Shown here: one piece after another, positions 1 through 64,000 of the stretch
Layout of the letters: every line of letters starts with the position of its first letter
How positions within the stretch are numbered: the first letter of the stretch is position 1
NCBI GenBank assembly: GCA_014898415.1
Contig: RCTD01000017.1
Coordinates: 743,001 to 807,000, forward strand
Source of the DNA: Stromatinia cepivora
Lineage: Eukaryota > Ascomycota > Leotiomycetes > Helotiales > Sclerotiniaceae
Direction of reading: 5' to 3'
Length of the DNA stretch: 64,000 nt
Position numbers and translations under genes: made by a program
The notes under the pieces: model-generated
What the model was told of the DNA's origin: nothing
Databases searched by the model: none
The model's input: the letters and a program-made list of their open reading frames with translations, nothing else

Positions 1-654
1 GATGCGGTTGATGAATGAATGGATGCATGCATAAATGTCAAGAACGAACTGGCTGGGAATGGGAAGAATAAAAAATAGTGATGAGAAAGGTTCATGTATG
101 TGGTCAAATAGAAATATGCTTTATAAAGGTTTCCTGTAGTTGGGGAACTCATTTTTGGTGTTGTGAAGATTGTGAGATTTGAGATTATGTATTGTGTGAT
201 TTTTTTTTCCAAGTTTTTTTTTTCCAACATTGGACGTATCAAATTTGTGGAGTTGCAATGTTCTCTTATCTAAGGGCCTGTTCCTATTTGGAAGCGAAAT
301 AAATACTAATATATATATAGTATCTGAATACTAGTTTGAAGGATTAAAAATGAAGATAGAAATCTTTTTTTTTTCTTTAATATTATTTTTATTCGAAATA
401 TCAGGTCTATCCGGAAATTAATTTCAAATGTTAATATTTATATTCCTATCAAACATATCTCAAATATAAATACTAATATATGAATACTATTGGTGGCCGG
501 TAGTATATGAAAGGTCAATACATAGAATTTTATTTCGCTTTCAAACACCACCTAAATCGGGTAGCTCCCGAGTTTCTGCTCAGTAAGAAAATTGACCAGA
601 CTCAAATAGCTTTGTCGGCCGGTTCAGCCGCTTCCATTGTGTCTTCATCATTCA

Positions 655-765
655 CGCAATGAACGCCAGCGTCGCAGGTGAATCTCCTCCATCATCATAT
701 CTTCGCGTGCGACATGGTCGATGCGCGGGGATTGCTCGATGTCTGATTGAAGTTTGGAGTTTGAA
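655..765 (+). pseudogene. Decayed copy of a small-gene fragment (paired with 3378-3648)
   Basis: The + strand encodes the peptide ESPPSSYLRV and then, one frame away, DMVDARGLLDV. The decayed gene at 3378-3648 has the matching order ESPPSLCILGG and DVHAAQGLLINV, and the DNA around 'gaatctcctccatcat' is nearly the same in both. I read this as a second, more eroded copy of that gene. The frame change inside the match suggests it is no longer functional. No family was recognised. The DNA similarity is visible directly; the common origin is an inference from a short match. Confidence 0.35.
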
Positions 766-826
766 GTTAGTTTATGGAGTATGGATGTATGGAAGGATTG
801 GATTGGGTTGGGATATTGTAACGGTT

Positions 827-862
827 AGGATGCGGATACGGGATAGGATGCGGATACGGGAT
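827..862. repeat. 18-bp tandem duplication
   Basis: The unit aggatgcggatacgggat occurs twice head to tail, followed by a partial third copy. It lies in G-rich, C-poor DNA just before the GTTAG array. No coding meaning is apparent. Confidence 0.9.
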
Positions 863-995
863 AGGATATACGTACCGTGGATGCTAGGAGTACGACGGTT
901 GAAGTATGCGGCGGTGATGAATGTTAAGAGGAGGGATGCGCAGCCGAATATGGTGGTTAGGCTGTCTGAGGTGGAGACTAGTTGGTTGTTTTTCA

Positions 996-1100
996 GTTAG
1001 GTTAGGTTAGGTTAGGTTAGGTTAGGTTAGGTTAGGTTAGGTTAGGTTAGGTTAGGTTAGGTTAGGTTAGGTTAGGTTAGGTTAGGTTAGGTTAGGTTAG
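996..1100. repeat. (GTTAG)21 pentanucleotide array
   Basis: There are 21 uninterrupted copies of GTTAG, equivalent to (TTAGG)n. The usual ascomycete telomere unit is TTAGGG, so this is not an ordinary telomere tract, and it sits inside the window with unique DNA on both sides. It is best read as an interstitial microsatellite. The flanks (from about 770 to 1440) are also rich in G on the + strand. Confidence 0.95.
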
Positions 1101-1625
1101 TTTGGTTGGTTGGGTTTGGGATGGGAAGGGATGGGAAGGGAGAATGAGGGAGTGGGCTTACGCATTGTGGTGGTGGTATTTGAGTAGATGTTTTGGTTGG
1201 TTTGCTGAGGGGTATTTGGATTTGGATAGGAGTGGAATGTTGAGGCTCGAGGGAGGGATCTGGGGTGGCTTCTGAAGCTATTTAAGAAGAGAGGGAAGGG
1301 AAGAGAAGTAGATTGGATTTTAGGTGGAGGAGGATTGAATTTTTTATGTGTAGAATGAGGAGGTTGTGGAGGATGTGATTGTATTAGCTTTATATGAATA
1401 TTTTGCGAGTAATTGGATTGGGGATTTATGGGATTTATAGGAGTGGTGGTGGGCTCTCTTTTTAATGATCTCACCCAGACATATGCACAGTGTACAGACA
1501 GATTACCTACATATGCAAGTTTCCGGTTAATGTTGATTAGTATCCAATCAAAGGGATGCTTAACCGATCTGTTGTGTGCTAGGTAACATGGCTGTGTCAA
1601 AGAACTTTAATTATGGGATACAAAA

Positions 1626-1702
1626 GGACCTGGTTATACGGGACCAATCAAATCCCGTATAAAGAGGAATCCCCCATAGCCTAGTCCCGTATAACCAGGT
1701 CC
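1626..1702. repeat. Inverted repeat, 19-bp arms with a 39-bp loop
   Basis: The left arm ggacctggttatacgggac (1626-1644) is the exact reverse complement of the right arm at 1684-1702. The loop carries further copies of the arm core 'cccgtata', so alternative hairpins are possible. There is no gene in the structure. It could be a small foldback or MITE-type relic or a simple palindrome; no target-site duplication was identified. Confidence 0.85.
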
Positions 1703-3377
1703 ACGAATCCACGATACCGCCTAACGCCAAGGACATCCCTCCCAAACTATACCATAAGGCTGAATAAATCACCATAAGGTTCGTTGCACAAAGATCACGA
1801 GTCAGACTAATTTTCTTTATCACGTTTCAGATTCAATTCTTCCGATATCATCGGGCGGAAGTCTAGATGAAGGGTCCCTATTGTTAACATTAGACCTTTA
1901 GTGACGGTAAATTTCGCTAATACCAATGTCGAGTTTTTGAATTATACAATAGAACGAGATATTGTCAGGGAAAGAAGATGTCTATTTTAATTAGTCATTA
2001 TACCTGTAACTATAAGAATTATAGAAATTAGTAGGTAACTCAAAGATTATCACTGTTGTATCACTGTAGATATGTTACAGTGTTATATGCGTACACCTAA
2101 AATAGAAGCTTTACATAGAGCTATTGCTATATTAGTAGCTTGCGTAGGTAAAAGTTTGTTTACAGAGCAATCTTCCTTATGACTTATGAAGGTAGTGGCC
2201 TTAGGATTAAGGCCCAAGCGTGCTAGCTCAGCTATGCTGTAGCTAGCTCAACCAATCTATTGTTTCATCATCATAGCAAATGCATCGTGACAAGATACTA
2301 GGAAAAAATCTGGTAAATAAATGGTACAGTAAGTGGTCTGAACAGGCCCCACTCGCTCTGAACTGACAATGCTACAAACAAATTTTGTATATGTCTTTTT
2401 GATATATTATGAGGTCTACCCATTAATGTATGTCTAGAGATCAGTGAGGCTCAAAAGTGGATGTGCATTAGCCACATGTGGCTTGACTTAGTTTCAAAAC
2501 TAGTTTCTCCAACTTCAACTTGTGAACTTCGTTTGACACCACAACAAATTCTTTGCGACGAGACAACAACACAAGTCGAAAGATCAAAACTTACGAAGAT
2601 GTATTCTCTGGTATGTTTCTGAACAACCCCTGGAGTCGGAAGTTGGTACCAGTTGCCTTGAGCATGGAGTCGATGGATGTTATTCGAAATTACCATGCGA
2701 GAGAAGAGACGCGATACAGTCCACATCATCATTACAACACCGGCGAGCTTATTGTTTTCATCTCAAGGGTAACATATATTCTATGTTCTGCAACCTCACT
2801 CCACATATTCGACTATCACAACGCAAGGTCGTGAGGTCTGCAGCATTCTACCCCACCGCGATATGTTCTGTGCCACCCCGGGCTGGTACAATCCTGACGG
2901 CGCTCTTATGTGCGCTGGTTTAAAAATTAATCTAACTTCAACAATAAAAGTATGTTACTTCTGAAAAGGAAAGGGCTGACTATGTGATTAGCATTATACA
3001 TAACTCGTGGCTGGATAGACACAAAAGATGCTCGTCAGCTTGAATGGCCGTGGCCATGCTCGGACGTTGATCGTCAACAAGCACGCCAGACTCGGTACAT
3101 CGATACACTGTAAGCAACTCTGCCCTATAATCGAGTACCTAGCTCAAAAAATTTTGACCGATTTAACTATGCATCATCGTTTGAACTTCGTTGCACTGGA
3201 TGTTCGAATTGGTCACGTGATAGAATAGTTATTCTATTACCTAATTCTCAATGCGACAATATTAAACGCTGTGTTCAGCGGACATGCAGTGCTTCATAAC
3301 TTCAGCTTCAGTATTTAAACCCCGCGATTCCACAGATATGCGTCGCCTATATATTCCAACTCCATGCCAAAATTCTT
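1703..3377. other. Gene-poor stretch
   Basis: I see only short open frames with no recognisable domain, no convincing splice-linked exons and no RNA gene here. Several of the frames open at non-ATG codons. Confidence 0.5.
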
Positions 3378-3648
3378 ATGCCATTCGTCAAACTCCCGGT
3401 CCTCCTCGTCTTCTTCCTCGGCCTCGTCCGCCTAGTTTATTCTCGTTGAGCATGCCAACGACGCACCGAATGAATCTCCTCCATCATTATGTATTCTTGG
3501 GGGTTAGGATGTGCATGCCGCTCAAGGTCTCCTGATAAATGTAGAAGGTTAGTATGGTTTCCATTTTGATGTAGCTGAAGAAACAAGAGTTTTCCCACAA
3601 CCCCCTTACCAAGGCGGGACACCGTCTAGAAACTTTTTGAGAGCATAA
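3378..3648 (+). pseudogene. Decayed gene for a small secreted protein
   Basis: An ATG opens a classic signal peptide (MPFVKLPVLLVFFLGLVRLV) ending near YS. One extra base then shifts the frame. The following frame reads VEHANDAPNESPPSLCILGG, stop, DVHAAQGLLINVEG, stop, then about 30 residues beginning YGFHFDVAEETRVFP to a final stop. Both internal stops are TAG, where CAG (Gln) would restore the reading, so they fit C-to-T transitions of the kind RIP or deamination makes. The total length of 271 nt equals 90 codons plus one base, consistent with a single-base insertion. A related fragment lies near 655-765. No family was recognised, and a spliced alternative using the GTTAGT donor near 3548 cannot be excluded. 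Confidence 0.45.
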
Positions 3649-6600
3649 AATTCTTGGATTTAGACTCTCCAGAAGATGGAGAATTCAAAAACATATAAAT
3701 ATAACTAACTTGTCTGGTTTTGTGTTGAGGAACGGCGACCCAAAAGTATAGCGGTGATGGTGGGTATGGTGATAGACGCAATACCGAAAATCACAGCGAG
3801 AGTATTATCCAAAACTAGACATGAGAATTATTAGTATAAAGCATTGAATCATATTAAAGATTGTTTCGAGTATTTCACCTACTCATAATTGAACTCAGGA
3901 ATAATAATAATTAGAATTTAGGCCTTGGACAAGTTGAGATGTTCTTTCTAGTTCACGGGGAGATGAAATGATAGTAAAACGGAATACCAAGCTAGCCTTC
4001 ATGACCATCATTAAAGCGGCAAGTTCGTCTTGCACCAATTTGGGGCAGTGCAAGTGATTTCATTGGGTAAACCCCAAATCAACCACTACTTTTTTCTTAC
4101 CTTATCGGGGCTGCTTTAAAACGGCACTGCACAAATGGACATGGGTTGCCATCGCTCCAACCTGCCCATCGCTCCAACCTACGTTCCATTTAATCATTAT
4201 TCAACCTTATTCTGGGGAAAGAGTTTAGATGGTAGGTCTCAAGGCTGAAGGTATTTTTCAGACAAAATTAAATAGTATAGAACTGTGATTTCCAACGTGA
4301 ATATATGCTCACAATACAATAATGGTCTAGATGCAAACGGTAGTGTAAAGTGGGCGTGAATCACTTGGGGTGATAATTATCAATTATAATCTAATTGTTG
4401 AAGTCCCGGGACTGAAGAAAGGAACCGAAGCGTGGCACACTTCTAAATGGAACGAGGGTAGAAGAGTATGAAGTATATTTGACCAAATCATCGCCGGGTT
4501 TGTCGTCTGTGGCTGAATGTGCTGCATGGATGGCTTGATGGGTTAAAATCTAGTCTCTAGCCACTCACGGGATCTTTACCCCACGTCTTCTCTCCCCTAT
4601 TTCATTTCGCATGCCAAAACACAAGCCTAAGAGGCTGATTGATTGTTAAATTCGAATCAAGACCGTGGAAGAGTCATGGAGCTTTGAATACTTTGAGGCT
4701 ATCTAATTGTCAAATCCCAGTCTAGATTTCGATTTATGTAATACATCGCGTAACACTTTCTTATTTCTCGCGTGGAATTTGTATTGATGTTGTCTAGCGA
4801 GAAAAGTACAGTAGTAGCCTTTGTCCAGATTTCAGTTGATTGGCACAGTTAATAAAAAGTCGCGATTCACGAGACTGCTTTTTTGTCCTTCATATAACTT
4901 ATAAGAGTTCTTACAATCCCGGAAGTTGATCCGGGGTATGATAGCGGTAGCGCAAATCATGGTTAGCTTCAGCCCTACCATCGGGGCGGCGCGTTGACAT
5001 AACTAAACTTATACTCCTCAACTAGCAGATAGCGGCGTTTCATTATGATGATGTTGATTTAAGCTGCGGGAGAATTTTGAAAGAATATATAAGGCGACAC
5101 TCTAGTATTTAATTTTCAAATTGTTTCAAGCACCCAAAATTCTGCGGATGTCGCAATATTTTCGGAGATTTAAGCGGTCCCGAATCCATATACGCCCCAC
5201 ACAATCTTCTATAATCAAAGTACGGAGTAGTTGCGGGTAGCAAGCAACTCACGCAACCCTGACTGAGCATTGGTACAATTTTAGACAAGTAAATAATTAA
5301 GAGTATCCAACCAGTTCCAAGACATCAAGCATGTCAAGATAGTATGCCATCGCTAAGAAAGCTATTTCATTTATAAGCACCATATTATCCAAGGATATCT
5401 TAATAATCACAAATTATTCAATTCTATTGCAGAAGCAATGCAATCTGAAGAATACAGAGTTGTTGTTTCATTATCGTGGCTGGCTTTTCTAACTTACTAC
5501 CCTCATTTCATATCATAGTTCCAACAACTCTGACCTATCGGTGGAAAAACCCGGCCCCCTCTTTAGTTGCCCAGATCGATAGCGAACCCAGCCCTCTTGC
5601 GGAAAGGAGCACCATATTATACTACTTCAGTCGTTCGGTTTGTTTCAAACATCTAATACACACCGGATTTGGCGTTTGGAATGAGATATTGCAGCTGGGG
5701 AGTGGATAGGAGTTAGTCCAATCGTGTTCACTGAATCTTGAGAATTAGTCGTTTAAACTTTAAGGAAATATCATATGGACGCGGAGTTGCAACTACTTTC
5801 CATTGAATGATTCCGTATACATATAATACTGAAAGACCTTTTTTAACATCAGCATAGCGCTTGATATAACCTAATTCCACTATAGAAATTCTGAAGCCAC
5901 GCAACAAGGTCCCTAGGTCTATAATTGTGCTCCAGGTTCCAAGACCACAAACCGGTCTGATATTATGACATCTTTCGTGTGTAATCCTTTCTATATTATG
6001 ATCCATCATCCATGGCATAAAGAGTTACCTTTTACCAGACAACTAAGTAATACAGCATAAATGTCCCCCAAAATCCCGTGAGCTCAACTTATAAATAATT
6101 ACCCGAGAATTGGTTTCATTCCGGGGTTATTGATGGTCATTTTTTTGAAAGAAAAAGGGCTTGAGGGGAAAGACAATATGTGCATCGGAACGAAGTTGAG
6201 ATTAGTGAACTGGGTATATATATATTCTATCGCGTGCTGAGAAACCTGAAGATCGGAGGAGATGGATCGAAGATGTAATCTTACGTTCCCTGTTTGGAGA
6301 ACTTCATTACATTGATTGTTCAAGTGATTATCAATGTAAAAATAGTAGAGAATTTTCAAGTAGTTATGAATCTTCGACTGGAGTTGAATGAATGTATGTA
6401 TGGGATCAGATGTCCGAATGCGGATTACTGTTCAAACAGAATGATTGTTAAGTCTAGTACCCCACTTTTCGGTGGCAATATATTGAAATCCTTTAGGATG
6501 TTTGTCGCATTTGCAAGATCAGAAAAGGTTGAGATGTGAACATATTTGAGATGTTGAATACATGTCAGAAATTGATCTAACTTTAAGACAACAATGATTT

Positions 6601-7183
6601 CGCTCCACCACACAGTATATATTTCTCAAAACTAAAAAACAAACATAGCTAAGAAATGCCACGGCGGGAGTACATTATATAATTTCTATATTTCTACATT
6701 TCACCCAACTCATTCATCACGATAATTCCACATCAATGCTTCTTCACAAATCATCACCATCACCCACACAAAAAGTCAAAACCAAGAGACCAAATCAATT
6801 GATTAATTCCCATGCTACAATACACCACAACATAACCATAAATAACAAGCCAAGCGTGCCCAAGTGCCCACCATCACCTATCTATCTATCTATCCATCCC
6901 GTATAGCCCGACCAAAAAGCAAAAGACAACACAAAAACGACTAACAAAGGAAAAGTAAAGACAAGAAATCAACTCTCGATCTTTTGAGGCCTGCTCTCAT
7001 TCCTTCTCATTCATGAGCAGCGCATCCACCATTCCCCCTTCCAGCAATTCCAGTCTCTTCCCCGTTGATCCCAATATCCATCATCCTCAAACTCAACCAC
7101 ACCGCCCAGTCAACACTCCAACATCACCCTACCAAGGGACAATAATCTCCAAGGTATAGCACCCAAAACCTCAACCTCCACAT
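3649..7183. other. Gene-poor intergenic DNA
   Basis: About 3.5 kb with scattered short open frames and no recognisable protein. A 17-bp near-tandem repeat containing 'catcgctccaacct' lies around 4149-4181, and a CTAT microsatellite around 6880-6893. DNA downstream of the secreted-protein gene (6,640-7,180) is C/A-rich and may include its 3' untranslated region. Confidence 0.5.
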
Positions 7184-7642
7184 TTAACAAAAAGGATTAG
7201 CCAACCAAGTCCAAACCTCAGGATTATTCCCCGAAGCCGCAGTTGTGATTCTCGACCCAAGACTAATACCCGTATACGATTGAGCCTGACCATGTTGATC
7301 CAAGTAACTATAACTCTCAATCTTATTATTGCCCTTCTTATCCTTAGTATCCGAGAGGTCGACCTGGAAAGTGGCCCAATATCCTGCTACACATTGTTGG
7401 TATGTGTCGTTGACGACGGCTACATTGTTAGGGTTGTTGTTGAGAGCATAAACTTCTTTGGCACCTGTGGCTGGATTGGGTTGGTTGTAATAGCAGGTTA
7501 CTCGTCCGTTGTCTAGGAATTGTGCATAGATATTGCTTTCGCTCCTCGCGGTCTGGAGAGTGTAGGTTATGTTGACGTTCAAACAGGCGAGGGCGGATGG
7601 GAGAAGGGCTGCAGTCGAAATGAGAAGGGTAGAGAATTGCAT
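7184..7642 (-). CDS. Small secreted protein, 152 aa (effector-like)
   Basis: A single-exon reading frame starts at the ATG whose first base is 7642; the open frame extends further upstream, but the residues there do not look coding. Residues 1-19 (MQFSTLLISTAALLPSALA) form a standard secretion signal ending in an Ala-x-Ala cleavage site, directly followed by Cys20. The mature protein is about 133 residues with four Cys (20, 50, 84 and the C-terminal 152), enough for two disulfides. It has an Asn-X-Thr glycosylation site near residue 24 and many Asn, Tyr and Thr. There is no transmembrane segment or GPI signal. Small size, secretion and paired cysteines fit fungal apoplastic proteins and effector candidates, but I do not recognise the family. 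It stands alone, with about 1.4 kb of non-coding DNA before the next gene. Confidence 0.75.
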   Translation of the reverse strand: MQFSTLLISTAALLPSALACLNVNITYTLQTARSESNIYAQFLDNGRVTCYYNQPNPATGAKEVYALNNNPNNVAVVNDTYQQCVAGYWATFQVDLSDTKDKKGNNKIESYSYLDQHGQAQSYTGISLGSRITTAASGNNPEVWTWLANPFC

Positions 7643-9090
7643 ATTGAAATTGATGATAGTGATTGACAAAAATATGAGTTTATAAATGATTGTGAATGTA
7701 GGATTTGCTATAAGACTTGAAAAATGATTGTTGTAACAAAGGAAAAATTGAGAAAGATTGTCTGATGGCACTGCCGATTGCTGGATGTTCTGATGTGGAG
7801 GTGATTGTCAATATGAGCTGTCTACGAGGTGGCTTGAAGACCTTTATATCTTCATTTGCTACTCAGATGAAACGAAAAATGTATATTAGACGTTGGCTGG
7901 CTTGACCAGGCGCTTATGAGTTTAGTCGGGCCAGGCCAACGCATCCCAAGGACAAAAGTTGTGGCTTTGATTACTGTTATTTTCGGGCAAATTCCATAAT
8001 GATCCATTGCCATACACAAATTAAGCTCGGCTTACCATAGCAGGAAGTAACATCAACAATCTGGTCACTCTTGGGGTTTGGTGAAGAATCTGACACCGAG
8101 GTGGGCGACCGCTTGAGGATTTGACCTCTGTGTTCAGAGGTGGGATGTAGGTGAAAACATACAATTATCTCAACAATGAGCAAGAAGTGGTCCTTTTGCC
8201 GGCATAAGTGTGAAAAAATTTGTCATTAGGCATGAATTTAGGGCTAAGTGCGATGTCGAAGAAAGATCACGGGTTTGTGTTACTCAGGAATTGGCTTGCA
8301 TGCATGAGAATGAAGTTTCGTAAGTGTGGGGATTAGGCGAATGCTATTCCCCGCACTGACCATCGGCCCACCACATGGAGGATTGACGTTTGCTAGAAAT
8401 AACCTCAATTTGTGGAGCAAGCGTTTAAATAGCTGGGAAAATTACCGTGTTAGCAACATCGTATAGCCCTAGAGCGGCAAAGTTCAGTATGCTTTCCATA
8501 TGTGGTAAGACAAGGCTTTGTAACTTTTGACCTCGCCCGTATCTTCGGCGCCGAGGAGCTATGTTGGAATAGGAATAAGCCACCCAACAGCTTCAAATCA
8601 ACATGTATAGAAACGGCTTTAATTTGTGCGCTTGAGATGGAACATAGGAATGAGGATGCAGGTCTATGTGGACAGCACCACTTGTAGGCTATCAACGGGA
8701 TGTAGAGGTGCCTAAATGGAGTAACAGCATCAAGAAGGACGGGTTAGAACCCTCGTGGCTTGCTCCCGTAGCAAGGTCGTAGAGTCCATGCTTCAGTTTT
8801 GTAAGCAAGCTCATGTACCGCCTGTGGAGTTTTCGACAGCACTCAATATGAGCCGTAATATTGCACGTCGGTGAGTAAAGTGTAGTAGCTTTGAAGCTGT
8901 GGACACTTCTCCTGATTGAAAAAAAAGAAAAAAAAGGTGTAAAAGGATCTATGTATAATTTGTCTCATCAATCTTGCTTTACTTTTGCTCTTCATCTTTC
9001 ACACGTTGTTATTTCTGCTTGCATTTGCAGATATTCTCCTATCTAATTTGACTGTCTCATCTTCGTCTAGACATTGATGAAAAGGATTGT
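7643..9090. other. Intergenic, no gene seen
   Basis: The part next to 7642 should hold the promoter of the secreted-protein gene. Short overlapping frames on both strands (8450-8695) show no domain and are taken as chance. The sequence just below 9090 is the 3' flank of the reductase gene. Confidence 0.45.
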
Positions 9091-10193
9091 TTAGAAAGCA
9101 AAGACTTGATCTTCTAATTTGCTGACTGGCTTTGCCTTTTTGAAGCCCAACCCTTCAGAGGCTTTCTTCATGGCACTGATCATAGGTGGTGGTCCGCAGA
9201 GCAAAAGCTTAACATCGTCCGCTGGTTTAGGAAGCCATTTCTGTACAACATTAGCTCTGATATTATTGGTAGACCACAACTAAAAGACTTACAGTAATCA
9301 TTTCAGGAGTGACAAAGCCAACGCCTCCATCCCATTTCTCGGGTGGGTTGTTCAAAACGTAGTGAACTCGGAATCCCTTGTCCTGAGCAGCTAAACCATC
9401 CAAATCATCTTTCAATAAGATATCCTCTGGGTTAACATTTGCAAAAATCAAATCAATCTCAGTCTTATCTCCAGCAGCTCTACCTCTAATAACCGCTCGA
9501 ATAATTTGTAACATGGGTGTAATACCAGTTCCACCAGCAATCATACCGAAATGACGAACCATATTGGGAGTATATACCATTGCACCTTTTGGGCCACGGA
9601 CTTTGATGGTTTGACCAACAGTGAGTGAAGCCATATATTTAGAAATGTTTCCGCTGGGGTAGGACTTAATGAGGAGGTCGAAGTAACCGGGTTGGTGATC
9701 GCCAGAGACAGGCGTGTAGGATCGAACGATTTCCTTGTTTCCACCATCGGGTTGGGGAAGGACAGCGGAGATAGAGATGTGTTGACCGATAGGCAAACCG
9801 AGGATAGAGGTAGGCTTTGGCAGACTGAATCGGTAACTGTGCGGATATTAGGAGAAGCAGTTAACGCGGGATAGAATAAAACTGACATTGCTACATTGTG
9901 GGAGATGATAGTCTTCTCCTTGAGCTCGAAATCTTGAAAGACAGCTGGCTTGAGAACTGGAGTTTCTTCTAGAGAAAGTGTCAGTTCGCCATCATTTCAT
10001 CAAGGGTGTACGCAAGTATAAGCTTACGGCTCGCCCAGATCTTATATCCCCCAAGAAGAGCAGCAAGAGCAACAGCGAAAGGAAGCCAATCCTTTTTGAC
10101 AATTAAACATCCAAATATTAAAAGGCCTGATGGAATATAGATTCCATCAATATATGCTTTTGACATGAACTTATTTGCTGGAGCTGTACTCAT
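9091..10193 (-). CDS. CBR1: NADH-cytochrome b5 reductase, microsomal type
   Basis: Four exons read on the minus strand: 10193-10028, 9968-9887, 9836-9293 and 9240-9091, giving 313 aa. The phases agree at each junction and the donors are GTAAGC, GTCAGT and GTAAGT. An N-terminal hydrophobic anchor (about residues 20-48) is followed by a ferredoxin-NADP reductase-type module. It has the FAD-binding motif RSYTP (121-125), the NADH-binding GGTGITPM (184-191) and CGPPPM (279-284), and it ends in VFAF. Enzymes of this family pass electrons from NADH to cytochrome b5 on the ER or outer mitochondrial membrane for fatty-acid desaturation, sterol synthesis and, in fungi, diphthamide and tRNA wobble modification. 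It is divergent from the Gig1-like gene across a 403-bp shared upstream region. Length and domain order are normal for the family. Confidence 0.93.
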
Positions 10194-10596
10194 TTTGGCA
10201 AATTTGGTGAGACCTCGAGAAATTGTTGGGCCGTTGTTGCGATCCTTGCACTTGTTACTCCTTCAATATTTTCAATTGAATGAAGACCCCAATATACAGT
10301 ATGCAATTGTGAGTCACACTTCTCGGGAGTCTTGACAAGTTTCGAGTATTGCCCAACTTAAGAGAAAAAGGTGATGGGTGGTGAGAAGTACAAAGTGCGG
10401 TTCTTCTCCGCTGGGAAGTCAAGGTCGTCTGATTTTCTGCTGGGAAAGTCGGAGCTCGCTTCGAACTTTATCCCGATGAGGATAAGATTTCCTCAACTCG
10501 GAGCCTTTCCGGTAGATGAAACTTGTCAACAACCTCATCAGATTGATAAGGGCTGAACAAATACCCAAATAAAGTAATATTCGGCCACTTTAAGCA
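10194..10596. promoter_or_regulatory. Shared divergent upstream region
   Basis: These 403 bp separate the start codons of the cytochrome b5 reductase (-) and the Gig1-like gene (+), so both promoters and 5' untranslated leaders must lie here or overlap. No specific factor site is claimed. Confidence 0.5.
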
Positions 10597-11433
10597 ATGG
10601 GGGAATCTGTCAATCAGAATGAAGACAAGATAGATGGTAAACATGAGGATTCACCATTTCCTCTTACCGATACAGATAGATGGGTCTTGTCACAAACAGA
10701 TGAAGAATTTCATCTACATGATTGGGAAGAGTTGAAAGAGATCATAGGTGAGCTACTTCTGATTGTATTGATCAAATGAGCTACACTTTTAAACAGTATA
10801 TGATTGCAAGAGTAGAGGATGTACGAAGGATCACCAGTGTGATGAGAATCGGTTCTCAGGGCTGTGATGTGATGTGTTAGGTCTCACAACAGCTTTTTCA
10901 CATGGCATTGTACATTTCCACCCAATCATATTTCTAATTGTCATCAAGCAACAAATAATCTCTCAATCCTCAAACGAAAGCCCTCTGATCTTCGTCGATA
11001 TATGTCCTGGTCCGCAGCTATCAAAGCGGAGTATGGAAGTATGATGAATTATATCCTCCAGCATCGACTTCCATGGGGTTCTCCGCCATTTACCTACGTG
11101 TCCCCAATCCCCTTTGAAAATCCCTCGGATTATAAGATTTTGCTAAATGATTGGCCATATGGTCTCTCGAAGGATGTTACTCATTTTGTAGTGTGGTCAA
11201 AAACACCGATCGCCACCGACGATGAGAAAGGAGATGTGACGGATGAGAGCAGGAGAATCATTGAAGATTTTGTGAAGAGAACATTTGCTGATAGGTTGGA
11301 TGGCAATGACAGAGTAATGTGGTTCAAGAATTGGGTCGCATTGCAGAGTGTAAGAGCCCTTGAACATATTCATGTCCTAATCAGAGATGTCCAGGAGGAT
11401 GATATTGAGTTCTGGACGGGAAACAAGGTATAG
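10597..11433 (+). CDS. Gig1 / DUF3605 family protein, 211 aa
   Basis: Two exons, 10597-10747 and 10949-11433, are joined across a 201-nt intron (donor GTGAGC, acceptor CAAG). The joined protein reads through the junction as KEIIATNNLSILKRKPSDL. The first exon has the PFPLTDTDRWVLSQ segment and the second has the typical W-P-Y-G-L region followed by HFVVWSK and a C-terminal WFKNWVALQSVRALEHIHVLIRD block. This layout matches the DUF3605 family, named after the N-acetylglucosamine-induced protein Gig1 of Candida. The biochemical role is not established. The intron is long for this window, so the exon-2 acceptor is the least certain part. The gene converges on the TMEM208-like gene with 126 bp between stop codons. 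Confidence 0.8.
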
Positions 11434-11559
11434 AGTCATGTATATACACAGAAATGTATCTGTACGGAACTCACGTACGACAACTCATACCACCCCGCAT
11501 GCCAAATTCGTATTTCGCGTGACCTCGGCTGGAACCACATACCATCAAATTTACAGACC

Positions 11560-12045
11560 CTACTGTCTTCTCTGTCTTCTATTACCTGCCGCAGGCATTT
11601 GTTCTTCAGGTGCTTGTGCTCCCTGTCCACCACCCATCATGCCTTTTGCTCCCGACCATAGACCAAACACCTTGTAAAGTCCAAAAATTGGCACAATCGA
11701 GAATATGAGCCAGCCCCGATTGCCGAATATAACAACAGCGAACAATGATAACCAATGCATCCATATAATGTCGAACATATATTCTGTCAATCCTGGTGCG
11801 GCAAGATCCTCACCTGCAGACACCATCTTGCCAGCTTGATCGAATTTGGGGCGACTATTTTGTTCGAGGAACCATTCGATAACCCAGGGCGCAAGTGAGA
11901 GAAGTACGTATGCCCACATATTTCGGGGTCGTATCAAAAAATGGAAGAGGCAGAATAGCGCATTTACGAGAAACGTCCCATAGTGAAGGTAGTTTAGGGT
12001 TTGGATATTGGCCTTGGCTCGATCCTTTTTTGCTTTCTGTGCCAT
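11560..12045 (-). CDS. TMEM208 / Snd2-like ER membrane protein, 161 aa
   Basis: A single exon starts at the ATG ending at 12045. The N-terminus MAQKAKKDRAKANIQTLNYL is followed by two close hydrophobic segments (about 20-38 and 42-58), a soluble loop with FDQAGKMVSAGEDLAAPGL, two more hydrophobic segments (about 90-107 and 110-128), and a Gly/Gln-rich tail ending in RRQRRQ. This arrangement is that of the TMEM208 family, which includes yeast Snd2/Env10. Snd2 acts in the SRP-independent route that targets membrane proteins to the ER. Length agrees with the family (about 160-175 aa). No intron is needed. The function is inferred from homology; no catalytic residues exist to check. Confidence 0.85.
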   Translation of the reverse strand: MAQKAKKDRAKANIQTLNYLHYGTFLVNALFCLFHFLIRPRNMWAYVLLSLAPWVIEWFLEQNSRPKFDQAGKMVSAGEDLAAPGLTEYMFDIIWMHWLSLFAVVIFGNRGWLIFSIVPIFGLYKVFGLWSGAKGMMGGGQGAQAPEEQMPAAGNRRQRRQ

Positions 12046-13193
12046 TATGTGTGAGGTAGAAGGATGATGTCGAACTTGAGAAAGGAGAATAAGTTGATGC
12101 TTTCAGGATCTGGCCTCTTCTAGATGACTGGAAAACACGATTGCTTAAATATAATGCTCGCTGAATAAAAATGCAAACTAAGTATCGTTTTTCTTTTTCT
12201 GAGGAGAGTCTTGTAACAATCGGGTCTTTGGGTCTTCGAATATAATAATTGGGTGAAGTGACAAGATTGAGAAGAGATGTTGTTGAGTCTTGTGTGGTAT
12301 TTGAGTTTCTTCACAAGGCTGAGTCTGCAAGGCACAAGTTCCATTGTGAAGGTGCTGTTCTGTTGTGTACCTTTGCTGACTAATATAAAATGTCACCAAC
12401 CATCCGATTGTTGCTGGGTGAATGATCTGCAACCAATCATTCCCGCCGCGAGCAGACAACAACAGAACGAAAATAGAAGAGTTCGAGGGCGCGCAAGGGT
12501 TTGATGTTATCCAAATTAATCACAAGGAATAAGTTGATTATCACTATTATACAAAAAAACCTTCGGATTCTGGATTCACATTTGGATTTGCATTCGCGCC
12601 GTATTCATTCAGCCTTCCCCTCCTTCTTCTATTCTTATTTGGCAAAAATTCATACAATTCTCCTTCCTCCTTCCTCCTTCCTCCAGCAAATTCACTTGAT
12701 ATTCGAAGTCGTTAGGGTCTCATTCAGCCTTTGCCCCCTTACAGGCAATGACTGGTTAGCTTTTTCCTACCTGCCTTTCCTTGTCTTTCCGCCTTCATCG
12801 TTACATTGATAAGTAGTAACCAGCAACACCAACAACTCTGTTTATTACGACCTTACGATCGTATTCACGAAAGTTCCTATTTGCTTCTTTGCTACCTACC
12901 TTTTTCAACAACAATACAACGAGATAATTTTAATGTCATCAATCCTAAGATAGCTTTCGTGGAGCTACAAAAAGTTTACATTCATCAGATCAAGCAAATA
13001 ACGCAACGCGCGTGAGAGCTATTTTCCTCTTTTGTTCAAACCCAAGGCAATCAACAAAGGGAATCTCTTCGACGGACCGATTTTGCAACAGTTGAAGGAC
13101 TATTCGAAGCTCTGTTTTCTTCATGGCGAGAACATCATAACAAATACACAATCTGCGACTTGGATCTACTTCCTCTCTTCACGACCCTGCACA
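12046..13193. promoter_or_regulatory. Divergent upstream region of TMEM208-like and APC3 genes
   Basis: This 1.15-kb region lies between two start codons pointing away from each other. Its right part (12520-13000) is strongly pyrimidine-rich on the + strand, including a CTTCCTC tandem tract near 12662-12685, which is common in fungal promoters and 5' leaders. The frame of the APC3 gene stays open back to 13032 but has no ATG there, so that stretch is treated as leader. Confidence 0.45.
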
Positions 13194-15752
13194 ATGCCTC
13201 CCTCAAGGAAGGAAACAATCAATCCTTGTATCACGACCCAACTATGTCAACTCATTTACTACCACCTTGACAACAACCTCCTCAATAATGCCTTGTTCTT
13301 CGCAGAGCGGTTGCATGCTTACACCCCCAAAGGCCCCGAATCCTCTTACCTCCTGTCATTATGCCATTTACGACTTGGCGATTATGCTTCCGCCTTCGAG
13401 GTGGTAAAGAGCCCAGGGAATAAGATGGGAAATCTTGGTTGTGCATACATCTATGCCCAAGCATGTCTTGCACTGGGAAAATTGAAAGAGGGAATTGTGG
13501 CGTTGGAAAAGAATAGAGGCTGTTGGGGGGCACAAAACTCATTCGGCAAACATACAGAATACTCGCGGCATCCATATCCTGACGCATCTGCGGTCTGTTG
13601 TTTACTGGGGAAGCTATATCGTGCTTTTGATGACAAAAAGCAGTCGATCAGCTATTTCGAAGATGCGCTGAAATTGAATCCATTCATGTGGGATGCTTTT
13701 ACTAATCTTTGCGATATGGGCACCAGCGTTAGGGCTTCGAGTACTTTTAGGATGAGTGTAGAGATGGAGGCAATACTGAAATCGAATGCACAAGACCGAG
13801 AGGCGCCAATGGAACCCTTGTTGGTGGAGGAACCTAAACTGACCCGACCCACCGCACGAACTTACCAGAGTGACCCCGCGGATCCTTTCAATAATAATTC
13901 TACGTCTCGATCGTTTGCGGGTGGCCTTTTTGGATCACTTACTACTTCTGCATCCTCGAAGCTCGCCGAGAGCAACCCCAGTCTTACAAATCTTCCCGCG
14001 ACTGGAAATGGCAGCATCAGCTCTGATACAATGGAAACGCCTACTGGTCCTAGTGTCCCTCCCGATTATGCTATTGCGCCCAGTCGAAAAGAACCTGGTG
14101 TGGTATCAGCATTTCCTATTAACATGGAACCTCCGCAAGCCCCAGCTCGCAGGAACCGAACACTACAGGGGCTCGGCATGGACTTTAGCATGGATGTTCC
14201 GAAGATGGGTCGATCTATGACATCGAAACGACTTCAAAAGGCGGCAGCTGAAATTTCGGAAGACAGTAGCGCAGGTCACAATTCTCGCCACAACTCTGTT
14301 ACGGCACCGGGTGGGGATAGGAAGCGAACCGTGTCTGGACAGGTAGTACCTCGACAGCCCTCGGAAGACCCTGGAGCGCCTCAGAGAAGGAGTGTCAGAT
14401 TGATCAACCAATTCCGCCCAACAAGCAACAAACCTTCCAGTACCCTTGCGACTGTGGGGCCAGCGCCTGGGCGAGAATTAAAGAAGGCTAGACCTCCGAT
14501 ATCAAAGATCATGCGACCGGTTGGAGCGTCAACCGCCGGCAGACAGGTCAGCGGTAATCGAAAACCAGTGGAAGAATCCATGGAATTAGACCAAAGGGAA
14601 GGAGAGATGAGATCCCGAGCGCAAGTATCTACAAAATCTTCCAGTGCTAGGTCATCCGAATCAGACTCTGGAACTCGAGAGGAGGCTTTAAGATGGCTTC
14701 TCGACTTGTTTAAGAAGTTCGGCACCGGCTATTATTTACTTGCCAGATTTCAATCTCGTCAAGCTTTGGAAGCGTTCTCTACATTATCTACTCAGCAGCA
14801 AGACACGCCTTGGGTATTATCACAGATGGGGCGTGCCCATTACGAACAAGCATCATATGCCGAAGCAGAATCCTTGTACAGGCGGATTCGGCAAATAGCA
14901 CCAACACGCTTCCAGGATATGGAAATCTATTCTACTGTTCTTTGGCATTTGAAAAAGGAGACTGATCTGGCCTTTCTTGCCCATGAGTTGGTTGATTCTT
15001 CGTGGCAATCACCAGAGGCTTGGTGTGCGCTGGGAAATTCCTGGTCACTTATGCGAGATCATGAGCAAGCTTTACGGTGCTTCAAGCGGGCTACACAACT
15101 CAATCCCAAGTTTGCTTATGCGTTTACTCTTCAAGGTCACGAACATGTTATGAATGAAGAATACGATAAGGCACTTACCTCATACAGACATGCAATGGCT
15201 GTTGATAGGAGACACTACAATGCCTACTATGGTGTTGGTAAAGTATATGAGAAGATGGGTAATTACGATAAAGCTTTCATACACTTCGAAGCCGCTTCTA
15301 AAATCAACCCAACGAATGCCGTGCTTTTGGGTCTTATGGGAAGTGTTGTTGATAAGAAGGGGAACAAGGCACTGGCACTTGCATACTTCAAAAAGGCGAT
15401 TGAGTTGGATCCGAAATCGGCCTTGACCCGTTTCAAGAAAGCGCGATGCTTAATGACAATGGGGGATATGGAAGATGCTTTGGAGGAATTAAAGATCCTG
15501 AAAGATTTGGCTCCTGATGAGGCAATGGTTCACTTCTTATTGGGTAGACTATATAAGAGTATCAGACAGAAGGGTGCTTCAGTTCGACATTTTACCATCG
15601 CTCTAAACCTAGATCCCAAGGTATATTCTATCATATTCATTTCGAAACTTATCACTGACGAGAAATAGGCGAGTCAACAAATCAAAGAAGCCATCGAAAG
15701 TTTAGAGCAAGGGGACGACGATGAAGATGATGAAACCAGCATGATGGGCTGA
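13194..15752 (+). CDS. Anaphase-promoting complex subunit 3 (Cdc27/BimA/Nuc2)
   Basis: Exon 1 is 13194-15620 and exon 2 is 15669-15752, joined over a 48-nt intron (donor GTATAT, acceptor TAG), giving 836 aa. The start is the ATG of MPPSRKETINP, the first ATG in the frame. Residues 10-170 form an N-terminal TPR dimerisation region beginning CQLIYYHLDNNLLNNALFF, as in BimA. Residues 190-490 are Ser/Pro-rich and disordered. Residues 495-810 hold about seven TPR units, including GNSWSLMRDHEQALRCFKRA and GKVYEKMGNYDKAFIHFEAA. The small last exon adds an acidic tail ending in SMMG. APC3 is a scaffold TPR subunit that docks the Ile-Arg tails of Cdc20/Cdh1 and Apc10 in the ubiquitin ligase that triggers anaphase. 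Length fits fungal orthologues. Confidence 0.93.
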
Positions 15753-17821
15753 TTTGGCATGATCATTATTTTCAAATTCGACCACAACAGTTCCGCTGCG
15801 GATAGCAACGCCTTTCTTGTTTTCGCGTTACGTTTCGAATCGACTTTTCAGAGATACCCATTAGTTATCGACGTATTATTACTTCAAATCATTCAACGAC
15901 CTCCAAATCACAGATGCCTTCATCGTTCCAACCTCACCACTCACGCCATAACCGAATATCTCTAGAAAGATTACAAACGAAAACAGCTGCCAACGTTACA
16001 GTTTGCAAAACATGATGATACGATAAAACCGGAGGAGTTCCGGTCACGATTAGGAAAAAAGTCTCAGCAATTGCATTGGGTCGGCGTTCTTACTTCTCCC
16101 CGGCATGGTTTCTTATTACGGATGAGTGGATGGATAGTTAAAATTCCACTCCATGACCGGCTTTTTGTCGACTACCCAATTTGTCGACTGCAATATATCA
16201 CTATGATGGGGTTGCTAAGATGATAATGGGCCACGATTAGTGGCCAGGAATAGCGAACGCACTGGGTTGCAAACATACATGGGCGGAGAGGATGTGTAAA
16301 ATGAATTATTGTATATAATAATTATCTCTTTCATTCCCTTCCTGAAAGCTTGAAACGGGGCCGGGAAGAAGAAAACCTGGATGGGGGAATTGTATCATAC
16401 TCTTCTACCACAAAAATCAAGTTTTTGCCCCCGAATTGATGTAATCGCCACCACATGAGTAGCCAACCTAAATGCTCCGATTTTCTTGAGATAAATCTAG
16501 CGACATTTCAAAACGGCGAGTGCCTCATTCATGCTCATGACTGATTTTTTCTGCTGTGATTCTGGTTCGCTGCGACCGTTTCTTCTCCTTCAGCTTTTGT
16601 TTGTTGCGGCTGCTCTGCCTGATTTGAGTTTAATCCATACGTCCTAGGAAATGTTTCAAAATGGTGATGTATTCTGCGTCGTATAACACCTAATTTTCTC
16701 AATAGATACGGCTGTAAGTGTAGTTCATGCACTTTAAGTGACGGGAAATCCTGCATAGGAGGTATCGTTTTTTTGCCTCTTATATGTCTGAATCGATTGA
16801 TATGTCCAGCTCTCTCTATGCTATTGTGCTTTCGTATATATATATATTTTTTTAACGAAATTATCGGTCGCATTAGATTGAGAGGCGGGAACATTTATTT
16901 AAATCCCGTGCTATTTCGTAGGCTAGCAGGTGTTTATGAAATTAATAGGTGATGCTGTCGATATCTCATATCTACTTCATTCGGGAAACTATCTTCTTTA
17001 TACACTGGCCCACGGGATTCCTCCTATTCCATTTGGTAAATTTGTCCCATTGGGTAATGTTGAGAGGATTGATCACTAGTAGAATCTCATAGATTGGAGT
17101 GAGGTTAGTTCCTGAAATGGGGATTTCATTGTTGTGTTTATTGATTGGGAGCTAGAATGGGGTTGGACACTTTTAAGAGATGTATGTGCCTTGGTGGGCT
17201 GAACAGCGCTAATACTAATACGGGTCTGGCTCCAGAATATAGGGCTACTGACTACTTTCAACAGGTAGCCAAAGAGCAGCTCTTGGATGGAATCTGAGGA
17301 GTGCAAGGAATCGGAGAATAAATTAAGCGTCAGGTGTTGTTTCTGGTTATCCCTCAGGCCAATGCGCAGTTACGGCGGCCTCTCTTAGTTTGGGAAGAAC
17401 AAAGGCGTTGTTTAGTTAATTCTATGCTGGAATGGGTTTAGCTCGAGAATCGAGGTATATACTGACACATCTTTGTTCTCTTCACTAGAGAGAACAATGA
17501 CCTTGTCGGTGATTACCTTGATCTATTGGATCAATGCAACATCTGTTCAGTATGATGTTCCGAATCTGTGGCGACCTTGTTTCCTTGCCTTCATCTTCAA
17601 GACTAACTAGTACCTCAAGATTGAAACCCCCTACCGCAATGTTCTCTGTAATATTGATGGAGCTGTTCATAATTCAGGTTGTGAACAGTACATATGCGAT
17701 TTGCTTAAATAGTCGAGAATTTTCTTAGGATCTCTCTTGAATCATTCATCACAAATCCAGAACATTAAACACACTATTACACTCAACATCTATTCAAACA
17801 TTACGGAATACCCATTACAAA
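15753..17821. other. Intergenic, no gene seen
   Basis: The left part is the 3' flank of APC3 and the right part (17,700-17,821) the leader of the RING-H2 gene. A (TA)n tract lies around 16835-16846. Open frames at 16535-16894 and 17076-17306 show no domain or splice partner. Confidence 0.45.
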
Positions 17822-19126
17822 ATGTGTATCATACTAAAGTTTAGCTACGGAGCGTGTGGCCACCAAGTTGATCACATGCGTCCATGTCGGGAAGATGGTT
17901 CTAGTTGCCTGAGCAGGTACTACGCGTTACCAGAGACAAGCAATGACTTCTGTCGTGAGTGCTTCATGCTACCCGATCCCAGAGTCGCTCAATCCCTTGA
18001 GCATCTCTCTGAAGAATCAATAATGGAATGGATGGTCGAACGTTATCAAAATTGGAATGTTGAAGCTGAAACCCAGGATTTACAGATTCGAGTCCAAAAT
18101 TTACCACCTATGCCTGGTCATCAGTATAATCCCGATTACCCCTTGTCCAACCGCATACCTTCCGGTCTACTTCCTAGAGAAAGCCTTTATTTGCTAAGTA
18201 TGATCGTCAATCAGCGATTGATTCCTGATTTCTGGCTTCGCGTAATCCGGGGCGAGAATCCATCGCGTGACTCCAGAGAATCGATTCTGTGTCTTCGACA
18301 AATCATGATGGTCAATACGGCACTTGCTCGTTTGAGAGTACGCTTGCCGGAAAATGAATGGCACCATTTTATGGGTAAGCAACCCCCGGGATTTGATGCA
18401 GCCAGAATATTTCATCCAATCGTACTCCCACTCGTTGACGATGAAGACTGCGGTATCTGTCGCGAGCCCCTCAAAGACGTAGAAGAGCAAGGAGTGCCAG
18501 TGAAAACCCACTGCGATCATGTGTTTCATCAGAAATGCCTTGAGGAATGGCTTAACTTGTCACCCAATGGCGATTGTCCAGCTTGCAGAGCAGCACTTCG
18601 GGGGGCAAACCCAGATATTCAAGAGCCTGACCAAATCTCAGAATGGCTCACATCTCTCATCGTGCCCGGGCCACAGACTTTTCCTCATGAACAACCTATT
18701 ACGGATCAGTACATCCAGCAGTTAAATGCTAATGTTGAGGAAGCTCGTGTGAGGGCTGTACAGACTGATCGAAATCTCACAGCCATCGAGAGAGAGATAT
18801 TAGAAACACTGGATGAGAACTCCCGCCTCGTATACCATGCTTTCCAACAATTTCAAGCCACACGCGCAATATCCATCCGCACCCCCCGAGAACTGTCTGA
18901 AGACGCCTACGCTAGGTGTGAGATTAATGATCGAAACCGTGAATGGATGATCGCGGAGACTCGCATAGCTTCTCGGAGGCTGTATAGACGAAGAGATGAG
19001 TTGGTATCGTTGAGTGACCAGGCTCAAACAGATTACCATGCGGCTATGAGAGAACTAGACCGAGCAACAATGGAACGGGCACGTAGAGCATTGTTTCGTG
19101 TGATGATGGATAATCAAGCGATCTAG
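17822..19126 (+). CDS. RING-H2 finger protein, likely E3 ubiquitin ligase, 434 aa
   Basis: One uninterrupted exon from ATG to TAG. A RING-H2 domain occupies residues about 210-255: Cys210-x2-Cys213, then CDHVFHQKC supplying Cys-x-His-x2-His-x2-Cys, then Cys252-x2-Cys255. All eight zinc ligands are in place, in C3H2C3 order. The N-terminus has a second cysteine-rich patch (CGHQ...CREDGSSC...CRECF) that could bind metal but matches no named finger I know. The C-terminal 150 residues are charged and helical (Arg/Glu-rich, probable coiled coil). RING-H2 proteins usually recruit E2 enzymes to ubiquitinate substrates; the substrate here is unknown. No transmembrane segment is apparent. Lineage-specific RING genes of this kind are common in Leotiomycetes (inference). 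Confidence 0.85.
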   Translation: MCIILKFSYGACGHQVDHMRPCREDGSSCLSRYYALPETSNDFCRECFMLPDPRVAQSLEHLSEESIMEWMVERYQNWNVEAETQDLQIRVQNLPPMPGHQYNPDYPLSNRIPSGLLPRESLYLLSMIVNQRLIPDFWLRVIRGENPSRDSRESILCLRQIMMVNTALARLRVRLPENEWHHFMGKQPPGFDAARIFHPIVLPLVDDEDCGICREPLKDVEEQGVPVKTHCDHVFHQKCLEEWLNLSPNGDCPACRAALRGANPDIQEPDQISEWLTSLIVPGPQTFPHEQPITDQYIQQLNANVEEARVRAVQTDRNLTAIEREILETLDENSRLVYHAFQQFQATRAISIRTPRELSEDAYARCEINDRNREWMIAETRIASRRLYRRRDELVSLSDQAQTDYHAAMRELDRATMERARRALFRVMMDNQAI

Positions 19127-20345
19127 TAAATTGTCAATAGTCCTGGGTTATTCAACTTCATCCTTGCATTGTACTCTCTTATTTGATTGCTTTACTAGAC
19201 AAACTAGACAATAGCTGTCACTCTTTAGAACACGCAACTCCATAGGATCGTACAATATAAAACATATTAAACAAAAAATAAACATTTATGAACTTTTCAG
19301 AATATATATTACCACGTGACACGATGCTGAATTTGATCGAAAAGGGATTTGAAAGACATTGAAACTTAAATAAATACTGTGAAATTTTTGTTGTGTTATC
19401 TTTGATTATTTTCGATTTATTTACTTAACAAGTTTGAGTTTAAGTTCATATTCTCTTATAAGATTGAAATTATAATGATTATATCAATATATACTATCTG
19501 TCTGTATATATCATAATCTGGGACCTGCTTGAATGATATCATATCTCTTCACCCCCAACTCAGAGAAAGATATGAAGTCTGATGAATGTCTAGAATTTTA
19601 AGATCTAAGCATCACGTTCAGGAATACAATGCCCCGCCAATTCGCGCTACACAATAGATTCGAGTGCCTTAGTACTATCCTATTTCAAGCCAATTACCAT
19701 CACATTATATACTCACTCGAGAATACTAGATATACTACACAAATTCTCTCTATACATATACGTTCTATCTATCATCTAATCCTTCTAAAACTCGGAACTC
19801 TTAACTTTATTAACTTTATCAATATCTCTTCTTCTCTTGAAATCCTTTCAGTTATTCTCCTCTCCTTTAATCAAGTTCTAGTCTTTTTAATATTCACTTT
19901 CTTCACGTTTTATTCTTTAAACAAATATATAATATCAATTTAAATAATTCTATTATTCTATCATTCTACTATCCCGGCTTTCTTTTTAAATCTTTAAACC
20001 TTCACACAATATTATTTTAATCTTTCTAGCCTAAAGATTATAAAACCTTAAGATTTTATTTTATCAATTACTAATTCTAATTTAAAGTTTAAATTTAGTT
20101 TATTGTACAGATTCGCTTAATTATATTATATTAAATAGATCATCTATATTGATCTGGCTTGTGGGGATAATAATATGAAAAACTACTACAGTCTTCACTA
20201 ACTCTGGCTCAATCACAATTATCACATCCATCTCCAAAACACACACACACACAAAAACCATACTCAAAACCTATCCATTACACCAACAGTCATCTCATTT
20301 TCTCAAGCAATTTCCCCTTCCCCCTCTATGCCCCAAACTAACCAA
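19127..20345. other. AT-rich intergenic region
   Basis: From about 19250 to 20170 the DNA is strongly AT-rich with TATA-type runs and no supportable gene; the open frame at 19629-19943 is built of Ile, Leu, Tyr and Phe codons expected by chance in such DNA. A (CA)n run lies near 20239-20254. AT enrichment is compatible with old repeat DNA altered by RIP, but no repeat boundary is visible. Confidence 0.5.
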
Positions 20346-22231
20346 TTAAACAACAGCCACCCCCAAAAACAACACCAAAACCGCCGCATAGCACCCCAAA
20401 ACCAATCCTGTATCCCTCATTCCCCATTCCCCACCCAATCCAAACCCACTCCTCGAATCTCTTTCCCTCGACCCCCAAATCCCCTCCCACCCCGCATTCC
20501 CATTCCCTTTCTCGCCCCCACCCACTCCCCACGCAAGTATAACCCCCACAACCACCAAACTCCCCCCCACAACCCCCACCCCCGCCACCCTCCCCACACC
20601 CCCCGGCCAAAGCACCAACCCCGCCACCGGAGCCAGCACACACGCCCCTCCAATCACCGCCCCCAAAACCCTCCTCAACCAATTCCCCAGCGCATTCCCC
20701 CTCCTCCACCCCCTATTCCTCGTTTCCCTCCTTATATTCCTCCATACTCCATTACTGATACTCCAATCTGTATGATACGCTACTAATTTTTTTTCAAGTT
20801 CGTTTGTGAAAGCGGTTTCGTGGGGATTGTTAATGGATTTTGCGAGTTCGAGGATGGCGAGTTGTTTGCCGTAGAGGTGGAAGCGGGGGGGGAGGGAGGA
20901 TTTGTTGAGGTTGAGGAGGGGCATGGGGGAACTGAGCCAGTATTCGTAGTTGCGGATTGAGCGGGCTAGGGAGGAGGTTAGTTGAAAGGGGGGTTGGGAT
21001 AATGGGGAATGGGGAGGATGTAGTAGGGAGAGAAGAATGGAGGAAGTTTTTAAGGGGATATTGATGGATGGTACGCACTGTATTTCTCGAGATCTTCTTG
21101 GATCTGATCCCAGCGATCGGGGATGCGTACTTGATGATACTGTCAGCTGATTTCCCAGGAAGAGCCAACTGGATAGATGTCATACATACAATCTTTATAC
21201 TTCTCATTCCTACTCAACAATATCCAATTATGCTTATGCAATTTCGCAGTCGAGTGCAGTATATCCTCCAAATACATCGTTCGAAGCATTGCTCTATGTT
21301 CACCCATCGGATAACTATTTAAAGACCAAATCAGCACATCAAAACCTCACCCCTGAATCCTTCCCATAAACTCAAAAGAAAATACTCACACATCCGGCAA
21401 ATCCTCCGACCTCGGATCATACTTCTCCAAAAACTCCGCCAAATCCCTCGGCAAAACCTCCTCCACCTTCCTCTCCTCCAACGGCCCCACGAACCCCCCC
21501 TCCCTCATCCCCTCACTCGCCCCCCTCCTCTGCATAACCGGTCTTTTCACCTCCCCCGCGAACACCCTCTCCTCTTCTCCCCCCCTACGCATACTAAGCG
21601 CCGTCCTCAGCGCCTCCTTAAAAAGATGCGTCTGATAATACACCTGTTCCTCCTCGCCCAACAACCTATCCTGAGAATTCCCACTACTCTGATTATTTCT
21701 ACGAAAATGCTGTTCTGCAGCTTTTTGCTTCAGGTTTTTTTTGATGCGTGATTGGGGTGATAGCGGGCTAGGTGTTGAGGAGTTGGGTATGGGTCGATCG
21801 TTGGGATCACTCATACTATAGCGTCTTTTTTCTCTTTGGGGAGCCCCGCTGCCGGGGAGAACTCCGAGGTATTCGTGTAATCTTTCGAGTTGCTCTTTAT
21901 CCAATTGTGTCCTATCTGTAGCTGGTGCATTTCGCAATCTTCCACTTCCAGCAGTATTCCCTGCGGTACCAGCGCCAGAAAGCGCACTCCAAGATCGATC
22001 ACTAAATGTGACACTCTTGGGACTGGGACTCGGCGGTGGTTTGAAAATAGTGTCGTGTCTATAAGCGGCAGGCGGCGCATTAAAGGGATCCTGTTGGGAT
22101 TGAGTAGAGAAGATGGGAGAAGGATGCGGAGGAATATGTGTGCGGCCACGGTGATCGCCTGTGAAACCTTTTTTGTATGTGCGGTTTTGGCCTCCTTCAA
22201 GATCGGGAGAGCGGGAGAAGAGGGACCGCAT
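20346..22231 (-). CDS. Membrane protein with Gly/Val-rich C-terminal helices, 545 aa (DUF6594-like?)
   Basis: Four exons on the minus strand: 22231-21390, 21314-21190, 21129-21079 and 20965-20346, with introns of 75, 60 and 113 nt (donors GTGAGT, GTATGT, GTGCGT). The phases agree throughout. Residues 1-250 are disordered, rich in Ser, Pro and Arg, with FKEALRTALSMRRGGEEERVFAGEVKR near the end. A middle helical part carries EHRAMLRTMYLEDILHSTAKLHKHNW and RWDQIQEDLEKY. The last 150 residues contain three or four hydrophobic segments made mostly of Gly, Val, Ala and Leu, finishing with CYAAVLVLFLGVAVV. The soluble helical part plus a C-terminal membrane triplet recalls the fungal DUF6594 family, but the match is by memory and weak. 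The last exon is extremely G-rich on its coding strand. Function unknown. Confidence 0.65.
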
Positions 22232-22588
22232 GGTTGTGAGGGGGTGGTGTGGTTGAGGGGTACTGATATTTGGTATGTGTGAAGTTTTGATTTAGGGAGA
22301 TGAATTTGGAGAATATGAGATTGGGTATAAGAAAGTATGCATGGTTTCCGAGTAGAAATTATTTAGTCGCACTTTCTCAAATTGATGAGCGTGACTGATT
22401 GTAAAACATCTATTAGTTCTTTCTATATCTATATCTATCCATCTCGTCTAAAGTCTAAATCCTTCATCCGTCTAATCGCCCATCGATATCTATCATTGCA
22501 AGACCAGAAACCAGATATTTACAACTTCTTATTGTACAACCGCATCAGACGATTATACATCTTATATTGTAGACCCACAAACATACAT
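22232..22588. other. Upstream/downstream spacer between two minus-strand genes
   Basis: The spacer holds the 3' flank of the peroxidase gene and, below it, the start-codon-proximal region of the membrane-protein gene. No other feature is seen. Confidence 0.4.
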
Positions 22589-23665
22589 TTATAGCTTGGA
22601 CTTGAACTGCTTATTGTCCTCCTTCAATGGCTCTGCCTCACTCACATCCACCTTATCATCTGAACTCTTCGCTGGACTACCAGGAGTATCCTTCTTCTTC
22701 GGCGCCGAATGATATCCACCCTTTTCATTGTCTAGGTTTGTAATATTGCCCTCTTCATCTCTTTGAATGCCCAACTCAATTAGCTTGGCAAAGACTTTAC
22801 TGAAATCCTCAAAGAACTTCTCCTTATCATCTGCATATTTCCCCACCCATTTCTTGAACTCCTTATCTTGTGTGAGAGCCAAATCTGTTGGAAGCATCAT
22901 CAATTCTGTTTCGGTATCCTCGTCATAGTTGACGAATTGTTCAATTCCATTTGGCAACTTCTTCTTGCGCCATTGCAACGAAAGCAAGAGTCTGTAATAT
23001 TGATTCGAAAACCTCGTAGGATTGTTAACCCAAGCTCCCTCAAATCCGGATCGATCGCTATGACATCGACCAAGATTATGTGCTCCACTCAACGCAACAA
23101 TTTCTTGATCATTAAAGCCCATGCGGTAAAAGATCCATCGGAGATGATCCGAGCCTTGTGCTGCATCTGGTAGACGTCCTCGTGGGGGCAATTTCGAATC
23201 ATCAACATAATCTGTTCGTCCTCCTTTCCATGGGATATCTGGACCACCCATTTCTTTGATTGCCACAACTCCTGCCAGTGTCCAAAGATCCGCATATGTT
23301 ATCCAGGGGTGCTTGGCTTTGACTGGTTCGAGGAATACTCTTGCATGTTGCAGACCAGCGTTTGCTGGATCACCCCCTTCACTTTCGTATCGCATACCAG
23401 CTCCATTGGATCCACCCGTATCTGTTTCAGCATCGTATGTTCCAGCAGAGTGCCTAGAAGATATTAGTTTGTGAATCGAAGGGAGTAAATGCGCCCAAGC
23501 GGATTGCAGCAGCCTCGCACAGTTTGGAAGAGACGTGGATTGGAAGCTCACATACCATGCTAAGCGCACAAGAACAGGTCCAGCACTGCCATCATCATAT
23601 TCCGGTTGGTGTAAAAGACCAGCAATATCCTTACTAACGGCGGCAAAATCCCCTTTCTTACTCAT
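22589..23665 (-). CDS. Cytochrome c peroxidase-type heme peroxidase, 324 aa
   Basis: Two exons, 23665-23556 and 23453-22589, join across a 102-nt intron (donor GTATGT, acceptor CTAG), restoring the active-site motif RLAWHSAGTYD. The frame stays open upstream but only from a TTG, so the ATG of MSKKGDF is chosen. Distal Arg34, Trp37 and His38 and the proximal heme ligand His162 in [12 protein letters not shown] are all present. This is class I heme peroxidase architecture. No mitochondrial presequence is visible, so it resembles the second, short cytochrome c peroxidase-like enzyme of filamentous fungi rather than mitochondrial CCP1. The C-terminus carries a Lys/Ser/Asp-rich tail of about 50 residues. 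The enzyme reduces hydrogen peroxide with a one-electron donor, probably cytochrome c or ascorbate. It lies in tandem with the membrane-protein gene downstream. Confidence 0.9.
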
Positions 23666-23977
23666 CTTGTCTCTTGTATTTTTGAACAAGCCCAAAGGAA
23701 ATATATATTAAAGAGGAATCTATGTGACCAAATAGGAATCTAGAGACAATCGCCACTTATAATGAAATGAAGCAAAAAAAAGTCAGGGGAAACACGGGGG
23801 AAAGTTAGGAAATAGAGATCACACAAAAGAGACGCCATACCGAGGCTCGCGGCAATACCAATTCCCCTTACCGCGCGATTGTCTTGTGAAAAATCATGGC
23901 AGAAATCATACTAACATTGTGGGTCTTTTTCGATGATTCATGGAGTTTTGATGATGATAAGGAAGAGATGTTAAATT
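23666..23977. other. Peroxidase upstream region
   Basis: Presumed promoter and leader of the peroxidase gene. AT-rich with no other feature. Confidence 0.4.
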
Positions 23978-24232
23978 TCATTTCCGTGATATGCCAATAC
24001 TTTTTTTTTTACCGAGGTCGGAGTCTGAAATTCTGTGTGTGAATATATGGTCTTGGAGGTGTGAGGTTAACACTTTTCTTACTAAATAGCGCCCGAGGTG
24101 TGCGATTAGTTGCCGAAGATTCGTGAGGGTGACTTCGGACAAAGATAAGATATCTCGGATTAATTGTTCAAATCGAGTATGCCTCACATCGATAACAGGT
24201 CGTCCGTCAGCAGCTGCAGATTGAAGAATAAC
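23978..24232 (-). CDS. Possible last exon of an unresolved gene
   Basis: After an acceptor-like CATTAG at the upper end, an open frame of 84 codons begins VILQSAAADGRPVIDVRH and continues FEQLIRDILSLSEVTLTNLRQLIAHLGRYL. Its composition looks like a real helical protein rather than random translation. Upstream, a frame from an ATG at 24888 (MSSTTRTFIYSG) meets good GTATGT-type donors near 24852 and 24690, so a multi-exon gene spanning 23978-24888 is conceivable. I could not join the pieces with confidence and recognise no family. It may equally be a fragment. Confidence 0.25.
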   Translation of the reverse strand, partial: VILQSAAADGRPVIDVRHTRFEQLIRDILSLSEVTLTNLRQLIAHLGRYLVRKVLTSHLQDHIFTHRISDSDLGKKKSIGISRK

Positions 24233-26701
24233 CTAATGATGCGATTAGATCATCTGATTGGTGTTCATCGCAATCAAAATGTCTCAACGCATTCAAAACT
24301 TGAGCTGTGACTAGCCCGGTGAGTTGTCTTTCAAATGTTCCGTTCGAAATGTCGGACCTCCGCCGTGTTATTATTGTTTTTCGAATGCATTTGAGCCTCA
24401 AGCTTCTAGCTCTCCACACGGAAAGTCGAGGAAGCGTCAAGGTCAAAGCATTATCCACGGGCCACCTCACATGATACAAACTCCGGGGGGAACATTTGAA
24501 ACCGAACTGCAGGAGTAAATTTATATCGTGAAAATAAGCATGAAATTGCTTTTTGTTGGTTGAAGCGGGTAAGGCCGCTGATATGCAGTTATCCATGTTG
24601 ATGACATGATACATGGAGGCCGTGCAACCAATTGGAGATATGGTTTTCAAACGTGGGACATTCTCTCGTGGTTGTATTTGTCTCTCCATACCTTTTCAAG
24701 ATGGTGGTGGTGGTGATGATAAGCCGTCGGCAAATGCAGATTGAGAAATCTAACAGTTCCACTTCTTCAATATTCCTTCGAAGAAGATTAAGAACTCCAT
24801 TGGGCGTTCCTCTTTTCTTGGCGCCGCGTGGGTGGATGGATGGCTTGAACATACCCGAGTAAATAAATGTTCGAGTAGTGGAGCTCATATAATGATTTTT
24901 ATATGGTGGGGCAAGTCGGTTGGGTAGGCGGGAGATTATTATCCAGGTACAGAATAAAGTGGAGGGGTTATCTGAGGCTTCATCTTTTTATGAACTTGCG
25001 ATATTAGACTTGAACCCGAGTACAATGTATAAAAGGTCGGATGCGTTTTGATGGTTAAGGACCTGCTTCGAATTCAGAGTAGGTTTTGTTGATGACACTA
25101 ACTTTTGCAGAATAATCATCCCGCACTTCTTGCACATCGCTACCGGATTTGATGAAGGGGTCCAGATAGTGAGGGGTTATGTATAGTGACGCCAAAATCC
25201 TCTTTTTGACTCCATAAACTTACAGCAAACAATGCAAGAAGTCAAATTCTTTGCGATCACAAAGTTGAATTTGGAAAGAATCTTAAATTGGGCTCGAATT
25301 AGCTCAAAAGATAGTCATTTGGTACCAGGAGAATGGTAAGAATTTAGTCTTCCCTTTGTTGATGAGGACTTCTGAATTGCCCCATGGAAACCACGTCAAT
25401 TCCCACTCAAGAAGTCACTTCGAAAATACATCAGAAAAGAAAAAGGAGGGTATTAAAACTGTCTAATCACCAAAACAGACCTCTCTGGACCAAGAAAAGT
25501 TAATCCGTTACAATATCGGCACATCCGAGACCCCTGGAACAGTGCATTCATGGTAGAAGAAGGGGAATTGTTAGAGGAACAGCTCTTAATGTTTCTCCGG
25601 GCAAGGTAAATAGATATGGAGTTTGATGAAATTTTCATAATAAGAAAAAGTTTGAAATTAGATGAAAATAGTCCCTTATCAACAAAGATATATTAAATTG
25701 TCGCTTGATATCATACGGGGTAGATTACTGTATCAATCATTTTTTCCTATTGTTCTGATCACGTTCATATAAAATTGCCTCTGTCGATTTTTGGGTTTTC
25801 AGCATTACTAGTAAGCTTGAAACTTGGAAGCTGGAAAAGATCTATGGAATAATGAAGAAATTAAAATTCAATTGAACCAATAGTTTCAGTGTATTCCCTA
25901 GAAGTGTTCAAACCGGGGCTGAAAAATGACAGAGAATCTTTAAATTACCAAGAATATACCTTGGTATAGCTAAACCTGCATTCGGTCTATGGAAAAAGGT
26001 TTCTCTTTTTATACCTGGCAACTTATTGATCGACCAAAGCGTAATACGACTACCCAACGCCCAGTGCCTATAATTCATAGGGTACTTATTGAACGGTACG
26101 GAGTAACACGAGCGGTCGGTCACTCGTGAAATTAGTGAGTGATGAGTTGAAATGAGCAAAAAGGCCAAATCCAGAATCAAAAGCAGAACACATCAATCAA
26201 TATCCGCAACCAATTTCATTCAACCCACGAATACGAAAATAAAATGTCATTCATCCGGAATCATTCTTATATTCTACTCCCTCTTGATCCTATTTACAAA
26301 TGCTCTTTTATATATATTTTTAATATAAATAACAAACAAACAAACAAACATTTCCTTCCGGATCAGCTAATCTCATTCATCCTCCTTATCCTAATTCTAT
26401 CCAAATTATTCCATACATTTACCGATACCCGAACCCCCACTTCATATTCCTCAATACAACCCATATGCAATCAATCAAATCATCCCATCCATACGCCTTG
26501 TCCTCTTTTATCAAGGCTATTTGATTGATTTGTTCATTTAAGATTTGGTTACACTACGGAGTACACAAGTGTCGAATGACGGCTCATCAAAATAATCCCT
26601 GAAATCAATCATCACAACGTTACTTTATTTTAAATACAAAAAATACCTCAACCTTTTTTTTTTCCCTCTTTCACTCCAGTTAACCCGCTTTCCTTCCCAA
26701 C
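24233..26701. other. Intergenic, no firm gene
   Basis: Short frames only. A (CAAA)n run lies at about 26331-26350. The right end should contain the kinase promoter and its pyrimidine-rich leader (about 26640-26700). Confidence 0.4.
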
Positions 26702-29027
26702 ATGTCCCGTTCGGAACAAAGGATGGTCGAGCGTCAACTACAAAATGGAAGTCTCGAAGCTGTGTCAGGTCTTACATCTACCCTAGGTGGATATGATACA
26801 CCCACGTCTATGAACGATGCAAACGCGATGCAAAACTCAAACATCTCTTTACCACTTCAATCAAGTCAAACACCAGCATTCACTGGCATATTCAAATCCA
26901 ATACCATAGCACCTTCGCCTCCTCATAGCAGATCCACTTCAACAAACGAGATCTACACCCCACTAGCGCTTGACACCACTTCTCGTCTTCACCCAAATAT
27001 AGATCCTCCATATAATCGGACCCCGAGTCCTCTAAGCGCGGGTCTGCGAATACAAACCGATATCGTTCCAGGTTGTACAGTCACATCTACCAACACAGGC
27101 ACCGGAATTTCTGAACGCGAATCTCCCGATACCACACGAATACATTCAAGATCAAGCGGGCAGATGGGGATGTCTCTCGCACGAACTCCCAGTGTTAAGA
27201 ATGTTCTTGCAAGCAGTATAGGTAGCAATAATTCGGCGCCAAACTCAGCATTATCATCGCCAATGTTGAACGCAATGGCAGATGTTACTCCTCTTCCCTC
27301 ACCACTCATGTCGGGCGATTCACCTGGACCATGGAAACGATTAAATTCGAGACGAACTTCGCGCGAACATATGCTACCCATGCACTCTGAAGCTGCGCTT
27401 ATCACGTCGAATGGCGAATCGGTTTCCTCTGCGATGGCAAATCAGCAAAAGAGAAGGGTATATCATGGATTAATAACTAATGCAGGTGAATCTGCCCTGA
27501 TGGATGCGCAAGTAAATCGAAAAAAGAACGCAGAAGGACATACTAGAAATAGAAGTATGAGCGAATATGTACCAGAAGCAATCCAGGTACCGAAACCTCG
27601 AAACATTACCGTCTCAAGTTCGCATGCTCCAATAATGGATGGAGTAGTTGAAATGGTTCCGCCATCAGACATACATATGCGGAGGGAGCCACATTTAGCG
27701 GTCCAACGAGGATTGGCTCCTATTCCAAGACCACCAACCCCACCATCGAGTCGAACAGGAGGGGAAAGTAGTGATAGTGATTCTTCATTGACCACCAATA
27801 ATATCCCTAGAGTTCTTCGGAAATCAAGAGGTGAATACTTTGATGCATACACCAGAAATGATTCTAAACGACGAAGATGGAGAGGTATAAAAGTTTTGGG
27901 TCAAGGCACTTTCAGCAAAGTCATCCTAGCAACCAGTCAAGTCCAAGATGATGAGGGTCGCATAGATGAAGATAATGTGTTCGCTATTGAAGGACTTGTT
28001 ACACCCGGTGAGACAAAGATTGATCGAAAAAAACTGGTAGCAATCAAGATCTGTGAACATGGTCCAAAAGGAGGGGCATCTGAAGAAAGAGTAGAGATGT
28101 CATTAAAACGTGAATTGGAAATCATGAAATCGATACATCATCCTTCATTGGTTCATCTTAAAGCATGGAGCATAGAGGAGACAAGAGCTATTTTAGTTTT
28201 GAGTTATTGTCCCGGTGGAGACCTATTTGAGGTGGCCAGTCAACATCGAGATATTCTCGTCCCATCGTTACTAAGACGTATGTTTGCAGAACTTGTTGGT
28301 GCTGTCCAATATTTACACGATAGACATATTGTTCATCGGGATATCAAATTAGAAAGTAAGTGTTTGAGTTTTCCCTTCTCTAGACCTTCACCCTTACATG
28401 ATATTCAAAAATCACAAACACCACAAACTAACCGAGCGTCCCTTCTCCTCAGATGTCTTGGTCAACCTTCCCCAACACGAACTTGCAAAACCTCAAGACT
28501 GGACCAAATATCCTTACTCTATTATTACCCTCACAGACCTTGGCCTGTCTCGCCGAGTAGCTGATAATGAAAAGCTTACTACCCGTTGCGGATCCGATGA
28601 TTATGCCGCCCCAGAAGTTATCATGGGACAACCGTACGATGGACGCGCTACCGATGCTTGGTCCCTTGGTGTTTTACTCTATGCATTACTGGAAAGTAGA
28701 TTGCCGTTCGATCCTAACCCTGGAATGCCAGAAGGACACAAACAGCGAAGTCGAACGAGTCATAGAATTGCACGAGTAGAATGGAGATGGATTGAATATT
28801 TTGGTGAGGAGGGAGATCACGAAGGTGATCCGGAGAAATTCAAGGCAAAGGGATTGGAGGGAGCAATGGAGGTTACGGAAGGTTTACTGAAAAGAGCTAG
28901 GAGTAGATGGCTATTGGACAAGGTCCAGGATAACGAATGGGTCAAAGGAGGTGTGGATGTGGAGGGTGGTGTTAGATGGAGAGAAGAGGTGATCCCTGAA
29001 GAAGTCAGGAGTGGAGGGGAATTTTAG
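26702..29027 (+). CDS. Serine/threonine protein kinase, Prr1-like, 742 aa
   Basis: Two exons, 26702-28355 and 28453-29027, with a 97-nt intron (donor GTAAGT, acceptor TCAG) inside the catalytic loop; joining gives HRDIKLENVLVN. Residues 1-390 are Ser/Thr/Pro-rich and probably regulatory. The kinase domain spans about 395-660: glycine loop GQGTFSKV from 400, VAIK Lys449, HRD at 545-547, then TDLGLSRR (DLG in place of the usual DFG) and CGSDDYAAPE as the activation-loop end. The domain has WSLGVLLYALLESRLPFDP and a basic C-terminal helix region. The sequence resembles the fungal kinases annotated as Prr1-like, a branch related to Npr/Hal nutrient and ion kinases. That placement is from memory. 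All catalytic residues are intact, so it should be active. Confidence 0.85.
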
Positions 29028-31500
29028 GAGGCGAATTGAGTAAAACGTCAGCATGCGTCAATTTTCTTCCTGCAGTCTCTCGATATCGACTTCGACTTCC
29101 TCTCCAGTTCTACCGATTAATTCGCTCGTTAATTACATAATAACCTCCTCTATTCATGTTCAATTACCCGAACAGGATAGAAAGAGATTCGATTTTTTTT
29201 TCTTTTCACGTGAGCTTTGCTTACGTTTTTTATTGCGATGTTTTAAGGGGAGCTTGAATGCATGGTTATAGCATGGTGTTTACGGATTTTGATCTGCGGG
29301 GTATAGGGCTGGATGGTCGGGGGTACGAGGGTACGAATGTATATGTTACCATTCGATTCAATTCGACACTTTGTTTTGTCTATATAAATAGGGATTTGGG
29401 CGGAGATGGAATGGGATGGGAAGGGGTGGATGGATTTGTGTATATTATGATGGAATGGGGGTTCGGGGTGGATCGATGGGGTGAACGTGGATGTTGTGGG
29501 AGAGTGGAGTGGGTGAGGGCTGCATGGACGGATGGGGATATTATACCCTGTGGGAATATGGAATGATTAGTGCGGGAGGGAACTAATGGAAGAATGGGAT
29601 TAGATGGGTTTTTTTGGTTAAGTAGGAAATGGTTATTTTTTAACCGAGAAAAAAAAAGGGGTTGAGATGGATAATTAAGAGTATGTGATGTGTGTGAGAG
29701 GTTGGGAGGTTGGGAGATTGGTGGAGTGATAGAAAGTGGTTGAGATTCTAAGATGAGATGAGATGAGATGCTAGCGAGAGAGAAATTAGATGAGGAATAA
29801 AGCTGAGATTGAGATGATTGAGATGAAATGAAATGATTGATATCGAATTGTGTATAAAATGTGAGTGTATTTGTATTTGTAATTTGTTGTATGAAAAAAG
29901 AAGTAAATTATTAAAATTATAAAAAGGTAAAAGGGGTATGGTAAAATTATAGTTTCGGGATAGGATTTTATTATATTTCGTGGTTTTGTAATATTAGATT
30001 ATTGTTACAAATTGGTTAAGACTTTGAAAGAGAGTTAGTTGATGGATGATGAATGGTGGATTTTGAATATTGGATGATAAATAGAAGAGCTCGCTTATTT
30101 TAATTAATGAATTTTTGATTAGGGGGGTTATGGGTGGGTGGGGTTATGGGTGGGATGGGATTGATGGGGTTGATGGGATGGAGGGTTGATGGTATGAAAA
30201 TAGGAAAGTATAAAAGTATAAACGAGATATAAGAATAAATAGTAATTTGGAGATTTGGAATTTTTGATGTAGAAGGAAGGGAATTCTGGGTGAATTGTAG
30301 GTGAATTTGAGGTGGGGGGAAGAGAGTTGTGGGTGGAAGGGAGGGGAAGAGGAAGAGGAAAATTAAGAGGGTGGGAATGAGGGAATAAGAAGATAGGGGT
30401 AAGGGTAGGGTTAGGGGTAGTGTTAGGGGTAGCGATAGATAGTATGTATATATGAATGAGAAGAGGGGAAAAAAAGAAAAGAGAATTCTGAAAAAAAAAA
30501 AAAAAAAAAAAAAAAGAATAAATGATAAAGAATTTAAAAAGAAAAGAAAAGAAAAAAGAAAATAATTAAATAGATTTAAAAAAATAAAGGAAAAGTATAT
30601 AAATAAATAATAAATAAATTTTTAATTTTTTTTATAATTAGTTAAAATTTATTTGAACTATACAAAACTTATAGAATAATAAAATAACTAATATAAAGTA
30701 TTAATATTAATACGCGATAAATTGTAATATATAGATTTCGGTATTGGGATTGAGTAATGGGGGGAGTATAGATGGATTGGATAAAATTAAGATGAATAAA
30801 TAGATGATGTATTCGTTTGATTAGTTTTTGTAAAGATGAGATGATGGTTTTTGAGATTTCGTTAGGTTTGGTGGGGAGTAAGGGAGTGGTGTATTGATGG
30901 AAGAAATGATAGGATATGAAATAGATAGGATTATATGAAATGAGGAAGTGAAAAGGAGAGTGTTGATAAATAGATATAAACAGTGTAAGAGATGTTTAAA
31001 TATATAGATATTTACTAATTAAACTATTTTAATTTTCTGAATGTTTTAAAGGTTTCAAACGGATTGGATATTGTAGATGATTCTGGGGTTGGGATTCAGA
31101 GTTGTAGTTGTAGTTGTAGTTGTAGTTGTAGTTGTAGTTGTAGTTGTAGTTGTAGTTGTAGTTGTAAGTCTTTTCATTAGGATTTTGGAAAGTTTAAGGT
31201 GCGGAGGGGAATATTTTGAGATTGGTAGGAGTGGTGTGAGTGAGTGAATGGTTATTGAGATATTTTAGAGGTGTATGGTAGTAGGAGAGTATGATTGAGA
31301 GATGGTGAAGTGTGGGGGATGAGGAAGTTGGAGTAGGTGGGAGGTTTAAGGAATTTCTTGATGGGAGAATGGAAGAAAGTACTGATGGTGGAAAGGAATT
31401 ATATGGAGGAGAGAATAGGCTGGCTTGTTGTATCAGGGTATGCTAAGTGAACTGGGGAGTAGAAGGGGAGCCTTATAGGGAAGAGGAAGGGTAAATTAAT
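29028..31500. repeat. Cytosine-depleted, purine-rich strand with simple repeats
   Basis: For about 2.4 kb, especially 29240-31460, the + strand is built almost only of G, A and T; line after line has zero or one C. It includes a G-run tract at 30122-30160 with many GGG groups, GATGA repeats near 29752-29770, an A25 run at 30491-30515, a GGGGTTA/GGGGTA-rich tract near 30397-30432 and the GTTGTA array. No convincing gene lies inside. Its left part may be the 3' untranslated region of the kinase gene. Confidence 0.8.
31101..31166. repeat. (GTTGTA)11 hexanucleotide array
   Basis: Eleven perfect copies of GTTGTA in tandem, inside the C-depleted stretch. It is likely a variable microsatellite. Confidence 0.95.
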
Positions 31501-31863
31501 TTGTTCACTCAGAAATATTTTTCATTATAAGAACCACGACACCCACCTTTCGTTCGAGATTCAATTTTTGTATTCTTAGAAACACTTGATTTACTCTTAT
31601 TTAATATAACATTGTGCTGTCACTTTCCCTTGAGAAAACACATATAATTTCTCCACGTTTGACCTTCAGCCTTACCGTGCTACTGTTCCCCACCGGCCTT
31701 TCCATCACATTTATTGCTCCGTACTTCCCGTTATCACATCATCCTACCAATTTTAACGCAACCGACCGCTGCACCAAATCATAAATCGCACCTTTCACTC
31801 CTCTTTATCATCCTCCTGGGTCCTTTCCATATATTTCAAACCCATCCATAATTAATAGTCAAA

Positions 31864-32155
31864 ATGCGTATGTCCATTTGTTTAAACACTGCTTCTGAAC
31901 TAGCTGATTCCGAATCCTGGCAACACAGTCTCCACTAACGACCTTCTTGCCCTCGTTTTCGGTATCATATCCGCTGTACTAGCTGCAATCGCTATCGTTG
32001 TGGCTCGCAAGACACGCATGTTGAATCATGGTATGTAATCCCAGGTATTCCTCTCCGTTAGACAAACTTCATGAGCTAACTCAATGACTCAAGTAGTTGA
32101 AGATATTGAAGCACATATCTCGGGGGCAGGGTCGTCTAAAGCTGCACAGAAGTAG
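31864..32155 (+). CDS. 54-aa single-pass membrane protein (three exons)
   Basis: Exons 31864-31867, 31929-32030 and 32097-32155 join to a 54-residue protein. The first exon is only ATGC, followed by a strong GTATGT donor; the 61-nt intron ends in ACACAG. The second donor is GTATGT and the 66-nt intron ends in AGTAG. Phases agree and total 55 codons with the stop. The protein starts MLSTNDLLAL, has one hydrophobic helix (about residues 7-27), then a basic stop-transfer ARKTRM and a short polar tail. The orientation is probably N-terminus out or lumenal and tail cytosolic by the positive-inside rule. I do not recognise the family. Two clean consensus introns in so short a frame make chance unlikely. 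The 5' side (31,500-31,863) is pyrimidine-rich as expected for a leader. Confidence 0.65.
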
Positions 32156-32947
32156 TACGGTATCAACAAAGGTGATTTGGGATCTCTGACTGGTTGTCGG
32201 ATTTGTTCATTATGGATGTGAAGAAAGGATGAGATAATAGATAGCTTTGATATGCGTTTCTCGCTTTGGAAAGGGGGAAAAGGGGAGAGGATATGCGAAA
32301 GAAGAGTGTGTGATGATAGAGAATTGTAATATAATATTGGATTGTAATATTTTTGATTTGAATTCAATAATCTAAAATAAAATCTAAAGAATTTGTTAGT
32401 CTTCTAACTGATTTGAGAAACATTCAAAGATGGAATGGAAAGGAAGGAAGAAGAACGAGAAATAAGAAAAGAGAGAAGATGAGAAAAACTACTCCTAACG
32501 AGTAGTCATATATTTAACCTGCCCATAAGTTTATTTATAACCGTCATAATTTGCTGTGAATGGTAATATTATTATATAAATTATTATAATATTTCTTGTT
32601 GAAGTATAAGTTAGTTTTCTATTGTAAATTAGTTTTCGCCTATTATAGTACGAGCGCCTTCGAATATTGTCACGGGTCCCCCTACCCGTTACGAGCTAGT
32701 CTGGATGCCTCAGGCATGAACCGGTCTCCATCAGTCGTGGGCGCTCCTACGTAGAATATCATAGTATCAACCTAGTACCTACCCGGCTACGTGATAAATG
32801 TATGGACTTAAAAATATTATTCCTTAATATATCCCCGGTTATGCTAGCAGACACCAGGTTTGATTTCTGAGTCTTGACTACTTTGCCTAACTTTTCTATC
32901 TCGGCGGGGTAAACTCCGGGCGCGCTTTGCGTTGGAAAAACTCCCCT
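32156..32947. other. Intergenic, no gene seen
   Basis: Purine-rich 3' flank of the small gene, then AT-rich DNA. No domain or repeat boundary is identified. Confidence 0.4.
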
Positions 32948-33640
32948 TCACTTCCTCGTTTCCTTTTGGACGAGTTTCTCTTTCTCTATTTCGCTCCTTG
33001 CACTTTTTACAGTACTTAGAATTTCAATATTTTCACTATTTATTGTGCGATTTGAAGAACGTTCATTTCGATATACAAGTGGTGGTGACGTTTTAGAGCT
33101 CGCAACAAATGTTGATCGAGCAATGTTTTGTACAGTTTCTGGGTTGATTTTTCTTGTATTCGACGAGTAACTTGGGCTGCTACATTTTTCTTCAATAGCA
33201 ACTGAAGCAGCCAAGTTGTCTTCAATTGATTTACCGCCACCCTAATCGTGCTAGCAGATTATCGTTAATGGGGCACCTCATATTGAGTCAATATACTTCT
33301 CTAAAATGTAGGAGCCATTTTTCCAGGCTAATAGTCGCGAGCTGGGTCTAATCATCGTTCCATACTCTTGTCCTGTCCCCTCTCTTGTATATTGCAAGCT
33401 ATCGAAATCTCGATTAATCATATCATTCATTGACGCAACTTTTTCTACCACCCAGTGAAGACATTCTTTTGCGTTCATTGATTGCGGAGGCTGTCTAAAT
33501 TCTAATGTCCTTTTTGTTCCTTTCTTCTCTAGTAACGGTCTTGTATTGGGCCAATTCTCCTTGTTCTGTATTCGGTCTTGCTAATTCTTTCTTGTGTTTT
33601 CGAGGACCAGGCAATAAATTACCATATGATGGCTGTGTAA
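32948..33640 (-). pseudogene. Degenerate coding-like tract
   Basis: On the minus strand several adjacent frames look coded but do not join. One reads LLPGPRKHKKELARPNTE onward to a stop. A second, one base out of frame, reads MNAKECLHWVVEKVASMND to about YILEKYIDSI. A third below it is Lys/Ser/Glu-rich, from MAASVAIEEKCSSPS to the end at 32948. Overlapping, composition-biased frames broken by stops and shifts suggest a decayed gene or mobile-element fragment. No named domain was recognised and no terminal repeat is visible. Confidence is low. Confidence 0.25.
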
Positions 33641-34122
33641 AGATTGTTAGTCATTTCGCGCACCCTTTCAGGTCATCCACGGTGAAATTATGTAAATATG
33701 AACGAGCGTGAACATGAGTCGAGCAGCAATTTGTCAAGGCCTACAAAATCTAAGTCTGTATGGCCTTTGAAGACTTTTGATATCTACTCAATTTCTTGGA
33801 GGAATAGTTTACTATTGAGATCTTCAATTACACTTATATGCGACTATAACTCAAATAGATAAGTCAAATGTTCCCAGAATTGCAATGATGTCACGGTGAT
33901 TTAGTACTCCTTGGCTTTTTGAAACACAACTAGCAACCAACCATTCAGTATTACTTTGTTTCAATTGAGTATCTAGCCATATTACATTTTGCATTCTCTC
34001 CCATTTTGGTAATGTAATAAGACGAAGTAAAACTTCGAATAAAACGACAAAATAGGAGGAGCAGAGGGACTGTGAGATAAAAGACGAGATCCATAACAGA
34101 GCCCTCCAACTAAAATCACCAT

Positions 34123-34366
34123 ATGGCCATCCCCCCCACTTCCCCCTCGAGTCTCCCAAGAACCCCTCTTTAACCAACAATCCAGGTCCCTACAGCTATC
34201 ACTGCCGACACCAAGAGAATCGCATTGATTGCACTTCTCCTAACTTATTGATTCGAAATCATCAATACGCGTGCAAACGATCCTATCCAATCCACCACGG
34301 AGAAACACGTCGTCGAGGCAGTCCAAGATAGTAGAATTGCCATGTTATGGAGGGAATTGGCAATAG
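34123..34366 (+). pseudogene. Remnant first exon with two in-frame stops
   Basis: From an ATG the frame reads MAIPPTSPSSLPRTPL, TAA, PTIQVPTAITADTKRIALIALLLTY, TGA, FEIINTRANDP and onward to VEAVQDSRIAMLWRELAI, then meets a GTAAGT donor. The frame never shifts, and both stops are one transition away from sense codons (CAA to TAA, CGA or TGG to TGA). This pattern fits a gene that has suffered C-to-T/G-to-A point mutation, as RIP produces. No family was recognised and the downstream exons were not traced. Confidence 0.4.
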
Positions 34367-35737
34367 GTAAGTGAACAGTTGTATTGGTCCATAAGAGGAT
34401 AAGTGATGAAGTTGGAAGTGCCACAACATGCTGATACCGAAGATACCGAAGATAGTGATATATTGGTGTTCTGAGTCCAAACGGAAGGCCAGTAGCAAGC
34501 AGGTTGGTCCCCAATAGCTGTGGGTATAATGTCATTCTGATGAGTGCAGATGCTGTAATTGGACACCGTGTACCTGGTGATGATTATGCGAGTTGATAGC
34601 GAGGTTGGAAGCCTTCATGGAGGAATGAGCAATGAGGTTGGCTGGGTACGGTACTGGAGGTAATTTTTGATTCTGACTGAACTGAGAAAGAAATCTCAGT
34701 TTAAGGATTGAGAGAGGTTTGCGGACGTTTAATATTGCAATGTGGTTTCTCGAATGTCCCCAGGGAGGTCTAAATTATGATATGCATGGACAAGGGGCGT
34801 TGCAACTTCATTTACAACTAACGCCCTTCATCAGGTGCCAACAACACAAAAGCCCAGACAATGGATGGCAATGCCACTTCACTGTTCTTGAAGTCTGCGC
34901 GGAACATGCGGCGAAGAACTCTTCGCGCACTGCCACCATCTTGTTCAGCCAATCAGCATCCTTTTTTTCAAAGATATAAATAAATTACTTCAAATTGCTT
35001 GGGAAGAATGTTTAGCGAGCTTTTCCCCCATGTATCTTTAAACCAAACTGTTGGGAATGGATACATTAATAGTCACCAACTACATTAAATGTTTGTTCAG
35101 CTTTCAATCTTGGTACCTTGTGACTGCAACTTAGGACAAACAATGAGAAGTCATGAATGACCGAAATAGCAAGAATTAACACCAGAGCCTGATGGTCATT
35201 CCATTTCCTTCCTTCGAACCTTCGGCAAATCCAAAGTTATAGCTTTACGCCGCAAGTCGCCGGTTCAAAGAGAAGCTCGACTCGACGGAAAGCAGTTCCT
35301 AATCCAAACAAAAGCTTGGTATCTCGTAAGATCAGAGTAGCAATATACCTCCTGAATTTGTTATTACCTTCTCCTATCGCACCCCTAGGTAGGAACTTTT
35401 GAATGCTCACGAGTCCCTCGCTGCTGGGCTGGCAACGCAGTTGAAACATGCCCTCGACGTTAAGGATCAGTCCAATGTTCAGTCTTACAAGAAGGAATTA
35501 GTTTGATTGGGCATGTGTGGAAGATTAAATTTGCTCATACATACTATGCTTGCTTGTACTCGTATTTTAGAGTCTGCTGTGAATAGGGAGTCGACTATTA
35601 AAGGAGTGGTGCATCGTTCCAAATATCTTATTCCACATCTCAGTTCATTCACATTAAATTCCCCATATTTTTAATTCGATAGTCCTCTTATTTCTGCATA
35701 TCTCGATTTTCATTCCATCGTTTGAATTACCTACAAT
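34367..35737. other. Intergenic, no gene seen
   Basis: Short frames only. The right end carries the leader of the secreted-protein gene. Confidence 0.4.
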
Positions 35738-36930
35738 ATGGCCATATCCACCCTCCAGCGTCTATGCCTTCTGGCAATGGCTGCAAATACTTTTGCGGTT
35801 CCAGCACCACCCAATCTCCACTCGAGATAATGGCGTTTGCAACCCAGAGAACATGATGGTAAATGTTAGCGATTACAATTGCCCTAAGAAAAACACGGTC
35901 GATGGCAAAGGCTACTGCTCTAAGCCGATTCCCAACGTTCCTGGAAATGCAGGATGCTCAGCGTATTGTGAGGTCCGCTTAACCAAAAGATATGGGCAAG
36001 AAATGCCAATACCAAATAGGTGAGTATTATCGCTTCATAATTCATGCAAATCTCCGAGTTCAGGTTGGACGGTTATACTTTGCCGCCGTTTTCAATAGTG
36101 TTGATTACAGTCGGGCAATGGGTGGCTTTCAACTTTCAATACTTATTCAATGCTATCGGTCTATCTGAAATACTGAGGCCATGTAAATAAGTGTATCTTT
36201 AGATCTTCTGATACTTTTGCACATTGGAAACATTCAAAACTAGACTGCAGTCCAAGACTAAGGACAATCTGTTGTTTGCCGAGATTGGAAAATGCTTTTC
36301 TTCCTTCTCAAGCCACATTGCAAATTCACTCACTAACTTTTCCAATTCAGTCAGTGTTTGAGTGGTACCTCATGTTCAGTCAGCAAGACCCAATCTATCG
36401 TCTACACCAACATGTTTTTGATCGAAGCTGGGGTAGGCGGCGAGGTAGCTAAAGTATTGGAGTCGGCCTTCGATATCGGGGCGAGCTATTCTTACATAAA
36501 GACTCTCGGCTACTCGGACGAAGAGAGCAATAAGCAGGATTTAGGCGAAGGCGATTGTGGATACTGGACTTTTATCCCTTTTGTAATGGAGTATATTATA
36601 CATTGTTCTTTCAAACTCAAAAATTCCAATGCTAGTAAGAATAAATTAACACATTCATCAAATAGATCTTGTGGAACACTCACACAAACAGCGGAGAAAT
36701 CAGCACCCGCCGGGCATATGAACTCAGTCATGTACCAGTATTGTGACAAGTCCTCCTATACCAATACTCTCAATTGGTGTAATACCACCCCGTACAAAAC
36801 TGCAGCTGGTATGGCCGATGGCGCAACAATATTTGTTTGGACAGATTGCAATGGAGGGGGTGTACTTTGGGATAAGATGCAGAGCCAGCCTGCTTATTTG
36901 TATCCTGGAGTGAGCACAGCTCAGACTTGA
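35738..36930 (+). pseudogene. Secreted cysteine-rich protein gene with N-terminal frameshift
   Basis: The ATG opens a good signal peptide (MAISTLQRLCLLAMAANTFA) and runs to a stop at 35828. The mature region continues in the +1 frame as DNGVCNPENMMVNVSDYNC. Two introns then fit well: 36020-36350 (GTGAGT to TTCAG, 331 nt) and 36591-36665 (GTATAT to AATAG, 75 nt), joining FIPFVM to ESCGTLTQ. The assembled mature protein would have about 240 residues with many cysteines and no membrane anchor. No splice within the first 100 bases repairs the frame, so this is either a one-base mutation, a sequencing error, or a different unseen first exon. The in-frame internal intron argues that the rest was recently under selection. 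The family is not recognised. Confidence 0.55.
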
Positions 36931-37297
36931 GAGGTATCGATCTGTGATGGTTCCAAATGTTGTCGTTAAACGCTTTTGTTCTCGGAAGAGAGTCCTCAAC
37001 TTTGCGATGACTGATCTCGTTTTCTTCTTTTGTATTATATAGATACGTTTTGTAGCCGCGAAAGATCTCTAGAGATAGTTGTTATATATATAATGTTTGG
37101 AATTTCGTGAGTACCTAAGGTTATCGGTGATGACAGAAAAGGGCGGTGTGGATTAAATTATCCATTCACAACCCGATCGTCTTGAACTCCTGACTTGCGT
37201 CAATTGAACAGCCTTTCGAGTGAAAGTTTTGTTGTTTCCATTTCGCTGCACGTCGATACTTTGAATCGATTGGTTCTAAGGAGAAATTTCGTAAATC

Positions 37298-39334
37298 ATG
37301 CGAGTTGAAGCTCTCTCGGATTATTCCTACACACCCCTCGACAGCTCCAAACCGTCAATCCGTCTTCTCCGTCTCCAGCGCGATGAACAAGGTTATATCA
37401 GTGGCTGGCTCGAGATCTTCTCCCTCGAGGACCCTAAATGTCCTGTTTTCAACACTCTCTCCTACGTCTGGGGCTCTAAAGTATATTCTCATAGCATCTT
37501 TATAAACGGGCGTCCATTTCCTGTACTGAGTAGCCTTCATCCATTCTTAGAAACTATCTGTGACGACCAAAACCTCAAGCAAGGCTGGTGGTGGATTGAT
37601 TCAATTTGTATTAATCAAAGTGCAGGATCGGTCGCGGAAGTGGAGCGGAATACGCAGGTCGCTATGATGAGGAGAGTTTACGAGAAATCCGAGAAAACTA
37701 TTGGCTGGCTTGGTCTGGGAGACGATGGGGGCGAGCAAGCAATATTATTTCTGAAGGTTTTAGCAACCCACAAGAAAAGACTAGATTTGCTTTATCAAAA
37801 GAGATTAGTTGGGGAGAAAGGAGATAAGGAAGAAGAGCTAGGAAAAGATTTGAGCGACAGGAGCAAATGGGCTGCTTTAGAAAAGTTGTTGTTGAGACCT
37901 TGGTGGACGAGAGTTTGGACACTTCAAGAGTATCTCGTTCCGCGAAAATTCGTATTCCAATGCGGAAATGAAATGATAGATAGAAGGAAGCTGACGCTGG
38001 CAATGAGCGCGATAAGCTCGTGCAGAAGAATTGATGAGACATTGCTGGCCCACAAAGCATTTCAAGCTCCTTGGATACGTCGCCGTGTATTGCAATGGTA
38101 TCAGAGAGGCGCTCCAATACAGTTGATAGGATTGATGGGATACATTTCGGATTACAAAGCATCTGATCCTAGAGATAGAATTTATTCTGTTCTCGGCTTG
38201 GTTGCAGATAGAGCCTTGGCTGGCCCTCCAAGATATCAGGATAGTTCTGTGAAGGTATACTCGAGCTTGGTGAAAAGTTTTGTCGAGAGCCACCAGAGTC
38301 TGGACATACTCTGCTTTGTGGATCGATTTCATGGATCAGATCATTCCGATGTCCAGCCCACGCTTCCCTCTTGGGTACCAGATTGGAGAGTTGAGGTGCA
38401 ACCATGGATGGTCCCCGCAATAGCTGCTCAGAGTGGTGCAAGACACGTCGGAAGCCTTCGCCCTCTGCTCTTCTTATATCCCGAAGGCAAAAGTCACGAT
38501 ATTTTCACTGCTGGAAAGAGCAAAGCCCCATTAACGTACAGTTTCTCTACCGATCTTCAGAAGATGACGTGCCAAGGAGTTTTTGTAGATCTTGTCGACG
38601 GTATTGGTGGCCTCAAGGTGGTCTACACAGACGAAGACGGAAAAGACGACGGAGTCGCCGAGGTGTACTCGGGTGTTGAGTCAACGACTATGCATAGAAC
38701 ATTCAAGGCTTCCTCAGCCGACACCAACTCTGCATATCGAACTGAAATAGATTCTAAACTGGCGTCTAGATACATGGATCACATATTTCGCAGCTTAATG
38801 CTGAACCGGCAAGACCGATACCTGGGCGAGGACATACCAGCCAAGGATTTTTCGTATCAAGAATTCCAAGCATTTTGTCTTGCGGCGATGGAAACACCAG
38901 TTAATGTACACCCTCTATTTCTCGATTGGTTCGAGCGTAATCGGTCGCTTCGAATAGGTTGTCACTCGCTTGAGCAGATATGTAAGGCGGCACAATCTCC
39001 GGAGTCCAAGTCCTTCACTAATGTTGATTTCATGGATATCTCAACCCACGAGAAAGTGTTTCTTTCTCGTTTTAGGGACACTACCAAATGGATGGCGCGA
39101 AGGCTCATGACTACGAATCGAAAACTTATTGGTATGGTACCATGCCGTGCGCGGAAAGGTGATCAAGTTTGGATTCTGCTTGGATGTAGTATTCCGTTAA
39201 TTTTGAGAAAGTGGGAGAATCGCGAGGGGTATCAAGTGATTGGAGAGTGTTACCTCCATGGGTATATGAATGGCGAAATTCAGGATGAAGTCACAAATGG
39301 AATAAGGAGGGTCGAGGAGATAATCTTTTTATGA
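37298..39334 (+). CDS. HET-domain (heterokaryon incompatibility-type) protein, 678 aa
   Basis: A single intact exon. The HET domain lies at about residues 20-200, with the hallmark blocks FNTLSYVWG (around 56) and WIDSICINQ (99-107), followed by RNTQVAMMRRVYEKSEKTIGWLG and a WWTRVWTLQEYLV segment. The C-terminal part (about 330-678) is unlike any domain I recognise, apart from the common HET-family layout ending in GDQVWILLG and YQVIGECYLHGYMNGE. HET proteins trigger programmed cell death when incompatible fungal individuals fuse, and many are fast-evolving NLR-like partners. Which incompatibility locus this would belong to cannot be told. It sits next to a frameshifted secreted gene and other remnants, in accessory DNA. 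Confidence 0.9.
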   Translation: MRVEALSDYSYTPLDSSKPSIRLLRLQRDEQGYISGWLEIFSLEDPKCPVFNTLSYVWGSKVYSHSIFINGRPFPVLSSLHPFLETICDDQNLKQGWWWIDSICINQSAGSVAEVERNTQVAMMRRVYEKSEKTIGWLGLGDDGGEQAILFLKVLATHKKRLDLLYQKRLVGEKGDKEEELGKDLSDRSKWAALEKLLLRPWWTRVWTLQEYLVPRKFVFQCGNEMIDRRKLTLAMSAISSCRRIDETLLAHKAFQAPWIRRRVLQWYQRGAPIQLIGLMGYISDYKASDPRDRIYSVLGLVADRALAGPPRYQDSSVKVYSSLVKSFVESHQSLDILCFVDRFHGSDHSDVQPTLPSWVPDWRVEVQPWMVPAIAAQSGARHVGSLRPLLFLYPEGKSHDIFTAGKSKAPLTYSFSTDLQKMTCQGVFVDLVDGIGGLKVVYTDEDGKDDGVAEVYSGVESTTMHRTFKASSADTNSAYRTEIDSKLASRYMDHIFRSLMLNRQDRYLGEDIPAKDFSYQEFQAFCLAAMETPVNVHPLFLDWFERNRSLRIGCHSLEQICKAAQSPESKSFTNVDFMDISTHEKVFLSRFRDTTKWMARRLMTTNRKLIGMVPCRARKGDQVWILLGCSIPLILRKWENREGYQVIGECYLHGYMNGEIQDEVTNGIRRVEEIIFL

Positions 39335-42300
39335 TAAAGAATATCAATGTTCTCACTGGCCCAGTGCAGTTCGTATTCGAAAGATCGTAAACCTTCAATA
39401 TGACATGGTAATACCAAGTGCTTTGAATCTTCAAACAAAATTCAACATTCAAATCAAACCCTCGAATGAATTGAAAGTGCCAACTAACTTGGATAAATGA
39501 AAGAATTCAAAGATCAAAGATCCTTCTTTTTCAGACTGCAATGCAATCCGGTCGGTCTATTAACCACTGAACCACAATTTGTCATTGATAACGACTGAAA
39601 TTTGGTATGTCACTTTCGGCTTTCTTTTTATTGAGGAGGAGCCTGCCTAGATGTTTGGAAAGGTGATATAGAATTTGGAATGAAAGCATTCAATGATATG
39701 AACCTTCTTTCTTCTCAAATTCTTCCAAGGAAGCCTTACTTCGTAACCGGTGAAGTTATGCGCTGTTCGGAACTCCTCACAGTGGGGCAAATACCTGTGT
39801 CTAATGCACGTACACAGTACAGTCTATGAGATATTGACGATTTCGAATCTCAGTTCATTTAAGAATAAGATAAAGAGGCGTGTAAAATAATCCTCAATCT
39901 ATTGTACTTTCGAGAATTAAAACAATCATGTAAATTCTCCACGAGTCCACAGTTTTTCATCAAACACAAGAACCTTCAACCTCCTACACGTGAGAATCAC
40001 GCCATAAACATTTACGCACGCAAAACGTCAAATCAGAACACCTAAAAAAACCCTATTCTGTCAACTCGAAAATATAAACCCTCCACCTAGGAAATTGTGG
40101 TGAGTAAGTAAGTCTTATAAATTATATAAGGCGAATGCAAGGACAACCCAAACCGGTCATCCCGTCCGACTTCGGCCATTCCACGCCCCTGGCCCATGGA
40201 ATACGTATGGGAACACAGGGACATGATTTTCTAGTGTGAAACTTGGTTTGCATGGGGTAGAGTTAGCCATGGCGCGGGATGACATGCGGGGTTCCAAAAG
40301 TAGACTCTTTGGTCTACTGAAGTCTGGTAATTATTATACTGCACGAGGAAAATAGACTGTAGATAGGAGATAAATGTTGAAACCTGGTAGCTGTTTTGTG
40401 GTTTGTTTGATATCATTTTTGTTTTTGTTTTGTCTTGTGCAGTGTATAGTTGTATAGTGTGCACATGTCGATTTATGTGATGTGCTATCCATTTGCATCC
40501 ACATTCATGTTTTGATGTCCATTTATAAACCTCGGATATTAGTCTCCTAGCTGTGCTCTGCGACTTGCTCTGTAACTCCATAACTCCATGACTCTATGAT
40601 TCCATGATTCCGCTCGGAGGATATATTGTCCCGCGTGCGTACAGTACACAATTACAATGTAAATAGCGCTTTTAGGACTTACATGTGCAATGTACCTTCT
40701 CTCTAGTCTAAGTAGTGATTTTCGTCCTGGGGATTTTGGCGAAGGGTTTTGGGGGAGTGACAATGTCCTCTGGTGTATGTGTGGTGGATTGGGAATGGCG
40801 TGGTGAGGGGATTTTATTTCGTGGAAATTGGAGACAAAGGGTAGGTCGTTAGTGTTCGTGTTTGTGCAGCAAGGTGGGTTTTGTACGAGGCAGGTATTCG
40901 GTGAGTGATGGAGGTGAACAGGATATTAGATTGAATTAAGCTCAGGGATAATCATGCACGAAAATTAAGTGAGGTTTCTGGAGTGCAAGATTCCAAAAAA
41001 CTGCTTTGTTGGCGACAGGAAGCTCAATGAAAAATCCCCGAGTCAAATGCAAAGTATCATCCGTCAACGTGTTTACCGTTCTCAGAATTCCTTCATCTGA
41101 GGGTTGAAGGTGCACAGCATTCTGCACCAAGCCTTCGTCGCAGGTTTCCCAAAATTCTTTCTTATGACGAGTAACACGAGATCCATACTTATGTTGTGTG
41201 ATGAAAACTCATCGTTGTCAAAATTTACCATCTTTCATTCCACGCTGTGTCTCTAGATCAGATGGACCACTAGGTCAGCCGTGAGGAAATAAGTGGATAT
41301 CCTTGAGGCAGTGTCTTGGAGATCAAGACTATGAATATCCCAATGCCAAGGTCTCCCTTGATAATCCAAGCACCTATTCTTCGTTCTAACAGTTGGCATG
41401 ATGCATAGAGGCATAGATGGTGAAAAGAGGTAACCCCAAAATGAGTCTATTTCCCAGTATATCCGGGATCAAGAGATATGATGATCAGATGATATGCCCC
41501 TGAGAACCAAGATAACTCAAGATAAGTATGCAACTCACGGCACACTTGTTTGTCGCATTGAGAATCTAGACCTGGAAACCTTGTGGGTATGACGATTAAC
41601 CATCTTGGCCAATTGACAAAGGCTCGGAGGAGAATGACAGTCTAGCGAAAAGTGATAGGATACGCCATACGTTAGGCTTTGAAAGCTTTACCAAAAGTGA
41701 CAAATATACAGGCTCGCCCTGCATTCGTGTTCGTGCACGTTTGATGTTTCTGAAGTACCCGCAAGTTCCCCTGAAACCTTTAAGAACATCTGCAAGAATT
41801 GAAAAAACGCAAGAAAATCGCTCTGTACATTCGTACAATAACCATCTTTCCGGTAAATTCTAGGCTAATTTCCAAACAGTTTGGAAAAGTTCAACGCATT
41901 TCCCATCGTCCTAGGAATCAAATCTTGAATGGAGCGGGGTAGCCCCGATGTTACACGCGAGTAAAGCCATCCATTTCCATCTTCGGCAGCGTACAGACCA
42001 AGCTTTCTGGGAATTACTGTAGAAGGCCACTAGATCCACCAACCCGGCGAGAGGGACCAATGAGCTCCTCAAACCACAGTAAAGTGTACACCAATTCCTT
42101 TACCGCACGAACGCATTGGAGCCGTCGGGGCTACGGTATCTTGGTATTACCGAGATCTGTGCTGTGGAAATGAATCAAGTTTTCATACTAGGTACCCGGG
42201 GTATTTTTCTGAAGGAGCGGGGAGTATTTTCAATGGCTGTCATCGTTTCATTCTTATCCGTTGACAGATGTCTGTATCTCTCTCGATAAAAAAGCCCCTG

Positions 42301-45086
42301 TTTATTTTAGCTGCAAACCCCAAGCCAAAGTAATAGAGCAAACCGGAGAGTACCGTTTGATGTCATCCACAAGCTATCTCTATCTTGGTGGTCAGCAACG
42401 AAGGAAAGATATTGGCCTCCATGCCGGATGTATGGCCAATAACCGTGTTCCTGGAGATATACTGGCTTTGTGAGCTCTGTTCAACCTGGTAGTGGCAGCA
42501 CCTTTGATTATCTTACCGAAAGTCAAACTATCTCGGTTCGTCGTGGGGAAAGGTAACATATGCTAAAGCTAATCCTCCGAATCTCCGTATGCTGCAAATT
42601 CTTTAGTTAATCCATTAAATATTACAATTTTGAAGATGCAATCTTCGAAAAAAGAAGTTTATGAATGAGATTACGATCAAGGTGGTGCCGGAAGAATTTT
42701 TTGAGCAAGTACGATATGTGGTACAAAATTGACCAGGCTCTGCTTCCGAAAAGGTTCTGTTTCTTCAGTTTCTTGTATAATTTAGGCCTCAAAGATACCG
42801 AGCACTGCATATGAGTGACCAAACAGGATTCTTTTGGTAGATGTTGTGATTATTATCTGAATGCTGCAGACCTTGGTTGTTGGCATTGTAGGTAGGTCGT
42901 TAGGTATTCTCTATGCACCTCCTTTTCATTTTCGAAAAACTAGAATTAATGACACTGATAATGATAATGATCTGATTATTCCCTGCTTCGAAACCTTTGG
43001 ATACAATTATGATTCGTCAAATTATCTCGATGATTTTAGGGAAAGATCCGTTGCTGGGGTTTCTGATAGATAGGTTGCCTCGGCATAAGTTTCTTTTCAT
43101 ATTCTCTATAACTTGTGCTGATTTAATAATTGAAATGAAGAGATTATAGCGTCATAAATGCATGTGTCTATGGTAATAGGTGACAGAAGTCGCAATAAGT
43201 GAGTCTGTGAATGCAGTAGATCGACATCGTATTGAATCATTCTGGTAGATTTATGACCTTGGCTGAAAGGTTTCTGTAACGAATGATCGAAATCCACGAT
43301 AACTTTAGGAAGAGAAGAGATATCAAAGAAGCAACAATGACAGGATATGCCCTGAAAGATCTCTCATGTCTTTCGGAGACTGTTTGTTAGTGGGCCAATG
43401 ATAGGTAATTTGTGTCTGTCACCATCTTCCGTGAAACGTGATACACTCAAACTCAGTAACGGAAAGAAAAATATTTCCATTAAGCCTTGAGCAAGGTCAC
43501 CAGCATCTGCGCTTGCCCTCCCTCCAGTGGACATAAAGAATTAAGGGAGCCGGCAACCAGAAGAATGTTCATCATGGATAGATGGCTTTCTTGCGCGACC
43601 TTGCGCAACAGATGGAGTGGTATGCTAGCGGTGTGGTGGTAAAAAGAGATGAGAGAAGAGGGGGAGGAGAGATAAGAGTAACATAAAAACTGTGATAATG
43701 GATGGTAGCGAATGAGTGGGTATTGAGTGATGATTAGATGCATCAATGGATGAAGAGTTCGGGGGTTTTAACCATGGATTATAATCGTAGTTCCTAGCCT
43801 TCTAACACCACCGCCCATCACTACCACCACCATCACCTTTTGAGTGCATCACCAGCATTACATTGCTACCTAGGTACTTTGCAGCTTTGCTGTATGTCGG
43901 AAGTATTTGATCAGGCTAGTCGGTCAACTTTTCCCTGCAATAACCAAGCCCCCAAAACCTCTTCTATTTTGGAAATCCAAAAACTCGTGAAAATTCGTCT
44001 AAAACGTTTATAAATGTAACTACGACAAGTGTAGATGGGTAATATAACGATGATATGATTATAGATGGACATTGAGAATCCTTCCCAAGCATTTCTATAT
44101 CATAATGTCGTTCCGAAAAGAATTTTGAAGTAATAGTGCGGTTATGCGGTTATGTCTTATGATTCTAGTGCTAATAGAGTGCACGGATGGAGGAGCGGGA
44201 ACTAGAACTTTAGTGGCACCTCTAAAGCTCTAACATCCACTACAAATGCAACTTAAATGTTACAATCCCGGAGATGCTTTTTAAACCGTAAAACATCACA
44301 GCTGTACCCCTCAAGCCCTGTCAAAAAAAGACCGCAATGTCAAAGCCATTCCTACCTGGCTAAGTTTTAACCAAAAAAAGAACCAAATCCTTAGCTGGCA
44401 CTTTATCCGCATGTTCAATACCGCGGAAGGCCGGGCATGTTAAATTTTTGCTGCAGTAGATTCGTCCGCCAGTCATTCTTCGTAATCCAAGACACATCCA
44501 CCAAACACACCACACTTCCTTCCCGCACGAGTAGGTATTCCAACCAACCAAACATCTTTCCATGCACGAGGTAGCGCTCACAATATCACTCACCCGGTTC
44601 CTGGGTTTTTCACAGCTTGCTAGAAGGCTCCAACCACTGCCATGCCTCCTGTCACTCCGGTGTCGTCCTCCATAGGATTTCCTATATCTCCCCACAGCTT
44701 TCCCCACGACCATCAATGAAGAGTTGCTCTCTTTTCCTCTCCATCACTTGTACTTTGAAGTTACACATATATTAGACTTGGTTCCAACGCTCATTCATGC
44801 ACTCGCAATCGGACTTCGAACAATCAAACAAATACCTTATACTGCGCCCTCCTCGGCCACAATTATATAGCACTTCATCTGTGCTTCAGCAATTACTGTC
44901 GTCATTTCCTTTCGTATCTCGAAACGTTAATGACACCTGAAGGTAGCACTTCTTCAACATCTCTATCGTCAGTTACCAAGCTCTAATATGTTAGATACTT
45001 ACTAGTAGCCTATGCAGATACCTCTACCAGATTCCAATCAATCGACCGTCTATAATATCGCGATATATTTGACAATCTCCTACAAT
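39335..45086. other. Long gene desert of about 5.7 kb
   Basis: Only scattered short frames are present, many opening at non-ATG codons, and none joins neighbours across good splice sites or shows a domain. The last 400 bases should contain the promoter and leader of the velvet gene; large upstream regions are usual for developmental regulators. A non-coding RNA cannot be excluded from sequence alone. Confidence 0.45.
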
Positions 45087-46254
45087 ATGTACCATTCGAA
45101 TCGCGACGCGCTGCCAATTTATCAGCCATCTGATGGCAGGTCCATGAGCTTTGGAGGAGAACCTCTTCCGTATCACGACAATGGCGATGACAGGGCGCAG
45201 ATGCCCAATTTCAATCCCCCACGACTCCCACCCATATCTTCATTGCTATCATCTTTACCACCGGGACAAGTTGAAGAGAGTCAGGCATTTGAGGACTCAT
45301 ATCCTCCGCCGTCGCAAGGGCCACGATCTCCAATGGCATTAGATAGGCCGATGTACCTACATCAACAAGAACGAAGTCCTCGAGAGCTTGAACGTTCTTT
45401 CAAACATTCGCAGAGCCCCCTCTCACCATACTCGACTTGTCCGCCGACGCCAATGTCAGATGTGTTCGCGACCAGGCAAGGATCTGTTGCAGCTCATCAC
45501 CATGGTCCATTTGCCCCTCCTAGGTATGTTTTTTTGGTATCCATCGCAATGGATGAAGGCTCATTATGCTCAAAGGGCCCCACAACCCCCGCTCCCACAG
45601 CCGGAATGTAGATTGGTCGTCATGCAACAACCAATTTCCGCGAGAGCTTGTGGATACGGAGACAAGGATCGTCGAATGATAGACCCGCCACCAATCCTGA
45701 CGCTTGAAGTATTTGATAAGGACACAGGCCAGGCTGTGAATCCAAAAGATAGAAAGAAGATTTTGAAGAATTTTATGCCGATAGTGCATTGCACATTATG
45801 GAACCCATATACGAATTGCGAGGACGACAAAATTGAGGGAAGTAATGACCGTCGGAACCAAAGGAGAATGGTAGGAACTATGGTCTGTAACGGTTTCAAG
45901 GCGTTAGATCCTCATGGGGATGAACGATTCTTCTTCACTTTTGCCGACTTATCCGTTCGATTCCCGGGCGACTATCGCCTCAAATTCAGATTAACATTGA
46001 TAGACCCAGCTGGGATGGGAAAGGGTCAAAGGAACGGAATCATGAGTCCACTGTTGAGCAATATTTTCAAAGTCCACAATGCCAAAGATTTTGAGGGTAT
46101 GAGACCCAGTTCGGATTTGGCAAAATCTCTTGTTAGTCAAGGGTATCCCAATATTCTCAAGATCAAGAAAGGAAATGCGAAGACAATCGCAATGGTTGGC
46201 CAAGGAGGACAGGAAGATGAGGAAGATGACGATGATGAGATGGGAGGTATGTAA
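45087..46254 (+). CDS. velC: Velvet family developmental regulator, VelC-like, 371 aa
   Basis: Exons 45087-45523 and 45576-46254, with a 52-nt intron (donor GTATGT, acceptor AAAG) joining FAPPR to APQPPLPQPECRL. The start is the ATG of MYHSNRDALP. Residues 1-155 are Pro/Ser-rich and disordered. The velvet domain (about 156-350) is uninterrupted: VMQQPISARACGYGDKDRR, DPPPILTLEV, a RRMVGTMVCNGF block, FFFTFADLSVRFPGDYRLKF and FKVHNAKDFEGM. VelB of Aspergillus carries a long insertion inside this domain, which is absent here, and VosA lacks the long N-terminus, so VelC is the best fit. Velvet proteins are NF-kappa-B-like DNA binders controlling sporulation and secondary metabolism. An acidic tail ends in MGGM; an alternative tail through a 37-nt intron is possible but too short to favour. 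Confidence 0.85.
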
Positions 46255-47292
46255 ACCAATTCTCGCTGGAAATATTGATGAAGAACCGGCCCCAAGTCTA
46301 GTGAATGGTGGCTCGGATTGTGAGGATGAAGACTTATGAATTCTGATTTTTGCATCGGATTGATTGTTGGTCCATTGAAAGAAGGCGTTAGCGTCTCAAA
46401 ATGGTTGCTTTTGCGATGATGATATTTGGGCAACCATATGACTTTATGAAATTATGAGAAGCAAGGGCATTGGCATTAGCATTGGGCTGTACTGATAAAT
46501 TGTACTGGCTTTTGAGGGAATCTTTGGTATCATGATCAAACTTCACCCCCAAGTTTTGCATTTTAACAAATTGTTATTATAGCAATGGATGGATGATATA
46601 GCAATGAATCTAAATATATACCAAGTAGCAATTAAAAATGATATGTTTATTTACTTCCTTCCCCCCCCCCTCCACCCCCCCTTTTTTTTTCTTCTTCTCT
46701 CGAGTTAGTTCTAGCTACCTATATAGCTACTTATTTAGCTATCTATTTAGCTACCTAACTACCTAAGAGCTAATCAGATATCTGAACTAATCTAGGCAAC
46801 CTTGAATCCTCCACCTACTGATCACAATATTGGAAATTCGTTTTCCCTTGAGGTGTTCCTAATTATCTATTATCTGCTTGTCTATCAAACTATTCCGATA
46901 TCTAAGTAAAGATCTAAACAATTTGAGATAGATGATCTACTATATTAATAGCAATATTAGATTCCCGATTTTTGTGAAACTAGTTATAGTTATCCCCTTC
47001 TATCTATCAATTCATATATCTAACTCTTTAAATACATGGATACTCGTACCTAGATTCAGACAACTTTGAATCCTTTGATCAATCATAAACAAGGCTGAAG
47101 AACGGGAAAAGGCTGAGATCCACAAATAATCATCAACCCCACTAATCAAATCCAAGATAGGATTAGCTCAAGGCAACCCCCACCACCAAAAACTTTAAAC
47201 TTTCAATTCAGATTTTCCTTTTCCTTTTCCTTTCCTCCTTCCCTCTGGCATAAGCCAGGAAGGGTACCATAAATTTCGTTAAGTTTCTCAAG
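46255..47292. other. Intergenic with AGCTA-type degenerate repeats
   Basis: The 3' flank of the velvet gene is followed by C and T homopolymer runs (46662-46690). An imperfect tandem tract of units like 'tagctacctatt' lies at about 46711-46770. Pyrimidine-rich leader DNA of CTP synthase sits at the right end (47213-47243). No gene is seen. Confidence 0.5.
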
Positions 47293-49369
47293 ATGAAGTA
47301 CGTTCTTGTATCTGGAGGTATGTATATGAGTCTATTTGTCTTGCTGTTGAATCGAAGAAAAGTATGATTTAACATGAATTTTAGGTGTGATTTCCGGCAT
47401 TGGAAAGGGCGTCATCGGTATGTTTCAACGCGAATTATAGGGAACGACGACGACGAGATATGGATGATACAAATGAAAATTGTACTGATGAAGTGGTTGC
47501 GCAACAGCCTCTTCCACCGGCTTGTTACTCAAGACAATTGGGTTAAAGATATGTTTCCCAAATATAATAAATTAGGCAGGACGCTAGGCTAACTTCGAAA
47601 GAACGTCACATCCATTAAAATTGATCCTTACATGAACGTTGATGCCGGAACCATGAACCCCCTCGAGTGCGTCTACTGTACCTATCAGCGAAAACATCAG
47701 GGTTGAGCTAATGGTCAAGTATAGGCATGGAGAAGTCTTCGTTCTTGATGATGGAGGAGAAGTCGACCTCGACCTCGGAAACTATGAGCGCTATCTCAAC
47801 ATCACACTCACTCGCGAAAACAATATTACCACGGGCAAGGTCTATCAGCATGTCATCGAACGTGAACGTAGAGGCGATTATCTCGGAAAGACTGTACAAG
47901 TTGTGCCACATTTGACCGATGCAATTCAAGATTGGATTGAGAGAGTTGCGCGAATTCCAGTTGACGATACAAAGGAGACTCCGGATGTTTGCATTATTGA
48001 ATTGGGTGGTACTGTTGGAGATATCGAGAGTGCGCCATTTATTGAGGCCATGAGACAATTGAAGAGAAGAGCGGGAAAAGGCAACTTCTTGCAAATTCAT
48101 GTTTCATTGGTGCCTGTTATTCAAGGCGAGCAGAAGACGAAGCCAACCCAACAAGCCATCAGAGACGTTGGTAGAGCTGGATTGGTTCCGGACTTGGTAA
48201 ACTCTCAAACTGAAATATGTCCAAGCTTTCGAGGCTAATTACTCCAGATTGCTTGCCGATGCGATGTTCCACTCGAAAAAAGCACTGTCGAAAAGATCGC
48301 AATGTTCTGTCAAGTTGAAAGCGAACAGGTCATTGGTGTACACAACGTCAAATCCACTTACCACGTTCCTTTACTCCTTGAACAGCAAGGTCTCATCTCG
48401 ACATTGAACAAAATCCTCAATCTCAACGAAATCCCAATGGCGAAAGCCCTTGTTGAGAAAGGTCAGAGAACATGGACTGAATGGAAATTCCTTACAACTC
48501 AGCAAGAGCGTTCATTCGAAGATGTTTCCATCGTTCTTGTAGGTAAATATACCAAGCTTCACGACTCATATCTTAGCGTCATCAAATCTCTCGAGCATTC
48601 GGCGATGCGATGCGGAAAGAAGCTTAATTTGATCTGGGTCGAAGCTGAACACCTCGAGGATGATGCTAAGCCTACCGAATTCCACAAGGCATGGCATGAG
48701 GTCTGCACTGCAGATGGTATTCTTGTCCCTGGAGGATTTGGTGATCGCGGAACAGAGGGTATGATTGCAGCTGCTAAGTGGGCACGTACCAACAAGACAC
48801 CTTATTTGGGGATCTGTCTGGGTATGCAAATTGCCGTCATCGAATTCGCTCGCAATGTCTGTGGCATCACTTCTGCTCATTCAGTTGAATTGAATGCCAA
48901 CGCATCCGATAAAGTCATTATCTACATGCCGGAGATTGACAAGGTAAACCTTGGTGGAACTATGCGTCTCGGATTACGTCCAACAGAATTCCAACCAGGC
49001 TCTGAATGGTCCCGTCTCCGTAAGCTTTATGGCGAGAAAACAGAGGTCCATGAGCGTCATCGTCATCGCTATGAAGTCAACCCCGAGTATGTTGACCGAC
49101 TACACTCTGGTGGTCTTGAATTCGTTGGAAAGGATGACAAGGGTGAGAGAATGGAGATCGTTGAAATAAAAGATCATCCTTGGTATGTAGGCGTACAATT
49201 CCACCCGGAATACCTCTCTCGAGTCTTGGCTCCAAGCAAATCATACTTGGGATTCGTAGCAGCAGCAGCAGGATGTTTGGATAAGATCACGGAGGATTGT
49301 TTGAAGGCTGAATTGGCCAACAGTGTCAATGGGAATTTGACGAATGGAATCAATGGTGTTACTATCTAA
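47293..49369 (+). CDS. CTP synthase, 584 aa, with an AT-AC intron
   Basis: Six exons: 47293-47317, 47385-47417, 47508-47548, 47605-47666, 47725-48196 and 48248-49369. Phases agree throughout for 585 codons. The first four are micro-exons of 25, 33, 41 and 62 nt encoding [31 protein letters not shown] and [21 protein letters not shown]. The N-terminal amidoligase part has the P-loop-like [11 protein letters not shown] and [10 protein letters not shown]. The C-terminal glutaminase has VPGGFGDRG, catalytic Cys401 in LGICLGMQ, and the His530/Glu532 pair in QFHPE. The enzyme makes CTP from UTP, ATP and glutamine, the last step of pyrimidine nucleotide synthesis, and polymerises into cytoplasmic filaments. 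The third intron has no workable GT-AG solution; AT-AC boundaries restore the conserved [12 protein letters not shown] exactly. Confidence 0.93.
47549..47604 (+). other. Candidate AT-AC intron in CTP synthase
   Basis: This 56-nt intron begins ATATGT and ends GAAC. A branch-like GGCTAAC sits about 15 nt before the 3' end. The donor is an ordinary GTATGT with the first G changed to A, and the acceptor AG is changed to AC, the combination known from U2-type AT-AC introns. The U12 donor consensus ATATCCTT is not present. No in-frame GT-AG pair connects the same exons. Confidence 0.7.
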
Positions 49370-50010
49370 TGAAAATGGGACGGCAGGGACTTTTGCATGG
49401 GTTTGGCTGGATGGATTGACATGTCATACATAGTATACTTTCATATCTGTTATTATGATATCTTAGAGAAAGACATGAAGATTGGCGGATAGATTCCAAG
49501 GCGTTATCATGGCTGTAATTATACCGGATAAATGAGACTTCTAGATGATATACTCCCTCTCGCTGAAAGTGAAGTGATACGCACAGTCAGTCCATTGCAA
49601 AAAGTGCCCGCAAACAAGTGTTTGGGTATCTTTTAGTTTATTAATTAGTCGCTTTGGTGATGCCATAGAAGCCGCCATAGAATGGCAGGTAGTTTATAAG
49701 GGCACCACCATTGAACTCTGAGTGGGAGTCCCTCAGTTTGTAGGATTAGTATCCATAAGTCAGGGCTCAGATATTATCAATTTGTATATTGACGAGAATT
49801 TTGAGGTGTTGGCCTGAAATTGGGAAATTGCTTGCATGGTACCTCACCAGCTCTGGATGACGTCGAGTCGCCCCAATATAACATTACATAAATTTTTCCT
49901 AGATATTATTACGATTTTCCTCCAAGAGAAAATGAATCGAAATCAAAACAAATCTATATTATCTTTATCCTATCTTGTCCAACCCTAAAGATATTCCCAT
50001 TCTCCTAAAC
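49370..50010. other. Convergent spacer between CTP synthase and the kinase gene
   Basis: This is the shared 3' flank of two convergent genes. No gene or structured terminator is recognised. Confidence 0.4.
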
Positions 50011-52967
50011 TCACGCCTTCGTAATATCATAAACCAAAATCTCAATCTCACAAATAGCCGCTCTCGTTTCCTCATCCTCAAATTCCCTAAAAACCGTTAA
50101 TCGATCTTTTCCCATCAACTTCATATCTTCCACTGGAATACCCGTCTCTTTCTTGCTCAACATCCCTTTCATCTGATGCACCGTCGTTGTGGAAAGTAAT
50201 CCTGTTAAATATATAATACCTTTGAACGTTTCCGTCTCGCCTTGTTTATCAATAACTGTACAAAACAAAATGGTGCCCTTGAGTTCGGGAATCTCAAGCG
50301 CGTGGAGAAGAAATGATTCATCGAGGGTCTTTTGTAACCCGATGGGAAATTCGGGCCAGGTGGATCCTTTGTCTTTGCTTCTGCTTCTGCTTTTGCTTCT
50401 GCTTTTGCTTTTGTTTCTGCTTTTGCCTTTGCTTTTCTCCTCGCTTTTATCTTTTGGTTTTTCTTTGAAATCTTCCCCTCCACCCCCAGGAAGGGGTACC
50501 GGTTTTTTACCTTTCATTTCTTCAGGCGTAGCTGCAAAGGAAAAATCCCGTGGTCCTTTTGGGTTTCCTTTATCATGAGTCGGTCGTTTTTCACTTCCGG
50601 GTATTGGCGAAGGTGGAGGTTTGTCAGGATTCATGATTCGTAAATCACGCTTCTTAGGACTAACACCCAGTCCAGAATCCTTCCAAGGTTGCTTACCACC
50701 CGTCCCAGGATCTGGAGCTTCCTCATTTTCCCCGGGTTTATCATATGTGAACCCATCTGGAAACGGGCGGGGTATTGGGAACCTAGGTTTTTGTCTCTGG
50801 CCCCCGAATAGGCGTAGTGCATTTGTGACCTTAATAATATGCTTTCGATTTCTTATTATAAGTCCCAATGCCTCGTTCTCCTCATGATCAAGCACATTTT
50901 CAGGCGGGTTTTCCCGAGACCATTTTATAATTTCCTCGACCTTTTCATGGTTTTCGGTCGCATGAAACAGATCAACAAGACCGAGAGGATGGGATTCATA
51001 CCCTTTTACAGTGGGTCTGCCTAGACCTCCGCCTGGTTTTTTCGTGGTATCGTTCCACGGGGCTGGGAGCTCTCCGAGTTCAGGTTCGGGTGCATAAGGG
51101 GGGGGTAGGTCTGGTTTTATCGTTTCTCGCCAGAAATTCTTGAACCTTTGCGTCTTTCGATATAGGTCGTTGATACTGATTCGGCCTTCTCCTTGTACAA
51201 TCAAACAATCCATTACCAATTTGTGCAATGTATCGCTATATAGCCGGTTCCCGCGAACTTTTGCCCTCGCACCATTTTCGATATCTCTTTTTTTCCTATT
51301 CATGTAGCGTTCTGCTTCCGAAATCTCTTTATCAGCGTTGGCTTCGGGCTCAGCTGGCAGCTCGTCATATATTCCATTGTAAAAGTCAATATCGTCTTGC
51401 GTAGCAAGAGTATCTACTCCACCTGCTGCATCATTTTTGCCTAGCCAAGTTTTGGGTATTCTATAAAGTTTAAGCGCAAATCTTCCCACAGGGCCAGGTC
51501 GAGGGCGTCGGGCATCTGGCCATTCCACGTCACCCCTGTAAAAATATTCAGTATCCGGGTCTTCATCGTGTTCCCATTCGGTACAATGAATCATTTGCCA
51601 TACTATAAGTCCAAGCTGCCACACGTTGGAGTGGGTTCCATAGCGAAGATTGTTGAGGACATTTCCGTTGCCTGCCTCCCGCATGGTTTTAGGCTATATT
51701 AGAGTGTTAGTGTTTTCAATAAAGATGAAGCCAAAGTGGAAGAAGTATAATTAATGTTGTACCTACGCCTCTATCCATCCAAGGCCGTTCGAGTTCATTC
51801 GTTCGAGTTCTGAGTTGTTCCTTGCACACGAAGTCAATGACTGTGTGGTCAGGTATCAGATGATCGACTTACAGGTAGTTTATAAGGTTCTGTGCCACTC
51901 CATCTATAATGGAAATTGTAAGCGAGGTCTTGGTCAATAGGCACCTCTTTGGTTTGCCCGAAATCGCCAATCTATCATAGTATTAGAGAGTCATCGTATA
52001 ACCACAATTTGGCAACAGTACCTTCATTACAGGAATTCCCTTGTGTTCTTCGTCCCCTACGCCGTCGCCAATGAAAACTAGGGAATGGTAAACAAATTTG
52101 AAATCAAAAATGGGCTCGGAGTTTTAACTTACCATTTTGCGCTTTAAAATCAAAATGAACTATTTCATCTCGATCCCATCGTTCCTTATCAAGGTCTTCA
52201 TGCCCAGAATGCAGAGCATAAAGGCCGCGGGCTAAACAATGGAACACATCCCATATCTCAAATTCCTCAAAGTATAGTCTAGCAAGTTAACGGATATATG
52301 ACATCGCTGGTATGACGACTTACTTTTCCTTAAAATGATTACTTATTACATTATCAAGATCTCCTTGCCCACAATACTCTAAATAGATTCTTTGCACAGG
52401 ACCCTTGGCATCCGCGCGCACAGTACCAAGTCCAACATCATCATACAATCTCCGATACATCTTCACGAGATGCTGCGAAGGAATATGTCTCAACACCTCA
52501 TAAATCTTAGCCTCATTTATTATATCCCCCCAATCACCTGCCTGCTGCTTCACCACGCAAGTTTTGAAAGGCATTCGACCCGGCGTGCCTTCAGGAGGTC
52601 GACCATATCGCAATCGCCATTTTCCCGCTGTACCATTACCGCCTTCGCCGAGGATTTTCACTCCTTCCCATTCGGGTTCGGGTCCCATCCGGCTTTCTTT
52701 GCTCCAGAGGGGCTCGGATCCTAACCAGGCGTCTCCGCGAGCGCTGGCTTCGGCGGTTACCATTCGGTGCCATTTTGGTGGTGATTTGTCTAGTCGGAAT
52801 CCGAGTCGTTGTTCGGCTTCCGTGATGGTTTCTCCTGGGAGTAGTAATAGGCTAGGTGGGCTAGGCGTGGCAGGCGGGCTGGGTGCGTCAGATGGGTCAG
52901 GCGGCTCAGGGGGCTCAGGCTGCTCGGGCGGCTCAGGCGGGTTGGGAGGATTGGGCAGGTCACCCAT
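50011..52967 (-). pseudogene. Fungal protein kinase, intact motifs but one-base frameshift
   Basis: Six exons on the minus strand: 52967-52324, 52278-52134, 52077-52022, 51971-51873, 51820-51767 and 51693-50011. All but one junction keep phase. The canonical first intron (GTAAGT, GTTAAC branch, CTAG) leads into LYFEE, after which GAGGAATTGAG (52258-52268) is one base short; restoring one T would give the normal kinase reading WDVFHCLARGLYALHSG. Kinase features are all present: loop GEGGNGTAG (107-115), VVK Lys140, VHFDFKAQN as the catalytic loop, IGDFG as the Mg loop, SNVWQLG in the F helix. The N-terminus is a Pro/Glu tandem tract. The C-terminal 300 residues are Pro-, Lys- and Ser-rich with a KSRNKSKSRSKSRSRS run and a last 100-residue globular part. 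About 893 aa if repaired. It may be a mutation, an error, or an alternative donor at GTAATC. Confidence 0.7.
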
Positions 52968-53638
52968 TTTGATACAAAGTTATGTATTCCTAACTTTAAC
53001 TTTATGACAAGTACTCGAGGATTAAACAATCCATCAATTTATAGCTATGTATAAAAGTTGTAAAAAATGCATGGACCGCAATTGAACATAAAATGCTATC
53101 CCCTCATATCGAATATTTTTCTATAGCACAGATGATAGTTAATGGTGCTTTGTGGAAGGAGGCATAAATATCCTTTGTTCGTTGTGTGTGGTGGCTGTTC
53201 TGGGATAATAAATAATGCTTCTTTATGGATTGGTTTCTTTGGAGTGTAGTGACTATAATAAATCCTTGCTGACAGAGGGAAAGAAAGAAAGTGGTGGAAG
53301 TAGATTGAGATGATTGTAAAAGATGGCGCTAAAGATTTTGAGAAACATCAATTTTCAATGGAGAATTGTGTAGCTGCTACTCTTGTAATTGACGTTTATA
53401 TGAAAAAGAAAAGAAAAAAAAAAACATTAAGAACACATAAAGTACTTCACTGCGAGGACAGAAGTCATTTTTCTTTATGACTGATCATAATATATACGCA
53501 TTACTTCAATTCTTACTATATAATATATGCCAAGGTAGGTAGGTACATCCAACCGAAACCATGCCTGCCACCGAATACGAACACTTAAAGTCCAAAGACC
53601 TATTGTTCTTCCCAATCTCATCTCACTTCAATGTAACC
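52968..53638. other. Spacer between kinase and transporter genes
   Basis: AT-rich DNA containing the kinase promoter and the 3' flank of the transporter. No other feature. Confidence 0.4.
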
Positions 53639-55435
53639 CTAAACTTCATCTTGAGCTTTAGGATGCATTTCATGATGTTCCGTCTCAACAGCACCAGAAT
53701 GTTTCATTCCCTTTGAGATGTCTTCTGGTAGAGTACCGAGTGCACGTTCGCCGAAGAGGAGATCAATTTCTTCGAGGGATAGCTGTTTGGTTTCTTTGAA
53801 GAAGAAAAAGACAACTGGGATAGTGATTACTACGTTCCATGCTATGGGGTATCTCGTTAGTATATTTCCAAGATAATGAAGGAGAAAAGAAGGAATCGAC
53901 GAACCAGCAAACAAGAAATAAAATTTCCACGTCAAATGCTTCAAAGCTTGAGGAGAAACTTGAGCCCAGAAAGTAGCTACAAGCCAATTACCAATTCCCG
54001 TCGCGAAAGCATTTCCACGAGCACGGATTTGCATGGGCATTACTTCGGACATGTAGACCCAGGAGATAGGACCCCATGAAAATGAGAAGATAACTGTGAC
54101 GCAGAAGATAAAGAAGACTCCACCGATGGAAAGACCATGTTGTGGATTTTCGGGATCGATGCGACTGTTGAGTATGGATTGGCAAACGAGGGCGAGAGTG
54201 ATACCGACGGTTCCCCAGAGGAGAGGCTTGCGACGTCCAACTCTATCGATCATGAAGCTGATGAAAATGAGATCTGGGATTTGTTGTTAGCTTCTTATCT
54301 ATATTGTGTATATGTACTTGGTGGCATGTTGACTTACTGGCCAAGGGTCCCATGCAGTTGTAAATTCCTGAGACAAGTAAAGCTTTATTTCCAGTAATTC
54401 CTAACGCCTTGTACATGGTATTTTGATAGTAACCGATAACGTCTAATTCATGTCAGTAACCCTTCCTCCCATGTCTCATCATCAAAACTCACTAATTCCA
54501 GTAAACTGAGTAAAAGCTTGAACAGCAACTCCATGACCTAATCTCGTTCTCCATTGTGGTACTGTAAACATAATCCTCCATCCCGGTACCGTGATTGCCT
54601 TTTCCGCAGCAATGGTTTCCTTGATTTCATTAAATTCCTTGAGGATAAACTCATCATTTGAACCAGTGGAATGCAACTTCCTCAAAATCACTAATGCTTG
54701 CTCTTCACGATCGGTTTCCATGAGATGACGAGGTGATTCGGGGAAGAACATAATACCGGAGGCGAGGATAAGACAAGGAATCATTTGTACCGCGAGTGGG
54801 ACTCGCCATTGAACAGCGCTCTTGTCGGATGTAACACCGCAGCCATACCCTACCCAAGTTGAACTTTGAAAATGTCAGTAACTCATTTCAGAACCCTGAG
54901 GACAGAAAAACCATACACGATGAAGCCCACACCAATCATCTGTTGACTCAATCCCACAATCAATCCTCTAATTTTTGGATCCGCACACTCTGCATTGTAT
55001 ACCGGTACAGCCATACTAAGCAAACCGACCGCCCAACCTGTAAAGATACGACCCACGAGCATCATAGGCAGATTTTGCGCGGCAGTCTGTAATGTAGCTC
55101 CAACGAGACAAATCAATGCGCCAATGAGAATGGTAATTTTTCGACCAAATCGATCCATAGTAAGACCACCCTGAAGGGCACCAAACACAGCACCTCCATT
55201 GAATGTAGAGTTAATAGCACCGATGATAGAGGAATCTTGCGTCGTGTTGAAGAAGTTGAGGAAGTTTTGGGAGGCTATCACATCTGTCATAACACCTGCA
55301 TCGTAACCAAAAAGAAACGATCTGAAAACTGCATGTTAGAACCTCCAACTTCACATGAAACAATATCTAGAAGAAAAGGTAGACTCACCCAGTGGCAGCA
55401 AACACCGCCAACGAAATATTAAAAAGCTTTCCCAT
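53639..55435 (-). CDS. MFS hexose transporter (HXT/sugar porter family), 499 aa
   Basis: Six exons on the minus strand: 55435-55389, 55321-54917, 54863-54493, 54442-54338, 54273-53905 and 53841-53639. Introns are 53-67 nt, plus 64 and 63 nt for the last two. Phases agree and give 500 codons with the stop. The protein has 12 predicted membrane helices. Sugar-porter signatures are present: FGYDAGVMTD at helix 1, DRFGRK between helices 2 and 3, GRIFTGWAVGLLSMAVPVYNAECADPKIRG, PESPRHLMETDREEQ, the second-half DRVGRRK, and the closing FFKETKQLSLEEIDLLFG. Such proteins import glucose or related sugars by proton symport or facilitated diffusion; the specificity cannot be read from sequence. The N- and C-terminal cytosolic tails are short. 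Nothing indicates damage. Confidence 0.92.
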
Positions 55436-57051
55436 CTTGTCAACCTTGTTCCACTGGAACTTCTCTACTGTCAATCTCAAAAACAATAGCCAAAAAAAGT
55501 TTCAAGAATAAAATTCTTGGTGGGTACAGCGTGAAGTGGCATGGTACTGTATCTATATATGAGGAGTACGACCTTGCCATGCCATTCAATCAATTGGTAC
55601 ATCCAGGTAACATGTGCACTGCACCGGGTAAAGCGAACCTCTGTGTTGGAACATGGATAAGTGGAAAAGTTCCCCTTGTTCCCCATTTACGCATACTTTC
55701 AACACCATAGGAAGACCATAGATCACCATCTACTCGAGTATCTACCAACTAAAGGACGAGATACCATGTCAAATCTACATTCGTACACCCGAGGATATAT
55801 TCCCAACCGCATGATGATATGGATCAATTGGTGGAAATTTTCTGAGACAAAACATCTGGAAGGGAAAAGACTGGCGATGATTGTATTTAGCCTATTTAGA
55901 ACTCCACATTTTGACAGGACAGGGTTTAAACTTTACTTTACCCTGGCACCGCCTAGCTAGCCGCCTCCCAATGTGTTCAACCCCATGGAGTAAGCCTCAA
56001 TTGCGGGGGTTTTCCCCATTCTAAGCTTCAGCATACGCTTGGCCAATTAACTTGCTTCCCTGGTTCTCGAAAATCGGATCATCTTCTTCCTTGAACGTAA
56101 AGAGTTTAATGCATCCGAGTGCATTTGCTATTTATCCGCTCCTTTCAAGTCTTTGCCACTACTAGGTACTTGGTAACACGAGGTACAGCTACATGCACAA
56201 GACCAAGAAACATTATTTGTTCACCGACAAGTCAAAGATTTTTTTTGATCCCTGAGCTGGAGGCAAATGTTAGAATCTCGGTTATTATTTGTATTAAGCC
56301 TCTCTCTACCCAAGTAGATGAATCCAGAATCATGATGATCGTGAGGCAAACGTAGAGAATCAAAATGCTCCACATATCTCAAGATAGACCAATCAAACCA
56401 TGATTTATGGTACCAGCAACTCGGTCATGAGGTTTGACCCGAGTATTGGTAGGGGCATTGGCATATTGGGTGGATATGTTCTCATAGTTCGGTCTAGGAA
56501 AATCGCCATGGTCCCGAAGTAAAACGTCAAAACTCAAAAATTCCATGTACAATTTTGCATACAAAGAAAGTCGGCCAACTTATGAAGCGTTGATTCCAGT
56601 CCTATTTTTGCCTTAGCAATCAACATTCTTAGCTCGAACATCGTTAGCGTTGGAGATTTGAAAAGGTAGTATGGGAGAGCGCAGAGTAGAAATCCTTTTC
56701 CTCATCTGAATCAGCTAGCCAAAACATCAAGGAGGTTTTGTGCAAATGCTGCGGACATAAATTGTCCTCATTTTAAGTCATTAGACTAAAATCTCCATAT
56801 CATTCGAACAGTTAAGTCAAGTCTCTCGTATGTCAAAAAAATCATATCTCCTCTGCTCCTTCTATCTCTTATTTTCTCCCTTACCATAAGGATACTTGGT
56901 CACCATTTCACAAATCGCTACATCGTAAATGCCAAACATAAATCAATCAGCTCAATGATTTTATCCAACGCCACGCAAGTCACAATGCATTCAGTTCCGA
57001 ACGCTTACACTTTCTGGCAGAACTGTCGGGCATGCCTACCCGTTCCACCAG
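55436..57051. other. Intergenic, no gene seen
   Basis: Promoter side of the transporter and 3' flank of PIK1. Short frames at 55661-55960 and 56119-56355 show no domain. Confidence 0.4.
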
Positions 57052-60000
57052 CTAATATATACCCTGCGTACGGTATTGGAAAGTATCATATCTATGCATA
57101 TTTAATTAGCGTTCAGCCATCTACCAAGAAAGGGGCAGAACAACATACAATCGTGTATAATAACTTCCCAAAGACTTCCCAATCAAGTCAGTCTCCACAA
57201 ACGCTTCTGCCTCATCCGCACTCATCTGAAGCTGAAATCTCTGCCTTAGACTATTTGTTGCTTGAGCAACTCCGTACGAGAAACAAGGCATCTTCGATTC
57301 TCGTCCCATCATAGCAACGAGATCGATTATCTGATCTGCAGACCTTCGTAGCGCTACATTTCGTTAGACTCTGATCGCCCAGAATTATCGTGGAGAGCAT
57401 ACCTTGGAAAGCCTGTTTGCATAACTTTTTGTAATCATCAAAAGCGGGTGATCCGACACCTCCTAGAACATCAACATAATCCTGTGTTAATTTAAAAGGA
57501 GCAGCTTCAAAGCCAACTGATCCAGGAGAATTGGAAAGCATGAAGCCGAAGTCGATGTGAATGATATGTCCTTCGTTATCAATCAGAACATTGCCATTGT
57601 GTCGATCTTTTAACTGCAAAACATAAGAGATAATGCTATACGCCGCAAGTGACCGTTTAAATGCGTCTTCTGCCGCTTTATAGGCATCACTCTCCGGAGG
57701 TCCAAAAGTCTTAACGAAATGATCTCTCAATGTGGCAATTCGCCTCCGAGGGTTTTGGCCCGCCTCGATAGTAGCAAGTGTGAGACTACGCTTGAGTGAA
57801 TGTAGAGATACACCATTCGTAATTGTCTCGATCAAACCTGACGATTCTCCAGTAACTAAAATTCTCATTCGCTTGACCCAGACTGGGGTTCCCGCATCCT
57901 GCCAAATCTTATCGCAGCTTTGGATGAGCTGACATGCAAATGCTTCTTGCCGTAAATCAGCGCCCGTCTTTACAATGACACTCAAGACATCCCAGTTCTT
58001 CATCCACCCATATGGCGATGACTTCCTGATTCGTTCTTTCTTAACGTTCCAGGCTTCTCCAAATGTCGCAGCGCTCGGATCATCTCTATCCCCCTTTCTC
58101 TGAACACCACCAGTCTTTTGATCGTTTTCCATTCGGGCTGCACCAGCTCCAACATTAATAACAGCATCCGAATCAGATGGTGATTCTGCCTCGATATCTT
58201 CCGGTGCAACATTTGCTGCTGCTGCGTTCGCTTTTTCCATGATCATATCGAATGTTGGTGATTGTCCAATATCTTCTGAATCGTAGCTTTGCTCCTCTAG
58301 ACTTTGTATACTGGCGATGATTTTATGACGAATTGCATCAACCTCATGTTTGGGTCTCTTTCCGCTCGTCGAATTGAGTTGGGTAAGCATTTGCGTAGCG
58401 GTCCTGATATGTGTTGTAAGAGTAGAAAAGTCTGGTTGGTCTTTTTCTCCTGATCTACCAACTCCAGGAAGTGTCATCTTTCTTTTCGGTGTCGGACTGC
58501 TAGATCTCGATGTTGATGTTCCGGATGTCCTGGGTGATACAAGGCCGGATAAACTCGATAAAGTTGTTGTACCGCTTGATACCTGTGCCGGCCGGGGAGC
58601 TGTTACATTCTCCTTGTAAGTTGGCGTCTGAGCATCCTCATCATCATGATCTGTTTCTTTGATTAATGGTGAGCTGCCCAAATCGCCATTGACTGGCTCA
58701 AAAACACTATCGGGGGTATTATCCGTACTTTTGATGCTGTTATTACTGTATGATCGTCCAGATTCTGAAAGGTCAAATCTTCGTCTCTTATGGGTTCCTT
58801 CCTCTGACACTAATCGGCTCAATAAACGGTCATTTTCTAGGGTTTCCGGATTGAAAGAGAAGTCATCTCGAAGTACCTCTACCATCAAGAGATATGGTAC
58901 TTTCTCCGCACTATTCAATACAGTCGCTTCGGCTGGGTTCAAACGAACGATACGGTGATGTTTACTTTTGCTAGGAATTCCATCCACGAGGGTAGCGGGA
59001 CAGATGACTGGTATATCAACTTCTGCTGGTAAATCCTGCGCTATTAGAGCAAGTTCGGCACGTAATGCACTGAGACGCGCGGGCTTTGGAACAATAACTA
59101 GACGATTTGATATGTCCTCGAGAGCTGTGAGGAACTGGGTTTGGGAACGGAAATAATTTTGCCTTAATAGTTTAACTTTCTGTTTGTGAGTCAATGACAC
59201 TGGAGTCAGGATTTTTCCACTGTGTGAATGTTGAGAGTATCTTTTATTGATGGGTTCAGTCAACCTTGTTGGAAGACCAGCTGTAACAGGAGTTGCTGGT
59301 CTGGTAGGTATATTTGGCTCTCGTAGTAGTTCTGGAAGAGATGCCGAGCTCTGATTTCGAAAATCTAATGCTTTGAGGTCAAGATGAGAGGGCCTTATGT
59401 GTTCTAGAGGCACTTTTCGGTTAGATTTCGATGAGGTGGGTCGAGTTAAGGAGTTCGATCGAGCCAGATCCGGTGGGGCTTCAGAGGGCACAGCACTATT
59501 CACACCACTACCACCAGGAGCGCTCGCATTTCTTGCAGCCTCTCTCCTCTGTTTTGTCCGCGTAGATCCCGGTGTCGTTGTATGACTTCGAACAATCTTT
59601 TGAGTCTGCATCTGACTGGTATCTGCGACAACATTTCCAGTACTTTGAGGTTTCCGCGCTTGTGCAATAGCCAACGGTCCAGCCCACTTTGGTAGAAATG
59701 GAACTGCAATACTCGCTAGAACAAAACTTGCCAGGACCGTAACAGGTAAAACATTTTCACTAATTTTCTTCGTTGGAGTTTCCGAAACCCCGAATACGAT
59801 ATGCTGGACCTTATTATATATCCGTCTACATGTCTTGAAGGCTTCGGATTGGGGATTCGCGGAGAGATCATGGAGATATGTTTGAAATAACCAGAATGTC
59901 TGCGATTTTAGTTAGTGACTTGTCCCATCATGCATATCTGCCTTCAAAATACCAATAATGCAGCATTGACCGAGTCCTCGCACAAATCCAGAATAAACTC

Positions 60001-60282
60001 TTCCAGAGCCACAGATTCATTATTGACACTTATAATTAGGTGACATAGTTGCGGGAGGAAGAATTCAATCTCCTCATAGCTGAATTGTCGCAACTTCGAG
60101 CAAAGAACATAATGTATCCCGACATGGTCCGCATACCGTCTGCCAACTCAAGGAATCAGTAAAAGGAACCTGCGATTGATTGGAAAGGGGTAAATGGCAT
60201 ACGATAGATAGGCTACGGAGAGGAATGGATTCTGATTGAAAACATCGGACTCGATAAAGCGCTTTAACAATTCCCAAGACAT
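57052..60282 (-). CDS. PIK1: Phosphatidylinositol 4-kinase Pik1 (PI4K beta type), 1002 aa
   Basis: Five exons on the minus strand: 60282-60203, 60139-59953, 59899-57403, 57353-57149 and 57091-57052. All phases agree (1003 codons). The N-terminus MSWELLKRFIESDVFNQNPF continues into the lipid kinase unique/helical region (YEEIEFFLPQLCHLI, WLFQTYLHDL), then a long Ser/Thr-rich linker to about residue 700. The catalytic domain carries LKDRHNGNVLID (Asp near 854), HIDFGFMLSNSPG (Asp near 872) and FETDLIGKSLGSYYTRL-like C-terminal residues. The last exon is only 40 nt and adds YDTFQYRTQGIY, the usual Pik1 ending. Pik1 makes PI4P at the Golgi and nucleus, needed for secretion. It partners with frequenin (Frq1) through its N-terminal region in yeast. 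Size matches fungal Pik1. Confidence 0.92.
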
Positions 60283-61178
60283 TTGGTGACTTGGAAACAG
60301 CTCCTCAGTCTACCTAATTCTTTGGTTTGGAGAAAATTGTATAAGAATCAAGGGGTTTTGAGGCGCAATGCCTCTAATAATCTCGGCATTAACAGATCTT
60401 AAGAATTGTAGTTATCATGACTTCATGGGCCATAGATTGAATGTAGTAAAGGTAATATTAGTGAAAGATCGTTTTATGTATGTATGTATGTGTAGGAATC
60501 GATTGTTGATCAGTTCGTTTCGTCGTCCTAAGCTGGTTGACTAGTTATCGATGTTATGCTTTCAAATTAAGGTTCGAATCAAGAAATATAAAAGCGGCCA
60601 CAAAAGTGGAGTGAAAGATTTCTAAGGACAGCGAGACAAGCCTTGAAAAAAAAGTCGAGAATAGCCTCACCGGGGATTTTTAAAAATGTTCTGTTAATCC
60701 CGCCCGTTTAAGATACCCGAGGCTGCTCTTATCCATTTGTCTCAGCCTTTTCTTTCATTTTATCTTAGCCTAACGGTTTTCACCTCATCGTGGATTCTTC
60801 AAATATCATTCATTCATGTTGATATAAAAATGATCAATTATTGATTTCAAATCGAGTGCAATGTTTTCGATCAGGTTATTGAATGAGATTTGTTTGTACT
60901 AAAGAAGCCTACCTTCTCGTAGCTCTAAAGGACCACAGGTTTATATCGATCGATTAGTTCATCCCATCCAATACCATACTTTCTCAAGAGCCAGAACAAT
61001 AAATATGCCTCGAGGCTTCTTGATACATCTGGCTTGATGTTTTATCAACTTTGATGAGCAATAAGATTGCGGAATGATATCTACCTTTTATAAGTTCCCA
61101 CCTGAGAAACACCGACTCGACATTTTCCTTCAATCAAGTATCATATCATGAGATATATCCTTTGCTCCTCCGATATTT
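60283..61178. other. PIK1 upstream region
   Basis: Presumed PIK1 promoter and leader. A (GTAT)n run lies near 60476-60490. A tRNA B-box-like 'ggttcgaatc' at about 60570 lacks any matching A-box or acceptor stem. Confidence 0.4.
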
Positions 61179-61526
61179 ATGATAGATATCTATATGAGGC
61201 TTTTGGATATGCTTCGAGTGAAGACACTGATTGCAATACTACATAAGAAGCCACAAACAAATGGGAAGCTTTTCTTCAGAACGAGAGGCCCTCTCGTCGA
61301 AGAGCGGCCCTTCCCGGTCTCATTCACACTGTCTAGTGATCAAGTGAAAACACACTTCGAGCTATTCAGGCCGGGAGTTGTTCCCATCCTGGATGTATTG
61401 GTGTCGTTGAATAGGAAAAGAAAGTTCTTGCCACGGGGTGCTCAACTACCATCAACCACAAAACTCAGCAATGCCGTTAAAATGGTAAATGACTCATCGC
61501 CATTTTGTCTACGTATTTCGATATGA
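61179..61526 (+). CDS. Hypothetical protein, 115 aa (uncertain)
   Basis: An ATG-initiated open frame with ordinary composition: a Leu-rich start MIDIYMRLLDMLRVKTLIAIL, then KLFFRTRGPLVEERPFPVSF and FELFRPGVVPILDVLVSLNRKRKF. No domain or signal peptide was recognised, and no splice partners were found. It is longer than most chance frames nearby, but that alone is weak evidence. An overlapping gene relic in this 2.4-kb interval between PIK1 and the transposon is equally possible. Confidence 0.25.
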   Translation: MIDIYMRLLDMLRVKTLIAILHKKPQTNGKLFFRTRGPLVEERPFPVSFTLSSDQVKTHFELFRPGVVPILDVLVSLNRKRKFLPRGAQLPSTTKLSNAVKMVNDSSPFCLRISI

Positions 61527-61739
61527 GCATTCTAGAATTGAATCTTGTATATTCGGATTGATGCATGGTTGTTTGGAAAGTCCGCTCAAACTACGGATTT
61601 GACCTCAATCTATTTCTATCTCAACTTCTTTTCCACCAACATTACTCCCGACATTCTGAATGAGGCTCTAGTGGTATCACAGGAATGGGAGTGTCTCCAA
61701 AAATAATCTCACTGAAAAACCAAAGGAAGTAGGTGCATT

Positions 61740-61773
<34 letters not shown>

Positions 61774-62673
61774 AAAGGGTCACCGTTGCATGCCTCTATT
61801 ACTAGCAGCCACTTAGTTGTTTATATCCAATCGCACACGCCTCAATTCCTCCAAAACAAATCAAGCAATCGAAACAAAAAACAAGTTGCGCATTAAGACG
61901 ATTGGGAAAGCCGTACGATTTTGTTGCTTTTGTTGACCCCTTTGAAATGAGGTCAGACAGTTGCGAATCAAAAAGCTCACCCGCCCTCTCGGGCAATTCA
62001 AGCGCAGTGAACCGACGAATGTTTCTGGGCGGGATGCCGAAGTGTTTGATGGAGAAGGTCAAATTCCTAGGGATATATGGCAAGTCGCAGCTCATAGGTG
62101 TATGTAGATGTGAGTACCTTTCCGCACTGATGGGATGGGATTTGGAGGTGATGATTGCTAAGTAATGTTGTATCCTCCATGGTAAGATCTTATATTTGCG
62201 ATTGTAGTATTTGACGAGATTTGCTTCACCGAATTTGCTTGTTGTTCTCAAAATATTTAAATTTCCAATTCAGATTCAGAAAATGGCGATCAAAACTAAA
62301 GTGGTCGTAACCAAGTTACAATATAGTCTCGCATATCTTTCCTTCCACTTTCACAACTAATACTTCCCACCTTGTTCATTATTTCCACATCTTAGTAACT
62401 TTTCATACAAATCCTTACAATTTTATATCGTTCATCTAACAAATCCATCATTAGATAGCAACATCACCTGTATATCCTTTGATAAGCGGAAAATCTATCA
62501 GCTCTATATGCTTCGTCTATGAATAGATATCGTATTACATATCCTTATTTCGAAATTACATATACCTCTTACTATATAGCTCTTACTACATATCTCATTA
62601 CATATATAATTGGCGGTGCGATCTCATCTAATCTGAAGACGTAAGATAAATATAAAGACGGGAGAGAGACTTA
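61527..62673. other. Intergenic, unresolved frames on both strands
   Basis: A poly-A/(AT)n tract lies at 61741-61776. Frames of 149 codons (minus, 61802-62251) and 87 codons (plus, 61902-62165) overlap. Both open at TTG, and neither shows a domain. The 62450-62640 part is AT-rich with TATC/CTTACTA repeats. Confidence 0.35.
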
Positions 62674-62681
62674 TTAATAAT
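62674..62681. repeat. Left target-site duplication
   Basis: TTAATAAT directly abuts the left terminal repeat and is identical to 63745-63752. Confidence 0.9.
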
Positions 62682-62694
62682 CAGGGCTGGGCAC
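62682..62694 (+). repeat. Left terminal inverted repeat
   Basis: CAGGGCTGGGCAC, the exact reverse complement of 63732-63744. Confidence 0.92.
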
Positions 62695-63731
62695 TGGGTA
62701 GGGTATACCCGGGGTAACCCGGGGTATAACCCGGCCGGTATTACACCTAGCTCTACCTCTATGGGGTAGGGTAATTACCCTGTAGATTGCCCGGGTATCC
62801 GGGATACCTATGGGGTATGTAGTATATATTGGGGATATTTAGGGGTATATTTGAGAGACTGTAGATATTATAGAATAATGGTTTTTTATTTAAATTATAA
62901 TATAATTTTGAAATCAAATAAGGAAAAAATGAAGATATATTATTTGCTTATTCTAAAATAACTATTAATGACTTTTGTGTAGTTTTTCTAAAAATTCTAT
63001 TTTTATAGTTTTCTTGTTTTTTCTATATTATTTGTTAATTCTTTATTATTTTATATTTTTGAATATTATATATAATTTCTATTATCTTTTTAATCTCCTT
63101 CGTTCTAACTTCTTTAATACAATATTCTTGAAATATAGGATCAAAAATAGTAATAATTTTCTCGATTTCAATATCATTATTATTATTATCATTATCAATA
63201 TCAACAATCTCAATATCTTCTTTTTCTTTTTCTTAAAATAGAATTTCCTATATATATAAACAAAGTATATATCGAATAATATCATTAAATAAATTAATTC
63301 TATATTTAGAAACTAATAATCCAGTAATACTAAAAATATATTCTAAAGGAATAAATATAGTTAAAATAAACAAATAATCTTTTCAAATTTGAAAAAGAAT
63401 TAGAAAATTGTATTCATTATATTATTATTATTGATATAAGAAAATATAATTGATATAATTATTTGAAGAAAAAGAAACTTACAAAATAATATATTAGATA
63501 AAGTAATACAAATTTTCAATAGTATAATTCGAATAGTATAATCTAATATTTTTGATTCTATTATATAATTAAGAATAACCTTCTTTTTAAACGATAATTA
63601 TAAGATAATCACATAATATTTACCTATGGGTATTTTAGGTACCCGGGTTATTTAGCGGGTATACACTCTGTAAAAGCTTACGGGGTAGGGTATACTACCC
63701 CGTGAGGCCAGATACCCCGGGTAGAGTACGG

Positions 63732-63744
63732 GTGCCCAGCCCTG
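63732..63744 (-). repeat. Right terminal inverted repeat
   Basis: GTGCCCAGCCCTG on the + strand, pairing with 62682-62694. The identity stops at the fourteenth base. Confidence 0.92.
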
Positions 63745-63752
63745 TTAATAAT
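63745..63752. repeat. Right target-site duplication
   Basis: TTAATAAT follows the right terminal repeat directly and matches the left copy perfectly. Confidence 0.9.
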
Positions 63753-64000
63753 GTATACAATATACACTCTCGTAGTCCAATCTTTAGATAAAAGATATCT
63801 ACCCCTTATAATGAATTATTCCCAAATAATCAACTCTTAAATATGAGAACATGTCCTTCAATACAAAGTCTATTATACTAAATAATTCGAATATTCAAAA
63901 CACAACGCCCCACCTCCTCCCCTCTTTCCAAAATATCTCTCCTACTTCATAAGTAGTATAAATATTTTTTTTTCTTACAAACTATTTCAAGATTCTAGAT
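63753..64000. other. AT-rich flank, no gene seen
   Basis: Short AT-rich sequence up to the window edge; nothing supportable. Confidence 0.4.

Follow-up and report, generated by a model that had tools for sequence, protein, structure and literature searches.

The window analysed here, a stretch of 64,000 nucleotides from Stromatinia cepivora, carries on its forward strand a CTP synthase gene of six exons (Table 1), whose product of 584 residues has no internal stop when position 47548 is joined to 47605. The Pfam domains CTP_synth_N (2.1e-120) and class-I GATase (1.7e-40) identify the product as CTP synthase, and it matches the CTP synthases of the PDB (best 2.6e-244). It is identical to the protein of Botrytis porri at 564 of 584 aligned residues (96.6%) and to that of Sclerotinia sclerotiorum at 500 of 506 (98.8%, the gaps of the S. 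sclerotiorum model being left uncounted). In the genome (55.7 Mb, 48 contigs) the protein found matches at two neighbouring sites that belong to this gene and none elsewhere; the gene is thus single copy and has no paralog to supply the enzyme. Directly upstream on the same strand lies a Velvet factor (PF11754, 1.9e-44; 45343-46254).

Table 1. Features of the CTP synthase gene, with positions counted from the first letter of the window.
Feature	Position	Strand	Basis
CTP synthase gene, coding region including introns and stop, 584 aa	47293-49369	+	gene model
Exon 1	47293-47317	+	gene model
Intron 1, GTATGT...TAG, branch-like TTAAC	47318-47384	+	sequence inspection
Exon 2	47385-47417	+	gene model
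Intron 2, GTATGTTTC...CAG	47418-47507	+	sequence inspection
Exon 3, 41 nt, 3' end ...ATT GGG TTA AAG (IGLK)	47508-47548	+	gene model
GT usable by in-frame GT-AG splicing only with exon 4 skipped (acceptor 47724)	47542-47543	+	chain test
Intron 3, AT-AC, 56 nt, phase 0, ATATGT...GCTAACTTCGAAAGAAC	47549-47604	+	sequence, frame
5' splice site of intron 3, ATATGT	47549-47554	+	sequence
Branch site of intron 3, GCTAAC, branch A 47592, 12 nt before intron end	47588-47593	+	motif
3' end of intron 3, AC (intron closes GAAC)	47603-47604	+	sequence
Exon 4, first codons GTC ACA TCC (VTS)	47605-47666	+	gene model
Intron 4, GTGCGT...TAG, branch-like CTAAT	47667-47724	+	sequence inspection
Exon 5	47725-48196	+	gene model
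Intron 5, GTAAAC...CAG, branch-like CTAAT	48197-48247	+	sequence inspection
Exon 6	48248-49369	+	gene model

Elsewhere in the window, about 2 kb of the forward strand (29500-31499) are nearly free of C, have a GC skew of 0.80-0.91 in four 500-base bins and contain tandem arrays rich in G and in A. GTTAG is repeated 24.6 times at 996-1116, and a tandem TTTGCT/TTTGCTTCTGCT array at 50374-50454 lies in an open frame of the reverse strand (50011-51693) that has no Pfam match.

Boundaries of intron 3

Introns 1, 2, 4 and 5 have GT-AG ends, and intron 3 alone has AT-AC ends. The initial annotation had placed an AT-AC intron at 47549-47604, and both its sequence and its coordinates were borne out: the join of 47548 to 47605 gives GLKVTS, which no other cut of 56 nt yields when the other introns are held fixed. 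From base composition alone, the chance of AT..AC at a fixed cut is about 0.005. If intron 3 is retained, the frame reads ICFPNIIN and reaches a stop at the ninth codon.

The further statement that no GT-AG pair joins the flanking exons in frame held with the other introns fixed, where no in-frame, stop-free GT-AG or GC-AG join was found (donor within 47509-47604, acceptor no farther than 47666, minimum intron length 20 nt). Beyond that setting it needs a refinement: the GT at 47542, after ATTGG, is in frame with an acceptor at 47724 when exon 4 is skipped. A wider chain test allowed up to three GT-AG or GC-AG introns of at least 35 nt each anywhere between exons 2 and 5; the 28 GT/GC sites and 16 AG sites made 15026 chains, from which 816 distinct in-frame, stop-free proteins were obtained. 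These were scored against a profile built from 137 homologs that have the exact join, from which P0001, P0014 and P0051, all of which we take to be Sclerotiniaceae, were left out. The AT-AC product scored 1129.4 bits versus 1089.4 for the best of the 816 (40 bits lower; the best eight listed end at 1084.3), a comparison that favours the AT-AC product by design since the profile members were picked for the exact join. What the profile test shows is that there is no GT-AG solution near the AT-AC product.

Three protein searches, from each of which the best 120 of 7998 scored proteins were taken, gave 218 distinct homologs. GLK/V[ST] or close variants were joined exactly in 144 of them and not in the other 74. 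These counts bear on two other readings of the locus. The real mRNA could be a GT-AG one in which exon 4 is skipped by splicing out 47542-47724, the arrangement that the gene model of S. sclerotiorum has. Such a join is in frame and stop-free, and the first part of its product is identical to that of SS1G_09708 (P0014), the protein published for S. sclerotiorum. We nevertheless hold this to be very unlikely, as the skip loses 23 residues of the conserved stretch joined exactly in the 144 homologs, its donor GTTAAA is poor compared with GTATGT, the donor in introns 1 and 2, and the gene is single copy. The lost residues presumably include active-site residues. P0014 also lacks a second internal stretch and thus looks like a faulty model; we read the start of SS1G_09708 as the output of a gene caller limited to GT-AG introns and faced with this architecture.

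Intron 3 could instead end at 47601 with AT-AG termini. The cut 47549-47601 is in frame and open, and AG is the usual 3' end of introns, but the resulting protein would carry an extra Asn (GLKNVTS) that is missing from all 144 exact homologs, including Botrytis porri. AT-AG ends are moreover disfavoured, as described for U12-type introns (PMC3584512), and we find this ending hardly plausible.

Homologous gene models and taxonomic spread

A gene model that reads through a phase-0 GT-AG intron is expected to open the insertion with Val and close it with Lys, Gln, Glu or a stop, whereas read-through of an AT-AC intron should give Ile or Met at the start and His, Tyr, Asn or Asp at the end. The upstream side was readable in 18 broken models, with Ile after the junction Lys in 15 and Met, Ala and Val in one each; the Ala (P0145) and Val (P0174) models were set aside on this side, as their break is apparently not at the intron 3 junction, and two of those counted as Ile (P0055 and P0118) carry more doubt, since little text follows the Ile. 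Four models (P0129, P0182, P0209 and P0217) have Ile-Cys, as ATATGT reads. On the downstream side, readable in 29 broken models, the residue before VS/VT was His in 22, Tyr in 4 and Asn in 3, residues that cannot tell AC from AT; one of the Asn models (P0217) is uncertain and was set aside on the 3' side, the next residue being Thr instead of Val. Neither side could be read in 35 of the 218 models, which were set aside; among these, P0192 shows HGSSSKV, which fits neither an AT...AC nor a GT...AG reading. Taken as translated intron ends, the residues of the broken models (16 of 18 upstream sides with Ile or Met, all 29 downstream sides with His, Tyr or Asn) fit AT...AC and not GT...AG, in a set whose members are not independent, five of them being Lachnellula.

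Under a slightly different criterion, the five junctions of the gene were broken in 41, 57, 72, 8 and 2 of the 218 homologs, and in 1, 21, 37, 5 and 2 of the 175 homologs with an intact N-terminus. The third, AT-AC junction fails most in both sets. This bears on whether a sequencing or assembly error could have made AT...AC out of GT...AG, which a sequence backed by one assembly only would allow. We give such an error almost no credence: two compensating errors would have to fall in just the right places, the remainder of the gene is intact, and in other fungi it is this junction at which gene models break most, with AT...AC-like read-outs.

Many of the exact homologs occupy a single unbroken frame on contigs roughly 1.9-2.8 kb long, from the sources jgi and lgn, and these contigs look like spliced transcripts; other homolog contigs of that size are broken (P0029, P0172 and P0188). 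Published CTP synthase models of relatives (P0014, P0020, P0021, P0023, P0024, P0027 and others) either lack an exon or begin only with MNVDAG, an apparent consequence of gene callers being unable to handle an AT-AC intron. The AT-AC intron would thus account for the recurrent misannotation of CTP synthase at a single site across many fungal genomes. A scan with a degenerate motif for relatives' DNA gave at least 118 stretches on prokaryote contigs, the 80 matches listed being archaeal or bacterial by title, and no match on viral contigs.

All 17 fungi looked up among the homologs were Pezizomycotina. Within the same homolog set (best 120 of 7998 in each search), the informative broken models were distributed over seven Pezizomycotina classes: Leotiomycetes (Lachnellula, Erysiphe), Pezizomycetes (Rhizina), Lecanoromycetes (Lasallia), Lichinomycetes (Phylliscum), Geoglossomycetes (Geoglossum), Dothideomycetes (Setomelanomma, Verruconis, Aureobasidium, Botryosphaeria) and Eurotiomycetes (Exophiala, Capronia, Trichophyton, Ophidiomyces), together with Thelocarpon, Sarcosagium and Piccolia, which are incertae sedis. 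No Sordariomycete was recognised by name in a non-systematic look through these models. Rhizina falls outside leotiomyceta according to its lineage record, so that the intron would date to the common ancestor of these classes. As between an old, shared intron and one that arose recently, the pattern of gene-model errors suggests the former and leans clearly to conservation. Intron 3 is thus probably old in Pezizomycotina, and we propose that its AT-AC ends were kept because a move to GT-AG needs both end bases to change together.

Splice signals and spliceosome

The first nine bases of intron 3, ATATGTTTC, are those of intron 2, GTATGTTTC, apart from base 1, and with G at +5 the donor is a U2-type 5' splice site beyond its first base. 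The branch site is also U2-type, and its distance from the intron end is within the range of the GT-AG introns of the gene (12, 19, 13 and 9 nt from the branch-like A in introns 1, 2, 4 and 5, respectively, compared with 12 nt in intron 3). A GT-AG-ended version of the interior, GTATGT-N22..52-GCTAAC-N4..14-YAG, was enriched in the genome, with 167 matches versus 62 for the reversed control, which indicates that the interior is native to this genome. The initial annotation had classed the intron as U2-type AT-AC, a reading that gains support from the +5 G of ATATGT and from GCTAAC with its branch A 12 nt from the end.

We infer that intron 3 is very probably a true AT-AC intron and a substrate of the major (U2) spliceosome. 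U1, followed by U6, would recognise the bases downstream of the first (ATGT), U2 would pair with GCTAAC, and the first A and last C would stand in for the G-G contact that normally links the two ends of an intron. Genes for U6 snRNA (1.4e-20, with ACAGAGA) and U2 snRNA (1.6e-28 and 3.2e-12, with GTAGTA) were found in the genome. U11, U12, U4atac and U6atac gave no genome match, with control genomes equally silent for all four; since U6 and U2 were silent in them too, the controls are uninformative, and the lack of a match for the four minor snRNAs is thus weak evidence. In the literature, one survey reports no convincing minor introns in Ascomycota (PMC10639083), another gives U12 splicing as missing in Ascomycota and Pezizomycotina (PMC2846911), and AT-AC is named as second only to GT-AG in efficiency for a mutated yeast intron (PMC6726248).

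Intron 3 might still be U12-type and be removed by a minor spliceosome persisting in the fungus, given its AT-AC ends, its ATAT at positions 1-4, and a branch A whose 12 nt from the end are inside the 11-13 nt optimum (PMC3584512). We judge this highly improbable: the donor ATATGTTT, with GT at positions 5-6, fails RTATCCTT even with one C to T change allowed (PMC2846911), the branch sequence is GGCTAAC and not CCTTAAC (PMC3033335), the same four minor snRNAs are unmatched in the genome (with the controls silent too), and minor introns are reported absent from Ascomycota (PMC10639083).

Genome-wide, AT-AC patterns were in no excess over the control (60 matches vs 71, and 119 vs 1002, the latter control count probably reflecting a repeat), and the strictest pattern had 6 matches vs 7 in the control. 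There is thus no sign of a class of AT-AC introns in this genome. Many matches of the 60-match pattern contain a dispersed repeat with the core CACGAATCGTGAACCACAGGAGGCTAACCACGTGATAC, which occurs on many contigs; the core is not found in the 64,000-nt window at up to 3 mismatches. From 120 match regions, a subset of the matches in which two overlap, we kept joins that were open for 25 codons on each side, and 59 passed. Among the 40 joins listed, L132 (P450-like) and L172 (desaturase-like) fitted GT-AG splicing better by eye. The 25-codon filter drops the CTP synthase intron itself, which has 19 open codons upstream, and so the screen is silent on its uniqueness.

Origin and comparison with known systems

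A tentative scenario, to which we give a minor share of probability, is that intron 3 is a fossil of the minor spliceosome, a U12-type ATATCC donor turned into ATATGT and trapped as AT-AC across Pezizomycotina, and that it may gate CTP synthase. The intron would have passed to the major spliceosome no later than the loss of the minor one in ascomycetes. A rare conversion of U12-type into U2-type AT-AC introns has been proposed, in which C to G at +5 precedes A at +4 or T at +6 and leaves the intron trapped, since both ends must change together (PMC2831892). ATATGT is ATATCC with C to G at +5 and C to T at +6; it therefore has the look of a converted U12 donor, which makes such a fossil possible. 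Because retention runs into a stop at the ninth codon, the intron may act as a slow-splicing gate on the enzyme. Minor introns are described as biased away from phase 0 (PMC10639083), and intron 3 is in phase 0. Another possible origin is a GT-AG intron of which both ends changed.

AT-AC introns have been reported in ascomycetes, in Fusarium graminearum (PMC3577648) and in fungal surveys (PMC7072748, PMC6176087). They make up 0.019% of annotated fungal splice-site pairs (PMC7072748) and 0.09-5.19% in an RNA-seq study of fungal pathogens (PMC6176087). The term CTP does not occur in the main text of the F. graminearum study (PMC3577648), although its gene list, a supplement, may overlap with the present case. 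The available text of PMC9597501 mentions AT-AC in general terms only, and the AT-AC of PMC3091305 is a string of polyketide domains and not an intron. We found no report of an AT-AC intron in CTP synthase among open-licence full texts, and one may have been published elsewhere.

As a single-copy metabolic gene with an intron seemingly common to seven classes, CTP synthase could provide a natural test of the trapped-intron idea (PMC2831892), and also of whether minor introns survive in disguise after loss of the minor spliceosome. Intron 3 shares with U12-type AT-AC introns its terminal dinucleotides, its ATAT start and its short distance from branch to end, and differs from them by U2-type positions 5-6 and a U2-type branch site. 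It resembles U2-type AT-AC introns such as human SCN4A intron 21, which has AT-AC ends, G at +5 and major-spliceosome signals, and whose kind is described as suboptimal and trapped (PMC2831892). Unlike that intron, it is short and fungal, with a strong GCTAAC branch site and a putative dependence on the major spliceosome, and it lies in an enzyme of an essential pathway, in a phylum reported to be without minor introns. AT-AC splicing in Saccharomyces takes place in an ascomycete without the minor spliceosome, in the SUT635 protointron of a non-coding RNA and at an alternative RPL30 junction of a normal GT-AG intron (PMC6726248), whereas intron 3 is predicted to be a constitutive and apparently conserved coding intron. 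Intron 3 would belong to a known kind, made notable by the apparent depth of its conservation in a phylum reported to lack minor introns.
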